Origin: Sulfurimonas sp.
Lineage (GTDB): Bacteria > Campylobacterota > Campylobacteria > Campylobacterales > Sulfurimonadaceae
NCBI GenBank assembly: GCA_016744115.1
Contig: JADGEZ010000001.1
Coordinates: 1 to 64,000, forward strand
Reading direction: 5' to 3'
Length of the DNA stretch: 64,000 nucleotides
The position numbers and the translations under genes were made by a program. Of this stretch, positions 1 to 64,000 are shown in pieces (position 1 is the first letter of the stretch; the number at the start of each line of letters is the position of its first letter). The notes beneath the pieces are model-generated. The model was not told the DNA's origin, did not search any database, and worked only from the letters and a program-made list of their open reading frames with translations.

Positions 1-341
1 TGTATATTTGAATTATGTTGAAAATGTAGCATAAAGTAACAGCTAAATGGGGAAATAAATAAGTTGTTTTAATAGTCTTGCTTTTTTAGTCCATTATAAC
101 CCTCTCATTTTCTATTGTTATTTTAGCTTTTTTAGAATAATGATTTAGAAAATGTTGTTTGATTCTTTTGGGGTAGTATAATATGGGATTAACCTAATTA
201 TACTTCGGGGATAGAGTTCTTTAATATACTTTTCATGGCATAATTGATATAATTTGCGAATTTCATAAATAATCTTTAGTCCCTGTATTTATTGGAATCT
301 ATGTGCGAAAGTTGAATAATTTAAAAATAGATGGATAATCC

Positions 342-818
342 TTGAAAAGAAAAATTAATGCGATTAGTTTTACACCTAAATATGATGAGCTAGAAGATAG
401 AGTAAGAATTTCGATAAATTATGATGATCTTCATAATAGAATAGATTTTATGATGACGAGAGCTTTTGTAATAAGACTTTTTCCTACAGTAGGTGATTAT
501 ATGCTTGAATTTTATAATCTTAATTTAGTAGTTCCAACAAAAACTCACACAAACAATAATGTTGAAAAAATCATAAAAGATACAAATAGCACTTCTAGGA
601 CTGATGGGACAAACTTAGAACTTTACAAGCAAGAGGATGAACTTTTGATAGAAGTAAAATTTTCTTACAATAGAGAAACAAAAATGAGTATAGTGCAGTT
701 TCATTCAAAAAATTCTGAAGTGACTTCACGTTTAGATGAAAATGCTATGAAACAAGTTTTCACCATAATAAAATCAGCCATACCATTTTTTTCTTGGGGA
801 ATTTCACACAATATATGA
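342..818 (+). CDS. hypothetical protein (TTG start) overlapping the start of xseA
   Basis: 158-aa ORF, same strand, overlaps the likely xseA start by 4 nt; no family recognised. Confidence 0.6.
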   Translation: MKRKINAISFTPKYDELEDRVRISINYDDLHNRIDFMMTRAFVIRLFPTVGDYMLEFYNLNLVVPTKTHTNNNVEKIIKDTNSTSRTDGTNLELYKQEDELLIEVKFSYNRETKMSIVQFHSKNSEVTSRLDENAMKQVFTIIKSAIPFFSWGISHNI

Positions 819-2065
819 GTACAATAAGCGTATCAACATTAAATGAACAAATAAAAGGTTTACTAGAAACTACTTTTAGTCGAGTCTTAGTTGAGGGGGA
901 ACTCTCTCGCATCACTTTTCACAACAGTGGACATATATATTTTAGCCTTAAAGACAATTCTTCAACACTCAAAGCAGTAATGTTTCGAGGCAATGCTTCA
1001 AAATTAAAGTTTCAACTTGCAGAAGGTCAAAAAGTCATTTTAGATGGGGCGATAACTCTTTATAAACCTCGTGGAGAGTATCAGATAAATTGTTTTAGTA
1101 TCGAACCATCAGGGCAAGGTACTTTGGCTTTAGCCTACGAACAACTAAAAGATAAACTCTCCTCTAAAGGCTACTTTGAGCAAAGCAGAAAAAAAGAACT
1201 TCCAAAATTTCCATCTCGTATAGCCCTCATAACTTCTGCTACTGGGGCAGCACTTCAAGATATGCTAAGAGTTGCAAATTCTCGTTATAGAGCCTTGGAG
1301 ATAGATATTTATGATGTTTTGGTTCAAGGTGACAGAGCATCTGGAGCTATTGCTAATGCTATTGATATGGCTGATTCAAGGGGCTATGATATTGCGATAA
1401 TTACTCGTGGTGGTGGAAGTAAAGAGGACTTATGGGCTTTTAATGAGGAGATAGTAGCAGATGCTATCTTTAGGGCAAAAATTCCCATAATCTCAGCTGT
1501 TGGACATGAAATAGATTACTTAATAAGTGATTTTGTTGCAGATGTGAGAGCTGCAACGCCAAGTAATGCAATGGAGATTTGTTTACCTGATACGCATGAG
1601 CTGTATCAATATCTTGATGTAATAGAACAACAGATGAGTCATATAGTTTCGCAAAAAGTATTTACGAAAAAACAAGAACTAGAACACTTACATAAGTCCT
1701 ACTCTCAACATTCAATCCAAAAACAATTAACACAAAAATTCATACAAGTAAAGCAATTGCAAGAACAATTTTCTCAAAACATCTCTTTGAAGATAAAAAC
1801 ATCAAGTAATGAACTCTGCAACATTAAAGCTAGGTATCCGTATGTGGGGCAAACTATTTTTTCAAACAAACAAAATAAACTCAATAACACTCTAAAAATG
1901 CTAGAATCAAACAATCCAAAGTTAAAATCAAAAAGTGGCTTTGCTCAAATATCACAAGATAATAAAGTAATGGATCTCAAAGACTTAAATCTTGATGATA
2001 ATTTTATGCTTCAAAGTGATAAAGTCTATATATCCGCAAAAGTTACAAAAAGGGAAGAAATATGA
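815..2065 (+). CDS. xseA: exodeoxyribonuclease VII large subunit
   Basis: OB-fold N-terminus (STLNEQIKGLLETTFSRVLVEGELS...GHIYFSLKD) and core (ALITSATGAALQDM, ITRGGGSKEDLWAFN, SAVGHEIDY); internal ATG at 815 fits better than the 794 ORF start. Confidence 0.95.
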   Translation: MSTISVSTLNEQIKGLLETTFSRVLVEGELSRITFHNSGHIYFSLKDNSSTLKAVMFRGNASKLKFQLAEGQKVILDGAITLYKPRGEYQINCFSIEPSGQGTLALAYEQLKDKLSSKGYFEQSRKKELPKFPSRIALITSATGAALQDMLRVANSRYRALEIDIYDVLVQGDRASGAIANAIDMADSRGYDIAIITRGGGSKEDLWAFNEEIVADAIFRAKIPIISAVGHEIDYLISDFVADVRAATPSNAMEICLPDTHELYQYLDVIEQQMSHIVSQKVFTKKQELEHLHKSYSQHSIQKQLTQKFIQVKQLQEQFSQNISLKIKTSSNELCNIKARYPYVGQTIFSNKQNKLNNTLKMLESNNPKLKSKSGFAQISQDNKVMDLKDLNLDDNFMLQSDKVYISAKVTKREEI

Positions 2066-2661
2066 GTTATCCAAAATTTTATGATAGCATTGAAACTATC
2101 AAAGTAAAAGACCCACTTTCAAAGGCATTAGGCACATTTGACAATGGAGAGTATGAGTTTAAATATATAGATATAGTGAAATCTGCTGGGCATAGTTGTC
2201 CTACTGTTGCAGGAGCATATATCAGTACTTTAGAGGGGTTAAAAGCCTTGTATCCAAACGAGAGAGTCATTCGAGGAGATGTTAAAGTAGAGTTTGGAGA
2301 TTCTTTAGAAGATGGGGTTGCTGGGGTGATTGCAAATGTTATCTCGCAAATTACTGGGGCAACAGATAGAAGTGGATTTAAAGGTTTACAGGGTAAGTTT
2401 GCTAGACATTCTTTGATGTATTTTAACAGCGACACAAAGTCATCAGTAAGATTTACAAGACTAGATACAAAAAAATGCGTAGAAGTGACTTACAATCCAT
2501 CAAGCGTAGCAGCAAATCCTGATACTCAAATTTTAATGCAAAAAATAGCACAAGGAAGTGCTAATGATGATGAAGTTAAAGAGTTCGGTGTTTTATGGCA
2601 AGACAGAGTAAAAAGAATTTTTGAAAATTTAGACGAGCTTGTTAGAGTAGAAGCCTATTAG
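2062..2661 (+). CDS. FmdE-like domain protein
   Basis: SAGHSCPTVAGAY...GLKALYP pattern resembles FmdE-type (formylmethanofuran dehydrogenase subunit E) domains. Confidence 0.6.
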   Translation: MSYPKFYDSIETIKVKDPLSKALGTFDNGEYEFKYIDIVKSAGHSCPTVAGAYISTLEGLKALYPNERVIRGDVKVEFGDSLEDGVAGVIANVISQITGATDRSGFKGLQGKFARHSLMYFNSDTKSSVRFTRLDTKKCVEVTYNPSSVAANPDTQILMQKIAQGSANDDEVKEFGVLWQDRVKRIFENLDELVRVEAY

Positions 2662-2670
2662 ACTTAGACA

Positions 2671-4494
2671 TTAAAATATAATTTTTGATGCTAATTGCTT
2701 TGGTAAAAGGTTTAAAGATTCTTCTACTAATTGAGTATTGCCATGTGTGATAAATTCATCCTCATATTCAAAACTAATTACTGAAATTTTTATTATTTCA
2801 TTTTCTGCCAAAAATTCTAAGATTGCTGATCCAACGCCACCCATCTTAGCACTATCAGAAAATATATACCACTTTTTGTGTTTTTTACTCATTTGTAAAA
2901 GCATCTCTTTATCTAAGGGTTTAACAAACCTTAAATCCAAAATACTTACATCTTTATCTAATAGTTTCGCTGTTTCATAAGCACGCCCTACTCCATTACC
3001 GTAACCTATAAAAAGAATATCGCTATTATTAGAGCGTAATAATTGGGATTTACCTAGTTTAAATCCTATTGATTCGGGTAAGCTTGTAGCCGTAAATGAT
3101 CCTCTTGGATAACGCAAAGAACATGGATGTTGATACTCCGAGGCAAAAGCCATAGCCTGATGAAATGATTTTTCATCCCTTGGAGCGAAAAGTGTCATAT
3201 TTGGTATCGCTCTTAAAAAAGAGATATCAAAAACACCCTGATGTGTTTCTCCATCTTCTCCAACTATCCCTGCACGATCGAGGGCAAATACAACTGCTAA
3301 ATCCATTAAACAAGTGTCATGTATTACTTGATCATAGCCACGTTGTAGGAATGTTGAATATATCGTACAAAATGGTTTAAAACCCTCTTTAGCTAAGGCT
3401 GACATAGAAGTCACTGCATGCTGTTCAGCGATTGCTACATCCCAAAATCTATCAGGATATAATTCTATCAAATCACTTAAACCTGTCCCACTTGGCATGG
3501 CGGCCGTAGCCCCCACAATTTTTTCATTTTTTTGAGCTAGGTGTATTAAGGCTTCTGTATAAATTTGTGTTGCAGTTTTTGAAGAAGATTTTTTAGAACT
3601 TGTTCCACTTTCTAAATCAAAAGGGCTAACTCCATGCCATTTTTCCTCTTTACCCTCAGCAATTTCGTAGCCTTTACCTTTGAGAGTTTGACAATGCACG
3701 ATAACAGGCTTACCCATCCCTCGAGCGAGTTCTAAGGTATCTATCAAAAATTTTAGATTGTGTCCATCTATGGGTCCAATATAATCAATCCCCATCTCTT
3801 CAAATAAAAGTCCAGGAGTGATTAATTTCAATCCCTCTTCAAATCTTTTTGCTAAATAGTGTGCACCCTCGCCAAAGTTATCTACAAAATTTTCAGTATG
3901 TTTTTTAAACTTTTGATAAAATGGTCCAGCCATCACCGAGCTTAAAACTCGACTTATTGCACCTATGGGTTTTGCTATACTCATCTCGTTGTCATTAAGT
4001 ATAATTATCATAGGATACTTTCTATCGCCTAATTCATTTAGCGCCTCATAAACCATACCAGCAGTCATAGAACCATCACCAATCATAACGACAGGTATTC
4101 TTGAGTTTTCTTCCTTTTTAAGTGCTATAGCTTTAGCAGCTCCTACTCCTAAAGATATAGAAGTAGAACTATGCCCTGCCACAAAATAATCATCAGTACT
4201 CTCACTTGGTTTTGTATATCCACAAAGACCATTAAACTGGCGTAAAGTATCAAACTCTTCCCATCTACCAGTAAGGAGTTTATGGGCGTAGGACTGATGC
4301 GATACATCAAAAATAAAGGGATCTTTTTGAGAATCAAATACTTTGTGCATAGCTACTATAAGTTCTGTAGCACCAAGAGTTGAGCTTAAATGTCCACCAT
4401 TTTTACTTACCACTCTTAAGATTTCTTCTCTAATATCACTACATACTATTTCTAGTTCTTTTCTATTCTTTTCTTTTATATTTATTTTATTCAC
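2671..4494 (-). CDS. dxs: 1-deoxy-D-xylulose-5-phosphate synthase
   Basis: Full-length transketolase-like enzyme with GDGSMTAGMVYEALN and DRAGIVGEDGETHQGVFD motifs. Confidence 0.96.
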   Translation of the reverse strand: MNKINIKEKNRKELEIVCSDIREEILRVVSKNGGHLSSTLGATELIVAMHKVFDSQKDPFIFDVSHQSYAHKLLTGRWEEFDTLRQFNGLCGYTKPSESTDDYFVAGHSSTSISLGVGAAKAIALKKEENSRIPVVMIGDGSMTAGMVYEALNELGDRKYPMIIILNDNEMSIAKPIGAISRVLSSVMAGPFYQKFKKHTENFVDNFGEGAHYLAKRFEEGLKLITPGLLFEEMGIDYIGPIDGHNLKFLIDTLELARGMGKPVIVHCQTLKGKGYEIAEGKEEKWHGVSPFDLESGTSSKKSSSKTATQIYTEALIHLAQKNEKIVGATAAMPSGTGLSDLIELYPDRFWDVAIAEQHAVTSMSALAKEGFKPFCTIYSTFLQRGYDQVIHDTCLMDLAVVFALDRAGIVGEDGETHQGVFDISFLRAIPNMTLFAPRDEKSFHQAMAFASEYQHPCSLRYPRGSFTATSLPESIGFKLGKSQLLRSNNSDILFIGYGNGVGRAYETAKLLDKDVSILDLRFVKPLDKEMLLQMSKKHKKWYIFSDSAKMGGVGSAILEFLAENEIIKISVISFEYEDEFITHGNTQLVEESLNLLPKQLASKIIF

Positions 4495-5296
4495 TTAGGG
4501 CTGCTCTCTTTACTCTTTGAAATCTTTTTGATATTTGTGAGTCAATATTTCCTGCATCACTAATGGCTATTACCCCACCCTCACTTACTGCCTTGTCTGA
4601 AACTACATCTATATGACTTAACAATCCAACATGTTCAGATATTGCTCCATGATCTTTAGGGTTCACTTTAAGTACTATCTTTGATGCACTTTGTAGTTCT
4701 AAAATAAGAGAATCGCCTAACTTTTTAGCAATATCATTCGAATTTTGTGAAAGTTCAATGTTTATAACTTCTTGGGATATATCAACAGCAGCAGATACTA
4801 ATTCACTTTTTATATTTTCTAAAGCAGTTTCATAATCTTTTGCAGCATTTTCTAATGTACTTACTGAAATTGAAAATTGTTCAATTCCTTTTAATAAATC
4901 ACCTTTAGAATCTTCAGTCACTTTTAAAATACCAGCCTCAAGGCCTTGGGAAAAAGAGTCTTCTTTTGTTTTTTCTAAGTCTAATAAATACTCTTGCTCA
5001 CGAGATTCTAATTTCATTTGTAATTTAATAAAATTTGAACTCATCTCATCTGTTTTTTTCATAAGTGATTCAATGAGAGCCTCTTTAGAATTTCTACTCA
5101 TTGAAGAAGAGTCTATTTCATTATCATCACTAGGATTTTGATTTTCTTCTGCTATAAAACTTTCTTTTTCTAAAGATGACTCATCACTTATCAAAGAAGA
5201 TGTTACTTCATCATCGAAATTATTTGGTAAAACTCTAAAATTATATTTTGTAATCGAATGTTCATTAATCTTTTGAGTACTTATCAATGTAGCCAT
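4487..5296 (-). CDS. fliH: flagellar assembly protein FliH
   Basis: Position between fliG and dxs; coiled-coil and C-terminal FliH-like region. Confidence 0.85.
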   Translation of the reverse strand: MATLISTQKINEHSITKYNFRVLPNNFDDEVTSSLISDESSLEKESFIAEENQNPSDDNEIDSSSMSRNSKEALIESLMKKTDEMSSNFIKLQMKLESREQEYLLDLEKTKEDSFSQGLEAGILKVTEDSKGDLLKGIEQFSISVSTLENAAKDYETALENIKSELVSAAVDISQEVINIELSQNSNDIAKKLGDSLILELQSASKIVLKVNPKDHGAISEHVGLLSHIDVVSDKAVSEGGVIAISDAGNIDSQISKRFQRVKRAALSE

Positions 5297-5298
5297 AA

Positions 5299-6324
5299 TT
5301 AATCAATCATCTCTTCTGTTGAGCCCATTTGTATTGTACCAGCTTCTGCAAGTCCATTTACAGTTTCAACAATTTTTCTTTGAGCAGTTTCAACATCTTT
5401 CATTTTAACCGCACCAAGGAACTGCATCTCTTCTTCAAATGCTTCTCTCGCCCTCTCACTCATTGCCGAGAAAAATTTCTCTTTTAATTCTGCTGGAGAA
5501 GATTTAAGTGCGAGCATCAATTCCCCTTTATCAACAGCCTTTAGTGTTTCAGTAATTGCAGCTTTATCCAGCCATACCATGTCATCAAATGTAAACATCA
5601 TCTCTTTAATCTGTGTAGCTAAACCCTCATCAACCTGTTCTATCGTGGCAAGAGTTGCCTTAGATGATTTTGCACCAAGACGGTTGAAAATATCTGCAAC
5701 TGCACGAGTCCCACCAACCTCAACCTTATAAGAGGCAAGTGATTCCAGTTTCGATTCTAATACAGCAGATACTCTTTTAATAACTGAGGGTGAAATATCA
5801 CCAAGTCTTGCCATTCTCATAGCTACTTCACTTCGCAGTTCATCAGGAAAGAACTGTAAGGTATCAGCAGCTTCTGTAGCATCCATATGTGCTAAGATAA
5901 GAGCTATCGTTTGGGGATGTTCATGAGTAATGAAATCTGATAATTGCTGGGGTTTAATCTTAGAGAGGTATGCAAAGTTTTGTATATTTTGCATGCTTTT
6001 AGAAAGTTTATCTAAAATCTTCTTTGCCTCTTCTGGACCTAGCGTTCTGTATAAAAGCTCTCTTGCATACTCCATACCACCTGAAGTGATAAATTGTCCC
6101 GATTGAAAAATAGCATGAAATTCTTCAAGTATTGCAGTTGCTACCGCCTTATCTATGGTTCTATTTGCTACAATATATTTAGATACTTCTGTGATTGATT
6201 CAATATTCATATTTGAAAAAATATCGGCTGTCACCTCTTCACCTAATTGTAATAATAATATAGCAATTTTTTCAGCCATACTCATCTCATCAAAGGTTGC
6301 CTGTTGTGTTGTTGAGAGAGCCAT
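5299..6324 (-). CDS. fliG: flagellar motor switch protein FliG
   Basis: HEHPQTIALILAHM, MFTFDDMVWLDKAAI motifs. Confidence 0.97.
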   Translation of the reverse strand: MALSTTQQATFDEMSMAEKIAILLLQLGEEVTADIFSNMNIESITEVSKYIVANRTIDKAVATAILEEFHAIFQSGQFITSGGMEYARELLYRTLGPEEAKKILDKLSKSMQNIQNFAYLSKIKPQQLSDFITHEHPQTIALILAHMDATEAADTLQFFPDELRSEVAMRMARLGDISPSVIKRVSAVLESKLESLASYKVEVGGTRAVADIFNRLGAKSSKATLATIEQVDEGLATQIKEMMFTFDDMVWLDKAAITETLKAVDKGELMLALKSSPAELKEKFFSAMSERAREAFEEEMQFLGAVKMKDVETAQRKIVETVNGLAEAGTIQMGSTEEMID

Positions 6325-6327
6325 CTA

Positions 6328-8031
6328 TTATCCTTTATCCATTGCGGTAGCTTCTTCGGTTAATAATGCTTGAAGTAGTGCTGAAATTTCTTCTGGTGCA
6401 TCTTCAGCCATAGTTCTAACTTTTTCTAAGAGTACATCGTGTTTGAGTTCATCTTCATTAAAATCACCCTCAATATTAAGTTGTGCTTCAACTTTTTTAC
6501 GCATTTCTTGAACTTTTTCTATTAAATCATCGTCTTCATCATCACCTAAATCAAGCTTAGGAGCTTCAAGGTCTTCTGCATCTTTTGATACTTCAAGCAT
6601 TCTAGCTGAAAAAGGTAAAATAACTTTTTTATATACAATAAGAAGAAGTACAATTACAAATAAATATTTAAATAATCCAGAAAAAGGTGTTAAATAAGTT
6701 TCAAAAAATGTTACTGCCTGGGTCATCCCATCTCTAGTAGATTCTCTATTATCTCTTTTAAATTGAAGATTTTTTACGCTAATTATATCGCCTCTAGCTA
6801 TATCAATACCGATAGATTGACTAGCTAATGAGGATAAGGCAGCTAAATCAGTATCCACTAGTGCCTCATACTCTAGTTTATCTGTTGATGCACCCTCATC
6901 ATTTAACCTAATATTATATTTTCCATCTACAATTACTGCTGCAGTAATTCTCTTAATACGAGCAAATTGTGATTTCTTAGTAGAAACTGTTTTACCAATT
7001 TCATAATTAGTTGTTCCCATATTTTTTTCATATTTTTCATTTGGGATATTATCTTTTAAACCTTGAACTGGTCCAATATTGCTTACAGCCCCAGGAACTC
7101 CACCAACTACCTCAGAAGAACCACCTTCTCGTTTTTCTTCACTTATTTGCTCACTTCTAACTACATTTTCTGGATCAAAAGTCTCAGAAGTTGAATTTTT
7201 GATAGAAAAGTCATATTCAATTGTTACCTGAGCAATAACCTTTTCCTTACCACCAACAAAAGGAGAAATTATTTTAATGATTTTTTTTTGTCTTTTTTTC
7301 TCTTCTTTTGTTTTGTATCTTTGTTGCACTATTGAGAGTTCACCCATTTGAGCCATCTCCTCTTCGTCACCGAGCGTTACACCATCGGAGTCAATCAACA
7401 TAACATTATCTGGTGTTAGCTTTGGTACTGATGCTGCTACAAGGTTTTTAATTCCTCTAATCTGTTTGGCAGATAACTTTTTTCCCTCAACAATACTCAC
7501 CATAATAGATGCCGTAGGAGGAGTCTCTTTTGAAACAAATAAAGTCTCTTTTGGAAGGGCTAAACTAACCGATGCCTTTTCTATTGGAATAAGAGCATTT
7601 ATAGTGCGAGAAAGTTCTCCTTCTAAAGCACGAAGATGCTTAATCTTTTGATCAAAACTAGTTGCTCCAAATTCTTGATTATCAAACAGTTCAAAACCTA
7701 CACCACCATTTTTTGGAATGCCCAAAGAAGATATAACTATTCTTTGCTTATAAACTACATCTTTTGGAACTTTTATGACATTGTTTGCTAAGAGTTCATA
7801 AGGAATTTCATCTTTTTCTAACTGCTCTACTACCTTAGCAGCATCAGAAGCACTTAGCGAATCAAAGAGTACTTCATATTTTTCTTTTGTATTTTTATTA
7901 GCCGTAAAAACAACTAATAAAACTAAAAATGCAATAATTCCCATAATCGCAGCAGCAACAATAACCCGTTGTTGCTTACTTAGGTTTGTATAAAGAACAG
8001 ATAGTTGTGAAAAAAGTGCTTTAAAATCCAT
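6328..8031 (-). CDS. fliF: flagellar MS-ring protein FliF
   Basis: FliF architecture, two TM segments, LFDNQEFGATSFDQKIKHLRALEGELSRTI. Confidence 0.97.
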   Translation of the reverse strand: MDFKALFSQLSVLYTNLSKQQRVIVAAAIMGIIAFLVLLVVFTANKNTKEKYEVLFDSLSASDAAKVVEQLEKDEIPYELLANNVIKVPKDVVYKQRIVISSLGIPKNGGVGFELFDNQEFGATSFDQKIKHLRALEGELSRTINALIPIEKASVSLALPKETLFVSKETPPTASIMVSIVEGKKLSAKQIRGIKNLVAASVPKLTPDNVMLIDSDGVTLGDEEEMAQMGELSIVQQRYKTKEEKKRQKKIIKIISPFVGGKEKVIAQVTIEYDFSIKNSTSETFDPENVVRSEQISEEKREGGSSEVVGGVPGAVSNIGPVQGLKDNIPNEKYEKNMGTTNYEIGKTVSTKKSQFARIKRITAAVIVDGKYNIRLNDEGASTDKLEYEALVDTDLAALSSLASQSIGIDIARGDIISVKNLQFKRDNRESTRDGMTQAVTFFETYLTPFSGLFKYLFVIVLLLIVYKKVILPFSARMLEVSKDAEDLEAPKLDLGDDEDDDLIEKVQEMRKKVEAQLNIEGDFNEDELKHDVLLEKVRTMAEDAPEEISALLQALLTEEATAMDKG

Positions 8032-8043
8032 TCAATTCTCGTT

Positions 8044-9138
8044 TTATAGTAACTTTAAAAATAATTCAAAAAATTTAGTATTTTGCTCAGTTGTTCCTAC
8101 TGTCACTCTAATAGCATTCATGTTATAGCCACTCAAGTCTCTTACTATCATCCCTCTTTGCAAAAGTTCTTTACTGATTTTTGTTGAATTTTGATTTTCT
8201 TTTAAACACAATGTTACAAAATTTGTATAACTATTAATTATACTTATATTTTCTTTTTTTGTCATCTCTACATATCGTTTCATCTCTTTGAAATTTCGAG
8301 AAACACTATCGTTTACAAACTCTTCATCTGCTAAGGCTACACTTGCAGCTTCAAGAGAGAGAGTTGTTACATTAAATGGAGGGCGTAGTTTATATAACTC
8401 TTTGATGATTTTTGAGTCCGCTATTCCGTAGCCTACTCTCATACCACCAAGTCCATAGGCTTTTGAAAATGTCCCTAAATAAATAACATTTTCATATTTT
8501 TCAAGAATTTTTTTAGGCTCAATTTTTTTACGAGTATCTTTAGCTTGGCAATATTCCATGTAAGCACCATCGACAACCACTAAAGTATCCTTATCTATCT
8601 TTTCTAAAAATTCAAACATATCTTGAGTGTCTATGGCATCACCCGTTGGATTGTTTGGTGTACAAAGAAAAATCACATCTGGCTTTTCTTTTTTATAAAG
8701 TGTATAAAATTCTTCTAAATCATGATGTTGTGAAGATGTTCTAACAATCTCAGCTCCAACATGCTTTGCATAAATTTCATACATTGCAAAAGTTACACTA
8801 TTAATCAAAATCTTAGAATTACAATTTGCTTTTGCGTGCATCAAAAACTCTATCACTTGATCACTTCCCGAACCTATGATAATATTTTCATCTTTAACTT
8901 CAAATCTTTTACTCAAACCTGTTTTTAGTTTTGTCATTGAGTCATCAGGATACATAGCCATATTTGTAACAATATCTACAACTGCATTTTGAACCTTTTT
9001 TGAACAGCCATAAGGATTTTCATTTGAGGCTAATTTGATAATATCTTTAGCTTCTATGCCAAACTCCCTTACAACAAGTTCGATAGGCTTACCTGCTTCA
9101 TAAGTTTTTACATTTTCTAGTTTTTTATTAAAGTTCAA
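8044..9138 (-). CDS. hisC: histidinol-phosphate aminotransferase
   Basis: Class I/II aminotransferase: [35 protein letters not shown]. Confidence 0.9.
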
Positions 9139-9140
9139 TT

Positions 9141-10223
9141 TTAGTCCTTACCCTTTACATAACTTCCAAGCCAAGTAACTTCACCCTCATGTTTTGCTAA
9201 AACTCTTTGTATTGCCATATCATCTATATGACCATAAAAGTCTATATAAAACCAGTAACCAAAGCCACTTTTATCTTTTGAAGGACGAGATTCAATCTTT
9301 GAGAGATTAATATTTTCTTCATCAAAGTCTTGTAAGAAATGAACCAAAGAACCAGCTTCTCTTGCATCATGGAGTTTTACTAAAATGGATGTTTTATCAT
9401 CTTCGCTTTGTTCATTCTTAAAATCACTTAGTATGATAAAACGAGTTAAACTATCATGATCATCTTCGATATTTTCAAACATAGTTGGAAGACCGTAAAG
9501 CTTTGCTGCTATATGAGAACATATGGCTGCTGCACTAGGATCTTCTGCTGCAAGAATTGCCGCCTTTGCAGTTGAATCCACAGGAATCTGCTCAATATTT
9601 ATAAACCCATGTTCTTGTAAAAACTCTCTACACTGTCCAAAACCCTTATCTTTTGAATATATCTTTGTAATATCTTCAAGCCTTTTAGCCTTTGTAGCAA
9701 AAGAAGCATGAATTGGCATATATAATTCAGCTACTATTTTTACGCTAGACTTAGAGAGTAAATCAAGGGTTTCTCCAACTACTCCATCCTTCGAGTTTTC
9801 AATTGGTACTACACCAAATTTTGCACGACCAGACTCTACTGTTTTAAAAACAGAATGAATAGAACTTAGTGAAATATAATCACTCATCGCTCCAAAACGA
9901 TTTTCTGCTGCTTGATGGGTAAATGTTCCCTCAGGTCCAAGGTATGCTATCTTTTCTGGTAGTTCTAAATTACGAGACACTGCAAATACTTCTAAAAATA
10001 TAGCTTCAATCGCCTTATCTTGTAAAAGTCCATGAACACTTTTACTTTGTTTTGATAAACGCTCAATAATTGCTTTTTCTCTTTCAGGTCTGTAAATAGC
10101 TCCACCTGTATCACTCTTTATCTCGCCCACTCTTTGAACCACTTTCATTCTTTTGTTTAAAAGTTCTAATATTTCGTTATCAACGGCATCTATCGCTACT
10201 CGACAATCATCTAATGTTTTCAT
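9141..10223 (-). CDS. pheA: bifunctional chorismate mutase/prephenate dehydratase
   Basis: N-terminal chorismate mutase ([25 protein letters not shown]) then [13 protein letters not shown] and [19 protein letters not shown]. Confidence 0.95.
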
Positions 10224-10996
10224 ATCTGCTCCATCATCTCTTGTATATCAGCATATACAAAATCTGGTTTTAATCTCTCTTGTAAAAAAGGTACTATCTC
10301 TTCTTGTGTTTTATACTTGCCGCTTCTAACAAAAACTGTTTTCATTCCAAGCTCTTTTGCTCCGCCTAAGTCACCCTTTACATCATCACTTATCATCGTA
10401 ATATCTGTAAATTTTACTCTTTTGTTTTCTTCTTGTATCATCTCTAAAGCTTCTTTATAAAAGGCATCACTAGGCTTGCCAACAACCGTATAATTCACAC
10501 TTGTGGCAAATTCTAAAAGCTTTAAAACTGCTCCAAGACCTGGGTATCTTTTGTTATTTTTAGCATAAATAGATGTTTCGTGCATACCAACCAATGATGC
10601 ACCCCCTAGCAAAAAGTCTATCATTTTAGCATATTCATCCGCTAAAAAATCTTCTTTTATCGCTACTAAAACGCTTTGAGGTTTTTCATAATCTAAAGTA
10701 TAGCCCATTTGAAGCAATGTATCTAAAAATTCTTTTGAACCATAAGCAGCCACTGAGTTTTTTGCAACTTTATATTCTAATAACATTAAAGGATCAAGAT
10801 AATTTTTATAAGAAAAGTTAAAACCTTGATTTTGTAAAAATTGATAAAATTTTCTACTCTCCTTTTTTGTGTTGTTTGTCACAATCATATAGGGAATTTT
10901 TTTTGTATTTAAGTTATCAATAAACTCTATCGCACCGCAAATTGGTGTTTTATCAATATCGCTAATAAGAGTACCTTGAACATCTATAAAATACAT
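10220..10996 (-). CDS. HAD-superfamily hydrolase (NagD-like)
   Basis: MYFIDVQGTLI... VTNNTKKE ... MISDDVKGDLGGAKELGMKTVFVRSGKY. Confidence 0.85.
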   Translation of the reverse strand: MYFIDVQGTLISDIDKTPICGAIEFIDNLNTKKIPYMIVTNNTKKESRKFYQFLQNQGFNFSYKNYLDPLMLLEYKVAKNSVAAYGSKEFLDTLLQMGYTLDYEKPQSVLVAIKEDFLADEYAKMIDFLLGGASLVGMHETSIYAKNNKRYPGLGAVLKLLEFATSVNYTVVGKPSDAFYKEALEMIQEENKRVKFTDITMISDDVKGDLGGAKELGMKTVFVRSGKYKTQEEIVPFLQERLKPDFVYADIQEMMEQI

Positions 10997-10997
10997 T

Positions 10998-12206
10998 TTA
11001 ATCCAAAAATTCTTTTTCGAGGGCGATTAAATCATCAAATGTTTCTCGTTTTCTGATAAGTCTTGCCTCGCCATTTTCAAGTGCTACTTCTGCACTTCTT
11101 CCTCGTGTATTATAGTTACTTCCCATACCAAAACCATACGCACCAGCACTATGAACTACTACTAAATCATTATGAGAGAGTTCAGGCAGAGGATAATCTT
11201 TTGCAAAAAAATCACCACTCTCACACACTGGTCCAACAATATCAACAGCACGAACATCAGATTTAGAGTCTGTCACCGCTTCTATCTTGTGATAAGCACT
11301 ATACAAGGCTGGACGGAGTAGATCATTCATAGCCCCATCAATGACTAAAAATTTCTTTTCGCCATTTTGTTTTTCATATAAAACTTTTGACACAAAATAT
11401 CCAGCATTTGCCGTTAAAAATCTGCCTGGTTCACAAATAACTGTTAAGTCTAAACCTTTTAAAGTAGCCAAAATTGCCTGTGCGTACTCATAAGTATCTA
11501 TAAGGTTTTCATCCTTATATTTGATGCCAAGCCCACCACCGACATCAAAAAACTTCAGTTGTATCTTAAGATTTTGCAATGAACGAACTAAATCAGCTAC
11601 TATCTCAGCGGACTCATAAATGGGTTTTAATTCTGTTAGTTGAGACCCTATATGAAAATGAATACCAACTGGATTTAAGTTTTGAGAGTTATTTGCTTTG
11701 ATATACATTCTTTTTGCAGTACCTAAATCAACTCCAAACTTGTTATCGTGTAATCCTGTAGAGATATATGGATGTGTTTGTGGGTCAATGTTTGGATTTA
11801 CTCTAATGCTAATACGACAAGTTGTATCTAAGTCTTTTGCGATTATCTCTACACGACTTAGTTCAGCTTCACTCTCGACATTGATATAAAGAATATCTTT
11901 TTCTATCGCTTGGCGAATCTCATCATCTGTTTTCCCAACACCTGAAAAAATAATTTTATATGCTGGAATCCCTGCTAAAAATGCACGGTGAACTTCACCT
12001 ATGGAAACACAATCAGCACCACTTCCAAGTTTTGCAAAATGTCTAATCACACTAAGATTTGAATTTGCTTTTACTGCATAACAAAGGATTGATTTTCTAG
12101 CTTTAAAGGCATCTTTTAACTCTGTGTATTGAGAGGACATATAATCTAAATCATATATATAAAGCGGTGTTTTATACTCACTTACTAATTTTTTAAAATC
12201 AATCAT
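10998..12206 (-). CDS. lysA: diaminopimelate decarboxylase
   Basis: PLP decarboxylase motifs YAVKANSNLSVI, HFHIGSQL, EPGRFL; internal ATG (MIDFKKLVSEYKTPLYIYD) preferred start. Confidence 0.95.
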   Translation of the reverse strand: MIDFKKLVSEYKTPLYIYDLDYMSSQYTELKDAFKARKSILCYAVKANSNLSVIRHFAKLGSGADCVSIGEVHRAFLAGIPAYKIIFSGVGKTDDEIRQAIEKDILYINVESEAELSRVEIIAKDLDTTCRISIRVNPNIDPQTHPYISTGLHDNKFGVDLGTAKRMYIKANNSQNLNPVGIHFHIGSQLTELKPIYESAEIVADLVRSLQNLKIQLKFFDVGGGLGIKYKDENLIDTYEYAQAILATLKGLDLTVICEPGRFLTANAGYFVSKVLYEKQNGEKKFLVIDGAMNDLLRPALYSAYHKIEAVTDSKSDVRAVDIVGPVCESGDFFAKDYPLPELSHNDLVVVHSAGAYGFGMGSNYNTRGRSAEVALENGEARLIRKRETFDDLIALEKEFLD

Positions 12207-12299
12207 AAAAATCCTAAATATATTTTTAATGATTTTATCCAAAAAGTGCTTATGTTTTTGTTATGGTAAAACTATGTGACTAAATGGATATATAAAAAT

Positions 12300-13163
12300 C
12301 TATTTTCTTAAATCTTTGATTTCTTGTATTGATAATCCTATTTTAGTAGATATAGTTTCGTTATCAAGAATATCTAATAAGTTTTTAGCTATATTTAACT
12401 TTTCTTTAAGTTTTCCTTGTTCAAGACCCTGCTTCATCCCCTGCTTCATCCCTTTTTCGGTTGCTGTATCAAGAGCGTTTTTATCATCTGCTTGTTTTAA
12501 ATCCATGGAATCATAATAATCTAACTCTTTTTTATTCCATGAATACTTATTTGCTATTTCAAAGGCTTGTTTAAATTCTTTTATATTTTCATACTCTTTT
12601 GGGATTAGGTCAAAGTTTGAGGCGTTGTTTATGAAGTATATCCATTTGTCTATAGTGGAGTTTAAGTCTTCTAGTTTTGTATCGAACTTTTTGAGTTCTA
12701 CAAAAGTAAACTCAAAATCTTTTAGATCTTGCGTCGTTGTTTCTTGGTTAATGATGAGGTGTCTTGATATATAGCTTTTGTTTTCAAACATATTAAAGTT
12801 AAGTATAGCTATATAATAAACTTTTTTAAGGTTTTTTAGTTCTTCACCTTTTTGTATTTGAGATACATACGCTTTAGAAGTGTAGTACAAACTTCTTTTA
12901 TCAAAATCACTCAAATCTTTTTTTTGCATCTCAACTATAAATTTATCACCATTTTGATTAGTAGCTTTAATATCTAGTATAGTTTCTTTGAGTTCTTTTA
13001 TGTCTGGGAGTTGATAAGGATTATCTAAAGTTACTGCTACTATAGTTTTTCCATCTTTAAAATCTAAAACACTATTTAAAAACGATATTAATATCTCTTT
13101 TTTATTTTCATTTCCAAATATTTTTTTAAAGGCTAAGTCATTTTTAGGATCTACAAATTTCAT
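12300..13163 (-). CDS. Rpn family recombination-promoting nuclease/putative transposase (PD-(D/E)XK)
   Basis: MKFVDPKNDLAFKKIFGNENKKEILISFLNSVL, DIKATNQNGDKFIVEMQ, GMKQGMKQGLEQG C-terminal repeats are characteristic of Rpn proteins. Confidence 0.9.
   Translation of the reverse strand: MKFVDPKNDLAFKKIFGNENKKEILISFLNSVLDFKDGKTIVAVTLDNPYQLPDIKELKETILDIKATNQNGDKFIVEMQKKDLSDFDKRSLYYTSKAYVSQIQKGEELKNLKKVYYIAILNFNMFENKSYISRHLIINQETTTQDLKDFEFTFVELKKFDTKLEDLNSTIDKWIYFINNASNFDLIPKEYENIKEFKQAFEIANKYSWNKKELDYYDSMDLKQADDKNALDTATEKGMKQGMKQGLEQGKLKEKLNIAKNLLDILDNETISTKIGLSIQEIKDLRK
12427..12450. repeat. 12-nt tandem duplication (CCCTGCTTCATC x2) inside the Rpn gene C-terminus
   Basis: Direct reading: ccctgcttcatc|ccctgcttcatc, encodes MKQG MKQG. 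Confidence 0.9.
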
Positions 13164-13221
13164 TGTTTGCCTTGATTTGTTTTCTTTTATTATAGCTTAG
13201 TTTTATGAATTTATTTTTCTA

Positions 13222-13295
13222 GTCATTGAGTGCTTGACACGGAATCTTATTGTGTTTGATTGTGTGACTAGACTCCCAGTCAAGCTGAGAGTGAC
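13222..13295. repeat. short imperfect inverted-repeat element (GTCA...TGAC type), copy 1
   Basis: gtcattgagtgcttgacacggaatct ... agactcccagtcaagctgagagtgac; the two ends are diverged inverted copies and align with the 38771-38828 element. Confidence 0.6.
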
Positions 13296-13649
13296 GGTAT
13301 ATCAAGCTAATGGTGAAGTATTTGAACTTTTTATACAAAAAATATTTTTACATTTTTATACAACATTTAATTCTGCTTCTAGTCTTAAGATAGACTATAA
13401 AGATATGGCACTTACTTTAGTGAAGTCTAAAGGGCTTCATTTAAAAGAGTCATTTGGAGAAGATGAAAAAGGATCATTTTTAAGATACTCCTTGATGACT
13501 CTATCCTCATAGATGAAAGTGCTACACTTATAAATAGCCTTCGTAAAAAAGTATACAAAAATCTTTTTTATTATTTACTAGATTTAGATAATGAAGTTAG
13601 TTTGGATAAAGAGAAAGCTTATGAGAGAGTTGAGGGTTTGAGGGAATAG
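13296..13649 (+). pseudogene. decayed/frameshifted coding remnant
   Basis: Frame 13234-13512 (LKIDYKDMALTLVKSKGLHLKESFGEDEKG) continues in another frame as FKILLDDSILIDESATLINSLRKKVYKNLFYYLLDLDNEVSLDKEKAYERVEGLRE*; its apparent start lies within the repeat at 13222-13295. Confidence 0.5.
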
Positions 13650-13937
13650 TCAATGATTTAAAATCTAATTTTCAAACCAGTCATATTAATCTATCAAACT
13701 GCATAACTTAAGTAAGAGGACATAAATAACTTATATACTAGAGCCACTTGCATATTCCCACAAAAGCAGCTAATTTATTTTTTAATTTCTAAAAAAGTCA
13801 AATCATCTAGTATAAGATGACTGTTAAGAAATACTAACTTCTTTCTTTAATTAAATTTACAAGTAGCTCAGCTATATAAAATTTAAAGAGAATAAAAGAT
13901 ATAATTCATTCAATTAATTAATCAAAAGGCAATAAAT

Positions 13938-14537
13938 ATGACAGATGTAAATGAGTTAGAATTAGCAAAAGATGAGAACACAGCAGTGGATGTTTTACAT
14001 GCATTAGCGGGAAGTGCTAAAGAAGATATTAGAAAAAAACTTGTAGATCATCCAAATATATCTATTGAAACTTTAGATAAATTAAGTGAAGATGAGAGTC
14101 AATTTGTTCGAGTAAGAGTAGCTGCTCACATAAACACATCAGCACAAACATTAGATAAATTAGCCAAAGATGAGAGCGGATTTGTTCGAGAGTTTGTAGC
14201 AGAGCATTTAAATACATCAGTGAAGACTTTAGTGACTTTAAGTGAAGATAGACAGATAGTATCATGGGTTGCTGGAAATCCAAATACACCTTTAGAACTA
14301 TTAAAAAAACTGAGTGATGATAGAGATGAGTTTGTTCGCATATCTGTTTCCGTTAATCCAAATATATCAGATGAAATATTAGACAAGTTAAGCAAAGATG
14401 AAGATGAAAATGTCCGTGCAGCTGTTGCGAAAAATCCAAATACGCCAGTAGAAATTTTAGCTATCTTAAATAAAGATGAAAATGAGCTTGTAAGAGAGGT
14501 TGTTGGGGAAAATCCAAATACACCAAGGCTAACTTAA
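13938..14537 (+). CDS. leucine-rich-repeat-variant (LRV)/HEAT-like solenoid protein
   Basis: Tandem ~26-aa units of form VRxxVAxNPNTPxEILxxLSKDEDEF; no cysteines. Confidence 0.75.
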   Translation: MTDVNELELAKDENTAVDVLHALAGSAKEDIRKKLVDHPNISIETLDKLSEDESQFVRVRVAAHINTSAQTLDKLAKDESGFVREFVAEHLNTSVKTLVTLSEDRQIVSWVAGNPNTPLELLKKLSDDRDEFVRISVSVNPNISDEILDKLSKDEDENVRAAVAKNPNTPVEILAILNKDENELVREVVGENPNTPRLT

Positions 14538-14544
14538 AAGAAGT

Positions 14545-14570
14545 AACTAAAGGGGAAAATTCCTTTAGTT
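14545..14570 (+). terminator. hairpin after the LRV gene
   Basis: Perfect 9-bp stem aactaaagg...cctttagtt with 8-nt loop, just 3' of the LRV stop codon. Confidence 0.5.
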
Positions 14571-14837
14571 AAGTAATAGGGCATAAATAACTTCATAGCT
14601 AATGAAAAGATACACTGCAAGGTACAAGGCGAAAGTTCGCAGGAGCTACTAGTAGCTTTAAGAACTTTTAACGCAGTAGATTGTAGTGTATCTTTTCACC
14701 CTACGGGCATCATTTAAAAGGATTATCTTCTTCGTTGAACTTAACTTAACGATACTAGTATCGCCAAGTCAAATTCGCCTTGAATCTAAACCTTTTAAAT
14801 GATGTTAGCTATGAAGTTATTTATGCCCTATTACTTA
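14570..14837. repeat. 268-bp compound inverted-repeat element (two-arm, MITE/cruciform-like), copy 1
   Basis: Outer IR taagtaatagggcataaataacttcatagctaa (14570-14602) pairs with 14805-14837; inner arm 1 gaaaagatacactgcaa/ttgtagtgtatcttttc (14604-14620/14681-14697); inner arm 2 atcatttaaaagg/ccttttaaatgat (14709-14721/14791-14803); central palindromes agctactagtagct and cgatactagtatcg. Confidence 0.9.
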
Positions 14838-14851
14838 GTATTATTTAAAAA

Positions 14852-15448
14852 CTATAACTTAGCTTCGTGTTTGCCAAGGTATTCAGCTACACCCTCAGTT
14901 GTTGCTTTCATACCCTCATCACCTTTTACCCAACCAGCAGGACAAACTTCACCGTGTTCATCAGTAAACTGCATAGTATCTACCATTCTTAACATCTCGT
15001 CGATATTTCTTCCAAGCGGTAAGTCATTTACTACTGCATGACGAACAACTCCTTTAGCATCAATTAAAAATGAACCACGCAAAGCTACAGCTCCGCCAAA
15101 AAGAACATCATAATCTTTAGAAATTTGTTTTGTAAGGTCAGCTACTAGAGGATACCCTACTCTTCCTATGCCACCATTATCAATTGCAGTTTCTCTCCAC
15201 GCAAAGTGAGAAAATTGGCTATCTACAGATACACCGATAACATTTACACCACGATCTTTAAAGTCTTTAAGTCTGTGATCAAAAGCGATAAGTTCTGAGG
15301 GACATACAAAAGTAAAGTCTAGTGGATAAAAAAATAAAACTGTACCTTTTTCACCCATATTTTCTGATAATTTGAAGTCATCAACGATTGAACCGTCACC
15401 TAAAACTGTTGTTGCTGTAAAGTCTGGAGCTTGATTTGTTACTAACAT
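14852..15448 (-). CDS. 2-Cys peroxiredoxin (AhpC/TSA family)
   Basis: FYPLDFTFVCPSELIAF and HGEVCPAGW motifs. Confidence 0.95.
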   Translation of the reverse strand: MLVTNQAPDFTATTVLGDGSIVDDFKLSENMGEKGTVLFFYPLDFTFVCPSELIAFDHRLKDFKDRGVNVIGVSVDSQFSHFAWRETAIDNGGIGRVGYPLVADLTKQISKDYDVLFGGAVALRGSFLIDAKGVVRHAVVNDLPLGRNIDEMLRMVDTMQFTDEHGEVCPAGWVKGDEGMKATTEGVAEYLGKHEAKL

Positions 15449-15631
15449 ATAATTTCCTTTTTTGTTTCGTTAATGGAATATTAACAAAAAATCCTTAATT
15501 AAATTTTGGATTGACAAAAGTAATGTTTAATTTAAAGTAAAACTTATTAAAAGATAATTTTTATTATTTAAAACTCGCTATAATTCGCTTGATTTATGGA
15601 GCTAGACTCTATATCTCAATAAGGAAAATCG

Positions 15632-16789
15632 ATGACAAAAGAGTATATATTTACTTCAGAGTCTGTAACAGAGGGACACCCTGATAAGATGGCAGATCAA
15701 ATCAGTGATGCAATTTTGGATTATATTATTGAAAAAGACCCACAAGCACGAGTTGCTTGTGAGACATTAGTGTCAAATGGTTTTTGTGTAATTGCAGGCG
15801 AATTAAAGACAACGGCGTATGCCCCTATGCAAGAGATAGCAAGAAAGGTTATTCAAGAGATAGGTTATACTGATGCAACCTATGGTTTTGATTACCGCTC
15901 TGCTGCTGTTTTAAACGGTATAGGAGAACAATCACCTGATATTAATCAAGGTGTTGATCAAGAAAATGGCGAGATAGGTGCTGGTGATCAAGGTTTAATG
16001 TTTGGTTATGCTTGTCGTGAAACAGATGTTTTGATGCCTTTGCCTATACACTTAGCACATCGTTTAACACAAAGACTTGCTGAGGTAAGAAAAGAGGGGA
16101 TAGTTCCTTATTTACGTCCTGATGGTAAAGCACAAATATCTGTGAAGTATGTTGGAGATAAACCAGTTTCTATTGATACTGTAGTGATTTCTACACAACA
16201 TGCTCCAGATGTTTCACAAGAGCAAATTCGAAAAGATATGATTGCCGAGGTAATACGAGAAGTTATCCCATCCGATATGATAGATGAAAATACAATCTTT
16301 CACATAAACCCAACTGGAAAATTTGTAATAGGTGGTCCTCAAGGAGATGCAGGACTCACTGGGAGAAAAATCATAGTAGATTCTTATGGTGGTTCATGTC
16401 CTCATGGTGGAGGAGCATTTTCTGGTAAAGATCCTACTAAAGTAGATAGAAGTGCTGCCTATGCTGCTCGTCATGTTGCCAAAAATCTTGTAGCAGCAGG
16501 AGCTTGCGATAAGATAACTATTCAAGTTGCTTATGCTATAGGTGTTGTGCAACCTGTATCTATCATGGTAGATACTCATGGAACAGGAAAAGTAGATGAA
16601 GCCAAGATAGAAGATTGCGTAAAAGAGTTATTTGATCTTTCGCCTAAGGGTATTATTAATTCTCTTGACTTATTGCGTCCAATATATAGAAAAACAGCTA
16701 CCTATGGACACTTTGGTAGAGAAGAAGATGGTTTTAACTGGGAAAGAATAGATAGAGTAGAAGATATTAAAAATTATTTGGCTTTGTAG
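15632..16789 (+). CDS. metK: S-adenosylmethionine synthetase
   Basis: [51 protein letters not shown]. Confidence 0.98.
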
Positions 16790-16911
16790 TTTTATAAATA
16801 AATGGGGAATTAGTAGCAAAATTCATAATTTAATGAATAAATAAACTTCATTTTAGCTACATTTAAAAGTACAGACTGTATAGTTTGTTTACAAAATATT
16901 TAGGAGAAAAT

Positions 16912-17196
16912 ATGTCAGTAATAATTAACGACACATGTATTAACTGTGGTGCTTGTATAGATGAATGTCCAGTAGAAGCAATTGTAGATGAGGATGATAA
17001 TCCAGAAGATGAGGATATTTATTTCGTATATGCTGATAAATGTGTAGAATGTGTAGGTCATCATGATGAACCAGCATGTGCTACTGCATGTCCTACTGAG
17101 GGGTGTATCACATGGAGTTCAATAGGTGAGAGTCCAGAACATCGTGACGATATTACACAAGAGCAAAGAGACAATCTAGCAAATGTTGTAGAATAG
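16912..17196 (+). CDS. 2[4Fe-4S] ferredoxin (YfhL-like)
   Basis: CINCGACIDECPVEA and CVECVGHHDEPACATACP; ATG at 16912 preferred start. Confidence 0.9.
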   Translation: MSVIINDTCINCGACIDECPVEAIVDEDDNPEDEDIYFVYADKCVECVGHHDEPACATACPTEGCITWSSIGESPEHRDDITQEQRDNLANVVE

Positions 17197-17212
17197 TCGT
17201 ACTATTCTAGTA

Positions 17213-17233
17213 GTAGGGACTTGAAGTCCCTAC
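17213..17233. terminator. 10-bp stem hairpin between ferredoxin and ndk
   Basis: gtagggactt-g-aagtccctac perfect inverted repeat; no strong U tract. Confidence 0.45.
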
Positions 17234-17342
17234 ATATTCTCTCAATTTTCCAAAAATAAATTCTTTCTTTTCACTTTAAACATAAAAAAATACTTATTAA
17301 GATATAATTTCATTCTAATTTTATATTTATACAGGAGATTTA

Positions 17343-17756
17343 ATGGAAAGAACACTATCAATAATTAAACCAGATGCAGTTGCTAAAGGTGTTATCGGAA
17401 AAATTTTAGACAGATTTGAGAGTAATGGTCTTAAAATAGTTGCAACAAGAAAGATGCAACTTTCTCGTACTAATGCTGAAGCATTTTATGCTGTTCATGC
17501 TGAGAGACCATTTTTTGGTGATTTAGTTGATTTTATGATTTCTGGTCCAGTTGTAGTAACTGTTCTTGAGGGTAAAAATGCTATGCAGATTAACCGTGAT
17601 TTGATGGGTGCAACTAATCCTAAAGAAGCAGAAGTTGGAACTATCCGTGCAGATTTTGCTGAAAATATAGATGCGAATGCAGTCCATGGAAGCGATTCAG
17701 TTGAAAATGCTGCTATTGAGATAGCATTTTTCTTTTCAGAGAGAGACATTTCATAA
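17343..17756 (+). CDS. ndk: nucleoside diphosphate kinase
   Basis: [36 protein letters not shown]. Confidence 0.98.
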
Positions 17757-17764
17757 TATAAATT

Positions 17765-18118
17765 ATGACAGTAACTCTTAGAAAAATAACAAAAACACCC
17801 TTAGATTTTAAAATAGAATCTGACAAAATAACTTTTAAAGGTTATTTAGAGTATCATGCTGGTAAACTAATCTTACTCAAAGCCGGTTTAGAAGGTTTAA
17901 TAAATGCCGAGTGTAGTACATGTGCGGAGGATTTTAGTCTGAATGTGGATGAAAAAGTTGAATTTTTTATCTCGGATGGTCTTTATGATGGAGATAGCAT
18001 TGATATAGATGTTGTTGAATCATTTAACTCTACTACAAACCTTGATGAACTTTTAATCTCTGAAATTGAACTCATTAAAAGCGACTATCATAGTTGTAAA
18101 GATTGTGAAAGAGGCTAA
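17765..18118 (+). CDS. DUF177/YceD-like protein upstream of rpmF
   Basis: CSTCAEDF cysteine motif and conserved position directly before rpmF. Confidence 0.75.
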   Translation: MTVTLRKITKTPLDFKIESDKITFKGYLEYHAGKLILLKAGLEGLINAECSTCAEDFSLNVDEKVEFFISDGLYDGDSIDIDVVESFNSTTNLDELLISEIELIKSDYHSCKDCERG

Positions 18119-18191
18119 TTTAAAATCTTGCCTTATAAAAGGTTAAACAGAGTGACCTCATTGGTCTCATAAATTAAATAAAGGAAAAAAA

Positions 18192-18341
18192 ATGGCAGTA
18201 CCTAAAAGACGAGTTTCCCATTCTCGTTCAGCAAAAAGAAGAACTCACTACAAGATTACTTTAGCTAAACCAGTTAAAGATGCAGATGGAACATATAGAT
18301 TACCTCACCACATCAACCCAACTACTGGTGAGTACAAATAA
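18192..18341 (+). CDS. rpmF: 50S ribosomal protein L32
   Basis: Short ORF absent from the supplied track: [49 protein letters not shown]. Confidence 0.97.
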
Positions 18342-18344
18342 ACA

Positions 18345-19349
18345 ATGGTAAAAATTGCTATTGATGCAATGGGCGGGGACTTTGGTCCTGAGCCAATTGT
18401 TAAAGGTTGTGTTGCTGCCTTAAAGAAAAAAAACTTCATACCTATTCTTATAGGGAAAAAATCCGAAATTTTACCTCTGTTACCTCGACGTTATAGAGAT
18501 AAGATTTCTATTATAGAAACAGATGATGTGATTTCTATGAGTGATGCTGCTACGGATGCAATCAAAAGAAAACAAAGTACTATTTACAAAGCTATAGAGA
18601 TGGTAAAAAATGGGGAAGCTGACGGTGTCGTTTCCGCTGGACATAGTGGTGCAACTATGACTCTTGCTACTCTTCGTCTTGGTCGTCTAAAGGGAGTATC
18701 TCGTCCAGCTTTAATTACCTTTATGCCAACCGTGAAGGGTCGCAGAACTGTTGTTTTAGATGTTGGAGCTAATGTTGATTCTAAACCTGAGCATCTTGTA
18801 CAGTTTGCAATTATGGGTGCTTGTTATGCTCGTGATGTTATGGGTTATGACAATCCTAAAATTGGTCTCTTAGCAAACGGTGAAGAGGAAACTAAAGGAA
18901 ATGAAGTAACAAAGGTAGCTCATAAGCTACTCAAAAACTATGACGGTTTTATAGGGAATGTTGAAGGTGGAGATATTTTCAATGGCTCTTGTGATGTTAT
19001 TACATGCGATGGATTTATAGGAAACTTAATTCTTAAAACTAGTGAGGGTGTGGCATCAACGATAAGTTATTTGATAAAAGATTATATACGAAAATCACCT
19101 ATTGCCATTACTGGGGCACTTTTAATGAGAAAAGTATTTAGACTTCTCAAAAAAGAGATTGATTATGCTGAAGTTGGTGGAGCACCCCTTATTGGTATAA
19201 AAGGTTGTGCGATTGTGAGTCATGGCAAGAGCAATGCAAAAGCTATGGAAAATGCAATTTATCAAGCAATTTCGTATGTTGATAATCATGTTAATGATCA
19301 TATTTTAGAAAGGCTAGAAGAATATACTCAAACGATTAAGGAACTATAA
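18345..19349 (+). CDS. plsX: phosphate acyltransferase PlsX
   Basis: [28 protein letters not shown]. Confidence 0.97.
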
Positions 19350-20347
19350 TGGCTTATGCTGCATTTCGCTCTATTGGTGCTTATGTCCCAAGTAAAATCT
19401 TAACAAATGACGATCTCTCGAAAATGGTTGATACTACTGATGAATGGATTAGTAAAAGAACGGGTATTAAAGAGAGACATATCGCAGAAGAAAATGAGAC
19501 TACAAGCGACCTCGGAGTTGAGGCAGCAAAATTAGCAATACAGCGAAGCGGAATTGATAAAAGTGAGATTGACCTTGTGATTTGTGCGACTATTTCACCT
19601 GATTATTTTTGTATGCCTTCTACTGCAACTATTATCTCTAAAAAACTTGAACTTAATCCCGTAATGGCATTTGATATTTCAGCTGCTTGTACTGGTTTTG
19701 TATATATTTTAGGTATCGCAAAAGCATTTATTGAATCAGGGATGAAAAAAAATGTACTTATAATCGGAGCTGAGAAATTATCAGCTATTACAGATTATAC
19801 TGATCGTGGAACTTGTATATTATTTGGTGATGGAGCTGGGGCTGCTATTATTTCAGCAACACAAAATAAAGATGAAGCGATTATAGATGTGCATACTGGT
19901 GCAGATGGTACTTATGCTGATTTACTTATGACACCAAATGGTGGTACAGGTTCTCCTCATGACAACCTTGAAGCAGAAGCTGGCACTTGTTTTATGCAGA
20001 TGAAAGGGAACGAGACTTTCAAAGTTGCTGTTCGTACACTCACAAAAGATGTCAAAGAGATTCTCCAAGCCAATGATATAAAAAGTGATGATGTAAAACA
20101 TTTTATTCCACATCAAGCAAATTATAGAATCATTAAAGCTGTTGGAGATGCCTTAAAGATGAAAGAAGAACAGGTTGTACTAACGGTTGCAAAATATGGT
20201 AATACCTCTGGAGCATCAATTCCTATGGCAGTCAATGATATCTATGAGCAAGGAAAACTAAAGTTAGGTGATTTAATGCTTTTTGATGCTTTTGGTGGCG
20301 GTCTTACTTGGGGTTCAGCACTTATTCCTTTTTCACCTTTAAAGTAG
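19349..20347 (+). CDS. fabH: beta-ketoacyl-ACP synthase III
   Basis: [27 protein letters not shown]. Confidence 0.97.
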
Positions 20348-20360
20348 CACTTGAAATCTT

Positions 20361-20870
20361 ATGAAAAATATTATACTTATTGGTTTCATGGGTGTAGGTA
20401 AAGGGAGTATCGCTAGAGAAATAGTGAAAAACTCTTCTTATATGGCGATTGACACTGATGACTTAATTGAAAGTATGCAAAACAAAAAAATTAAACAAAT
20501 CTTTAAAGAAGATGGCGAGGTTTATTTTCGCCAATTAGAAAAAAATGTTTCCTTATGGCTTGAAAAAAGTGTTAAAAGTACGCTTATTTCAACTGGAGGT
20601 GGTTTTTATAAGGTTAAAAATTTAAAAAAAATTGCCACAGTTGTTTTTCTTGATTCTCCTTTTGATAAAATTATTAAACGCATCAAAGAGCATCCAAACG
20701 CAAAAGCAAAATTTAAAAAAAGACCCTTACTGAGTGACCTAAAAGCCGCTAAGGAACTTTATAAGAAAAGACGTCCCGAATATTTAAAATTAGCGGATAT
20801 AGTTATAGATGTGAGTGATAAAACAGCACTCAATTGTACAAAAGAGATTCTTAAAAAGGTAAAAAAATGA
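20361..20870 (+). CDS. aroK: shikimate kinase
   Basis: GFMGVGKGSIAREI, DTDDLIE, STGGGF. Confidence 0.92.
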   Translation: MKNIILIGFMGVGKGSIAREIVKNSSYMAIDTDDLIESMQNKKIKQIFKEDGEVYFRQLEKNVSLWLEKSVKSTLISTGGGFYKVKNLKKIATVVFLDSPFDKIIKRIKEHPNAKAKFKKRPLLSDLKAAKELYKKRRPEYLKLADIVIDVSDKTALNCTKEILKKVKK

Positions 20871-21289
20871 AACTAAAAAAAACTATACTTGCATTATTGA
20901 TTTTGACTTCATCATTATTTTCATCCCAAATAAATTGGGCAAAAGATTTTGATAGTGGTATTGTAAAGGCTAGAAAAGTCAATAAACCTGTATTATTTGT
21001 ATTTTCTCGTCACTCGTGTCATTATTGTAGAGTCTTAGACTCAACAACATTTAAAGATAAAAAAGTAATAAGAGCATTAAATAAAGACTTTGTATCTATC
21101 ATCTCTTATTCAGATGAAAATGATTATACTCCAAGAGAATTATGGAGACCAGGTACGCCTACTTTATGGTTTTTAAATCCAAATGGCAAGCCTTTGTTTC
21201 AGCCAATTAATGGTGCGATTGATGCTCCAAATTTTTTGCAATCTCTCGCTATTGTAAAAAAAGAATTTGATTTGATTTCAGGAAAATAA
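20867..21289 (+). CDS. thioredoxin-fold periplasmic protein
   Basis: Signal peptide, then VFSRHSCHYCRVLDSTTF CxxC motif. Confidence 0.8.
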   Translation: MKLKKTILALLILTSSLFSSQINWAKDFDSGIVKARKVNKPVLFVFSRHSCHYCRVLDSTTFKDKKVIRALNKDFVSIISYSDENDYTPRELWRPGTPTLWFLNPNGKPLFQPINGAIDAPNFLQSLAIVKKEFDLISGK

Positions 21290-22600
21290 ATGATTTTTAT
21301 TAAGAGTAAAGATAGTAATTTTAAAAGTGATTTTCAGGTACTTTTAAATCGTGGAAAAATGGATATGGCTCAAGTGAGTTCTGTTGTACAAAATATTATA
21401 CAAGAGATAAAAACTGATAAAAACAAGGCTTTAAAAAAACATATTTCAAAATTTGATAACTGGACACCTAATACAAATGATGACTTGAAAATTTGCACTA
21501 TATCAATGGAAAAAGCATATAGCAATATTGATAATCAACTCAAGGATGCTCTTCATTTAGCATATGATAGAATTAAAATATATCATGAAAAACAAAAACC
21601 AAAATCATGGTTTGATGATGAGTCTAATGGAACGATTTTAGGGCAAAGAGTAACAGCGGTTGATAGTGCAGGTTTGTATATTCCAGGTGGAAAAGCCGCC
21701 TATCCATCATCTCTTTTGATGAATGTTATTCCAGCTCAAGTTGCAGGAGTTAAAAATATAGTAATATGTACACCAACACCAGATAATGAACCAAATGAAC
21801 TTTTACTAGCAGCCTGTCATTTATGTGGAGTAAACCAAGTGTATAAGGTTGGTGGTGCATCAGCTATTGCGGCTATGGCTTATGGAACACAGACTATTCC
21901 TAAAGTAGATGTAATTACGGGTCCTGGAAATATTTTTGTTGCAACTGCTAAAAAATTGGTTTTTGGAGATGTAAATATAGATATGATTGCAGGACCTAGT
22001 GAAATTGGTATCTTAGCTGATGATTCTGCTGATGCTTCGCATTTAGCAATAGATTTACTCTCTCAAGCTGAGCATGATGAGATGGCAAGTTCTATTTTAA
22101 TAACTCCATCACAAGCCTTAGCTGACGCAGTAAAAGTAGAGATAAAAAACTGGCTAGTCAAGCTACCTCGTCAAGAGATGGCTCGTAAGTCTATACAAGA
22201 GCGAGGGGCGATCATAGTAACAGATACTATGGAAGAAGCGATTGACTTAATGAACGAGATAGCCCCTGAACATTTAGAAATTGCGACTGATTCTCCATTT
22301 GAATTATTGCCACTTATCAAACATGCAGGTGCAATTTTTCTAGGTCATAATACTCCTGAGGCAATTGGTGATTATGTTGCTGGACCAAATCATACCTTAC
22401 CAACTGGTGGAACTGCAAAATTCTATTCACCACTTGGAGTTGAAAATTTTATGAAAAAAACTTCAATCATCTCTTTTTCAAAAAAGGGCATTAACGAAAT
22501 TGGAGAAGCCTGTGCTTTAATCGCAAAGACCGAAGGTTTAACTGCTCATGAACAATCAGTTAGGGTAAGATTAAAAACACTCAGGACAGGTTCCATTTAA
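21290..22600 (+). CDS. hisD: histidinol dehydrogenase
   Basis: DSAGLYIPGGKAAYPSSLLMN, AGPSEIGI, LSQAEHDEMAS. Confidence 0.97.
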   Translation: MIFIKSKDSNFKSDFQVLLNRGKMDMAQVSSVVQNIIQEIKTDKNKALKKHISKFDNWTPNTNDDLKICTISMEKAYSNIDNQLKDALHLAYDRIKIYHEKQKPKSWFDDESNGTILGQRVTAVDSAGLYIPGGKAAYPSSLLMNVIPAQVAGVKNIVICTPTPDNEPNELLLAACHLCGVNQVYKVGGASAIAAMAYGTQTIPKVDVITGPGNIFVATAKKLVFGDVNIDMIAGPSEIGILADDSADASHLAIDLLSQAEHDEMASSILITPSQALADAVKVEIKNWLVKLPRQEMARKSIQERGAIIVTDTMEEAIDLMNEIAPEHLEIATDSPFELLPLIKHAGAIFLGHNTPEAIGDYVAGPNHTLPTGGTAKFYSPLGVENFMKKTSIISFSKKGINEIGEACALIAKTEGLTAHEQSVRVRLKTLRTGSI

Positions 22601-22969
22601 TATAATTGAACTTTTTTGAAATTTATACTTACTAATATTTCTAGCTTCTTGTAATAAGCTAGAAATATTAAGATGAATATCCGTTACTTTTTTGCATTGA
22701 GTACAAATAACATGAGAATGTTCCTCTTTAATAAGTTCATACAAGTTTTTTTCAGAAGGTATTTTTAGCTCTGACAAAAAACCTTTATCAATCATTGTAT
22801 TAATATTTTTATATATAGTTGAAAGTGAGATTGATGGAAATTTATTTTTCAACTCAGAATACAAAGTATCAATATTTAAATGACCTTGAACATATAATGC
22901 ACCTACAATTTCAAGCCTTTGAGGTGTTGCCTTTAAATCATAGCTTTGAAGGAGTAATGTTTTATCCAT
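22571..22969 (-). CDS. Fur/PerR-family transcriptional regulator
   Basis: TPQRLEIVGAL, SLSTIYKNINTM, HSHVICTQCKKV, C-terminal CPEC. Confidence 0.9.
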   Translation of the reverse strand: MDKTLLLQSYDLKATPQRLEIVGALYVQGHLNIDTLYSELKNKFPSISLSTIYKNINTMIDKGFLSELKIPSEKNLYELIKEEHSHVICTQCKKVTDIHLNISSLLQEARNISKYKFQKSSIILNGTCPECF

Positions 22970-23082
22970 ACAAAATTATATCCTATTTATGTTGAAATAC
23001 TAAGCCATTAGGAAATTTTACATGAACTCTCTTAAGTTTATGGTATTATATTTATTATAAATAAAAATATTTAAGGGAAATA

Positions 23083-25440
23083 ATGGCTGACTCAAAAGAA
23101 GAGATAATTATAATAGCAGAAGATGATGCTGCTAGTTTTAGTAACAAAGAATCTATCAATACTCAAAAAGATTCTAACAAAAATATAATTCTTATCATTG
23201 GAGGTATTTTTACTTTCTTGCTCATAATCATATTTTTTGTCTTTATGGAATCAGGGGATAAAGAAAAGATCATCTCTATGGACATAATAGAAAATAAACT
23301 TTTAGAAAATAAACAAAGACCAATCGAACCAAGTAAACTGGAGAATATGATTGCCAAAGCCAATTACTTGTACTCAAATGGCTCTAAAAATGAAGCACTG
23401 AATTTATATGAAAAAATCGCTCTTTATAGTGAAGCAATATCACAATACAATCTAGGTGTAGCTCAACTAAAAGATAAACAATATGCACTTGCACTTCAAA
23501 CATTTCAAAAAGCGATTAACAATCATGAAAAGAGGTGTGTAAGTGCTATTAATGCAGCTGTTTGTTCCCTTCATTTAAATGATGAGGATAACTTCAAATA
23601 TTATATAGATTTAGCCTATGCCTACTTACCTAATGAATTTCAATCCCCTCTATATTCCTACTATTATACCCTAGTAAACTATTATAAAAAAAATTACCTA
23701 GAAGCTCTTAGCTCGCTTAAAAATACTAGCTCTGATGAGTATCCAAGTGTGCAAAAAAATTTAAGAACTAAAATAAATGCCTTATTTGACAACAATTACG
23801 CTGCTATAGAATCTATGGAAAAAAATATTGAAGATAAAGATAGTTTTTCACTAGCATTATTGTATGCAAGGGTTGGAGATATCACATTAGCGCAACAATA
23901 CCTAGAAGATTCTATTATGAAAAATATAGAACCTTCTAGGTCACAATTAGCCTTAGGATTTATCAAGTTAAAATCAGGACAAGTAAGTGAAGGAGCAAAA
24001 GATATTCAAAATGTTACAGATATGTTTCCTGATGAAGTTTATAAATACTATCCCATCAAAGTAACATTAAAAAACTCTCTCTTTGATTCTAAAAAAACTC
24101 AAGTTGTTTACCGAGAAAAGATTAAATCATCAAAACAACTCAACTATCAAAAAATATTTTATTTTTCCCCTTATAAAATATTTAATGCTAACAAATCTAT
24201 TAGTTATATTCGTAAGGGAAATTCAAATATTTATATTGACAATATAGAATCTGCTAAAGATTACCTAACAAAAGGCTCTTCTTCATCTGTAGTAAATGGA
24301 GGAATTACTAGAGCCATAAAAAAAGCCCTTTCTTTTCATACAAGAAAAGCTAATAATGAACTAAAAAAACTTATTAAAGTTCAGCCTAAACATTCTATAT
24401 TACATTACAATTTAGCTTTAACTTATTCACAGATGGGGAATATGATTGATGCCCATAAACATTTTTTACGCTCTTACCATCTTGATGCGAAAAATTATTT
24501 ATCTGGTGTTTATGCTGTTCTTAGTTCTCAACTCATAGATAAAGAAAATACCAAACTAAAGAGTATCTTAAAAGATGATATTTCTCAAGAAGAGGAAAGT
24601 GAATTAAAAACCTTATATACAACACTTATTAGCATAAGCGAAAATGATATTATTTCGAGTATCGACTGGTTAAATAATGATTATAAACCTAGACCATTAT
24701 ACTTAGCCTTAGATATAATTATCTCAATAAATTTGAATAAATTAGATTATGCAAAAAAATCAGCAAAAATACTCACAACGCTACAAGAGAGGGATATTGT
24801 ACCTCATATGATGTATATAGATGCTCACTATAGTCAATACAGCGACAATAAGTATGCAGCAGAAGTATCTACATACCTTAAAAAACAAAATTTTCATTTT
24901 CAAGATCTTTATTATGGACCATTTATTAGTAGATATTTATACACACAGCAAAGTCTTATAACAGGAAAACTTTACTACCTAAGAAAACAATTAAAAAATA
25001 TTATGTCCTCAACCAAAGAACCAATATATGAATTAACAAGCACTCTTGCCTCCGCTTCCTTACTAGATCATGCTTACGAAGAATCATATACACTCTATAA
25101 TGAACTCATTGACAAATTGAAAATCAGAGATGCTAATACTCTTTTTTTAGGTGCTGTTTCTTCAATTGCAGCAGGACATCATGAAAATGCTATAGCACTT
25201 TTGGAGTTATCAAAAATGAAAAATAAAACTTTTATTGAGAGTAGATACGCTTTAGGACTACTCTATTTAGAAGTTCAAAATAATGAGGGGGCTACTATCC
25301 AATTAGCGAGTGTACCTAGTAATGGTTTTGTATCTCAATATTTTAACTTTGACATAGATATAGAAAAACTACTCTCCGAAAAAGAATTAAACAAAGTATT
25401 GCTTAGTAGTTCTAAGAAAAATACCCTATCAAAGATTTAG
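23083..25440 (+). CDS. membrane-anchored TPR-repeat protein
   Basis: One N-terminal TM segment followed by many TPR-like helices. Confidence 0.75.
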   Translation: MADSKEEIIIIAEDDAASFSNKESINTQKDSNKNIILIIGGIFTFLLIIIFFVFMESGDKEKIISMDIIENKLLENKQRPIEPSKLENMIAKANYLYSNGSKNEALNLYEKIALYSEAISQYNLGVAQLKDKQYALALQTFQKAINNHEKRCVSAINAAVCSLHLNDEDNFKYYIDLAYAYLPNEFQSPLYSYYYTLVNYYKKNYLEALSSLKNTSSDEYPSVQKNLRTKINALFDNNYAAIESMEKNIEDKDSFSLALLYARVGDITLAQQYLEDSIMKNIEPSRSQLALGFIKLKSGQVSEGAKDIQNVTDMFPDEVYKYYPIKVTLKNSLFDSKKTQVVYREKIKSSKQLNYQKIFYFSPYKIFNANKSISYIRKGNSNIYIDNIESAKDYLTKGSSSSVVNGGITRAIKKALSFHTRKANNELKKLIKVQPKHSILHYNLALTYSQMGNMIDAHKHFLRSYHLDAKNYLSGVYAVLSSQLIDKENTKLKSILKDDISQEEESELKTLYTTLISISENDIISSIDWLNNDYKPRPLYLALDIIISINLNKLDYAKKSAKILTTLQERDIVPHMMYIDAHYSQYSDNKYAAEVSTYLKKQNFHFQDLYYGPFISRYLYTQQSLITGKLYYLRKQLKNIMSSTKEPIYELTSTLASASLLDHAYEESYTLYNELIDKLKIRDANTLFLGAVSSIAAGHHENAIALLELSKMKNKTFIESRYALGLLYLEVQNNEGATIQLASVPSNGFVSQYFNFDIDIEKLLSEKELNKVLLSSSKKNTLSKI

Positions 25441-26044
25441 AAGCTTCTAATTTATCACCAACTACAACATTAAGCCTAAAATTTTGTGGTATATAAATAT
25501 ATGTAATACCATTTAACATAGTCCCATAACGAGCTGATTGTAAAAAAGACTTTGTCTTTATATTATTTAATCTAATACCACAAAAACTTTGTTTAAGAAT
25601 ATGAGATATTTTTAAAGTATTTTTTTGAGCATCTTCAAAAACTATATTTACATTTTCATTTATTTTCTTAGCTAAATCACTCTCTATATTTAATGCTGTT
25701 CCGTGTTTCATAAGAGAAGATTTAACTCTTGCATTCATAGGAACTCGAAGTGTAGCTACATCTAAGTAAGAACTATCTATACTAAGCTTATATCTGTATT
25801 GTAAGTCATCACACTCTTCGATAGAAATAAGTCTCCCATCTACTGGAGAGAGTACACTGTTTATCTCAAATATAGGGAGTTCCCTTTCAGGATTTCTAAA
25901 TAAGAAGGCAAAAAACATACCTACAAAGAGAGATAAAATACTCAGCACCTCCAAATCGAAGATACTAAACAATATAAAAGCAAGAAATGAAAAAGCTATA
26001 TAAATCCAAGCTTCTTTTGCGATTGGAAATAAGTTATTAGACAT
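25412..26044 (-). CDS. phosphatidylserine decarboxylase-like protein
   Basis: FRNPERELP, SPVDGRLISIEE, RVPMNARV typical of Psd; expected GS autocleavage site reads YGTM. Confidence 0.8.
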   Translation of the reverse strand: MSNNLFPIAKEAWIYIAFSFLAFILFSIFDLEVLSILSLFVGMFFAFLFRNPERELPIFEINSVLSPVDGRLISIEECDDLQYRYKLSIDSSYLDVATLRVPMNARVKSSLMKHGTALNIESDLAKKINENVNIVFEDAQKNTLKISHILKQSFCGIRLNNIKTKSFLQSARYGTMLNGITYIYIPQNFRLNVVVGDKLEASKSLIGYFS

Positions 26045-28004
26045 CTTTATCTAACTTATCCGCATCTTTAACCATTTTTGCATCTTCTTTAAGCTCTTGT
26101 GCTATTTCATCCGCAACAACTTCTACTTTAGATTTTATATTATTTCTATCTTCAAAATCAATAATAATATCACGAACTTCATCACCTGTAATATTTTCTT
26201 TTTTATATAAAAGAGCTACCATATCTTCAATAGCATCTTTATACTCTTCTAATCTTTGTATTACAGTGCTATAATGCTCGTCTAATGAAGTTTTAATAAA
26301 CTCATCTGTACTTTGTGCCATCTGTTCACTGTATTCACGAGTAGATTGTTGAGTAGAGCCTAAAAATGATTGCCTACTTTTTTCTAGTACCATAAGTCCA
26401 GCTACATCTGTCATACCGTAGGTTTGCACCATTGATTTAATAATATCAGTAGCTCTTTCTAAGTCATTTCCAGCACCCGTAGAAATTTCACCGATGAACA
26501 CTTGTTCTGCTGCACGACCACCAAGCAGTACATCAACTTCTGCCCACATCTCATGTCTTTGCATCATAAACCTATCTTCTTCTGGTTTATTTAAAGTATA
26601 TCCAAGAGCTGCTAATCCACGAGGAACTATAGAAACCTTAGATACTTTTTTAGCACCTACTGTAGTCTCAGCTAAGAGTGCATGTCCACTTTCATGATAC
26701 GCTACTATCTTTTTCTCTTTTGTATTAATACGGCGAGATTTCTTAGCAAGTCCAGCGATAGCTCTCTCAACTGATTCAAATAAATCTTTTTGTTTTACAG
26801 TTTTTTGACTTTTTCTTCCAGCTAAAAGTGCTGCTTCATTGATGATATTTGCTAAATCAGCCCCTGCTAGGCCAGCTGTTAATCGAGCTATCTCTTCTAT
26901 CTCAACATCTGTATCCATCTTGACATTTTTCATATGAACTTTGAGGATTTTAACACGCCCCTCAAAGTCTGGTTTATCCACTAAAACCTGTCTATCAAAA
27001 CGCCCAGGACGAAGAAGTGCAGCATCTAGAACCTCAGGTCTGTTTGTAGCTGCTAAAATAATAACAGGAGTATTTGTTCCAAAACCGTCCATCTCAGCAA
27101 GGAGTTGATTGAGTGTTTGTTCTCTCTCATCATTTCCACCCATCATGCCACCAGCAGCACGACTTTTACCAATAGCATCAATCTCATCTATAAATATAAT
27201 ACTAGGAGCATCTTTTTTTGCTTGTTCAAATAGATCTCGAACACGAGCTGCACCAACTCCTACAAACATCTCAATAAAACTAGAACCACTTACTGAGAAA
27301 AATGGAACTTCTGCTTCACCCGCAACAGCTTTAGCAAGTAAAGTTTTACCAGTACCAGGTGAACCAACAAGCAAAACACCTTTGGGAATTTTTGCACCAA
27401 TCTCTACATATCTTCCAGGATATTTTAAAAAATCTACAATCTCTTGAACCTCTTCTTTTGCTTCTTCAACACCAGCCACATCATCAAACTTTGTATCTGG
27501 TTTCTCAGAACTGACCATTTTTTTAGAGTTACCCATGCCAAGAATGCCACCACCCATACTTTTTTGCATCCGTCCAGCAAAAAACATCCAAATACCGATA
27601 ATCATCAAAAATGGCAACATCCAACCAAACATCTCTGTAAACCAATTTGTTTCATTAAAACCAATATACTCAATACCTTGTTCTTCTAAACTCTCTGTAA
27701 GTTTTGTATCCCCTCGAACAATTCTAGTTGTATATACTTGTCCATCAGAAGATTTTGCTTTAATATAGGTCTGTCCAATCTCAACTTTAGAGAGACTTTT
27801 TGTAGATATAAGAGATTTAAGCTCTGAATAACTAATCGCCTTTGCTCTACTTGATTGGGTAGTCATCTCCTCATTCATAGTACTATCACCAACGAGTGTT
27901 TTAAATACTAAAATCATCACTACTGAAAAAACAGCAAATGTTATTAATGGATTTTTATTAAAAAAATTATTTTCGTCATTATTATTTGGTTCTTTATTAG
28001 ACAT
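26037..28004 (-). CDS. ftsH: ATP-dependent zinc metalloprotease FtsH
   Basis: [21 protein letters not shown]-type [11 protein letters not shown]. Confidence 0.98.
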
Positions 28005-28015
28005 TTATTTCTCTT

Positions 28016-28842
28016 TTATTTTAATTTTACTATCAAAGTTACCCATTCATCTTGATGGATCCTTTGAAGTATTTCACAATCTTTATAGAAGTTTAATACC
28101 TTTTCTTCGTATTTATCTAAAATACCAGAGAGTATTAAAATACCCCCCTCTTCTAGTGCATTTTCAACTCTTTAGCTATAAAAGTAAGTACATCTGCTAC
28201 TATATTTGCCACTACTATGTTATATTTACTCTTAGTTACATTGCATGAACCTTCCCAAATATTATGAAATTTTTCATTATTTAACTCTGCGTTTACTAGA
28301 GAATTATCTACTGAAATAGCGTCAGTATCACAGGCATCAACAATTGCTCCAAGCTTCATAGCTCCAATACCCAAAATACCACTACCACAACCAACATCTA
28401 AAACTCTATCTCCAGATTTAATATACGCTAAGAGAGCTTTTAAAGATGAAGCCGTTGTTGGATGATGTCCCGTTCCAAAAGCTAAGGCTGGATCTATTTT
28501 TATATTTATAAAATTTACTTTCGCTGGTGTCCATGTTGGATGAATGTAAAATTTACCTATAGATAAAGGTTCAACTGACTTTTGATATTGCTCAACCCAA
28601 TCAGTATTTTTCAGCTTTATTTCAACGCACTCTATCTCAATAGTTTCGTTTAAAGCTTTTTGGAGTGCTTCACAAAACTGTTCTATTCCCCAAGCTATAG
28701 TTTTTAAAGAATCTTCACTTCTTATAACAAATCCATCATCTTTTTCTTCAAAGCCTACAGGAACAGTATCTGATAAGAAATCTGAAAAAAGAGAATGGTG
28801 GGATGAAACTTGAACTACTAATTCATAGTAGTATTCTTGCAT
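28016..28842 (-). pseudogene. prmA: ribosomal protein L11 methyltransferase, frameshifted as written (ORF track gives only 28153-28842)
   Basis: DVGCGSGILGIGAM and DPALAFGTGHHPTT; after a 1-nt shift at the A4 run (T4 at 28161-28164) the frame continues NALEEGGILILSGILDKYEEKVLNFYKDCEILQRIHQDEWVTLIVKLK*. Confidence 0.85.
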
Positions 28843-29216
28843 TACTCAGAAACACCCATTACAGCACCGAGTTTTTCTTTGAGAACCTGAGGGGTAAATG
28901 GTTTAACAATATAGTTATTTACACCTGCTTTTAAGGCAGTAATAACTTCAGCTTTACCACCTTCTGTTGTTACCATGATAATAGGGGTATCTTTAAACCT
29001 TTCATCTGCACGAACTTTTTTAACAAGTTCAAGACCATTCATTTCAGGCATGTTCCAATCAGTGATCAACATCTCAATATCAGGGTTAGCATCCATTTGA
29101 GTCCAGCCCTCAAGACCGTCTGCACCCTCTAAAATATCTTTATATCCTAATCTCGCTAAAGTATTTTTTATAATACGACGCATAGTAGAGCTATCATCAA
29201 CAACAAGTAACTTCAA
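28842..29216 (-). CDS. cheY: chemotaxis response regulator CheY
   Basis: Single receiver domain, LVVDDSSTMRRII, MLITDWNMPEMNG, VTTEGG, KPFTPQ. Confidence 0.95.
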   Translation of the reverse strand: MKLLVVDDSSTMRRIIKNTLARLGYKDILEGADGLEGWTQMDANPDIEMLITDWNMPEMNGLELVKKVRADERFKDTPIIMVTTEGGKAEVITALKAGVNNYIVKPFTPQVLKEKLGAVMGVSE

Positions 29217-29287
29217 TTGAAATCCTTTTCTTTAATATATTTATAATTTAATCCCAATATAATAGCAAAAATTTGTTTATTATATTA

Positions 29288-29998
29288 TTAATTTAAAAGC
29301 GAAAACATTTTTGCAAGGTCTAATGTCCCCTCATAATATGCTTTACCAATAATTACACCATCAATCTCGTTCGTAGCTATCAAAGCCTCTATGTCTGATG
29401 CATCTTTCACTCCACCACTAGCAATTGTACTCACTCCACTAGCCCTAGCAATATCAAGTGTAAACTCAACATTAACACCTCCTAGTGTTCCATCCTTGCC
29501 AACATCTGTACAGATAATAGCTTCAACCCCAGCATCTGCAAACTCTTTTGCTAAGTCTGTAGCTCTCATAGAAGAAAGCTCACCCCAACCCTCAACAGCT
29601 ACATAACCATCAATCGCATCAATTCCCACGACTATGGGATATTTTGAAGCCATATCTCTTACAAATTGTGGATTTTTTACTGCGATTGAGCCTAAGATAA
29701 TTCTATCTATTCCAATTTCAAGCATCTTTTGAATTGTTTTTTCATCACGAATGCCACCACCTAGTTCTAGCTTAACATTACAATTTTGACGAATTTTAAT
29801 AATCTGTTCTAAATTCTTAGGCTCTCCTGCAAAAGCACCATTGAGATCAACTAAATGTACCCACTCAGCACCCATCTCTTCAAACTTTTTGACTAGCAGC
29901 CAAGGCTCATCTGAGTAAATCTTTGCACTATCCATCATACCTTTTGTAAGGCGAACTGCTTTTGCGTCTTTTAAATCTATTGCGGGGTAAAGTGTCAT
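29288..29998 (-). CDS. hisA: phosphoribosylformimino-5-aminoimidazole carboxamide ribotide isomerase
   Basis: [35 protein letters not shown]. Confidence 0.97.
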
Positions 29999-30609
29999 TA
30001 TAATCCTATAAAGTTTTCTAAAATTTTGAGTCCATTATCATGGCTCTTTTCAGGGTGGGGTTGTATGCCAAATATATTATTATGTCCAACAGCTGATGTA
30101 AATTCGTAACCGTAGTTTGTTCGCCCTATTATATCTTTCTCATTTTCACAATACGCATGATAGGTATGCACAAAATAAAGATAATGTTCTTCATCAAGAT
30201 TATCAAACAAGGGATGATTTGCAGTAAACATACGGTTCCATCCCATGTGCGGCACTTTTAAAGGTTCTGAAAAATTATCTCTATCAAATGCTTTTACATC
30301 TCCTTTTATAAGTCCTAGTCCTTGATGCCTACCAAACTCTTCACTTGAATCAAAAAGTAACTGCATTCCAAGGCAAATACCTAACATATAGTTTCCACTG
30401 CTTGCGTACTCTTTAAGAGCGTCAATCATCTCTCTTTGTCTTAAATGCTCCATTGCATCACCAAAAGCTCCAACACCGGGAAGAATAAGTTTATCGTAAT
30501 CTTTAAATTTATTAGGATCATTTTCTATAACTGTGGCAGAACCTAGTTTTGTAAAAGCATTTTGTACACTTGCTAGGTTTCCCATATTATAATCAACGAT
30601 GGCTATCAT
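29998..30609 (-). CDS. hisH: imidazole glycerol phosphate synthase subunit HisH
   Basis: [32 protein letters not shown]. Confidence 0.97.
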
Positions 30610-31523
30610 TAAGTATTTCTACTATCGTATGGTTTCGTAAACCTTATGTATATCGCAAGTGAGACAATAAGCAAGGCAACCCCTACCACTATATACATAG
30701 AATTAAGTAAGTGTTCGGGATCGGTAATAGCAAACTTAAACACTAGCATTAAGGCTTCAATCGAGAGTGCAATAATGATAGAACCTAAAAATTTTACCAT
30801 GGTTTTATGTGGTCCTGATATATCATGATCTTTATGCTGACCTAAGACCTCCTCTTCTATAAGCGTCTTAGCTAAATCAAATATGGCTAGAGAAAGGGTG
30901 AGCAAAATTGTTGCCTTAAACATCGCATCTATAGATATATGTTCCGCTGAAATTTCTTTAACAAAAAAACTCTGAATTGCATGAAAAAACAATAACAAGG
31001 CTACAGCGGTTAAAGCAAAAGCAAAAAATAAATACGCAAACTTAAAAAAACTAGCAAAAGTAGAATCTAAAGTATTTAATTCTGAAATTGCTAGAACTTC
31101 TTCAAGAGGCATATCTAAACATGCAACAAATTTTAATTTACCCTTATCATCATAAATTGGATGAGAGGCAGTAACGGTTAGTTCATGCGTAATTAAGGAC
31201 GGATAAGGATCAGTCATCGTACAGCGTTTTTCTTTCACCGCTCTATAATAATAAGCCCTGTCTGAGCGTATTCGTCCTATTCCATCTGTATCTTCTTTGG
31301 AATCTGGTAAGTAAGTGGGTGTAACTTGATGTCCGCGATGATCTAAAAGATATGCACCCTCACAGTTTTGTAAATCAGCTTTTAAACTTAGTAAACGAGG
31401 GACAACCATACTTTGAGAAAGTTCTGGTATATTACTGGGTAAATTATTTGAAAAAAGATAACAAAAATACGCTCTTGCTTTTGTTCTTCCCTTATTAAAA
31501 TGTTGAATATCATTGGCTACCAT
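30609..31523 (-). CDS. PDC/Cache sensor-domain membrane protein
   Basis: Cache-like region (GRIRSDRAYYYRAV...TASHPIYDDKGKLKFVACLDM) followed by several TM helices. Confidence 0.75.
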   Translation of the reverse strand: MVANDIQHFNKGRTKARAYFCYLFSNNLPSNIPELSQSMVVPRLLSLKADLQNCEGAYLLDHRGHQVTPTYLPDSKEDTDGIGRIRSDRAYYYRAVKEKRCTMTDPYPSLITHELTVTASHPIYDDKGKLKFVACLDMPLEEVLAISELNTLDSTFASFFKFAYLFFAFALTAVALLLFFHAIQSFFVKEISAEHISIDAMFKATILLTLSLAIFDLAKTLIEEEVLGQHKDHDISGPHKTMVKFLGSIIIALSIEALMLVFKFAITDPEHLLNSMYIVVGVALLIVSLAIYIRFTKPYDSRNT

Positions 31524-32008
31524 TAGTTACTAAACCCCTCTTTTTTATTTTCTAAGTTTTTTGAGGGTTCTGTATTATGAGCTAAACTTGGACTAAATAC
31601 TTTTTTGATAATAGACTTAAAGCCATTTTCATTTTCCTCATACTCTCGTTCTGCTTCTTGAAGGGAGGCTTCCCATGCACCAGAAAATCCAGGAGCATTG
31701 AGCATCATTTTGCGTAATGCTCCATCATAAATATTTAAGAGTCTCACCTCAGCACGACCAGGTTTTTGACCAAGTGTTTTTACTGAAATGCGTAGGTTTT
31801 CATTTTCTTTTTTAAGTTTTTCTAAACTCAATTCAAGATTTTTATGTCCCTCCCCTGTTATTTTCATCTGTCGATTGAGATGTTCTTGAAATTCTTGGAG
31901 TTCTTTTTTATAGACACGGATTTCAAATCTAGACTTTATATAGCTTAAAAACCAACCAAGAGCAAAACTTGCAATAATTAGCAAAATACCCAAATAACTT
32001 AACTCCAT
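31523..32008 (-). CDS. hypothetical membrane-anchored coiled-coil protein
   Basis: N-terminal TM helix then coiled coil; no family recognised. Confidence 0.7.
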   Translation of the reverse strand: MELSYLGILLIIASFALGWFLSYIKSRFEIRVYKKELQEFQEHLNRQMKITGEGHKNLELSLEKLKKENENLRISVKTLGQKPGRAEVRLLNIYDGALRKMMLNAPGFSGAWEASLQEAEREYEENENGFKSIIKKVFSPSLAHNTEPSKNLENKKEGFSN

Positions 32009-32102
32009 ATCAATCTCCTTTTGTTAATTAACCCTGTTTATTAGTCGATTATATCATATAAACCTATACTTTACAGTAAATAAATTCGATATAATTCTAG
32101 CT

Positions 32103-33107
32103 ATGAATGAAAATATAAGTAAAATTGCAATTGTTAGACTCTCTGCTCTTGGTGATATTGTCAATGGTGTAGTAGTTTTACAATTTATACATCAAAAGTT
32201 TCCAAATGCTCAAATAGAGTGGATTACCCAAGAGGTTTTTGCCCCCCTGTTACAAATACATCCTCTACTTCATGCAGTACATTGTATCAATATCAAAAAG
32301 CTTAAAAAAGAAAAAAGTTTCTCCCTTCTAAAGGAAACAATAACGCATTTACGCTCGCTTGGTACATTTGACATTATTATTGATATGCAAGGTCTCATAA
32401 AATCGAGTATCGTTGCAAGAATTATTGGTAAAAATACACATGGATTTGATAAAAATTCAACAAGAGAATCTTTAGCTAGTTTTTTTTATAAAACAGATTC
32501 AAATATTGCCTATGATGAAAATGTAATAAAAAGAAATGCCTTTGTTGTTTCGGATGCTTTAGGCTTTGAGATAAGTGATGCCATGATTTTAAATAAAGAA
32601 AAAATATTTCCTCAAATAGATTATAATTTTGCAAAAAACAATAAAAAAAATATTGCCATTGTTATTGGTGCATCATGGCAATCTAAAAAGTATCCAAAAG
32701 AAAAAATCTTAGAAGTTTGTAATCAACTCAAGCAAAACTGTTTTATTATTTGGGGTTCAGGTGAAGAAAAAAAAGTTGCACAATGGATAAGTGATAATAG
32801 TACTTATGCTACTCTTGCTCCAAAATTATCACTGAGTGATTTAGTTTCTTACATTGGTTCTTGTGACTTACTTATTGGAAATGATACAGGTCCAACGCAT
32901 ATGGCGTGGGCTCAAAATATCCCTTCTATTACATTATTTGGACCTACAAATGAACGTATGATTTATGAAACAAAAAAAAATATAGGGCTACAATCTCCCT
33001 CAGAAGTTGATATTTTCAAAATAAACAAAAATGATTTTTCAATAAAAGAGATACTTGTGCAAGATATTTCAAGCAAAGCGATGGAACTTTTACGCGATGG
33101 GATTTAA
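32103..33107 (+). CDS. waaC: lipopolysaccharide heptosyltransferase I
   Basis: IAIVRLSALGDIVNGVVVLQF, GNDTGPTHMAWA, FGPTNE. Confidence 0.9.
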   Translation: MNENISKIAIVRLSALGDIVNGVVVLQFIHQKFPNAQIEWITQEVFAPLLQIHPLLHAVHCINIKKLKKEKSFSLLKETITHLRSLGTFDIIIDMQGLIKSSIVARIIGKNTHGFDKNSTRESLASFFYKTDSNIAYDENVIKRNAFVVSDALGFEISDAMILNKEKIFPQIDYNFAKNNKKNIAIVIGASWQSKKYPKEKILEVCNQLKQNCFIIWGSGEEKKVAQWISDNSTYATLAPKLSLSDLVSYIGSCDLLIGNDTGPTHMAWAQNIPSITLFGPTNERMIYETKKNIGLQSPSEVDIFKINKNDFSIKEILVQDISSKAMELLRDGI

Positions 33108-33981
33108 ACTATTTTTACTCTTAGAGAAATTTTTAATGATTTTACCCGCTTCTTGGAGAAAAGGATTTTTTTCTTTTCTTGCAACTTTGGGATACTATCT
33201 CTCAAGTAGATATAACAAAGTATCTAGGCAAAATTTAGATTTTATCTTTGATGAGACTCTTACAAGTCAAGAAAAAAAAGATATTACAAAGTATGCTTTT
33301 AAAAATTTATCTTTTAACTTCTTGCATGCGATGGAACTCCGCCACATGAGCAAAGAAGATTTACAAAAAAAAATCACGATACAAAATATCCAAGCTGTTC
33401 AAAGAGTACATGCAGAGGGGAGAGCTGTTATTTATGTAACAACTCATTACTGTTCTTGGGAGCTAGGGGGTGCTTCTATTGGTGCATTTATAGAGCCTTT
33501 AATCGCTGTTTATAAGAAGATGAAAAATCGTCAATATGAGAAGTGGTTATTAGAAGCAAGGGATAAATTTGGCAATATCTCTATGGAGAAAACAAATGTT
33601 GTAAAACCACTTGTTAAAAATCTCAAAAATTCTCTTGCTTGTGGTCTTTTAATAGACACAAACATTAGCCAAAAAGATGGTGTAATTATCAACTTCATGG
33701 GAAAACCTCTTCGTCAAACATCAACACCAGCTTATTTAGCAAGAAAATTTAATGCTGCAATAATACCTGTAACTATGAGAACTGACGATGAAGACAACTA
33801 TACTCTTATGCTATTTGATGAGATAAAGGTGCAAAAAACGGATGATGCCGATGCTGACATATTACAAGCAACGCAACTCCAAGCTGATTGGCTAAGTGAT
33901 TTAATAAAAAAAGAACCAAAGTTTTGGTTTTGGCTCCATAGAAGATTTAAAAATGATCATCGAGATATTTATAAGGGATGA
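33097..33981 (+). CDS. lipid A biosynthesis acyltransferase (HtrB/LpxL family)
   Basis: VTTHYCSWELGG acyltransferase motif; internal ATG (MGFKLFLLLEKF) preferred start. Confidence 0.88.
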   Translation: MGFKLFLLLEKFLMILPASWRKGFFSFLATLGYYLSSRYNKVSRQNLDFIFDETLTSQEKKDITKYAFKNLSFNFLHAMELRHMSKEDLQKKITIQNIQAVQRVHAEGRAVIYVTTHYCSWELGGASIGAFIEPLIAVYKKMKNRQYEKWLLEARDKFGNISMEKTNVVKPLVKNLKNSLACGLLIDTNISQKDGVIINFMGKPLRQTSTPAYLARKFNAAIIPVTMRTDDEDNYTLMLFDEIKVQKTDDADADILQATQLQADWLSDLIKKEPKFWFWLHRRFKNDHRDIYKG

Positions 33982-35021
33982 TTATCTTTGAGTTCGTGAC
34001 TTCTTGCTTCAAAAAGTTTCAAAATAGTGAAGAAAAATGCGGTAATTGCAGGTCCTAAAATCATCCCCCAAAAACCATAAGTTGCAAGTCCAGCTATGAT
34101 TGCAAAAAAGATGATGAGTTCATTCATCTTTGCATCATCATCTTTGAGAAGTCCCTTGTTGATAGCTTTAATGATAAGAGGTTTGATAAATGTATCTGCA
34201 ACAATAGAGATAACAACGATGGAATAAACTGCTATAAAAATTGCATTAGAATCATTTCCAAATGCAAATTCATATACCATAAATGGTAACCACATTAAAA
34301 CACCTCCAAGAACTGGAATAAGTGATGCAAACCCATACATAATGCCAAATAAAAGACCGTTATACCCTATGTAAGATACAGCAAGTCCAAATAAAATACC
34401 CTCAAACATAGCTGTTGTTATAATAGAATAAAATACAACACTCATAACCGATGAAAGTTCTTTTGCTAAAAGCTCTGTTTCTTCTATAGACATTTGTATC
34501 ACACGCTTTAAAAATGTAAGAACAAAAGAGCCATTATACTGAGCGAAAAAATAAAATATAATCACAAGAAAAGCATTTTTCAAAAAACCAGCACTAAAAG
34601 CACCAATTTTACCCGTAAGAAATATTGCATTAGCAGCGACTGTGTTTGTATTAATATTTTCTAAAGTATCATTTACAAAGGGAACTAAAAATTTTAAATA
34701 ATCAGGAGGGGATTTTAGAAACTCTTGAATGTACAAATCAATTTTAACCATATCTTGGGGATTTATAGTGTTTAACTCCATGGTAAGCGTGGTTAAAAAA
34801 TAACCTAAGGGAGCAAAAAATAAAGCTGCTAAAAGTAAGCTTGAAACTATTGAAGCAAGAAATTTTGAACGAAATATTTTTTCTAAATAACATTGAATAT
34901 TAGATGTTGAAACTGCCAAAAGTGCTGCGATTAAAATACTTAAAATAAAAGGTGCGTATAAAAGATACATCCAGTACAAAGCTGTAGCAAAAAGTATAGA
35001 TATAAAATATTGTGGCTTCAT
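33969..35021 (-). CDS. AI-2E family transporter
   Basis: Multi-TM protein with AI-2E exporter-like C-terminus (LIPVLGGVLMWLP, FIKPLIIKAI, GFWGMILGPAITAF). Confidence 0.88.
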   Translation of the reverse strand: MKPQYFISILFATALYWMYLLYAPFILSILIAALLAVSTSNIQCYLEKIFRSKFLASIVSSLLLAALFFAPLGYFLTTLTMELNTINPQDMVKIDLYIQEFLKSPPDYLKFLVPFVNDTLENINTNTVAANAIFLTGKIGAFSAGFLKNAFLVIIFYFFAQYNGSFVLTFLKRVIQMSIEETELLAKELSSVMSVVFYSIITTAMFEGILFGLAVSYIGYNGLLFGIMYGFASLIPVLGGVLMWLPFMVYEFAFGNDSNAIFIAVYSIVVISIVADTFIKPLIIKAINKGLLKDDDAKMNELIIFFAIIAGLATYGFWGMILGPAITAFFFTILKLFEARSHELKDNHPL

Positions 35022-36034
35022 TAAAAAAGTCCTCTCGTCTCTCTTGGCATAGGTCTCTCTAAAATTTTATAGGTATTTTGAGTTGCTTTTCTTCCCTTTG
35101 CAGTTCTCTCTAAGTAGCCATTAGCAAGTAAATAAGGCTCAAGTACATCTTCTACTGTTCCCTCATCCTCACTTAATGATGCGGCAATAGTACTCAGCCC
35201 CATCGCTTTACCATTTGCTGAGACTAAAAGATTTAAAAGTTTTAAGTCCATCTCATCAAAACCATGTGAATTTATACCCAGTTCATCTAAAGCATATTTT
35301 GTTCGAGAGTGTTCAATCGTAAATTCATCTGCAACATCGGCAAAATCTCTTACACGACGAAGCAAACGCAAGGCTATACGAGGAGTTCCCCTACTTCGTT
35401 TTGCGATCTCCATTGATGCTTCATAAACTATCTCTTTATCTAGTTTTATTGAGGCCTGTGTGATAATTTTAGAAAGTTCTTGGGAGTCATAAAATTGCAT
35501 TCTAAAACTCATACCAAACCTATCTCTTAATGGATTTGAAAGCATTCCAGCCCGTGTTGTAGCACCAATAAGAGTAAATTTTGGTAAATCAATCTTCACT
35601 GTTTGTGCAGCAGGACCACTACCAATAATAATGTCAATTCTAAAATCTTCCATAGATGAGTATAAAATCTCTTCTATGGCAGGTGTAAGTCTATGGATTT
35701 CATCAATAAATAAGATGTCACCCTCTTGAAGATTTGTCAAAATTGCAGCTAAATCACCACTTTTTTCTATCATTGGGGCAGCAGTTACTTTGATGTTAGC
35801 ATTCATTTCATTTGCAATTATTAAAGCTAATGTTGTCTTTCCAAGTCCCGGAGGACCAGAAAATAAAACATGGTCAAGTGCTTCTTCTCTTTTTTTACTT
35901 GCTTGTATAAAAACAGAAAGGTTTTTTTTAATGCGTTGCTGACCTATGTATTCACTCCAAGCATCAGGGCGAAGTTTATTTTCAACTATTATTTCTTCTG
36001 CGTCAAACTTCTCTATCTCAACAACTCTATCCAT
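35021..36034 (-). CDS. ruvB: Holliday junction DNA helicase RuvB
   Basis: [46 protein letters not shown]. Confidence 0.98.
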
Positions 36035-36045
36035 TAAACTGCATC

Positions 36046-36837
36046 CTAATAGCTGTGTTCATCTTTTGGGAAATTTCGATTTTTAACTTCATCTGCATAA
36101 TTTTTTACAGATTCCCTCACTAAATCAGCTCCATTAAGATACTTTTTTACAAACTTAGGTGTAAACGCTTCAAATAAGCCTAACATATCAGAAAAAACCA
36201 ATACTTGTCCATCCACATCGCAACCAGCCCCTATTCCAATAACAGGTATATCTACACTCTTAGCTATCTCTTGAGCGACATCAGAGCGAACTCCTTCTAT
36301 AACCATGCAAAAAGCACCAGCATCTTCAATCGCTCTTGCATCTGCAATAAGAGATAAACATTGTGCATTTGTTTTGCCTTTTATTTTATATCCACCCTCA
36401 CATCTTACTGACTGAGGTAAAAGACCTATATGACCACAAACTGCGATACCATTTGAAGTTAGATGTTCTACAATATCTGCTTTTTCTTTACCACCTTCAA
36501 TCTTAACACCATCGGCGTTAGTTTCTTGAAATACTCGTATAGAATTATGCAGAGCATCCTCAGTGTTTGTATAAGTTCCAAATGGCATATCACTAATAAC
36601 GAAACTGTTTTTTGCACCATTACAAACTGCTTTGGTGTGATAAATCATTTGATCCATTGTTACGCTTAAAGTATCATTTTTTCCAGCAAAACTCATATTT
36701 AAAGAGTCACCTACTAATATCATGTCACTCTCAGCTTCAAACAGTGATGCAAAAAGTGCATCATAGGCGGTTATCATTACTAAAGGTTTTAAACCTTTAG
36801 ATTTTTTTATAGAAGATATAGTCATACTTTTTTTCAT
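36046..36837 (-). CDS. panB: 3-methyl-2-oxobutanoate hydroxymethyltransferase
   Basis: [37 protein letters not shown]. Confidence 0.97.
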
Positions 36838-36926
36838 AATAAATCTCTTTTTACTCTAATTCAAAATTTTGTCAAATGAATTTTAACTAAAAAGTGCTAC
36901 AATAACATTAATGGGAGAGTTATTTT

Positions 36927-37328
36927 ATGGGAATAAAAAGTGATTTAGATGCTAACTTTGATTTTGAAGTCGTTAATGAATTTTTAGATCACTATTCTAT
37001 GATGATAGATAGCATGGAGATAATGATTTTAGATTTATCAAAGTTGAATCTACAAGCAAGAAGTATTGATGAACTTTTTCGTGTCTTTCATAACATAAAA
37101 TCAGCATCAGGATACTTGAATATAGTCCCTATGTCACGACTAGCCACACTTGTTGAAGATGAACTAGAACAATTAAGATTAAGTACCCGACCTGTTAATG
37201 AAGAAACTATAACTTGGTTGCTTGAAATAAGCGATATGTTTGCGGTTTGGTATCAAAATTTCAAACTAGATGAAAAATTAGCTAAAGTAAAATACTCTCT
37301 GCTAAAAATACCAGACTTGGATAAATAA
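36927..37328 (+). CDS. Hpt-domain phosphotransfer protein
   Basis: FRVFHNIKSASGYLNI HxxKS(A) motif in a single helical domain. Confidence 0.75.
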   Translation: MGIKSDLDANFDFEVVNEFLDHYSMMIDSMEIMILDLSKLNLQARSIDELFRVFHNIKSASGYLNIVPMSRLATLVEDELEQLRLSTRPVNEETITWLLEISDMFAVWYQNFKLDEKLAKVKYSLLKIPDLDK

Positions 37329-38069
37329 TTGAAAAAACTAGTAGCTTTTATAACTTCTACCTACCCAGAAAAATCATTTAGTATAGATTTAGCCTTAGCA
37401 CTTAGTGAAAATGGGGTTGATACCCTTGAGTTAGGCATCCCATTTTCAGATCCCGTAGCAGATGGTCCTTTAATAGAGCAAGCAAACTATAAGGCATTAA
37501 ATCTCGGATTTAAATTTGAGCATTTACTTGAAATTTCTCAAGTAATCTCACCTAAGATAGATACTCTTTGGATGGGTTATTTCAATAGTTTTTATCAACA
37601 AGATATGGATAAACTTATACCCTTAGCAAAAAAAATAGGGGTCAATGGCTTTATCATTCCTGATTTACCACATGAAGAAGCCCTTTCTTATGAAAATCTA
37701 TTTTCTAATAATAATGTTTCTAATATAAGTTTTGTAGCTCCAACAGATAGTGATGAAAGGATTAAAAAGATAGTAAGTAACGCTCAAAAATTCATCTATA
37801 TGGTTGCATATACAGGAATTACAGGTTCAGGGACTAGTGAAGATTTGCAAAAATTTCTCACCTCAATCAAAGCCTATACAAAAACTCCAGTTTATGTAGG
37901 TTTTGGGGTGAATGCAAAAACAGCTAAAGAAAAAGTACAAGGAGCGGATGGAGTGATTGTTGGTAGTGCATTTATTGATATTTTATTACAAGATAAGCTT
38001 GATTATTCTCAAAAAATCAAAAAGTGTACAGAGTTAGCGAAAACTATTAAAAATGAGATAAATTCATAA
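37329..38069 (+). CDS. trpA: tryptophan synthase alpha subunit
   Basis: LELGIPFSDPVADGPLIEQAN, PDLPHEE, YVGFGVN. Confidence 0.97.
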   Translation: MKKLVAFITSTYPEKSFSIDLALALSENGVDTLELGIPFSDPVADGPLIEQANYKALNLGFKFEHLLEISQVISPKIDTLWMGYFNSFYQQDMDKLIPLAKKIGVNGFIIPDLPHEEALSYENLFSNNNVSNISFVAPTDSDERIKKIVSNAQKFIYMVAYTGITGSGTSEDLQKFLTSIKAYTKTPVYVGFGVNAKTAKEKVQGADGVIVGSAFIDILLQDKLDYSQKIKKCTELAKTIKNEINS

Positions 38070-38096
38070 TTTTCATAAGGATTTGTTAGTAAATAA

Positions 38097-38173
38097 TGGT
38101 GCGCCCGACAGGAGTCGAACCTGTGACCTTCGGTACCGCAAACCGATGCTCTATCCAGCTGAGCTACGAGCGC
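38097..38173 (-). tRNA. tRNA-Arg, anticodon GCG, CCA encoded
   Basis: Manual cloverleaf on minus strand: GCGCTCG TA GCTC..GAGC A TCGGT-TTGCGGT-ACCGA AGGTC ACAGG-TTCGACT-CCTGT CGGGCGC A CCA. Confidence 0.93.
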
Positions 38174-38225
38174 ACACCATCTCTATTTTGAGAGGATGAA
38201 ATTATAGCACTTTTAACTTTAATAA

Positions 38226-38447
38226 TTATAAATCATCTAGTTTTTTAGTCATTTTTTCTAATTTTATCTCTTGCATATACAATTCATGATTTTTTCTTAC
38301 ATAAGCTTGAAGCAATAATTTTAAGTCATTGCTTCCTTCCATATTAAAATCTTCTGCCATTTGATGTTCTAAAAATATTGAAAAATCTCCATCAGCATCA
38401 ACATCAAAACGGCGACCACCTATATGTAAAGCTATTTTCTTTATCAT
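38226..38447 (-). CDS. small conserved-looking protein, possibly ZapA-like
   Basis: 73 aa: IALHIGGRRFDVDADGDFSIFLEHQM then helical tail; next to a coiled-coil ORF. Confidence 0.5.
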   Translation of the reverse strand: MIKKIALHIGGRRFDVDADGDFSIFLEHQMAEDFNMEGSNDLKLLLQAYVRKNHELYMQEIKLEKMTKKLDDL

Positions 38448-38453
38448 AAATTA

Positions 38454-38681
38454 TTAGCCTAAAATACTTTCTATTTTACTGACTATTTCTTCTATCTCTA
38501 AATCTTTCATTGTATTTTCTTCAGAAAGTCTTTCAATCTCTTGATCTTTAATCTCTTTTTCTGCTTTTAATGTAATTAACTCATTACGAACCATTTCATT
38601 TTCGCTTTTTAATTCATGAAATTTTTCTAGTATCTCTGATACCTTTTCATCAAGTTTTTCCATAGTATTTTGCGTATCCAT
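38454..38681 (-). CDS. small coiled-coil protein (ZapB-like in appearance)
   Basis: 75 aa, almost entirely heptad-like charged helix; 6 nt upstream of the 38226-38447 ORF. Confidence 0.5.
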   Translation of the reverse strand: MDTQNTMEKLDEKVSEILEKFHELKSENEMVRNELITLKAEKEIKDQEIERLSEENTMKDLEIEEIVSKIESILG

Positions 38682-38770
38682 TTATATTTTCCTAGTTTGT
38701 TTTATATTAGACCTCTTTAAAGTGATCTACTAGTGCAATGTTAGCACAAAGAAACTAATTTACCTCTTTT

Positions 38771-38828
38771 GTCACCCTGAACTTTATTCAGGGTCTTGTG
38801 CTAGATTCTGAATTAAGTTCAGAATGAC
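38771..38828. repeat. short imperfect inverted-repeat element (GTCA...TGAC type), copy 2
   Basis: gtcaccctgaactttattcagggtct-tgtgct-agattctgaattaagttcagaatgac; halves are inverted near-copies and each contains its own 7-bp hairpin. Confidence 0.75.
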
Positions 38829-38853
38829 AGGCTATATCAAACAGTCGTGATAA

Positions 38854-39600
38854 TTAAGCCATATTCATCCCGCCATTTACTTTAAGAGTTTCCCCTGTTA
38901 TGTAACTAGAATGGTCTGAGAGTAAAAATGCTGTAGCATCTGCAATCTCACTAGCTTTACCCATTCTCTTCATCGGGATTTTAGCATTGATGCCATCTTT
39001 AATTTCATCATTTAAACTCTCCGTCATCTCCGTAGCGATAAAACCAGGAGTTACAGTGTTATAGCGTATCCCACTTGTTGCAGCTTCTAAAGCGAAACTT
39101 TTAGTCATTGCAATTACTCCACCCTTTGACGCTGCATAATTTGTCTGCCCTGCATTACCTGTTTCACCAATAATAGAAGCGATATTAACAACTGAACCAA
39201 ATTTTTTCTTTCTCATCACCTTCATAGATTCTCTACAACCAACAAAACAAGATGTTAAGTTTGCATTAATTACCGACATGAAATCTTCATTTTTCATACG
39301 AAGTGCTAGTTTATCTTTTGTAATTCCTGCATTATTTACAAGGTATGAGAGTTCACCATCGCTATCTACTATAGTTTTGATAGCATCAACAAAAGCCGTT
39401 TCATCACTTACATCAAATCCAATCACCGCAGCTTTTCCACCAGCCGCTTCTATCGCCTCTTTAACTGCGTCAGCTTCAACTGCACCACTTCTGTAATGAA
39501 CCCATACCTTTAAACCATAAACGGCTAAAGTTTTCGCAATCTCTGCACCAATACCACGACTTGAACCTGTAACTAAAACATTATTTCCACTAAATTTCAT
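38854..39600 (-). CDS. fabG: 3-oxoacyl-ACP reductase
   Basis: VTGSSRGIGAEIA, NNAGIT, YAASKGG. Confidence 0.95.
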   Translation of the reverse strand: MKFSGNNVLVTGSSRGIGAEIAKTLAVYGLKVWVHYRSGAVEADAVKEAIEAAGGKAAVIGFDVSDETAFVDAIKTIVDSDGELSYLVNNAGITKDKLALRMKNEDFMSVINANLTSCFVGCRESMKVMRKKKFGSVVNIASIIGETGNAGQTNYAASKGGVIAMTKSFALEAATSGIRYNTVTPGFIATEMTESLNDEIKDGINAKIPMKRMGKASEIADATAFLLSDHSSYITGETLKVNGGMNMA

Positions 39601-39704
39601 TTTTTATCCTTGTGTAATACATTGATTAACCAAATACTATAAGATTGATTTTTATTTGATTATCTGAGCATTTTTATAAAATACTCAAATAATCAAACGC
39701 CATA

Positions 39705-40931
39705 TTAGTGTCTATTAAAAAAATTATTGAAATATTTAATCCATGATTCAATTGTATTTGATCTCCTTTTTATTGTAGAATCACCCATTTTTGGGTATTT
39801 TTTAATATCATTTATTTCTATATTTAAACCGTGTAATAAATTAAAGCATATCGGCTCAGAAAATATAATTCTTGCAAATTCAATCATTCTGTCATAGTCC
39901 TTTAATGATAATAAATACCTGCCTTTATCAGTTATAGATATACATTCAGACTTATACTCACATAATTTCATCCACTTAAGAACATTAAAATAATAATCAT
40001 ATTGCCTTGGATCTAGAGAAATATCAAAGTCTATAATGATACTCATTTTTGTTGGACATTCCTCTTTCAAGGTGTTGAGAAATATTGCATGTATTCTATC
40101 AAAACTGTTTGCTTGAGGAAATGGAACACTAGTATCAACTAATCTTTGTTTAGATCTTTTTATATTATCCAATGAAAAACTTTCGAGATTTTTGAATCTA
40201 AAAGCTTTTTCATCTTTGTGTATAGCTAGAAATTGATTGTTTATATATTTAAAAGGGATAAATCTAAAGATACTATTATGGTAATAAAAAATAAAACTAT
40301 TGATTTGTTTTTTATTTTTCACATTTTCTTTCCATACTAATTCAGGGTAAAGAAGTTGTCTAATATTCATATTTCCTCTAAATCCAATTTTAGATTCAAT
40401 TAAATTTACTGTATTTGCACCCTCATAACCACCATCTACCTCTATTTGAACGCCTTGAATATTATAATCTACCCTTCCAATAGAAAAAGACAAATCACCT
40501 CTTAGTCTTCCTCTGATTGTTAAATCTGTTTTTTCATTAAATACAATGTCTAACATACCAGAAATTTTTGCTATATCAAGGGCAGATGATTCACTTTTTA
40601 TATCTAAAGGATTTATAGTGATGATTCCACGAGCTTGTTCTATAATTTGAATTGGACATTTTATTTCTTCTTCTATGTCAATAAAAGGACTGTTTTTTGC
40701 TATTCTATATAATCCATTTTCAATAGCCAATATAGATAAGCTATTTTTTTTCATCACTAAAGGTAGATGCTCTTTATGATCTATTTTTGTCATAAGCCTA
40801 GCTTCTTTACCATCTCTACTTTTTATTTCATCAGCACTTATATCAAAATACCCTTTTGATATAATAATATTTACAATATCTAAATCATTAAATATATTAT
40901 CCCATGCTTGATTATTTGTAACTTTAGCCAT
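39705..40931 (-). CDS. candidate type II restriction endonuclease (PD-(D/E)XK-like) with possible C-terminal winged helix
   Basis: Directly downstream of a Dam-type MTase; VQIEVDGGYEGANTVNLIESKIG compatible with a D/E...ExK active site. Confidence 0.65.
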   Translation of the reverse strand: MAKVTNNQAWDNIFNDLDIVNIIISKGYFDISADEIKSRDGKEARLMTKIDHKEHLPLVMKKNSLSILAIENGLYRIAKNSPFIDIEEEIKCPIQIIEQARGIITINPLDIKSESSALDIAKISGMLDIVFNEKTDLTIRGRLRGDLSFSIGRVDYNIQGVQIEVDGGYEGANTVNLIESKIGFRGNMNIRQLLYPELVWKENVKNKKQINSFIFYYHNSIFRFIPFKYINNQFLAIHKDEKAFRFKNLESFSLDNIKRSKQRLVDTSVPFPQANSFDRIHAIFLNTLKEECPTKMSIIIDFDISLDPRQYDYYFNVLKWMKLCEYKSECISITDKGRYLLSLKDYDRMIEFARIIFSEPICFNLLHGLNIEINDIKKYPKMGDSTIKRRSNTIESWIKYFNNFFNRH

Positions 40932-40942
40932 AATGTCTCTTT

Positions 40943-41799
40943 TTAATAATTTGTTACTAAGACTTCTTTAACCTTACCTCTTCCATTAGCTTTAGAATTA
41001 ATGGATCTGTTTGCATGAACTGTATGAACTGTATATCCATTAACATCATATAGTTCTAATGTATAATCAGTATATGAGTTAGAAAGCATAAAATAAGCAC
41101 CAATATTATCAATATAGTCACACAATTCTCTTAACCTCAACTGCATATCTTCATCAAATCCTTTTTCTGTATAAGCCGTGAAGTTAGAGCTTGCGTTTAA
41201 TGGGATATAGGGAGGATCAAAATAAATAAAATCTCCTTTTTTAATTTTATCTTTAATATTTTCAAAGTCTCCATTTGTTATTTCCGTGTTTTTTAGTAAC
41301 TCACTACAGTTTTTAATATTTTTAGGATCACAGTATTTTGGATTTACATATCTACCAAAGGGAACATTACACTCACCTTTTAAGTTCACTCTATACAATC
41401 CGTTAAAACCAGTTTTATTTAAATAAATAAATCTGCTTGCTTTATCAAGTTTAGTTAATTTACTATATTTAGATTCATCTCTGTCTAAAGCTCTAGTTTC
41501 ATAATAATAATCTGACTCGTTTTTGTGCTTACAAACCGAATCAATTAGCTCTGTAGGCATATCTTTAACAATTGTATATAAGTTAGATAGTTCTTTATTA
41601 TAATCATTAATAAGTGCATTTTTTGGTTTTAATTCAAAAAACAAAGCTCCCCCTCCAATAAAGGGCTCAAAATATCTATTATATTTTTTTGGCATAAGTG
41701 ACTTAATCTCTTTTATTAGTTGTCTTTTTCCTCCAACCCATTTGATTACTGGCTTACAGATATTGTATCCTTTTTATTTTCTAACATTTGCATATTCAT
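40943..41799 (-). pseudogene. Dam-type (MethyltransfD12) adenine-N6 DNA methyltransferase, N-terminally frameshifted as written (ORF track gives 40943-41695)
   Basis: [12 protein letters not shown] and DPPYIPL motifs; upstream reads MNMQMLENKKDTISV, then after adding 1 nt [32 protein letters not shown]. Confidence 0.85.
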
Positions 41800-41932
41800 A
41801 TTTTTACTCTTGTATTTTTTTGTGTAAACTAAAATAAATTTGGTGTTTTCATAAGTGATAGCAATTTATAATATTTATATTGCCTTTGAATTATATCTAA
41901 CTTGTTCTACTAAAAAAGTTAAGTAGAACCTT

Positions 41933-43408
41933 TTATACTAAACTATGATCCATCTCTGAGGGTATCTCTATATCCATAAGTTTTAAAACTGTTGGAGCGA
42001 TATTACTCAAAGCTCCAGCTTCTACTTTTGCTACTCCATCAGCTATGACAAAACACCATACTTTACCTACTGTATGATTTGTAAGAGTATTACCATCATC
42101 ATCTTTCATCTCTTCGCAATTTCCATGGTCTGATGTAAGGACTAAAGCGTAATCATTATCTTTTGCACTCTGTATAATCTTAGCAAGTTGTGCATCAACA
42201 GCACTTACCGCAAGTTTTGCAGCCTCCATATCACCTGTATGACCCACCATATCACCATTTGCAAAATTTACTACTATAAAATCATAAGAAGCATCTATAG
42301 CTTTTAACACTGCATCTCCAACTTTATCTGCACTCATCTCTGGTTTTATATCATAAGTTTTAACATCTGGTGATGGGATTAAGACTCTTGTTTCGTTTTC
42401 GTACGGCTCATCTATTCCACCATTTAAGAAAAAAGTGACATGTGCATATTTTTCAGTTTCCGCTGTATGCAATTGTCTTAAGCCATGAGATGCAATCACC
42501 TCTGCTAAAGTATTTTTTGGAGTATCTTTTTTAAAAAGTACTGGATATTTAAAGCTTTTATCATACTCTGTTATTGTCGCTAGATTTATCTCTAAGGCTC
42601 GTCTTGGAAACTCACTAAAACTTACATCACCCAATGCTCTTACTAACTCTCTCATTCGGTCACTTCTAAAGTTCACGGTTAATATAGAGTCTCCTTCTTT
42701 AACTCCCTCATAGCCCTCAAATGCTCTAGGTTCAACAAACTCATCAGTCTCTCCAATGGAGTAAGAATGTCCTATGTAAGTTTGAGGATCCCAGTGAGTC
42801 ATAGGTCTAGCATCAACTATAGCCTCATATCCTCGTTGCACTCTTTGCCATCTGTTGTCTCTATCCATCGTATAAAAACGCCCAGAAATTGTAGCTATAC
42901 TCATATTCTCATCAAGATGAGATTCAAGTATTTTTATATATTTTGTAGCAGATGTGGGGGAAACATCTCGTCCATCTGTGATGAGATGAAGAAAAACTTT
43001 TTTGCCATTTTTTGAGGCAATTTTTGCAAGACCTATAAAATGTTCTATATGAGAGTGAACACCACCATCACTTAAAAGCCCTATAAGGTGCAATCTATCA
43101 GACTTAGACATCAATGTAATAAGTTCGCTGTTATCTTCTAAAGTATTTTCACTAAGAGCTAGAGATATTTTCACTAAGTCTTGGTATAAAACTCTTCCGC
43201 TCCCTATGCTCATGTGTCCCACTTCAGAATTTCCCATCTGACCCTCAGGAAGTCCAACACTTAGCCCAGATGTATCTATAAGCGAGTGAGGAGTTTCTTT
43301 AAATAATTTGTCATATGCTGGTTTCTTTGCATTAAAAAAAGCATTATGCTCAGTTTTAGGGCTATAACCAATCCCATCAGTGATAATTAGAATCGCTTTT
43401 TTACTCAA
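41933..43408 (-). CDS. gpmI: 2,3-bisphosphoglycerate-independent phosphoglycerate mutase
   Basis: ILIITDGIGYSPKTEHNAF, GNSEVGHMSIGSGRV, TSDHGNCEEM. Confidence 0.97.
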   Translation of the reverse strand: MSKKAILIITDGIGYSPKTEHNAFFNAKKPAYDKLFKETPHSLIDTSGLSVGLPEGQMGNSEVGHMSIGSGRVLYQDLVKISLALSENTLEDNSELITLMSKSDRLHLIGLLSDGGVHSHIEHFIGLAKIASKNGKKVFLHLITDGRDVSPTSATKYIKILESHLDENMSIATISGRFYTMDRDNRWQRVQRGYEAIVDARPMTHWDPQTYIGHSYSIGETDEFVEPRAFEGYEGVKEGDSILTVNFRSDRMRELVRALGDVSFSEFPRRALEINLATITEYDKSFKYPVLFKKDTPKNTLAEVIASHGLRQLHTAETEKYAHVTFFLNGGIDEPYENETRVLIPSPDVKTYDIKPEMSADKVGDAVLKAIDASYDFIVVNFANGDMVGHTGDMEAAKLAVSAVDAQLAKIIQSAKDNDYALVLTSDHGNCEEMKDDDGNTLTNHTVGKVWCFVIADGVAKVEAGALSNIAPTVLKLMDIEIPSEMDHSLV

Positions 43409-43477
43409 TGAATATTCCTTTATTTATCAAATTACATTGATTATACACTTATAGTGTTAATATCCAATATCATAAAT

Positions 43478-43984
43478 CTATACAGGGACATACGGTATCA
43501 AACCTCGCTCAAACACTTCTTCTTGTACTTCTATGGGTAAGTCTCGTATGTCCATTATAAGCCCATTTACTGATAACATCCAAATCATTGGATTATCTTC
43601 ATATTTACTTGGTAAAACCCAATCTGAATCCGTTGGATGCATTTTTAATAAACCACGAATAATTTTAGATTTTGATTGTCCTGTACTTTTTGCAATATCA
43701 AAATTTACATATAATTCTGATACACCTATATGGACTTCTTGACTTTTATCAAATAAAAAATTAACTGTTCCAATGGCATGTATTACTCCACAAGCCCATG
43801 TTTTTGCTTTACCTTTACTCAAAGGTGATGGTCTTTTTCTACATAAGGCAGCAATTGCGTATCTAGTAAATTGTGCATATTCTTCATTTAACTTTTCATT
43901 ACAAAAGGTATCTGTTAAGTTTATAATTTCAAGATATTTATCTTCCATAATCTTTGGTACATTTTCAGATTTATTTTGTTTCAA
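43478..43984 (-). CDS. conserved hypothetical protein (DUF6398-like)
   Basis: RYAIAALCRKRPSPLSKGKAKTWACGVIHAIGTVNFLFD pattern; family assignment from memory. Confidence 0.55.
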   Translation of the reverse strand: MKQNKSENVPKIMEDKYLEIINLTDTFCNEKLNEEYAQFTRYAIAALCRKRPSPLSKGKAKTWACGVIHAIGTVNFLFDKSQEVHIGVSELYVNFDIAKSTGQSKSKIIRGLLKMHPTDSDWVLPSKYEDNPMIWMLSVNGLIMDIRDLPIEVQEEVFERGLIPYVPV

Positions 43985-44127
43985 TTATTCTCCATTTATA
44001 TTTTATTTGTAAATATAATTTTCTTTGCTTATTTTCTCTGGTTTGCTAAGTTTGCTATTTCTTCATAAGTTAATTCTGTAGTTGAATTATATAGATAAAA
44101 TATAATAGAATGCCAACGAGCTAAAAA

Positions 44128-45375
44128 TCAAGCATTATGCTTTGCTTCTAATTCTCGTAACTTATCTTTTTTACTCTTTTTTTTGCCTTTTATTGGAGCT
44201 GAGCCTTTTTCTTTTTTTGGAGCTTCGCCTTTGAGTTCAAAACCCTCTATTTGTTCACGCTGGAGTCTGATACCTGAGTGTTTTTCTATCAAGCTAAAAT
44301 GTGCTTCATTCTCATAATCTATAAAAGAGATGGCAATACCAGACTTTCCAGCTCTTCCTGTTCGTCCAATTCTATGTATATAGTCAGTTACACAGCGTGG
44401 TAAATCAAAATTTATAACACAAGAAATATCATCAATATCTAAACCACGAGAAAGCAAATCAGTAGTAAAAAGGATGTTTATATCTTTTCTTTTGAATGCT
44501 TGAAGTGTTATATTTCTTTCTTCTTGATCTAAATCACCATGAAAAGATTGAGCATTAAATCCGTGCTTTTTAAATTTCATCGCGATGTTGTCAGTAGCGC
44601 GTTTGTTTGCCATAAAAACTAAGACTTGTCCTAGTTTATTTTCTTTAATGATATGCCTTAAAAGAGGGGAACGATTTTTTTGATTTACTTCAATGACTCG
44701 TTGATCTATTGTATCTAGGGTTTCTTTTTCATCCTCTAAACTTATCTGTATGGCTTGGCTTGTTATGCGAGTTATAATATCTAAGATTTTTGGAGGATAA
44801 GTTGCTGAGAAGAGTAGATTTTGGCGTTTTTTAGGAATCTCTTGTAAAATTGCATTGAGTTCACTTTCAAAGCCGAGGTTGAGCATTTTATCTGCTTCAT
44901 CAAGAATGAAATACTCTAAATGAGATAAATCCATCTGTTTTTTTGAAAAAATATCTAAAAGTCGTCCAGAAGTTGCAATTACAATATCACAACCTTGCTG
45001 TATATCATAAAGCTGATTGCCAATTCCCTCGCCACCGATAAGTGCTACGGTTTTCACTTTTTTGCTTAAAAACTCTCCAAAGGTGTCAAAAGTTTGAGCT
45101 ATTTGAAGTGTTAATTCTCTTGTGGGGGTTAAGACTAGAACTCTTATCTTTGCTTTTTTATAATTATCTTTTGCTTTTTGTTTTGAGAGTAGTTCTAAAA
45201 TAGGAAGTACAAAACTAGCACTTTTACCTGTTCCTGTCTGAGCCTTTACTATAATGTCCTTGCTTTCTAAGACAAGAGGAATGACTTTTTCTTGTATAGG
45301 AGTGGCATGTGTAAAAGCACTTTTTTGAAGTGCTTTTAAAAGTTTAGAGGATAAGTTGAGTTCTGAAAATTTCAC
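44128..45375 (-). CDS. DEAD-box RNA helicase (RhlE-like)
   Basis: AQTGTGKSASFVLP, LDEADKML, SATYP, HRIGRTGRAG. Confidence 0.95.
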   Translation of the reverse strand: MKFSELNLSSKLLKALQKSAFTHATPIQEKVIPLVLESKDIIVKAQTGTGKSASFVLPILELLSKQKAKDNYKKAKIRVLVLTPTRELTLQIAQTFDTFGEFLSKKVKTVALIGGEGIGNQLYDIQQGCDIVIATSGRLLDIFSKKQMDLSHLEYFILDEADKMLNLGFESELNAILQEIPKKRQNLLFSATYPPKILDIITRITSQAIQISLEDEKETLDTIDQRVIEVNQKNRSPLLRHIIKENKLGQVLVFMANKRATDNIAMKFKKHGFNAQSFHGDLDQEERNITLQAFKRKDINILFTTDLLSRGLDIDDISCVINFDLPRCVTDYIHRIGRTGRAGKSGIAISFIDYENEAHFSLIEKHSGIRLQREQIEGFELKGEAPKKEKGSAPIKGKKKSKKDKLRELEAKHNA

Positions 45376-45384
45376 AGACTTAGA

Positions 45385-48015
45385 CTATGCTTGAAGTGAT
45401 TGTAACTGCTCTAAAACTTTTACTTGTTTTGTTTTGGCATCGGTTAAACTCTCACGATTTTTCACTAAAACATCTTCAGGTGCATTGGCTACAAATCTTT
45501 CATTGTTTAACATAGCGTTTAATTTATCTATCTCTCGCTGCAATTTTTCATCTTGTTTTGTAAGTTTTTTAATAATAGAACTTAAATCAATAGAATCAGT
45601 TGGAATAAAAGTCTCACAAAGGTCAGATATATCACTCACAGCATTGTCGATTTTAGAATCTGTAAATTCTACCACAGCAACTTTTGCAAGTTTTAAAATA
45701 AAAGGAAGCATCATTTTTTTGTCGTCTCCGCTGATATTATCTATTTTTACAAAAGCTTTCTCGATTTTTTGGTTTGCTAAATCAACAAGAACTTTAGCTC
45801 GTCTAATGGATACAATCGCATCCATAATAATCTCAAATTTTTTCTCTTCTTTTTCTCTTTTTTTTGTTTTATGAGGGTAAGGCATAAGCATAATAGACTC
45901 ACTCGTCTCTAATGAAGTTCCAGATAACTCATGATAAAGGTATTCGGTAATAAAGGGCATAAAAGGATGAAGGAGTTTCATAGCATCTTTAAATATAGAT
46001 CCAAGTTCTGAAATAGAGTCTTTATCAGCCTTAGAAAGCTCAATCCCCCAACCACAAAATTCATTCCAAATAAATTTATAAAGAGTAAGTGCCGCATCAT
46101 TAAACTTGTACTCATCTAGGTATGCACGAACCTCTTTTGTTGCAAAGTTCAGCCTTGATGCCATATACTTACCAAGCTCAGTTTTTAGACAAAAACCACC
46201 TAAGTCAGAGAATGTGCTTACATTCATTTGCAAGTATTTTGAGGCATTGTAAAGTTTGTTTGTAAAATTACGGTTTTGTTCAAGTTTTTCTGTACTCATG
46301 CGAATATCACGCCCTTGAGCCGCAGATACGGCAAGGGTAAAGCGTAAAATATCAGCTGAGTATTGGTTTACCATATCAAGAGGGTCTATAACATTAGCCT
46401 TTGATTTGGACATTTTATCCCCTTTTTCATCACGAACTAGGGCGTGAAGGTAGATATGATTAAATGGAAGTTGTCCATTAAAATACTCACCCATCATCAT
46501 CATTCTAGCTACCCAAAAGAAAAGAATATCAAAACCTGTGATAAGAAGTGTATTTGGATAAAAATCTTTCATATCACTTGATTGAAAAAGCTTATCCATC
46601 TCCGTATCTCCATTTCCCCAACCTAAGGTTGAAAATGGCCATAAAGCAGAAGAGAACCAAGTATCAAGCACATCAGGATCTTGTTTGAGATTTTTAGAAG
46701 CACATTTAGGACAAGCATCAGGGGCTTCCTCTTGAGATGCAAACTCATGGTCACAAGAGAGACAGTAAAATACTGGTATCTGATGTCCCCACCAAAGTTG
46801 TCTGGATATACACCAATCACGCAGTTCTCCCATCCACGAGTTATAAGAGTTTATCCAATGAGGAGGAAAAAAAGTTGCTTCACCAGCATTTGTTTTCTCG
46901 ATAGACTTACGAGCCACTTCTTTACGCAAAAACCATTGTTTAGAGATGTAAGGTTCTACAACATTTTTACATCTATAGCAGTGTCCAACAGGATGCTTAT
47001 GATCTTCAATTTTTACAATAAAACCCTCTTCATCAAGGCGTTTAACGATTAGCTCACGAGCTTTGAGTCTATCTAAACCTTTAAACTCTTCTGCATAATC
47101 GTTAAGAATCCCTTTTTCATCAAAAACTGTAATGAACTCTAGGTTATGGCGTTTTCCTACTTCATAATCGTTTTGGTCATGTGCTGGAGTTACCTTAACC
47201 ACACCTGTACCAAACTCCATATCTACATGAGTATCGGCGATGATAGTTACTTCACGACTTAAAAGTGGAAGACGGATTTTTTTACCTATAAGCTTTTTGT
47301 ATCTCGTATCATCAGGATGAACCATAACAGCAGTATCGCCAAAGTATGTTTCAGGTCTCGTAGTTGCAACTTCTACAAATCCACTTCCTTCAGCAAAAGG
47401 GTACTTAATATGATAAAAATTTCCATTAGTCTCTTCATGTTCAACTTCTATGTCACTTAATGCACCATCGTGTGTACACCAATTTACCATGTAGTTTCCA
47501 CGAATAATCAAGCCCTCATTATAAAGTTTTACAAAGGCTTCTTTTACGCCTGTTTGAAGTCCCTCATCCATAGTGAAGCGTTCTCTTTCCCACGCAGGAG
47601 AGACTCCTATGTGACGAAGTTGCTCTGTCATAATTCCAGCAGATTCTTCTTTCCAAGCCCAAACTCTTTGTAAAAATTTCTCACGACCCAACTCTTCTTT
47701 TGTAGTACCCTCAGCTAGGAGTTGTTTCTCTACAACATTTTGCGTAGCGATACCAGCGTGATCCGTCCCAGGTTGCCAAAGAGTTTTATACCCATCCATA
47801 CGCTTATAACGAGTGATAATATCTTGAAGCGTAAAGGTAAGGGCATGACCAATATGTAAACGACCTGTAACATTTGGTGGTGGCATCATGATTGAGAAGT
47901 TTTTTCCCTCTTTTTGAAGTGCTTTGTTTGCATCAACTTCAAAGTACTTTCTCTCTTCCCAGATTTTATAAAATTTGTTTTCTATTTTTTGTGCTTCGTA
48001 GCTGTTTTGTGACAT
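45385..48015 (-). CDS. valS: valyl-tRNA synthetase
   Basis: PPPNVTGRLHIGHALT, KMSKSKANVIDPL. Confidence 0.98.
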   Translation of the reverse strand: MSQNSYEAQKIENKFYKIWEERKYFEVDANKALQKEGKNFSIMMPPPNVTGRLHIGHALTFTLQDIITRYKRMDGYKTLWQPGTDHAGIATQNVVEKQLLAEGTTKEELGREKFLQRVWAWKEESAGIMTEQLRHIGVSPAWERERFTMDEGLQTGVKEAFVKLYNEGLIIRGNYMVNWCTHDGALSDIEVEHEETNGNFYHIKYPFAEGSGFVEVATTRPETYFGDTAVMVHPDDTRYKKLIGKKIRLPLLSREVTIIADTHVDMEFGTGVVKVTPAHDQNDYEVGKRHNLEFITVFDEKGILNDYAEEFKGLDRLKARELIVKRLDEEGFIVKIEDHKHPVGHCYRCKNVVEPYISKQWFLRKEVARKSIEKTNAGEATFFPPHWINSYNSWMGELRDWCISRQLWWGHQIPVFYCLSCDHEFASQEEAPDACPKCASKNLKQDPDVLDTWFSSALWPFSTLGWGNGDTEMDKLFQSSDMKDFYPNTLLITGFDILFFWVARMMMMGEYFNGQLPFNHIYLHALVRDEKGDKMSKSKANVIDPLDMVNQYSADILRFTLAVSAAQGRDIRMSTEKLEQNRNFTNKLYNASKYLQMNVSTFSDLGGFCLKTELGKYMASRLNFATKEVRAYLDEYKFNDAALTLYKFIWNEFCGWGIELSKADKDSISELGSIFKDAMKLLHPFMPFITEYLYHELSGTSLETSESIMLMPYPHKTKKREKEEKKFEIIMDAIVSIRRAKVLVDLANQKIEKAFVKIDNISGDDKKMMLPFILKLAKVAVVEFTDSKIDNAVSDISDLCETFIPTDSIDLSSIIKKLTKQDEKLQREIDKLNAMLNNERFVANAPEDVLVKNRESLTDAKTKQVKVLEQLQSLQA

Positions 48016-48136
48016 ATAATCGCCTTGATATGTTTTTATTTAATTTGCGATTATATCTCTTATGATGTTAAGAAGTAATTAACACTTAAAGTATATTTGT
48101 TATAATTTCTAAAAAATATAACTTTAAAGAAATATT

Positions 48137-48883
48137 ATGAATACTCGACCTTTAGTATCAGTCATCACAGTAGTTTTTAACGGTGAAGCACATCTTGAAG
48201 AAACTATCAAAAGTGTACTCAATCAAACTTATGAAAATATAGAATATATTATAATTGATGGTGGTTCTACGGATGGAACTCTTGGTATTATTAAGAAATA
48301 TGAAGATAGAATAACTTATTGGATTAGTGAAAGTGATGAGGGGATTAGCGATGCTTTTAACAAAGGTGTAAAACAATCAAACGGCTATGTATTAATGCTC
48401 AATGCTGGAGACATCTTTAAATCTCAGAACATTATACAAGAGTGTAGTAAAGATTTAACTGGAGATATAATTTCTTTTGAGGTGCTAAGTATTGCAGGAA
48501 AAAAAGTAGGTTTAGCACATTATAAAGAAGAAACTGATTTAAGATTAGCTAGAGTACCCCATCAAGGTACTTTTGTACATAAAAACTTTTATACTCAACA
48601 TGCTGGCTATTCATTAGCTTTTAAAATACGGATGGATTATGAGTTTTTTGCTAGAAGCATTAAAATTGTTAAGCCTAAATTAATTAAGAATACAATAGTT
48701 ATATATGATAATGATGGTATATCCAGTACATTGAAAAATAAGTTTAGATTTGAGATGGAGGGTTTAATTATAGAGTATTTATATTTTAATAAAAATATTC
48801 TATATCTTTTTACAAGGTCAATTTATAGAGTGCTTAAGAGTATAATCTCAAGTACTTTAAGAAATTTTGGTATAAGAAAGTGA
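48137..48883 (+). CDS. glycosyltransferase family 2
   Basis: VSVITVVFNGEAHLEETIKSVLNQTYENIEYIIIDGGSTDGT. Confidence 0.92.
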   Translation: MNTRPLVSVITVVFNGEAHLEETIKSVLNQTYENIEYIIIDGGSTDGTLGIIKKYEDRITYWISESDEGISDAFNKGVKQSNGYVLMLNAGDIFKSQNIIQECSKDLTGDIISFEVLSIAGKKVGLAHYKEETDLRLARVPHQGTFVHKNFYTQHAGYSLAFKIRMDYEFFARSIKIVKPKLIKNTIVIYDNDGISSTLKNKFRFEMEGLIIEYLYFNKNILYLFTRSIYRVLKSIISSTLRNFGIRK

Positions 48884-49863
48884 AAAAAATACTTATTATA
48901 CATACTTTTGGACTTGGGGATATGATAATGTTCACCCCCACACTTCAAATAATTCATGAACTCTATCCAAATGCTAAAATAGACTTTCTTCTCTTTCAAA
49001 AACTCTCAGGAGAGGTCATTAAATATTGTGAAAAAATAAATAATATATATTACAGCAGCTTTAAGTTCAAAGATATTTTAAAAAGTATTTTATTTCTTAG
49101 AAGTATAAAATATGATTTAAGTATTTCTACATCAGGAACAAGTGTATATAAGGCTTCTATATTGTCATATTTAATTGCTTCAAAGCAAAGAGTCGGAGAA
49201 CTTAAGAAAATTAAGATACCGTTTTATACCAAAACAATACAATATGTAGAAAACATTCATAGAGTTGAAAATAATTTGAATTTAATGAATGCTTCTATAC
49301 AAAATGCAAAACCTTTTTTTTGCATTAACAAGAATGTAAAAAATATTTTAGATTTAAATACAGATAAGCTAAATATATGTATTCATGCTGGTTCTAATCT
49401 TAAATTTAAAAATAAACGATGGGCAAAGGAATATTTTATTGTACTGATAAAATTACTATTAAATAAATATAACTGTAATATATATATTATCTCAGGAAAA
49501 GATGAACTTGAAGTATCTCGGTATATTAGTGAAAAAACTCGCACTAAACTCATTGAGGATAAGTTTTTACATGAAATAGCTTATTTTATGTCAAATTGTG
49601 ATGTGATGATTAATACTGATTCTGGTCTTGGACATATAGCATCTTGTTTTGATATGAAGATTTTTACAATCTTTGGTCCAGCTAAAGAGTATAAAGTGAA
49701 GCCATTTTCTAAGAATGCTTATAGCATTAAACTAAGTTTAGATTGTCAGCCTTGCTATGGTAAAAGAGCGGTATTTTGTAAAAATATTGAATGCCTAAAT
49801 AATTTAGAACCTTTAAAAGTTTTTGAAGAAATTTCTATAGTATTGGATAAAAATGATAAATAA
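48880..49863 (+). CDS. glycosyltransferase family 9 (heptosyltransferase-like)
   Basis: ILIIHTFGLGDMIMFTPTLQII, NTDSGLGHIASCF, TIFGPA. Confidence 0.88.
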   Translation: MKKILIIHTFGLGDMIMFTPTLQIIHELYPNAKIDFLLFQKLSGEVIKYCEKINNIYYSSFKFKDILKSILFLRSIKYDLSISTSGTSVYKASILSYLIASKQRVGELKKIKIPFYTKTIQYVENIHRVENNLNLMNASIQNAKPFFCINKNVKNILDLNTDKLNICIHAGSNLKFKNKRWAKEYFIVLIKLLLNKYNCNIYIISGKDELEVSRYISEKTRTKLIEDKFLHEIAYFMSNCDVMINTDSGLGHIASCFDMKIFTIFGPAKEYKVKPFSKNAYSIKLSLDCQPCYGKRAVFCKNIECLNNLEPLKVFEEISIVLDKNDK

Positions 49864-50602
49864 ATTGGTTTCTGTAATCATGCCATCATATAATTCTATG
49901 AAACATATCTCAGATGCAATTGACTCAGTGCTTAATCAAACATATAAGTATTGGGAATTAATTATAGTAGATGATAAATCGCCAGATAATGCAAATCATA
50001 TTATTAAGAAATATATTGAGCTAGATAAAAGAATCATATTAATCAAGTTAGAAGAAAACAGCGGTGCCGCAGTCGCTAGAAACATTGCTATAAAAGAAGC
50101 CAAAGGTAGATATATAGCTTTTTTAGATTCTGATGATTTATGGCTTACTCAAAAGTTAGAAAGACAGATACAGTTTATGATTGATAACAAATGTGCATTA
50201 TCTTATAGTAATTATAATACGATAAATGAAAATGGTGAGATGCTGAGTAAAGTAATAAGACCACCATTAAAATTAACATATAACAAACTTTTAAAATCCA
50301 ACTATATAGGCTGTTTAACTGCAATTTATGATACAAATATAATTGGAAAGGTTTATATGCCTCTGATTAAAAAAAGACAAGACTATGCTTTATGGCTAAA
50401 AATATTAAAAAAAATAGATTTTGCATATGCTATAGATGAAAATTTGGCTACATACAGAATTATGTTAAATTCTATCTCTAGTAACAAACTGAAACTTTTA
50501 AAATATAATTATATGCTGTTTAGAAAGTATGAAAATTTTTCTATTGTAAAATCTGTGTATTATTTAACTTGGAATATTTTCATAAGGGTGACTATGAGAT
50601 GA
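49853..50602 (+). CDS. glycosyltransferase family 2
   Basis: VSVIMPSYNSMKHISDAIDSVLNQTYKYWELIIVDDKS, FLDSDDLW. Confidence 0.92.
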   Translation: MINKLVSVIMPSYNSMKHISDAIDSVLNQTYKYWELIIVDDKSPDNANHIIKKYIELDKRIILIKLEENSGAAVARNIAIKEAKGRYIAFLDSDDLWLTQKLERQIQFMIDNKCALSYSNYNTINENGEMLSKVIRPPLKLTYNKLLKSNYIGCLTAIYDTNIIGKVYMPLIKKRQDYALWLKILKKIDFAYAIDENLATYRIMLNSISSNKLKLLKYNYMLFRKYENFSIVKSVYYLTWNIFIRVTMR

Positions 50603-51573
50603 TAACATTAATAGGTGGTTCAGGTTTCATTGGGACAAGATTAGCTAGTAGATTATTCAATAACTCAAAAAAATTTAAGATAATAGATAAACAGATGAGT
50701 AAAGTTTTTAATATCACTTGTGCTGTTGCTGATGTAAGAGATATTGATTCTATAAGAAAAGAGTTATCAAATGATGCAGTTATTATAAATTTAGCAGCAG
50801 AACATAGAGATGATGTCAGTCCAAAAAGTTTGTATGACGATGTTAATGTTCAGGGGGCAAAAAACATATGCGAGATAGCAGAAGAAAAAAAAATAAGTAC
50901 AATTATATTTACAAGTAGTGTAGCAGTTTATGGTTTTGCACCTATTAATACGGATGAAAATGGTAAGATTAATTATTTTAATGATTATGGGCGTACGAAA
51001 TATGAGGCTGAACTTGTATATAAAAAATGGCAAGCTAAAGATCCTCAAGCACGAAAACTTGTCATAATAAGACCGACTGTAGTTTTTGGTGAAAACAATA
51101 GAGGCAATGTATATAATTTATTTAAACAAATTTCTATGGGTAAATTTATTATGATTGGTAATGGAAACAACTCTAAATCAATGGCATATGTAGAAAATTT
51201 AGCAGCTTTTATAGAATATAGTTTAAGCTTTGAAAATGGTGTACATATTTATAACTATATTGATAAACCCGATATAACAATGAATGTATTGATAGAAAAT
51301 ATTTTTAAAGCTTTTGGTAAAAAAGATAAAATAAAGTTACGAGTACCTTACCTGATTGCCTATCTTATCGGAAATATTTTTGATATTCTTTCAAAAATTA
51401 CAGGGAAAAAATTTACGATTAGTTCTATTAGAATAAAGAAATTTTGTATGGACAGTATGTATAATACTAATATGCAAAAGACAGGCTTTATTCCACCAGT
51501 AAAAATAGAAGATGCTTTACTCAAAACAATCAAATATGAATTTACAGATAATAATAATAATAATAATAGATAA
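50599..51573 (+). CDS. NAD-dependent sugar epimerase/dehydratase
   Basis: LIGGSGFIGTRLA, TSSVAVYG, YGRTKYEAE; internal ATG at 50599 preferred start. Confidence 0.9.
   Translation: MITLIGGSGFIGTRLASRLFNNSKKFKIIDKQMSKVFNITCAVADVRDIDSIRKELSNDAVIINLAAEHRDDVSPKSLYDDVNVQGAKNICEIAEEKKISTIIFTSSVAVYGFAPINTDENGKINYFNDYGRTKYEAELVYKKWQAKDPQARKLVIIRPTVVFGENNRGNVYNLFKQISMGKFIMIGNGNNSKSMAYVENLAAFIEYSLSFENGVHIYNYIDKPDITMNVLIENIFKAFGKKDKIKLRVPYLIAYLIGNIFDILSKITGKKFTISSIRIKKFCMDSMYNTNMQKTGFIPPVKIEDALLKTIKYEFTDNNNNNNR
51550..51567. repeat. (AAT)6 trinucleotide microsatellite at the 3' end of the epimerase gene
   Basis: gat(aat)6agataa encodes D-NNNNNN-R-stop. Confidence 0.9.
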
Positions 51574-51597
51574 TCTAATATTTGAAAAAGGAAATTT

Positions 51598-52596
51598 ATG
51601 ATGATGGAAATCAGTTACTTAATTGTAGTATTTTTAGTATCATTTTGTATCATTTATTTTCTAGTAAAATATAAAAATGTCATCAATATACAAGCTCACA
51701 TCAACCATCGTTCTTTACATACTGTTACAGTACCTAACTCAGGTGGAATAGCAATCTTCATAGCTTTTATTATAGGTTTAGTCCTCTTAGATGTAGAGGT
51801 AGGTTATGAAGTAGTTTTATCTATGAGTATAGTTTTTGTATTTGGTTTATATGATGATATATATACTGCTAGTACTCGAGAAAAATTTTTAGTTTTGTTT
51901 TTAGTTGCGAATATACTTTTTTTTAATGCTTATGAGATAAAATACTTAGGAACTTATCTAGGATATGATATACAAATATCAAGTTTTGCTTCTTACATAT
52001 TTTTAGTATTTGTGATTGTCGGTTTTATTAATGGAATGAATCTCATAGATGGTTTAGATGGTTTAGTCTCAACAATTGGTATAATTATTTTAAGTTCATT
52101 TTTATATATAGGACTCAAAGTTTCTGATCAATTTTTAATTTCAATAACATCTTTATATATAGCATCACTCCTTGGCTATTTATATTTTAACTGGTCTCCA
52201 GCCAAAATTTTTATGGGCGATAACGGGAGTTTACCCTTAGGTTTGATTATAGCTATTATTGCTATCCATTGTGTTCAAATGCAGTATATTACTCCTATAT
52301 CTATCTTGATGCTTGCAGCTTTTCCTATACTAGATACTTTTTTTGTCATAACACAAAGAATACGCTCAGGTAAAAGTCCTTTTGTAGCAGATAAATCACA
52401 CATTCACCATATTGTATATAGACAACAAAAAAATAAGACTTCAAGAACAGTCATTATTTTAGGTTTAATGCAATTACTTCTTAGCTATATAGGTCTTGGC
52501 TTTAAAATCAAAGATGATAGTCTAATTTTAGGATTATTTATCTTAGTTTTTTTAATACTGTACTTCACATTAAGCCCCTGTAAAGAAAAACTATAA
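51598..52596 (+). CDS. glycosyltransferase family 4 / WecA-MraY-like phospho-sugar transferase
   Basis: HTVTVPNSGGIAIF, GLYDDIY, GMNLIDGLDGL, KIFMGDNGSLPLG, HIHHI. Confidence 0.92.
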   Translation: MMMEISYLIVVFLVSFCIIYFLVKYKNVINIQAHINHRSLHTVTVPNSGGIAIFIAFIIGLVLLDVEVGYEVVLSMSIVFVFGLYDDIYTASTREKFLVLFLVANILFFNAYEIKYLGTYLGYDIQISSFASYIFLVFVIVGFINGMNLIDGLDGLVSTIGIIILSSFLYIGLKVSDQFLISITSLYIASLLGYLYFNWSPAKIFMGDNGSLPLGLIIAIIAIHCVQMQYITPISILMLAAFPILDTFFVITQRIRSGKSPFVADKSHIHHIVYRQQKNKTSRTVIILGLMQLLLSYIGLGFKIKDDSLILGLFILVFLILYFTLSPCKEKL

Positions 52597-52616
52597 ACTT
52601 TTCATAAAATTTTATT

Positions 52617-52877
52617 TTAACTTTTAAAAAAATCTAATACATTTACATCTAAAGCCTTAGCTATTTTGTATATATGTTCTAAATTGAATCGCCTATTTTT
52701 TGTATAATTTTCTGCATTAGCATAAAATGCAGAAGATTTTTGTCCTATCATTAAAGCTAACTCCAATTGAGTTACTCCTTTATCTTGTCTAGCTTTTTTT
52801 ATATTCCTTGCTACGAGTTTTATGAACTCCTTAATCTCTTTTTCTTCAGCCACACATAAGTTCTCAAATACACTCAA
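52617..52877 (-). CDS. XRE-family helix-turn-helix protein
   Basis: IKKARQDKGVTQLELALMIGQKSSAFYANAEN HTH_3-like. Confidence 0.85.
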   Translation of the reverse strand: MSVFENLCVAEEKEIKEFIKLVARNIKKARQDKGVTQLELALMIGQKSSAFYANAENYTKNRRFNLEHIYKIAKALDVNVLDFFKS

Positions 52878-53037
52878 AATTGCTCCTTATTATTAATTTA
52901 TAAGTTAATTAATAATCTTTTAAATTATATGTAGTTACAATCTATGAAGCAATCTCTTATGAGTTACTGACTTATGGGCTATTAAAGGTGATACTATTTA
53001 TAATTCAATAGATACAATTCTTAATAATGCTTCATTA

Positions 53038-53781
53038 TTGGTTTATATACTAAACCCTCAAAACAATAAAGTTATTTATAGTAATGCAAAATGTATTGAG
53101 GAATTTGGGGACTTCAACGGTATGGACATTAAACTTGTAGAAAAAAAATTTATAAATAGCAAACATTATATTTTTAAAGAAAGTATCATACTATGGGAAA
53201 ACAATATTGAAGTTAAACTAAGGATTTGTATAGACATTACCCACTATAAATATACACAAGAGAAAATCATGAAACTAGCTTATTATGATGATTTAACAAA
53301 ACTAGCAAACAGAGTACTTTTTAAAGAGTATTTACTTCAAGCGGCACATAATTCTATCAGAACTACTCATTACCACGCACTTTTATTCATAGACTTGGAT
53401 GATTTTAAAATTATTAATGATAAATTAGGGCATCATATAGGAGATAAAGTTCTCTATGAAGTTGCTATGAGAATTAAATCTTGTATTCGTGATAACGATA
53501 TAGTTGCAAGATTAGGCGGCGATGAATTTGTTGTACTCATAGACACCCATGAAAAAGAAAGAAAATATATAGAAGACAGCTTAATAAATGTTATAAATAA
53601 AATTCTTTTTTCTATTGAAAACCCCTACCCTATCTTAAAAAATAAGTTCTCCATTAGTGCTAGTATAGGGATTAAACTATTTAATACTGAGCCATCTTCA
53701 ATAGATGAGTTGATTATTCATGCAGATATTGCAATGTATAAGGCTAAGTCAAATGGTAAAAACACTTTTTTTATATCATAA
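53038..53781 (+). CDS. PAS-GGDEF diguanylate cyclase (5' end uncertain)
   Basis: YYDDLTKLANR..., DNDIVARLGGDEFVVLID; PAS-like sequence extends upstream of the assigned TTG start. Confidence 0.88.
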   Translation: MVYILNPQNNKVIYSNAKCIEEFGDFNGMDIKLVEKKFINSKHYIFKESIILWENNIEVKLRICIDITHYKYTQEKIMKLAYYDDLTKLANRVLFKEYLLQAAHNSIRTTHYHALLFIDLDDFKIINDKLGHHIGDKVLYEVAMRIKSCIRDNDIVARLGGDEFVVLIDTHEKERKYIEDSLINVINKILFSIENPYPILKNKFSISASIGIKLFNTEPSSIDELIIHADIAMYKAKSNGKNTFFIS

Positions 53782-55722
53782 ACTATTTATCTCTTCTTCC
53801 TTCTCTTGGATACTCAAAAGTTCCTCAACTTTTTGCTCATAAATCTCTTGAAGTTTTTCAAGTTCTTTAGCTAGTATAGCTAAACCTATCTCTTCATAAC
53901 AGGAGGGATTAGCCAAACAATTATTTTTTTCTTCTATCTTTTCTTCAAGTTCATCTATCTCTTTGGGAAGTTTTTCTAAGGCTATTTTTTCTTTAAAGCT
54001 AAGTTTGAGGACTTTTGGTTTTTCTCTTAGACTTTCTTTAACTACTTCAGTTTTCTTAGCATCAGCTTCCATTGCGTCAAGTTCTTTGAGTTCTTTTTCT
54101 AAATCTAAATATTGCGAATACTGTTGATGTGAGACTTCTATATGTTTGTTTTCTTTAAATATAAAAAGTTTTTTAGCAATTTTATCAACAAAGTATCTAT
54201 CATGGCTTACTATGATAACAGCACCAGAAAAGTTTGTTAGTTGCTCTTCTAGAATATTTATAGTTGGTATATCTAAGTCATTTGTAGGCTCATCTAAAAT
54301 CAAAATATCTACTTCTAAGGTAAAAAGTAAGGCAAGGGCAATTCTATTTTTTTCGCCACCGCTTAATACGGCGATTTTTTTCTCTAAAAATTCACGAGGA
54401 AAAAGAAAGTTTTTTAAGTATCCATACACATGCATATCTTTTCCCCGTACGCTTACTCTATCTCCACCATGAGGGCAAAATGTTTCCATTAAGTTTTTAG
54501 AATCATCTAACATCTCACGATGTTGATCGAAGTAGCCGATTTTAAATTCACCTTGTTTGATTGTTCCACTTGTTGGTTTAAGTCGTCCTAGTAAGGCTTT
54601 TAGAAGTGTGGATTTTCCACTTCCATTTGGTCCTACTATGGCGATAACATCTTTTTGTAAAATTCTTGTTGTAAACTCCTTGAGTAGCTCTTTATTTCCA
54701 AGAGTAAGAGATAAATTTTCCACCTCAAAAAGCATCTTTTGTTTGTTTATGCTTTTATCACGGTTAAAATGTTTTGCTTCTCTTTGGAGTTCTACAGACA
54801 TTTTTCTAATTTTTGCAGGATTATTTTTAGCATCTTCTCTTAAAGTCATAAGACGATCTTTTCTTCCCTCATTGCGTTTAAGTCTTGCTCTAACACCACG
54901 AGCAAACCATTCATTTTCACGCTTTAAAACCCCTAAGAGATTGTCATGTTGTTTTTGAAGTGTTCGTATCCATTCAGCTTTTTGCAAAAGATAGTTAGAG
55001 TATCCACCCGTATATTCTCTTAATGCACAGTCCTCAATTTCTATAGATTTTGTTGCAATTTTATCTATAAAATATCTATCGTGAGAGATGAAAATAAGTG
55101 TAAACTTTTCTCTTAAAATCAACTCTTCTAAAAATTCGACCATGTACACATCAAGATGATTAGTAGGTTCATCAAGAAGTAAAACATCTGGTTTTTGCAA
55201 AAGTAAGGATGCCAAGGCAACACGCCTTTGCTCCCCTCCACTAAGTAAAACGATGGGCTTATTTTCATATTCTTTAAGGTTAAAATGCTCAATTATGCGT
55301 TGTATCTTATCGTCTAAGTTCCAAGCATTATGATGGTCTATATACTTACAAAGGTCTTCATGTTCATCTATGAGTTTTTTATTTTCAAAGTCCTGCGCTA
55401 AAAGTAAAGAAAGCTCGTTGTACCTAGTTTTAGCAGTATTGAGTTCTCTTAATCCATCTTCAACAGCTTCTCTAACCGTATGACCCTCTTTAAAGTTTGG
55501 TCGTTGATCTAGCATTTTTATTTCTAAGTTATTTTTTATTATTCTTCTTCCAGCGTCATATTCTAAAGTTCCATGAACGATTTTCATTAAAGTGGATTTT
55601 CCACTCCCATTTTTGCCTATGATAACAATGCGTTCACCCTCATCTATATGAAAGTTTATTTGAGAAAGTATCTTTTGAGCGGAATAGTGTTTTGAGATGT
55701 CTTGTAGGTCTATGAGTGCCAT
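53776..55722 (-). CDS. ABC-F family ATPase (Uup-like)
   Basis: Two ABC domains with GKNGSGKST, LSGGEQRRVALA, GPNGSGKST, LSGGEKNRIALA; C-terminal coiled coil. Confidence 0.93.
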   Translation of the reverse strand: MALIDLQDISKHYSAQKILSQINFHIDEGERIVIIGKNGSGKSTLMKIVHGTLEYDAGRRIIKNNLEIKMLDQRPNFKEGHTVREAVEDGLRELNTAKTRYNELSLLLAQDFENKKLIDEHEDLCKYIDHHNAWNLDDKIQRIIEHFNLKEYENKPIVLLSGGEQRRVALASLLLQKPDVLLLDEPTNHLDVYMVEFLEELILREKFTLIFISHDRYFIDKIATKSIEIEDCALREYTGGYSNYLLQKAEWIRTLQKQHDNLLGVLKRENEWFARGVRARLKRNEGRKDRLMTLREDAKNNPAKIRKMSVELQREAKHFNRDKSINKQKMLFEVENLSLTLGNKELLKEFTTRILQKDVIAIVGPNGSGKSTLLKALLGRLKPTSGTIKQGEFKIGYFDQHREMLDDSKNLMETFCPHGGDRVSVRGKDMHVYGYLKNFLFPREFLEKKIAVLSGGEKNRIALALLFTLEVDILILDEPTNDLDIPTINILEEQLTNFSGAVIIVSHDRYFVDKIAKKLFIFKENKHIEVSHQQYSQYLDLEKELKELDAMEADAKKTEVVKESLREKPKVLKLSFKEKIALEKLPKEIDELEEKIEEKNNCLANPSCYEEIGLAILAKELEKLQEIYEQKVEELLSIQEKEEEINSL

Positions 55723-55838
55723 TTATATGTCTTATTTTGATTTATCTAATGATAGCTTTTAAATGGTTAAGAGATGCTTTTAAAAATTGTATTTGCCCAA
55801 TAGCACTGCATGCAGGTATTGAGCAAGGTTGCTTATGT

Positions 55839-57158
55839 TTAAAATTTATAAGCAGCTATTACACGGAAGTGATTCATCTCTCTATCTTTTACTTTGCCAC
55901 TTAAAACAACTTCATCATATTCACTTACACGGATTGTGTTAAATATTTTGAGTGTCAATGCTTTAAGAGGTTTATATGCTAAGATTATATCTATCTCGGT
56001 TGCATCGTTAAGGGCTGCTTTTGAACCTTTGAACAATGTTTGCGATTTGCCATAGTTAGCATAACTAGCGAGGAATTTTAAACCTTTTGTAATTACATAG
56101 TGTCCACCTATTTTATAAGCACTTACATTATCTCTGTACTGATTTCTTGAAAATAATGAGCTTGTGTAAGCTGGATCAGAACCCCATGTGTTTAAAAAAC
56201 CTTTATTTGAATCTGAATCATTAGAAGCATTGTAAGCTAAATAAGCTGACCAATTCTTGTTGCCTATTTTTGCCTTAGCACCATACATACTAAAGTCTAA
56301 ATCTCCTTTGAGGTCTTTTCCTATGTTGCTTTGGTCTAAATACTGAGCTTGTAATGTTAGGGCTGTCCCTTTCATCACAGGCATCTTATAAGATACATCT
56401 GCATATATCATATTCGCTATATCATGAGCATAATAATCCCAAAGAGATAATTTAAGATTTTTACTCATATTATAAGAGATATTTGCAGCCGTCATACCAT
56501 CAGTTCTCTCAACACCCCCAGCTGTTCCAATGTTATGAAATTTAGCTTGTTCAAATTTTCCACCAACATTTACAGGTTTTTGACTAGAACCAGCAGTACC
56601 AGTTCCCTCACCAATTAAACCCCAATCAGTCGTGCTTCTTGAGCCATAAGACATAGCATTAATATGAGATACGCTAAGAGAAAGAGATGGTGTAGCCTTA
56701 TACTTCAAGATAGCCGCTTCATAAAAGTTTGGCATTAAAGACCATTTGATTTTAGTTAAAGGAGTGTTTAAAATCTGACGACCAGCTCTAACAAAAAGAT
56801 GTTTATTTTTATACTCTAAGTAAGCTTGACCAAGAAGAGCATTTGTTTCCCCTCTAGGAGAGGTAAACATACCATTTGCAGGTTTGTTGTCAGCCTCATC
56901 CCATTTTGTAAAACTAGTGTCACCATTGGCATAAAAAGCTGCCCCAAACTTTAACCCTTTATATACTGCAGGAGTAACATACTTTAATGTTGCTAGATAA
57001 CCACTCCCATTTTCTGGTGCAAAACCATTAGTGTTATCACTAAGAATATGCATAGCTTTTATTTGACCTGAAACTTTTCCATCAGAAAAAGCTGCTGATT
57101 GCAAAGATGCTGTTACAAGTAATGATGCTACTGCTACTGAAATTACGATTTTTTTCAT
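55839..57158 (-). CDS. outer-membrane porin (OprD/Campylobacter-type)
   Basis: Signal peptide, beta-barrel pattern, GQIKAMHILSDNTNG, C-terminal aromatic KF. Confidence 0.85.
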   Translation of the reverse strand: MKKIVISVAVASLLVTASLQSAAFSDGKVSGQIKAMHILSDNTNGFAPENGSGYLATLKYVTPAVYKGLKFGAAFYANGDTSFTKWDEADNKPANGMFTSPRGETNALLGQAYLEYKNKHLFVRAGRQILNTPLTKIKWSLMPNFYEAAILKYKATPSLSLSVSHINAMSYGSRSTTDWGLIGEGTGTAGSSQKPVNVGGKFEQAKFHNIGTAGGVERTDGMTAANISYNMSKNLKLSLWDYYAHDIANMIYADVSYKMPVMKGTALTLQAQYLDQSNIGKDLKGDLDFSMYGAKAKIGNKNWSAYLAYNASNDSDSNKGFLNTWGSDPAYTSSLFSRNQYRDNVSAYKIGGHYVITKGLKFLASYANYGKSQTLFKGSKAALNDATEIDIILAYKPLKALTLKIFNTIRVSEYDEVVLSGKVKDREMNHFRVIAAYKF

Positions 57159-57248
57159 TTAATTATCCTTTTTTATATGTTGGTGTAATAGTTACAAATT
57201 ATCATCAACTCTATGTTACTCAAATGTTAATAGATTGTTAATAAGACC

Positions 57249-58361
57249 TTACTTAATTACAAAAACTTCATTAGAAATTACAATAAATTTCTTAGCTTCT
57301 TCATTATTTTCTAAGTCAAACTTTTTTAATGCTTTTGGTTTTACTAAATGGTAGCCAAATTTTGCACTTACTTTATCCCCAGATTGCAACTTAAAGTCAT
57401 AGTTAAAATCTTTTTTAGTATTTGCAGGAATCCTTGTATCTTTGATAGTACGATCAGCTAACCAAGGTGGTGTTGGTTTTGGTGAAGCACCCTTAGCATT
57501 TCCAATGATTTTTAAAAGTTTTTTTGTGTCCATTTTAATGACTTTACCATTACGCTTGATACTCACAACTAATTTAGCCATTCTTAATGGGTGTAGAGTT
57601 GAGGAGTGCGTAGCTTGATGGTCAATACTCACTGTAAAATTCTTTTTCGTGTGATTGATGCTAAGTTTTACATATTTAGCTAGCATGGAAATATCTCCAT
57701 GAATCCCTGGAAAACCATGAAAAGCATGCTTTTTAGCCTTGCTAAGAATAGAAGGAGCACCATCGACTTGAGGCATGTGACATGTTAAGCAGTTATTATT
57801 TCCATCCATATTTGTATTTTCCGTTGAACAAACATCATACTCTTTTTTATTTGTTTTGTGCATGTGACAACCCATACATAGTTTTCCATTTTTGAAAACT
57901 TCTACATTTGTTTCAATAGCATGAAAAGGTGATTCTTGATTAGGTTTTAAGTTGGCAAAATATTTTCTCATATCAGGTGAGATAACATTCTTATTCATAA
58001 CTTTACCTGGTAAAGTATCTGTAATCCTATGACAATAAGCACAAGCGATAGCTTCATTTTGTGTTTCATTGTTTGGATCAGGAATTACACCATTGTTTTT
58101 TGTTAATAATTCTTTCATATTATCAGCTGTTGGCGTATGGCATTTTGCACAACGGTATTTTTGCATTTTATTTTTCATGGGATGCTTATCATACACAGCA
58201 CCATGAATTGGATCTGCAAATACAGTCGAATTTGCATGTTGTGAAGTTTTATACTCCTTGTAAATTTTCGGATGGCATTCACTACATTTTTGATTTTTCT
58301 CAAAGTGCATGGTAGCAAAACCTACTGTTGATAGCACTAGAACTATAAATAAACTTTTCAT
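57249..58361 (-). CDS. periplasmic multihaem (five CxxCH) cytochrome c, c554-like
   Basis: CSECH, CAKCH, CAYCH, CMGCH, CLTCH; signal peptide; ATG at 58361 preferred start. Confidence 0.9.
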   Translation of the reverse strand: MKSLFIVLVLSTVGFATMHFEKNQKCSECHPKIYKEYKTSQHANSTVFADPIHGAVYDKHPMKNKMQKYRCAKCHTPTADNMKELLTKNNGVIPDPNNETQNEAIACAYCHRITDTLPGKVMNKNVISPDMRKYFANLKPNQESPFHAIETNVEVFKNGKLCMGCHMHKTNKKEYDVCSTENTNMDGNNNCLTCHMPQVDGAPSILSKAKKHAFHGFPGIHGDISMLAKYVKLSINHTKKNFTVSIDHQATHSSTLHPLRMAKLVVSIKRNGKVIKMDTKKLLKIIGNAKGASPKPTPPWLADRTIKDTRIPANTKKDFNYDFKLQSGDKVSAKFGYHLVKPKALKKFDLENNEEAKKFIVISNEVFVIK

Positions 58362-58385
58362 CTCATCTCCCTTTTTCATTGTGAT

Positions 58386-58655
58386 TAGACTTCTTGCAAA
58401 ACTCCTATATGTCTCAGCACTTTATAGAGAGTTTTAATCAAGGCAAATATTCTCAAGCGTAGCCAAAGCTACGGTTTGGGTTATTTAACGCAGAGTAAAG
58501 CTCTCTATAAAGTGTCCTACGGAAGGGATAATAAGTGCCAACCTTGCATAAAAAAATATTTTACCCTTAGCTTAGGCTAGGCATAAAAATTTGTTTTACA
58601 CAATCTTAGCACTTCTTATCCCTCTGAGGCATATAGGAGTTTTGCAAGAAGTCTA
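58386..58655. repeat. 270-bp compound inverted-repeat element (two-arm, MITE/cruciform-like), copy 2
   Basis: Outer IR tagacttcttgcaaaactcctatatgtctcag vs inverted tagacttcttgcaaaactcctatatgcctcag (31/32); arm 1 cactttatagagag/ctctctataaagtg (58418-58431/58501-58514); arm 2 gggataataagtgc/gcacttcttatccc (58525-58538/58609-58622). Confidence 0.92.
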
Positions 58656-58723
58656 TTGCTATAATTTTATATAATTCGTATGAATTGCTAATTAATAGAG
58701 TGTTAATGATTTGTTAATTAAAA

Positions 58724-59941
58724 CTAAAGATTAGAAATTGTAAAATAATTATAAGTATTACTATGTTCATAAGAAAGACAAAGATTGTGTTTTTTCAAAA
58801 TTGTATCGACTATATAAAGTCCAAGTCCAAAACTCTCCGATGATTTATCCTCACTTTTTGTAAATGCTCTAAGATAATATTCTAAAGTTTTATCCATCTT
58901 CTCTCCTTTAGAGATAAAGTGTATTTTATTGTCTTTACATTCTATATAACAATCATTATTTTGTGAATATTTTAAGGCATTGTCGATTAAATTTTTAAAC
59001 ACAAAGGTAAAAAGTTCAAAATTTACTTTAAGCCTATTTTTTGAAAAATTATTTTTTATAGAATTAGGCTCTAAAAATAACATATCGGTAGCTTGATCGA
59101 GTATGTCGGTTAATGGATACTCTTTTGTTTGCAAAACATGATCCGTAGCTGTAATTTTTTCTATCTGAATAAACTCTTTAAGAAGAAGTTCTAATCTTGT
59201 AAATACATTATTTAAAACTTCTTTTGATTTAGAATCTTTAATCATCTCTAAGGCTATTTTTCCACTTGTAATAGGTGTCTTTAGCTCATGTGTAACATTA
59301 CTTAAAAAAATTCTGCGTGCATCTAATACATTATTTATTTTTTTGACTGCCTTATTAAACTCATTTGAAACCTCAGCAATTTCATCTTTGGAGCTTAAAA
59401 AAAAGTCTATATTTGTATCTCCCTCTCCAAAACGATGTATCCGCATCTGTAATTGTTTGAGTGGATATAAACTGATTCCAATGGAGACAAGCAAAAGTAA
59501 CATTATGAGAACAAACGCAGCATAAAGCCACCAAACATAATTAACATTTATCGACTCTGTTTTTATATCTTTTAACAAAAGTTTGCCTACGACAGGTGGA
59601 ACAAGAACATATCGAAATGAATTATGATTATAAAGATGAAAATCACCCTTTGCACAAGATACAGTATCAAATTTTCCAATACCTTGTATATCTTTATACA
59701 ATGTGGCATCATCGACTATAGCCATATGATCCTCTTCGAGTGCATTTATCAGTTCTTTATAGGTAGTATCCCCTATCTTCCATCTCATAACAGACATTGC
59801 TACATGGTGATAATGAATGCGAAGTTCCTCTTTTTCACTTTCAAACTGGTGGTCGTACATATATTTAAATAAGGCTGTAGTCGCTACAAGTGCAATGCTA
59901 AAAAAGACACAAATTCTTAGGATTATAGAGTGTTTATTCAC
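58724..59941 (-). CDS. two-component sensor histidine kinase
   Basis: Two TM, HAMP-like region, LSNVTHELKTPITSGKIALE, C-terminal ATPase (SFGLGLYIVDTILKKHN). Confidence 0.92.
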   Translation of the reverse strand: MNKHSIILRICVFFSIALVATTALFKYMYDHQFESEKEELRIHYHHVAMSVMRWKIGDTTYKELINALEEDHMAIVDDATLYKDIQGIGKFDTVSCAKGDFHLYNHNSFRYVLVPPVVGKLLLKDIKTESINVNYVWWLYAAFVLIMLLLLVSIGISLYPLKQLQMRIHRFGEGDTNIDFFLSSKDEIAEVSNEFNKAVKKINNVLDARRIFLSNVTHELKTPITSGKIALEMIKDSKSKEVLNNVFTRLELLLKEFIQIEKITATDHVLQTKEYPLTDILDQATDMLFLEPNSIKNNFSKNRLKVNFELFTFVFKNLIDNALKYSQNNDCYIECKDNKIHFISKGEKMDKTLEYYLRAFTKSEDKSSESFGLGLYIVDTILKKHNLCLSYEHSNTYNYFTISNL

Positions 59942-60626
59942 TTTGCATCATCCTATACCCAACACCACGAATAGACTCAAAATATGTTGGTTTTTTTGGA
60001 TTATCTCCAAGCTTAGTCCTTAATCTGCTTATAATTACATCTATACTTCTATCTCCACTACTCCAGTTCATTCCCTCAACACTATCTAGAATTTTTTCAC
60101 GAGAAAATACAATACCTCTGTTTAAGAGAAAAAGTTTTAGTACTCCAAACTCGGCTACTGTTAGGTCTAATGGTTGGTTTTTAAAATGAATTTTCATTGT
60201 TGTTTTATCACATTTGAATTCATGGTCTTCAAAAGATATTTCAGCTGAAATAGTAGTGTTCACTCGTCTAAGCTGTACTTGAATCCTAGCTATCAACTCA
60301 CGAGTATCAAAAGGTTTTGGCAAATAATCATCAGCACCTTTTTCTAATCCTAAAACCTTATCACTAACATTATTTCTAGCAGACATAATAATAATAGGTA
60401 ATGAATGCTCTTTACGGATAAGTTCACATAAGGATAGACCGTCCATTTTTGGTAGAGTGAGATCTAAAAGTATTATTTTATAAGTGCATTCTTTGAGACT
60501 ATTTAAAACTAGGAGAGGGTCATGTATGATTTTGACTGTATAGTTACTATTTATTAGATAACTCCCAAGCATATCAGATAAATCTAAATCATCTTCTACT
60601 ATCAAAATATCTATTTTATTTTTCAT
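59934..60626 (-). CDS. OmpR-family response regulator
   Basis: Receiver (ILIVEDDLDLSDMLG, LLDLTLPKMDG) and winged-helix effector domain; ATG at 60626 preferred start. Confidence 0.93.
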   Translation of the reverse strand: MKNKIDILIVEDDLDLSDMLGSYLINSNYTVKIIHDPLLVLNSLKECTYKIILLDLTLPKMDGLSLCELIRKEHSLPIIIMSARNNVSDKVLGLEKGADDYLPKPFDTRELIARIQVQLRRVNTTISAEISFEDHEFKCDKTTMKIHFKNQPLDLTVAEFGVLKLFLLNRGIVFSREKILDSVEGMNWSSGDRSIDVIISRLRTKLGDNPKKPTYFESIRGVGYRMMQSE

Positions 60627-60903
60627 TACAAACACTTCCATAATTAAGATAACTTTACTAATTTTTCTTATTTCATAAGCTAAGATACTCTTACTAGTCG
60701 TTTAAGTTCTAATGGTAACTAAACTTTTCAATATTAAAAGTTAAAATGTAACTTGCGTCACATATTATACTATCCCAAGATTATTAAACAATTTTTTTGA
60801 GATTGTTATTTCTAAAAAGATAAAATAACAGTAAGAAACAGCTATCGTGCTGAGTTCAATATTAAATTAGTAATAAAAGCAATTAAACAGGAAAGATAAT
60901 ACA

Positions 60904-62114
60904 ATGAAATTTAACTTAAACCAATTTTTATTAGCAGTATCAGATAGCCTCGATTTTGTAGAGATAGATATATTGGGTTCTACAAAGTTTCACTCTAAGA
61001 GAGTTGCTTATATAGCTTTAAGAATGGCAGATTTTTATAATTTTAGCGAAGAAGAAAAATTTGACTTATGCTCCTATGCGATATTGCATGATAATGGTCT
61101 TTGTGAAGAATCATTAATAACAACTCCATTAAATACACCCAAGCTATCTAATATCGGGATTTTAGAACAATATACTGAACATTGTGAAATTGGAGAAAAA
61201 AATATTGTAGATTTTCCTTTTTAACTAAACATAAAAATATTGTAAAATACCATCATGAACACTTTGACGGTTCAGGTTATTTTAAATTAAAAGGTGATGA
61301 GATACCTCTCATGGCACAAATAATCTCACTTGCAGATACGGTTGATAATTTATTTCATTTTGAAGATACCTCTGTACTAAATAGAGCTAAGATTAGTCAA
61401 TTTATCAACATTAATACAAATAAGTATTATTCTAAAGTTATAGTTGATAATTTTAATATTTTGGCAAATAATACATCTTTTTGGTTAGACTTACAATCTG
61501 TTAATTTAGAACAAAAAATACTAGATAGATTACAAGAAAATATAATACATATAGAGTATAAAGAACTCATAAACTTATCTGCTATTTTTAGTAAAATAGT
61601 AGATTCAAATTCTAGTTTTACTTCTAGGCATTCGAGTGGATTGAGTGAAAAAGTTGAAATAATGGCAAAATATTACAACTTTGATTATGAAAAAATATCA
61701 AAACTAATTATCGCAGCAAACCTACATGACCTGGGAAAATTAGCTGTACCAAATAGTATTCTTGAAAAAAATGCTAAATTAACTCATGAAGAATTTGAAA
61801 TTATAAAATCACACACCTATTATACAAGACAGGCATTGGAAAAAATAGATGGTTTTGAAGAGATCGTAAATTGGGCATCTAATCATCATGAAAAACTAAA
61901 TGGACTAGGTTATCCTTATGGAATAAGTGGCGATAAATTAAGTTTTCAAGAAAGGCTTATGTCATGTTTAGATATATATCAAGCACTAAGAGAAGATAGG
62001 CCCTATAGACTAGGAATGTCACATCAAAAGACTATGAGCATCTTACATGAACAAGCCCAAAGTGGATTTATAGATTTAACTATTGTAAATGATATTGATA
62101 AAGTTTTTAATTAA
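60904..62114 (+). pseudogene. HD-GYP-type phosphodiesterase with tandem HD-like domains, split into two ORFs (60904-61224, 61311-62114) by an apparent frameshift
   Basis: First ORF ends ...NIVDFPF*; +1 frame continues LTKHKNIVKYHHEHFDGSGYFKLKGDEIPLMAQIISLADTVDNLF; second half has ANLHDLGKLAVP and HHEKLNGLGYPYG. Confidence 0.85.
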
Positions 62115-62198
62115 GTGATATCAACACTATTTATGTTATAATACCTCTTACTAGGACAACTTGTTAAAATTAATGGAGCGGTAAAAAGCTTTTAGGTC

Positions 62199-62208
62199 GG
62201 GGGGGGGG
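62199..62208. repeat. G10 homopolymer tract
   Basis: ttaggtcGGGGGGGGGGttaattacc, immediately 3' of the 62209-62484 stop codon on the minus strand. Confidence 0.9.
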
Positions 62209-62484
62209 TTAATTACCTTTTGACCTTTCTTTCTCTATCTCTTCTTGGTGTTTAGACATCTCTAGTCTGATTTCATCCATGGTTTGAGGTGGGACATTAT
62301 CATCTTTTGACCATTTTACCTCATCAATATCGCCACCATAATCAGCTCCGAAATCTTCAACCTTTTGAGAGTACTCATCCAAATCTCTACAAATAGCAGT
62401 TCTGTTATCAACCATATCTGTTAAGACTATATACCACGCCCCATCTGGGTCTATTTTGATATTTGATTCAAATATAACAGCCAT
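62209..62484 (-). CDS. small uncharacterised protein downstream of napD
   Basis: 91 aa ORF whose ATG abuts the napD stop; no family recognised. Confidence 0.7.
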   Translation of the reverse strand: MAVIFESNIKIDPDGAWYIVLTDMVDNRTAICRDLDEYSQKVEDFGADYGGDIDEVKWSKDDNVPPQTMDEIRLEMSKHQEEIEKERSKGN

Positions 62485-62876
62485 TAGTTACGCTTACTTG
62501 TTTCATCAAAAGTTTTAGCAAATCCTTCTAAATCTTTTTTCTTTAAGTCGCCATTGTAAATAATATCTGAAATTTTTAAATCATCATCATTAAGCATTTT
62601 AGGCACTACATCAGCGTTGTTAATAAGCTCCATATGTTCATCAAGTTCATCTTCACTGTAAGCCATCTGCATCTCAGCGGACACAACATGTTCAATCGCT
62701 TCAATAACACTCATTTTTTTTAATTCTTCTGAAACACCTTCACCTTCTATAGTAATAATGATACGACCCTTTTCATCATGAAGATGATAATCACAGGCTT
62801 CACAATTTTTGAGGCTTTGTACAACCTCATCTAAGTATTTTGGCACGGTTTGCACTACTACGCTTGATATATTCAT
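62484..62876 (-). CDS. napD: NapD-like nitrate reductase assembly chaperone
   Basis: MNISSVVVQTVPKYLDEVVQSLKNCEACDYHLHDEKGRIIITIEGEG pattern and position next to napL/napF. Confidence 0.85.
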   Translation of the reverse strand: MNISSVVVQTVPKYLDEVVQSLKNCEACDYHLHDEKGRIIITIEGEGVSEELKKMSVIEAIEHVVSAEMQMAYSEDELDEHMELINNADVVPKMLNDDDLKISDIIYNGDLKKKDLEGFAKTFDETSKRN

Positions 62877-62894
62877 ATTTTTCCCTTTATGTTT

Positions 62895-63845
62895 TTATTT
62901 TATCTTGTATAGGTTAATGATATTGTCATCACTTGATACTAGCATAGTATTTTCATCTATAAATAGTATATTAGAAATAATCATTTTATTTCCTATATAT
63001 ACACCGAGTTCTTTTTTGGTGATGGTATTAAACACTGTTACATTATTTTTTTCATCACTAGAAAATGCTGCTATTTTACCATTTGGACTTAATCCTACGC
63101 TATAGATAAGAAAATCTGATTTTTTATAATAACTAGAGTTGAACTTTGGTGCATATACTACGGCTTTTCTATCTTGTCCAGCGGTAATTATGATAGAATT
63201 TTTTGTATCAACCTCAAAAACATTGTCTAAGTTTTGTCCACTTAACTCTCTTCTAAATGCACCATCTTTTGTTTTATGAATTTTTAAATTGCCACTTTCA
63301 TCTGCAATAATAATTTCTGTTTTATCTTCGTTTAATACAAAATCTGAAAACTTAGAACCAGAAACCTGAAAACGATAATTTTGTCTTTGTTTTATAATAT
63401 CATAAGATATAATCTCATTACTTAAAAGTCCTAAGAGAACCGTATTTGCATCAATAAACTTCGCTTTTGCAATGAAGAGTTTTTTCGTATAAGGCAGTAC
63501 TAAACGAAGAGTTTTATCTTCATAAATATGAAGCCTCCTAGCCCCTTTTTTCGCTTGCGAGAGCATGAGTATCTTATCTTCGATTATATCTACAGAATAC
63601 ACTTTAGAGTCCGCTAAATCACCCATGAAGTCTGTGATTTTTTTAAGCCTGATTGTTTGAAGAATCTCTTGTGTATTTATATCAAAAATATCTATACAAC
63701 TAGCATCAGTAGCACTATAGAGTTTATCGTTTTTATATACTATATCTATGACACTTCCGCTAGAGGCAAACTGTACTAATGGTACTTGCATTTTTGCATA
63801 AAGAAGTGAACTTATTGTAAGAAAAAATAGTAATATTTTTTTCAT
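62895..63845 (-). CDS. napL: NapL-like WD40/beta-propeller periplasmic protein
   Basis: Signal peptide, repeated beta-propeller blades, position between napF and napD. Confidence 0.8.
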   Translation of the reverse strand: MKKILLFFLTISSLLYAKMQVPLVQFASSGSVIDIVYKNDKLYSATDASCIDIFDINTQEILQTIRLKKITDFMGDLADSKVYSVDIIEDKILMLSQAKKGARRLHIYEDKTLRLVLPYTKKLFIAKAKFIDANTVLLGLLSNEIISYDIIKQRQNYRFQVSGSKFSDFVLNEDKTEIIIADESGNLKIHKTKDGAFRRELSGQNLDNVFEVDTKNSIIITAGQDRKAVVYAPKFNSSYYKKSDFLIYSVGLSPNGKIAAFSSDEKNNVTVFNTITKKELGVYIGNKMIISNILFIDENTMLVSSDDNIINLYKIK

Positions 63846-64000
63846 TATATATCTTCCTTCGCTACTAAAGCTTTTATATCTATAGCGTAACTAGGGCATC
63901 TACTGATACAAAAGCCACATGAGGTACATTTTTCTTGATTTATATTCGGCATAAACATTGCCTTAAAATCAATAGCATTTTCTAAACATGGGTCTTTGCA
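63845..64000 (-). CDS. napF: NapF-like ferredoxin, C-terminal part (cut by window edge)
   Basis: Translation CKDPCLENAIDFKAMFMPNINQEKCTSCGFCISRCPSYAIDIKALVAKEDI*; 4Fe-4S CxxCxxCxxxCP. Confidence 0.75.
   Translation of the reverse strand, partial: CKDPCLENAIDFKAMFMPNINQEKCTSCGFCISRCPSYAIDIKALVAKEDI

Follow-up and report, generated by a model that had tools for sequence, protein, structure and literature searches.

Why does a palindromic element of some 270 bp hold its shape while its sequence changes, and what moves it? The question is raised by positions 58386-58655 of the window, that is, the whole stretch of 64,000 nucleotides from a Sulfurimonas draft genome (2.05 Mb, 74 contigs) that was analysed here. 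This element (copy 2) resembles another at 14570-14837 (copy 1), and the original prediction took it for the second copy of one compound element, whose structure was either selected as a DNA or RNA fold or recognised by a recombinase or transposase, with integron attC sites as an analogy.

Anatomy of the two elements

Copy 2 measures 270 bp if one base of the target duplication is counted on each side, while the mobile unit without duplications spans 58387-58654 (268 bp). Its outer inverted repeat of 32 bp pairs 58386-58417 with 58624-58655 (31/32 complementary; features are given on the + strand), and folding the single-stranded DNA yields an outer stem that encloses a pair of long arms, with a small hairpin at CCTACGG. 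Arm 1 (58418-58514) is an imperfect 97-nt hairpin with a conserved internal loop formed by CAAGGC (58439-58444) and AACGCAG (58487-58493), and arm 2 (58524-58623) is an imperfect 100-nt hairpin. The linker described between them is a tiny hairpin in its own right, T-CC-TAC-GG-A (58515-58523; CC-NNN-GG). The fold is unusually stable in copy 2 (z -14.5) and in copy 1 (z -15.4), with 0/200 shuffles equally stable. Members of the copy-2 family carry the ends AGACTT...AAGTCT and a 3-bp duplication, which at this locus is ATT at 58384-58386 and 58655-58657 (no strand assigned). The first ~17 bases of the 5' outer strand, from 58387 (AGACTTCTTGCAAAAC), form a transposase-type terminal repeat common to the ends of an IS5-family IS, and the right terminal repeat lies within the 3' outer strand, reaching 58654. 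In Rfam searches at gathering score a tRNA was the sole match in the window, and 58300-58700 gave chance-level matches only.

Copy 1 is 268 bp long, with a 33/33 complementary outer repeat, arms at 14603-14698 and 14708-14804, a mini-hairpin at 14699-14707 (all on the + strand), and ends AGTAATAGGG with TA on either side. The predicted lengths, ~32-bp outer repeats and arm-linker-arm order are thus real, and the shared motifs CAAGGC(G)AA, TTAACGCAG and CCTACGG are present in both copies. The stems had been called completely different, which is true of the outer stems, where similarity is at chance level (z 0.6), but not of the arms, which are weakly similar: the best match lies between arm 2 of copy 1 and the reversed arm 1 of copy 2 (z 4.1), and this distant similarity runs through the core CAAGGC..TTAACGCAG. 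Rather than one element present twice, copies 1 and 2 represent two families (families 1 and 2) of one superfamily.

Copies, target duplications and empty sites

Besides ~10 full copies of the copy-2 family (94-97% identical), the genome holds many partial copies of it, of which several lie at contig ends; the copy-1 family has at least 14 full copies. An arm-pattern search matched 46 contigs, every one labelled Sulfurimonas or other Campylobacterota, and 72-83% versions of copy 2 occur in relatives of the same genus and in one genome from another family of the order. Matches to the arm module were also seen in S. indica, a relative that is in culture. The plasmids, phages and viral contigs that were searched gave no match to the element. 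Contig ends of the draft genome (C1, C16, C19, C25, C31, C34, C49, C53, C61, C64, C69, C73) often lie ~95 bases inside a family-2 copy, and the element therefore probably broke the assembly.

An identical A-N-T stands on either side of all nine own-genome family-2 copies that have both flanks, and an ANT duplication accompanies 18/24 of the elements with AGACTT ends overall. An empty counterpart site was found for one family-2 copy (L010), with 98% identity over 113 bp and a single ACT, and for two insertions of the TA type the corresponding site is empty in a related genome (L242/L204 and L203/L297). Copy 2 contains no gene, and its 268 bp are too short for a transposase. Judged by its sequence, copy 2 is a MITE: short, gene-free, bounded by terminal inverted repeats and a target duplication, and sharing its ends with an autonomous element. 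The duplications, the empty site and the ends in common with an IS point to past transposition and to a partner acting in trans.

Candidate partner transposases

Such a partner may be represented in a related genome (G108) by an 896-bp IS bounded by copy-2-type ends, with an ANT duplication. Its 17-bp perfect terminal repeat carries AGACTTCTTGCANAAC, as in copy 2, so that the shared end amounts to 16-17 bp. The transposase is encoded in two overlapping frames with the domains HTH_Tnp_4 and DDE_Tnp_4, and the IS5-family profile NF033581 matches both halves with 58.8 and 109.5 bits, each half staying below the 140-bit cut-off set for the whole protein. A second IS of this type is found in genome G075. 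The shared ends and the transposase profile suggest an IS5-family transposase as the partner of copy 2; the genome of copy 2 itself contains no intact IS5-type partner, only transposase fragments. For the TA-type ends of copy 1 the partner is probably IS630, as suggested by a single case (G018:C48) in which a 3' IS630 transposase remnant precedes a TAAGTGCC end; no intact element was seen.

Several other candidates were rejected. The IS630 fragment in the own genome lacks the matching ends expected of a copy-1 partner, as do the transposase fragments adjoining a family-1 copy on contig C71, and an IS1595 element beside a TAAGTGCC end in genome G014 has different ends of its own, the match being a separate 30-bp palindrome. 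The search for a partner of GGGCAC ends returned only single ends and pairs spaced 172-305 bp, with no IS-sized pair. Two genomes from other families of the order carry 102-bp armless elements (L131 and L132, 1501-1602) with AGACTTCTTGCAAAAC ends and an ACT duplication.

One cloverleaf with many ends

All fetched loci together yielded 99 candidates, of which 95 were kept after removal of four clear chance repeats. The sample was collected with queries for the copy-2 element and its core, and therefore gives no measure of the frequency of other repeats. An outer stem with three branches is the fold of 87/95 candidates, and the 83 full elements meeting the arm-length limits were used for the dimensions of the fold. 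Mean lengths in this set were 31.6 nt for the outer strand, 97.7 nt (sd 2.8) for arm 1, 8.5 nt for the mini-hairpin region and 97.9 nt (sd 2.1) for arm 2. The common fold thus consists of an outer stem of ~32 bp, two hairpins of ~98 nt and a CCNNNGG mini-hairpin; it is found with more than 10 end sequences, and across end types the arm lengths are constant to ~3 nt.

The end types AGTGCC, AGTAAGA, AGTAATA, AGTACC and others are flanked by TA in 37/45 cases, part of which may reflect extension of the inverted repeat. Elements with GGGCAC ends show a 4-bp duplication in 4/7 cases, and TTGAACC, ATACCAA and further end types show no clear duplication. The arms are mixed as well, the delta arm being accompanied by gamma in AGACTT elements and by alpha where the ends are GGGCAC or TTGAACC. 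Stem sequences and jumping ends have been replaced many times, while a cloverleaf of fixed size stays. The group in Sulfurimonas and its relatives is large and apparently undescribed before, as a literature search of open-access papers found none that describes repeats of this kind in Sulfurimonas.

A few relatives depart from this plan. A mosaic (L011, G000:C43:73535-73738) combines family-2 arms with family-1 outer sequence (TAAGTAATAGGGCATAAATAACT) and may show an exchange of ends directly. A 233-bp relative of family 1 (L046, 1501-1733) has both arms but no CCNNNGG mini-hairpin. In three relatives (L104, L106 and L119, ~1501-1555) tRNA genes flank a single arm-like hairpin that has the CAAGGC/AACGCAG core but no outer repeats.

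Covariation

That structure is kept while sequence changes, as had been predicted, holds more strongly than two copies could reveal. Strands pair with their own partners at 0.84, 0.96 and 0.90 (outer stem, arm 1, arm 2), and swapping the 3' strands between end types, whose 5' strands are only 0.37-0.40 identical in this comparison, lowers the values to 0.49, 0.50 and 0.48. The elements were chosen for their outer repeat and folded singly, and high own-strand pairing is therefore partly due to construction. In an independent test, 14 ANT-type elements were compared with 500 shuffles. Of their cells 97.0% pair, 42/104 pairs show two-sided change against 21.6 (sd 2.5) after shuffling, and the covariation score is 0.302 against 0.117, with 0/500 shuffles reaching any of these measures. 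Sliding the pairing partners abolishes the covariation.

What keeps the fold

The fold might be kept if a transposase or recombinase recognised it, as in attC or REP elements, and its long-term conservation would fit this part of the original prediction. Several lines of evidence make this very improbable. A derivative of 154 bp, with its right end within the arm-2 region, is present at least six times, and five of these copies have matching ANT; the derivative lacks arm 2 and a closed outer stem, has only a short right repeat, and has spread nonetheless. The armless 102-bp elements combine the same ends and duplications in other genera. Because the derivative spread and the armless elements exist, the cloverleaf is not required for movement. 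Furthermore, the elements are bounded by terminal inverted repeats of the ordinary kind, common to a DDE-transposase IS, and have ANT duplications or TA flanks; neither IS200/IS605-type transposition nor integron recombination is known to produce conventional duplications. The attC analogy also fails in detail, since the + strand of copy 2 has one RYYYAAC and no GTTRRRY, and hence no paired sites.

The age of the changes is informative. Recent copies in the own genome have 56 broken versus 22 compatible changes and lose pairs as neutral DNA does, whereas 125 broken versus 366 compatible changes were counted between species, in rows that are related by descent; single rows agree with the latter result (L061, 21:3, p 4e-7; L069, 29:12, p 1e-5). 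Dispersed copies therefore decay, while lineages do not. An element acting as a transcribed RNA, be it a processing site, an attenuator or a small RNA, would account for the very stable RNA fold, the covariation and the conserved internal loop motif, and MITE transcripts can affect mRNA (PMC2229807). This reading is nevertheless unlikely. RNA selection through G-U steps predicts more transitions than were seen: transitions make up 29/71 of the two-sided and 20/51 of the one-sided changes, so that compensatory changes follow the spectrum of ordinary mutation. This counts against selection on the RNA and points to a cause in the DNA. The decay of recent copies also speaks against an RNA role, as do insertions that fall alike into divergent (14), tandem (15) and convergent (7) gaps. 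Of the selected fold proposed originally, the RNA version is thus disfavoured and a cause at the DNA level favoured.

Such a cause could be arm-to-arm template switching alone, keeping the palindromes matched around a fold without any role, and the spectrum of two-sided substitutions is what this would produce. As a complete account it is doubtful. The mismatched internal loop of arm 1 is the most conserved region (0.97 versus 0.70-0.83 in the surrounding helices), which cannot result from correction alone because correction alone would erase the loop, and the constant arm lengths across end types are likewise not expected. Two-sided corrections in recent copies occupy only three cells, two events by inspection, and template switching would therefore have to be slow or bursty; in a rough steady-state estimate, arm correction at no less than ~10 times the mutation rate was only marginally compatible with so few corrected pairs.

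It is highly probable that copy 2 is a MITE that depends for its movement on an IS5-family transposase acting in trans, that several transposases serve the cloverleaf of its superfamily, and that the cloverleaf persists by DNA-level causes. A transposase of the HTH_Tnp_4 and DDE_Tnp_4 type would recognise the 16-17-bp ends and make the 3-bp ANT duplication. The cloverleaf of fixed dimensions would carry different terminal repeats in different families, so several transposases would serve it: an IS5-type one (ANT), probably IS630 (TA), and another that makes 4-bp duplications. Unnecessary for movement, the cloverleaf would persist through what I infer to be a mix of two causes: template switching may copy a mutation from one strand of the palindrome onto the other, and lineages whose helices and unpaired loop motifs are intact may amplify better or be better tolerated. 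More tentatively, and with the balance somewhat against it, the superfamily might be a DNA cassette of fixed geometry and conserved loop motifs that is passed between transposase families, refitted with new ends and recombined arms, and kept by selection for some function unrelated to how it jumps.

Relation to known repeats

Bacterial MITEs are usually viewed as the debris of one IS. More than 10 kinds of ends and at least two (probably three) kinds of duplication on one fixed fold with heavy covariation imply that here the interior outlives its transposases. Imperfect hairpins, conserved unpaired features and variable stems are shared with attC and REP-RAYT elements, which are recognised as folded strands and leave no target duplication; the Sulfurimonas elements differ in having terminal repeats and duplications, and fold-less derivatives that spread.

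Most small bacterial repeats form one stem-loop joining their ends (PMC2229807). RUP of Streptococcus pneumoniae is likewise a small intergenic MITE with TA at its ends and a tight fold pairing them, and an IS630 element whose ends resemble its own has been proposed to move it in trans, but RUP is 107 bp long with a single end type, and has neither a two-arm cloverleaf nor differing ends around one fold (PMC2229807, PMC3049150). The CIR repeats of Caulobacter are predicted to have two long arms and a linker, without an outer stem joining the ends (PMC2229807); the Sulfurimonas group has both, and its ends are transposase repeats. BOX repeats of S. pneumoniae are also modular, and a resident IS has been proposed to recognise their ends, but they range from 67 to 637 bp with a variable number of modules (PMC3049150), unlike the fixed length and varying ends seen here. 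The Sulfurimonas group, a MITE variant, is marked by the combination of joining stem, two arms and linker with changing ends. Neutral decay of dispersed copies, together with truncated copies that move, allows a test in nature of what maintains long palindromic repeats in bacteria, whether arm-to-arm repair or selection acting on the structure of the DNA or the RNA. The elements probably also break genome assemblies.

Genomic setting

Copy 2 is flanked by two minus-strand loci, a multihaem cytochrome gene (57249-58379) and a two-component system (58724-60641). Read from the sequence, the likely start codon of the cytochrome gene is at 58361 with AAAGGGAG ahead of it, and the end of the element is ~25 bp upstream, adjoining the ribosome-binding site (58361-58386); copy 2 may affect expression of this gene. 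A terminator role was rejected, given the insertions in all three gap types and one weak terminator-like stem only. The window contains another short repeat at 38767-38851 (TTGTCACCCTGAACTT..ATTCAGGGTCT..GAATGACAGGCT), which is also found at several other sites in the genome, and other copies of this repeat host a family-1 insertion (L044) and a family-2 derivative (L017).
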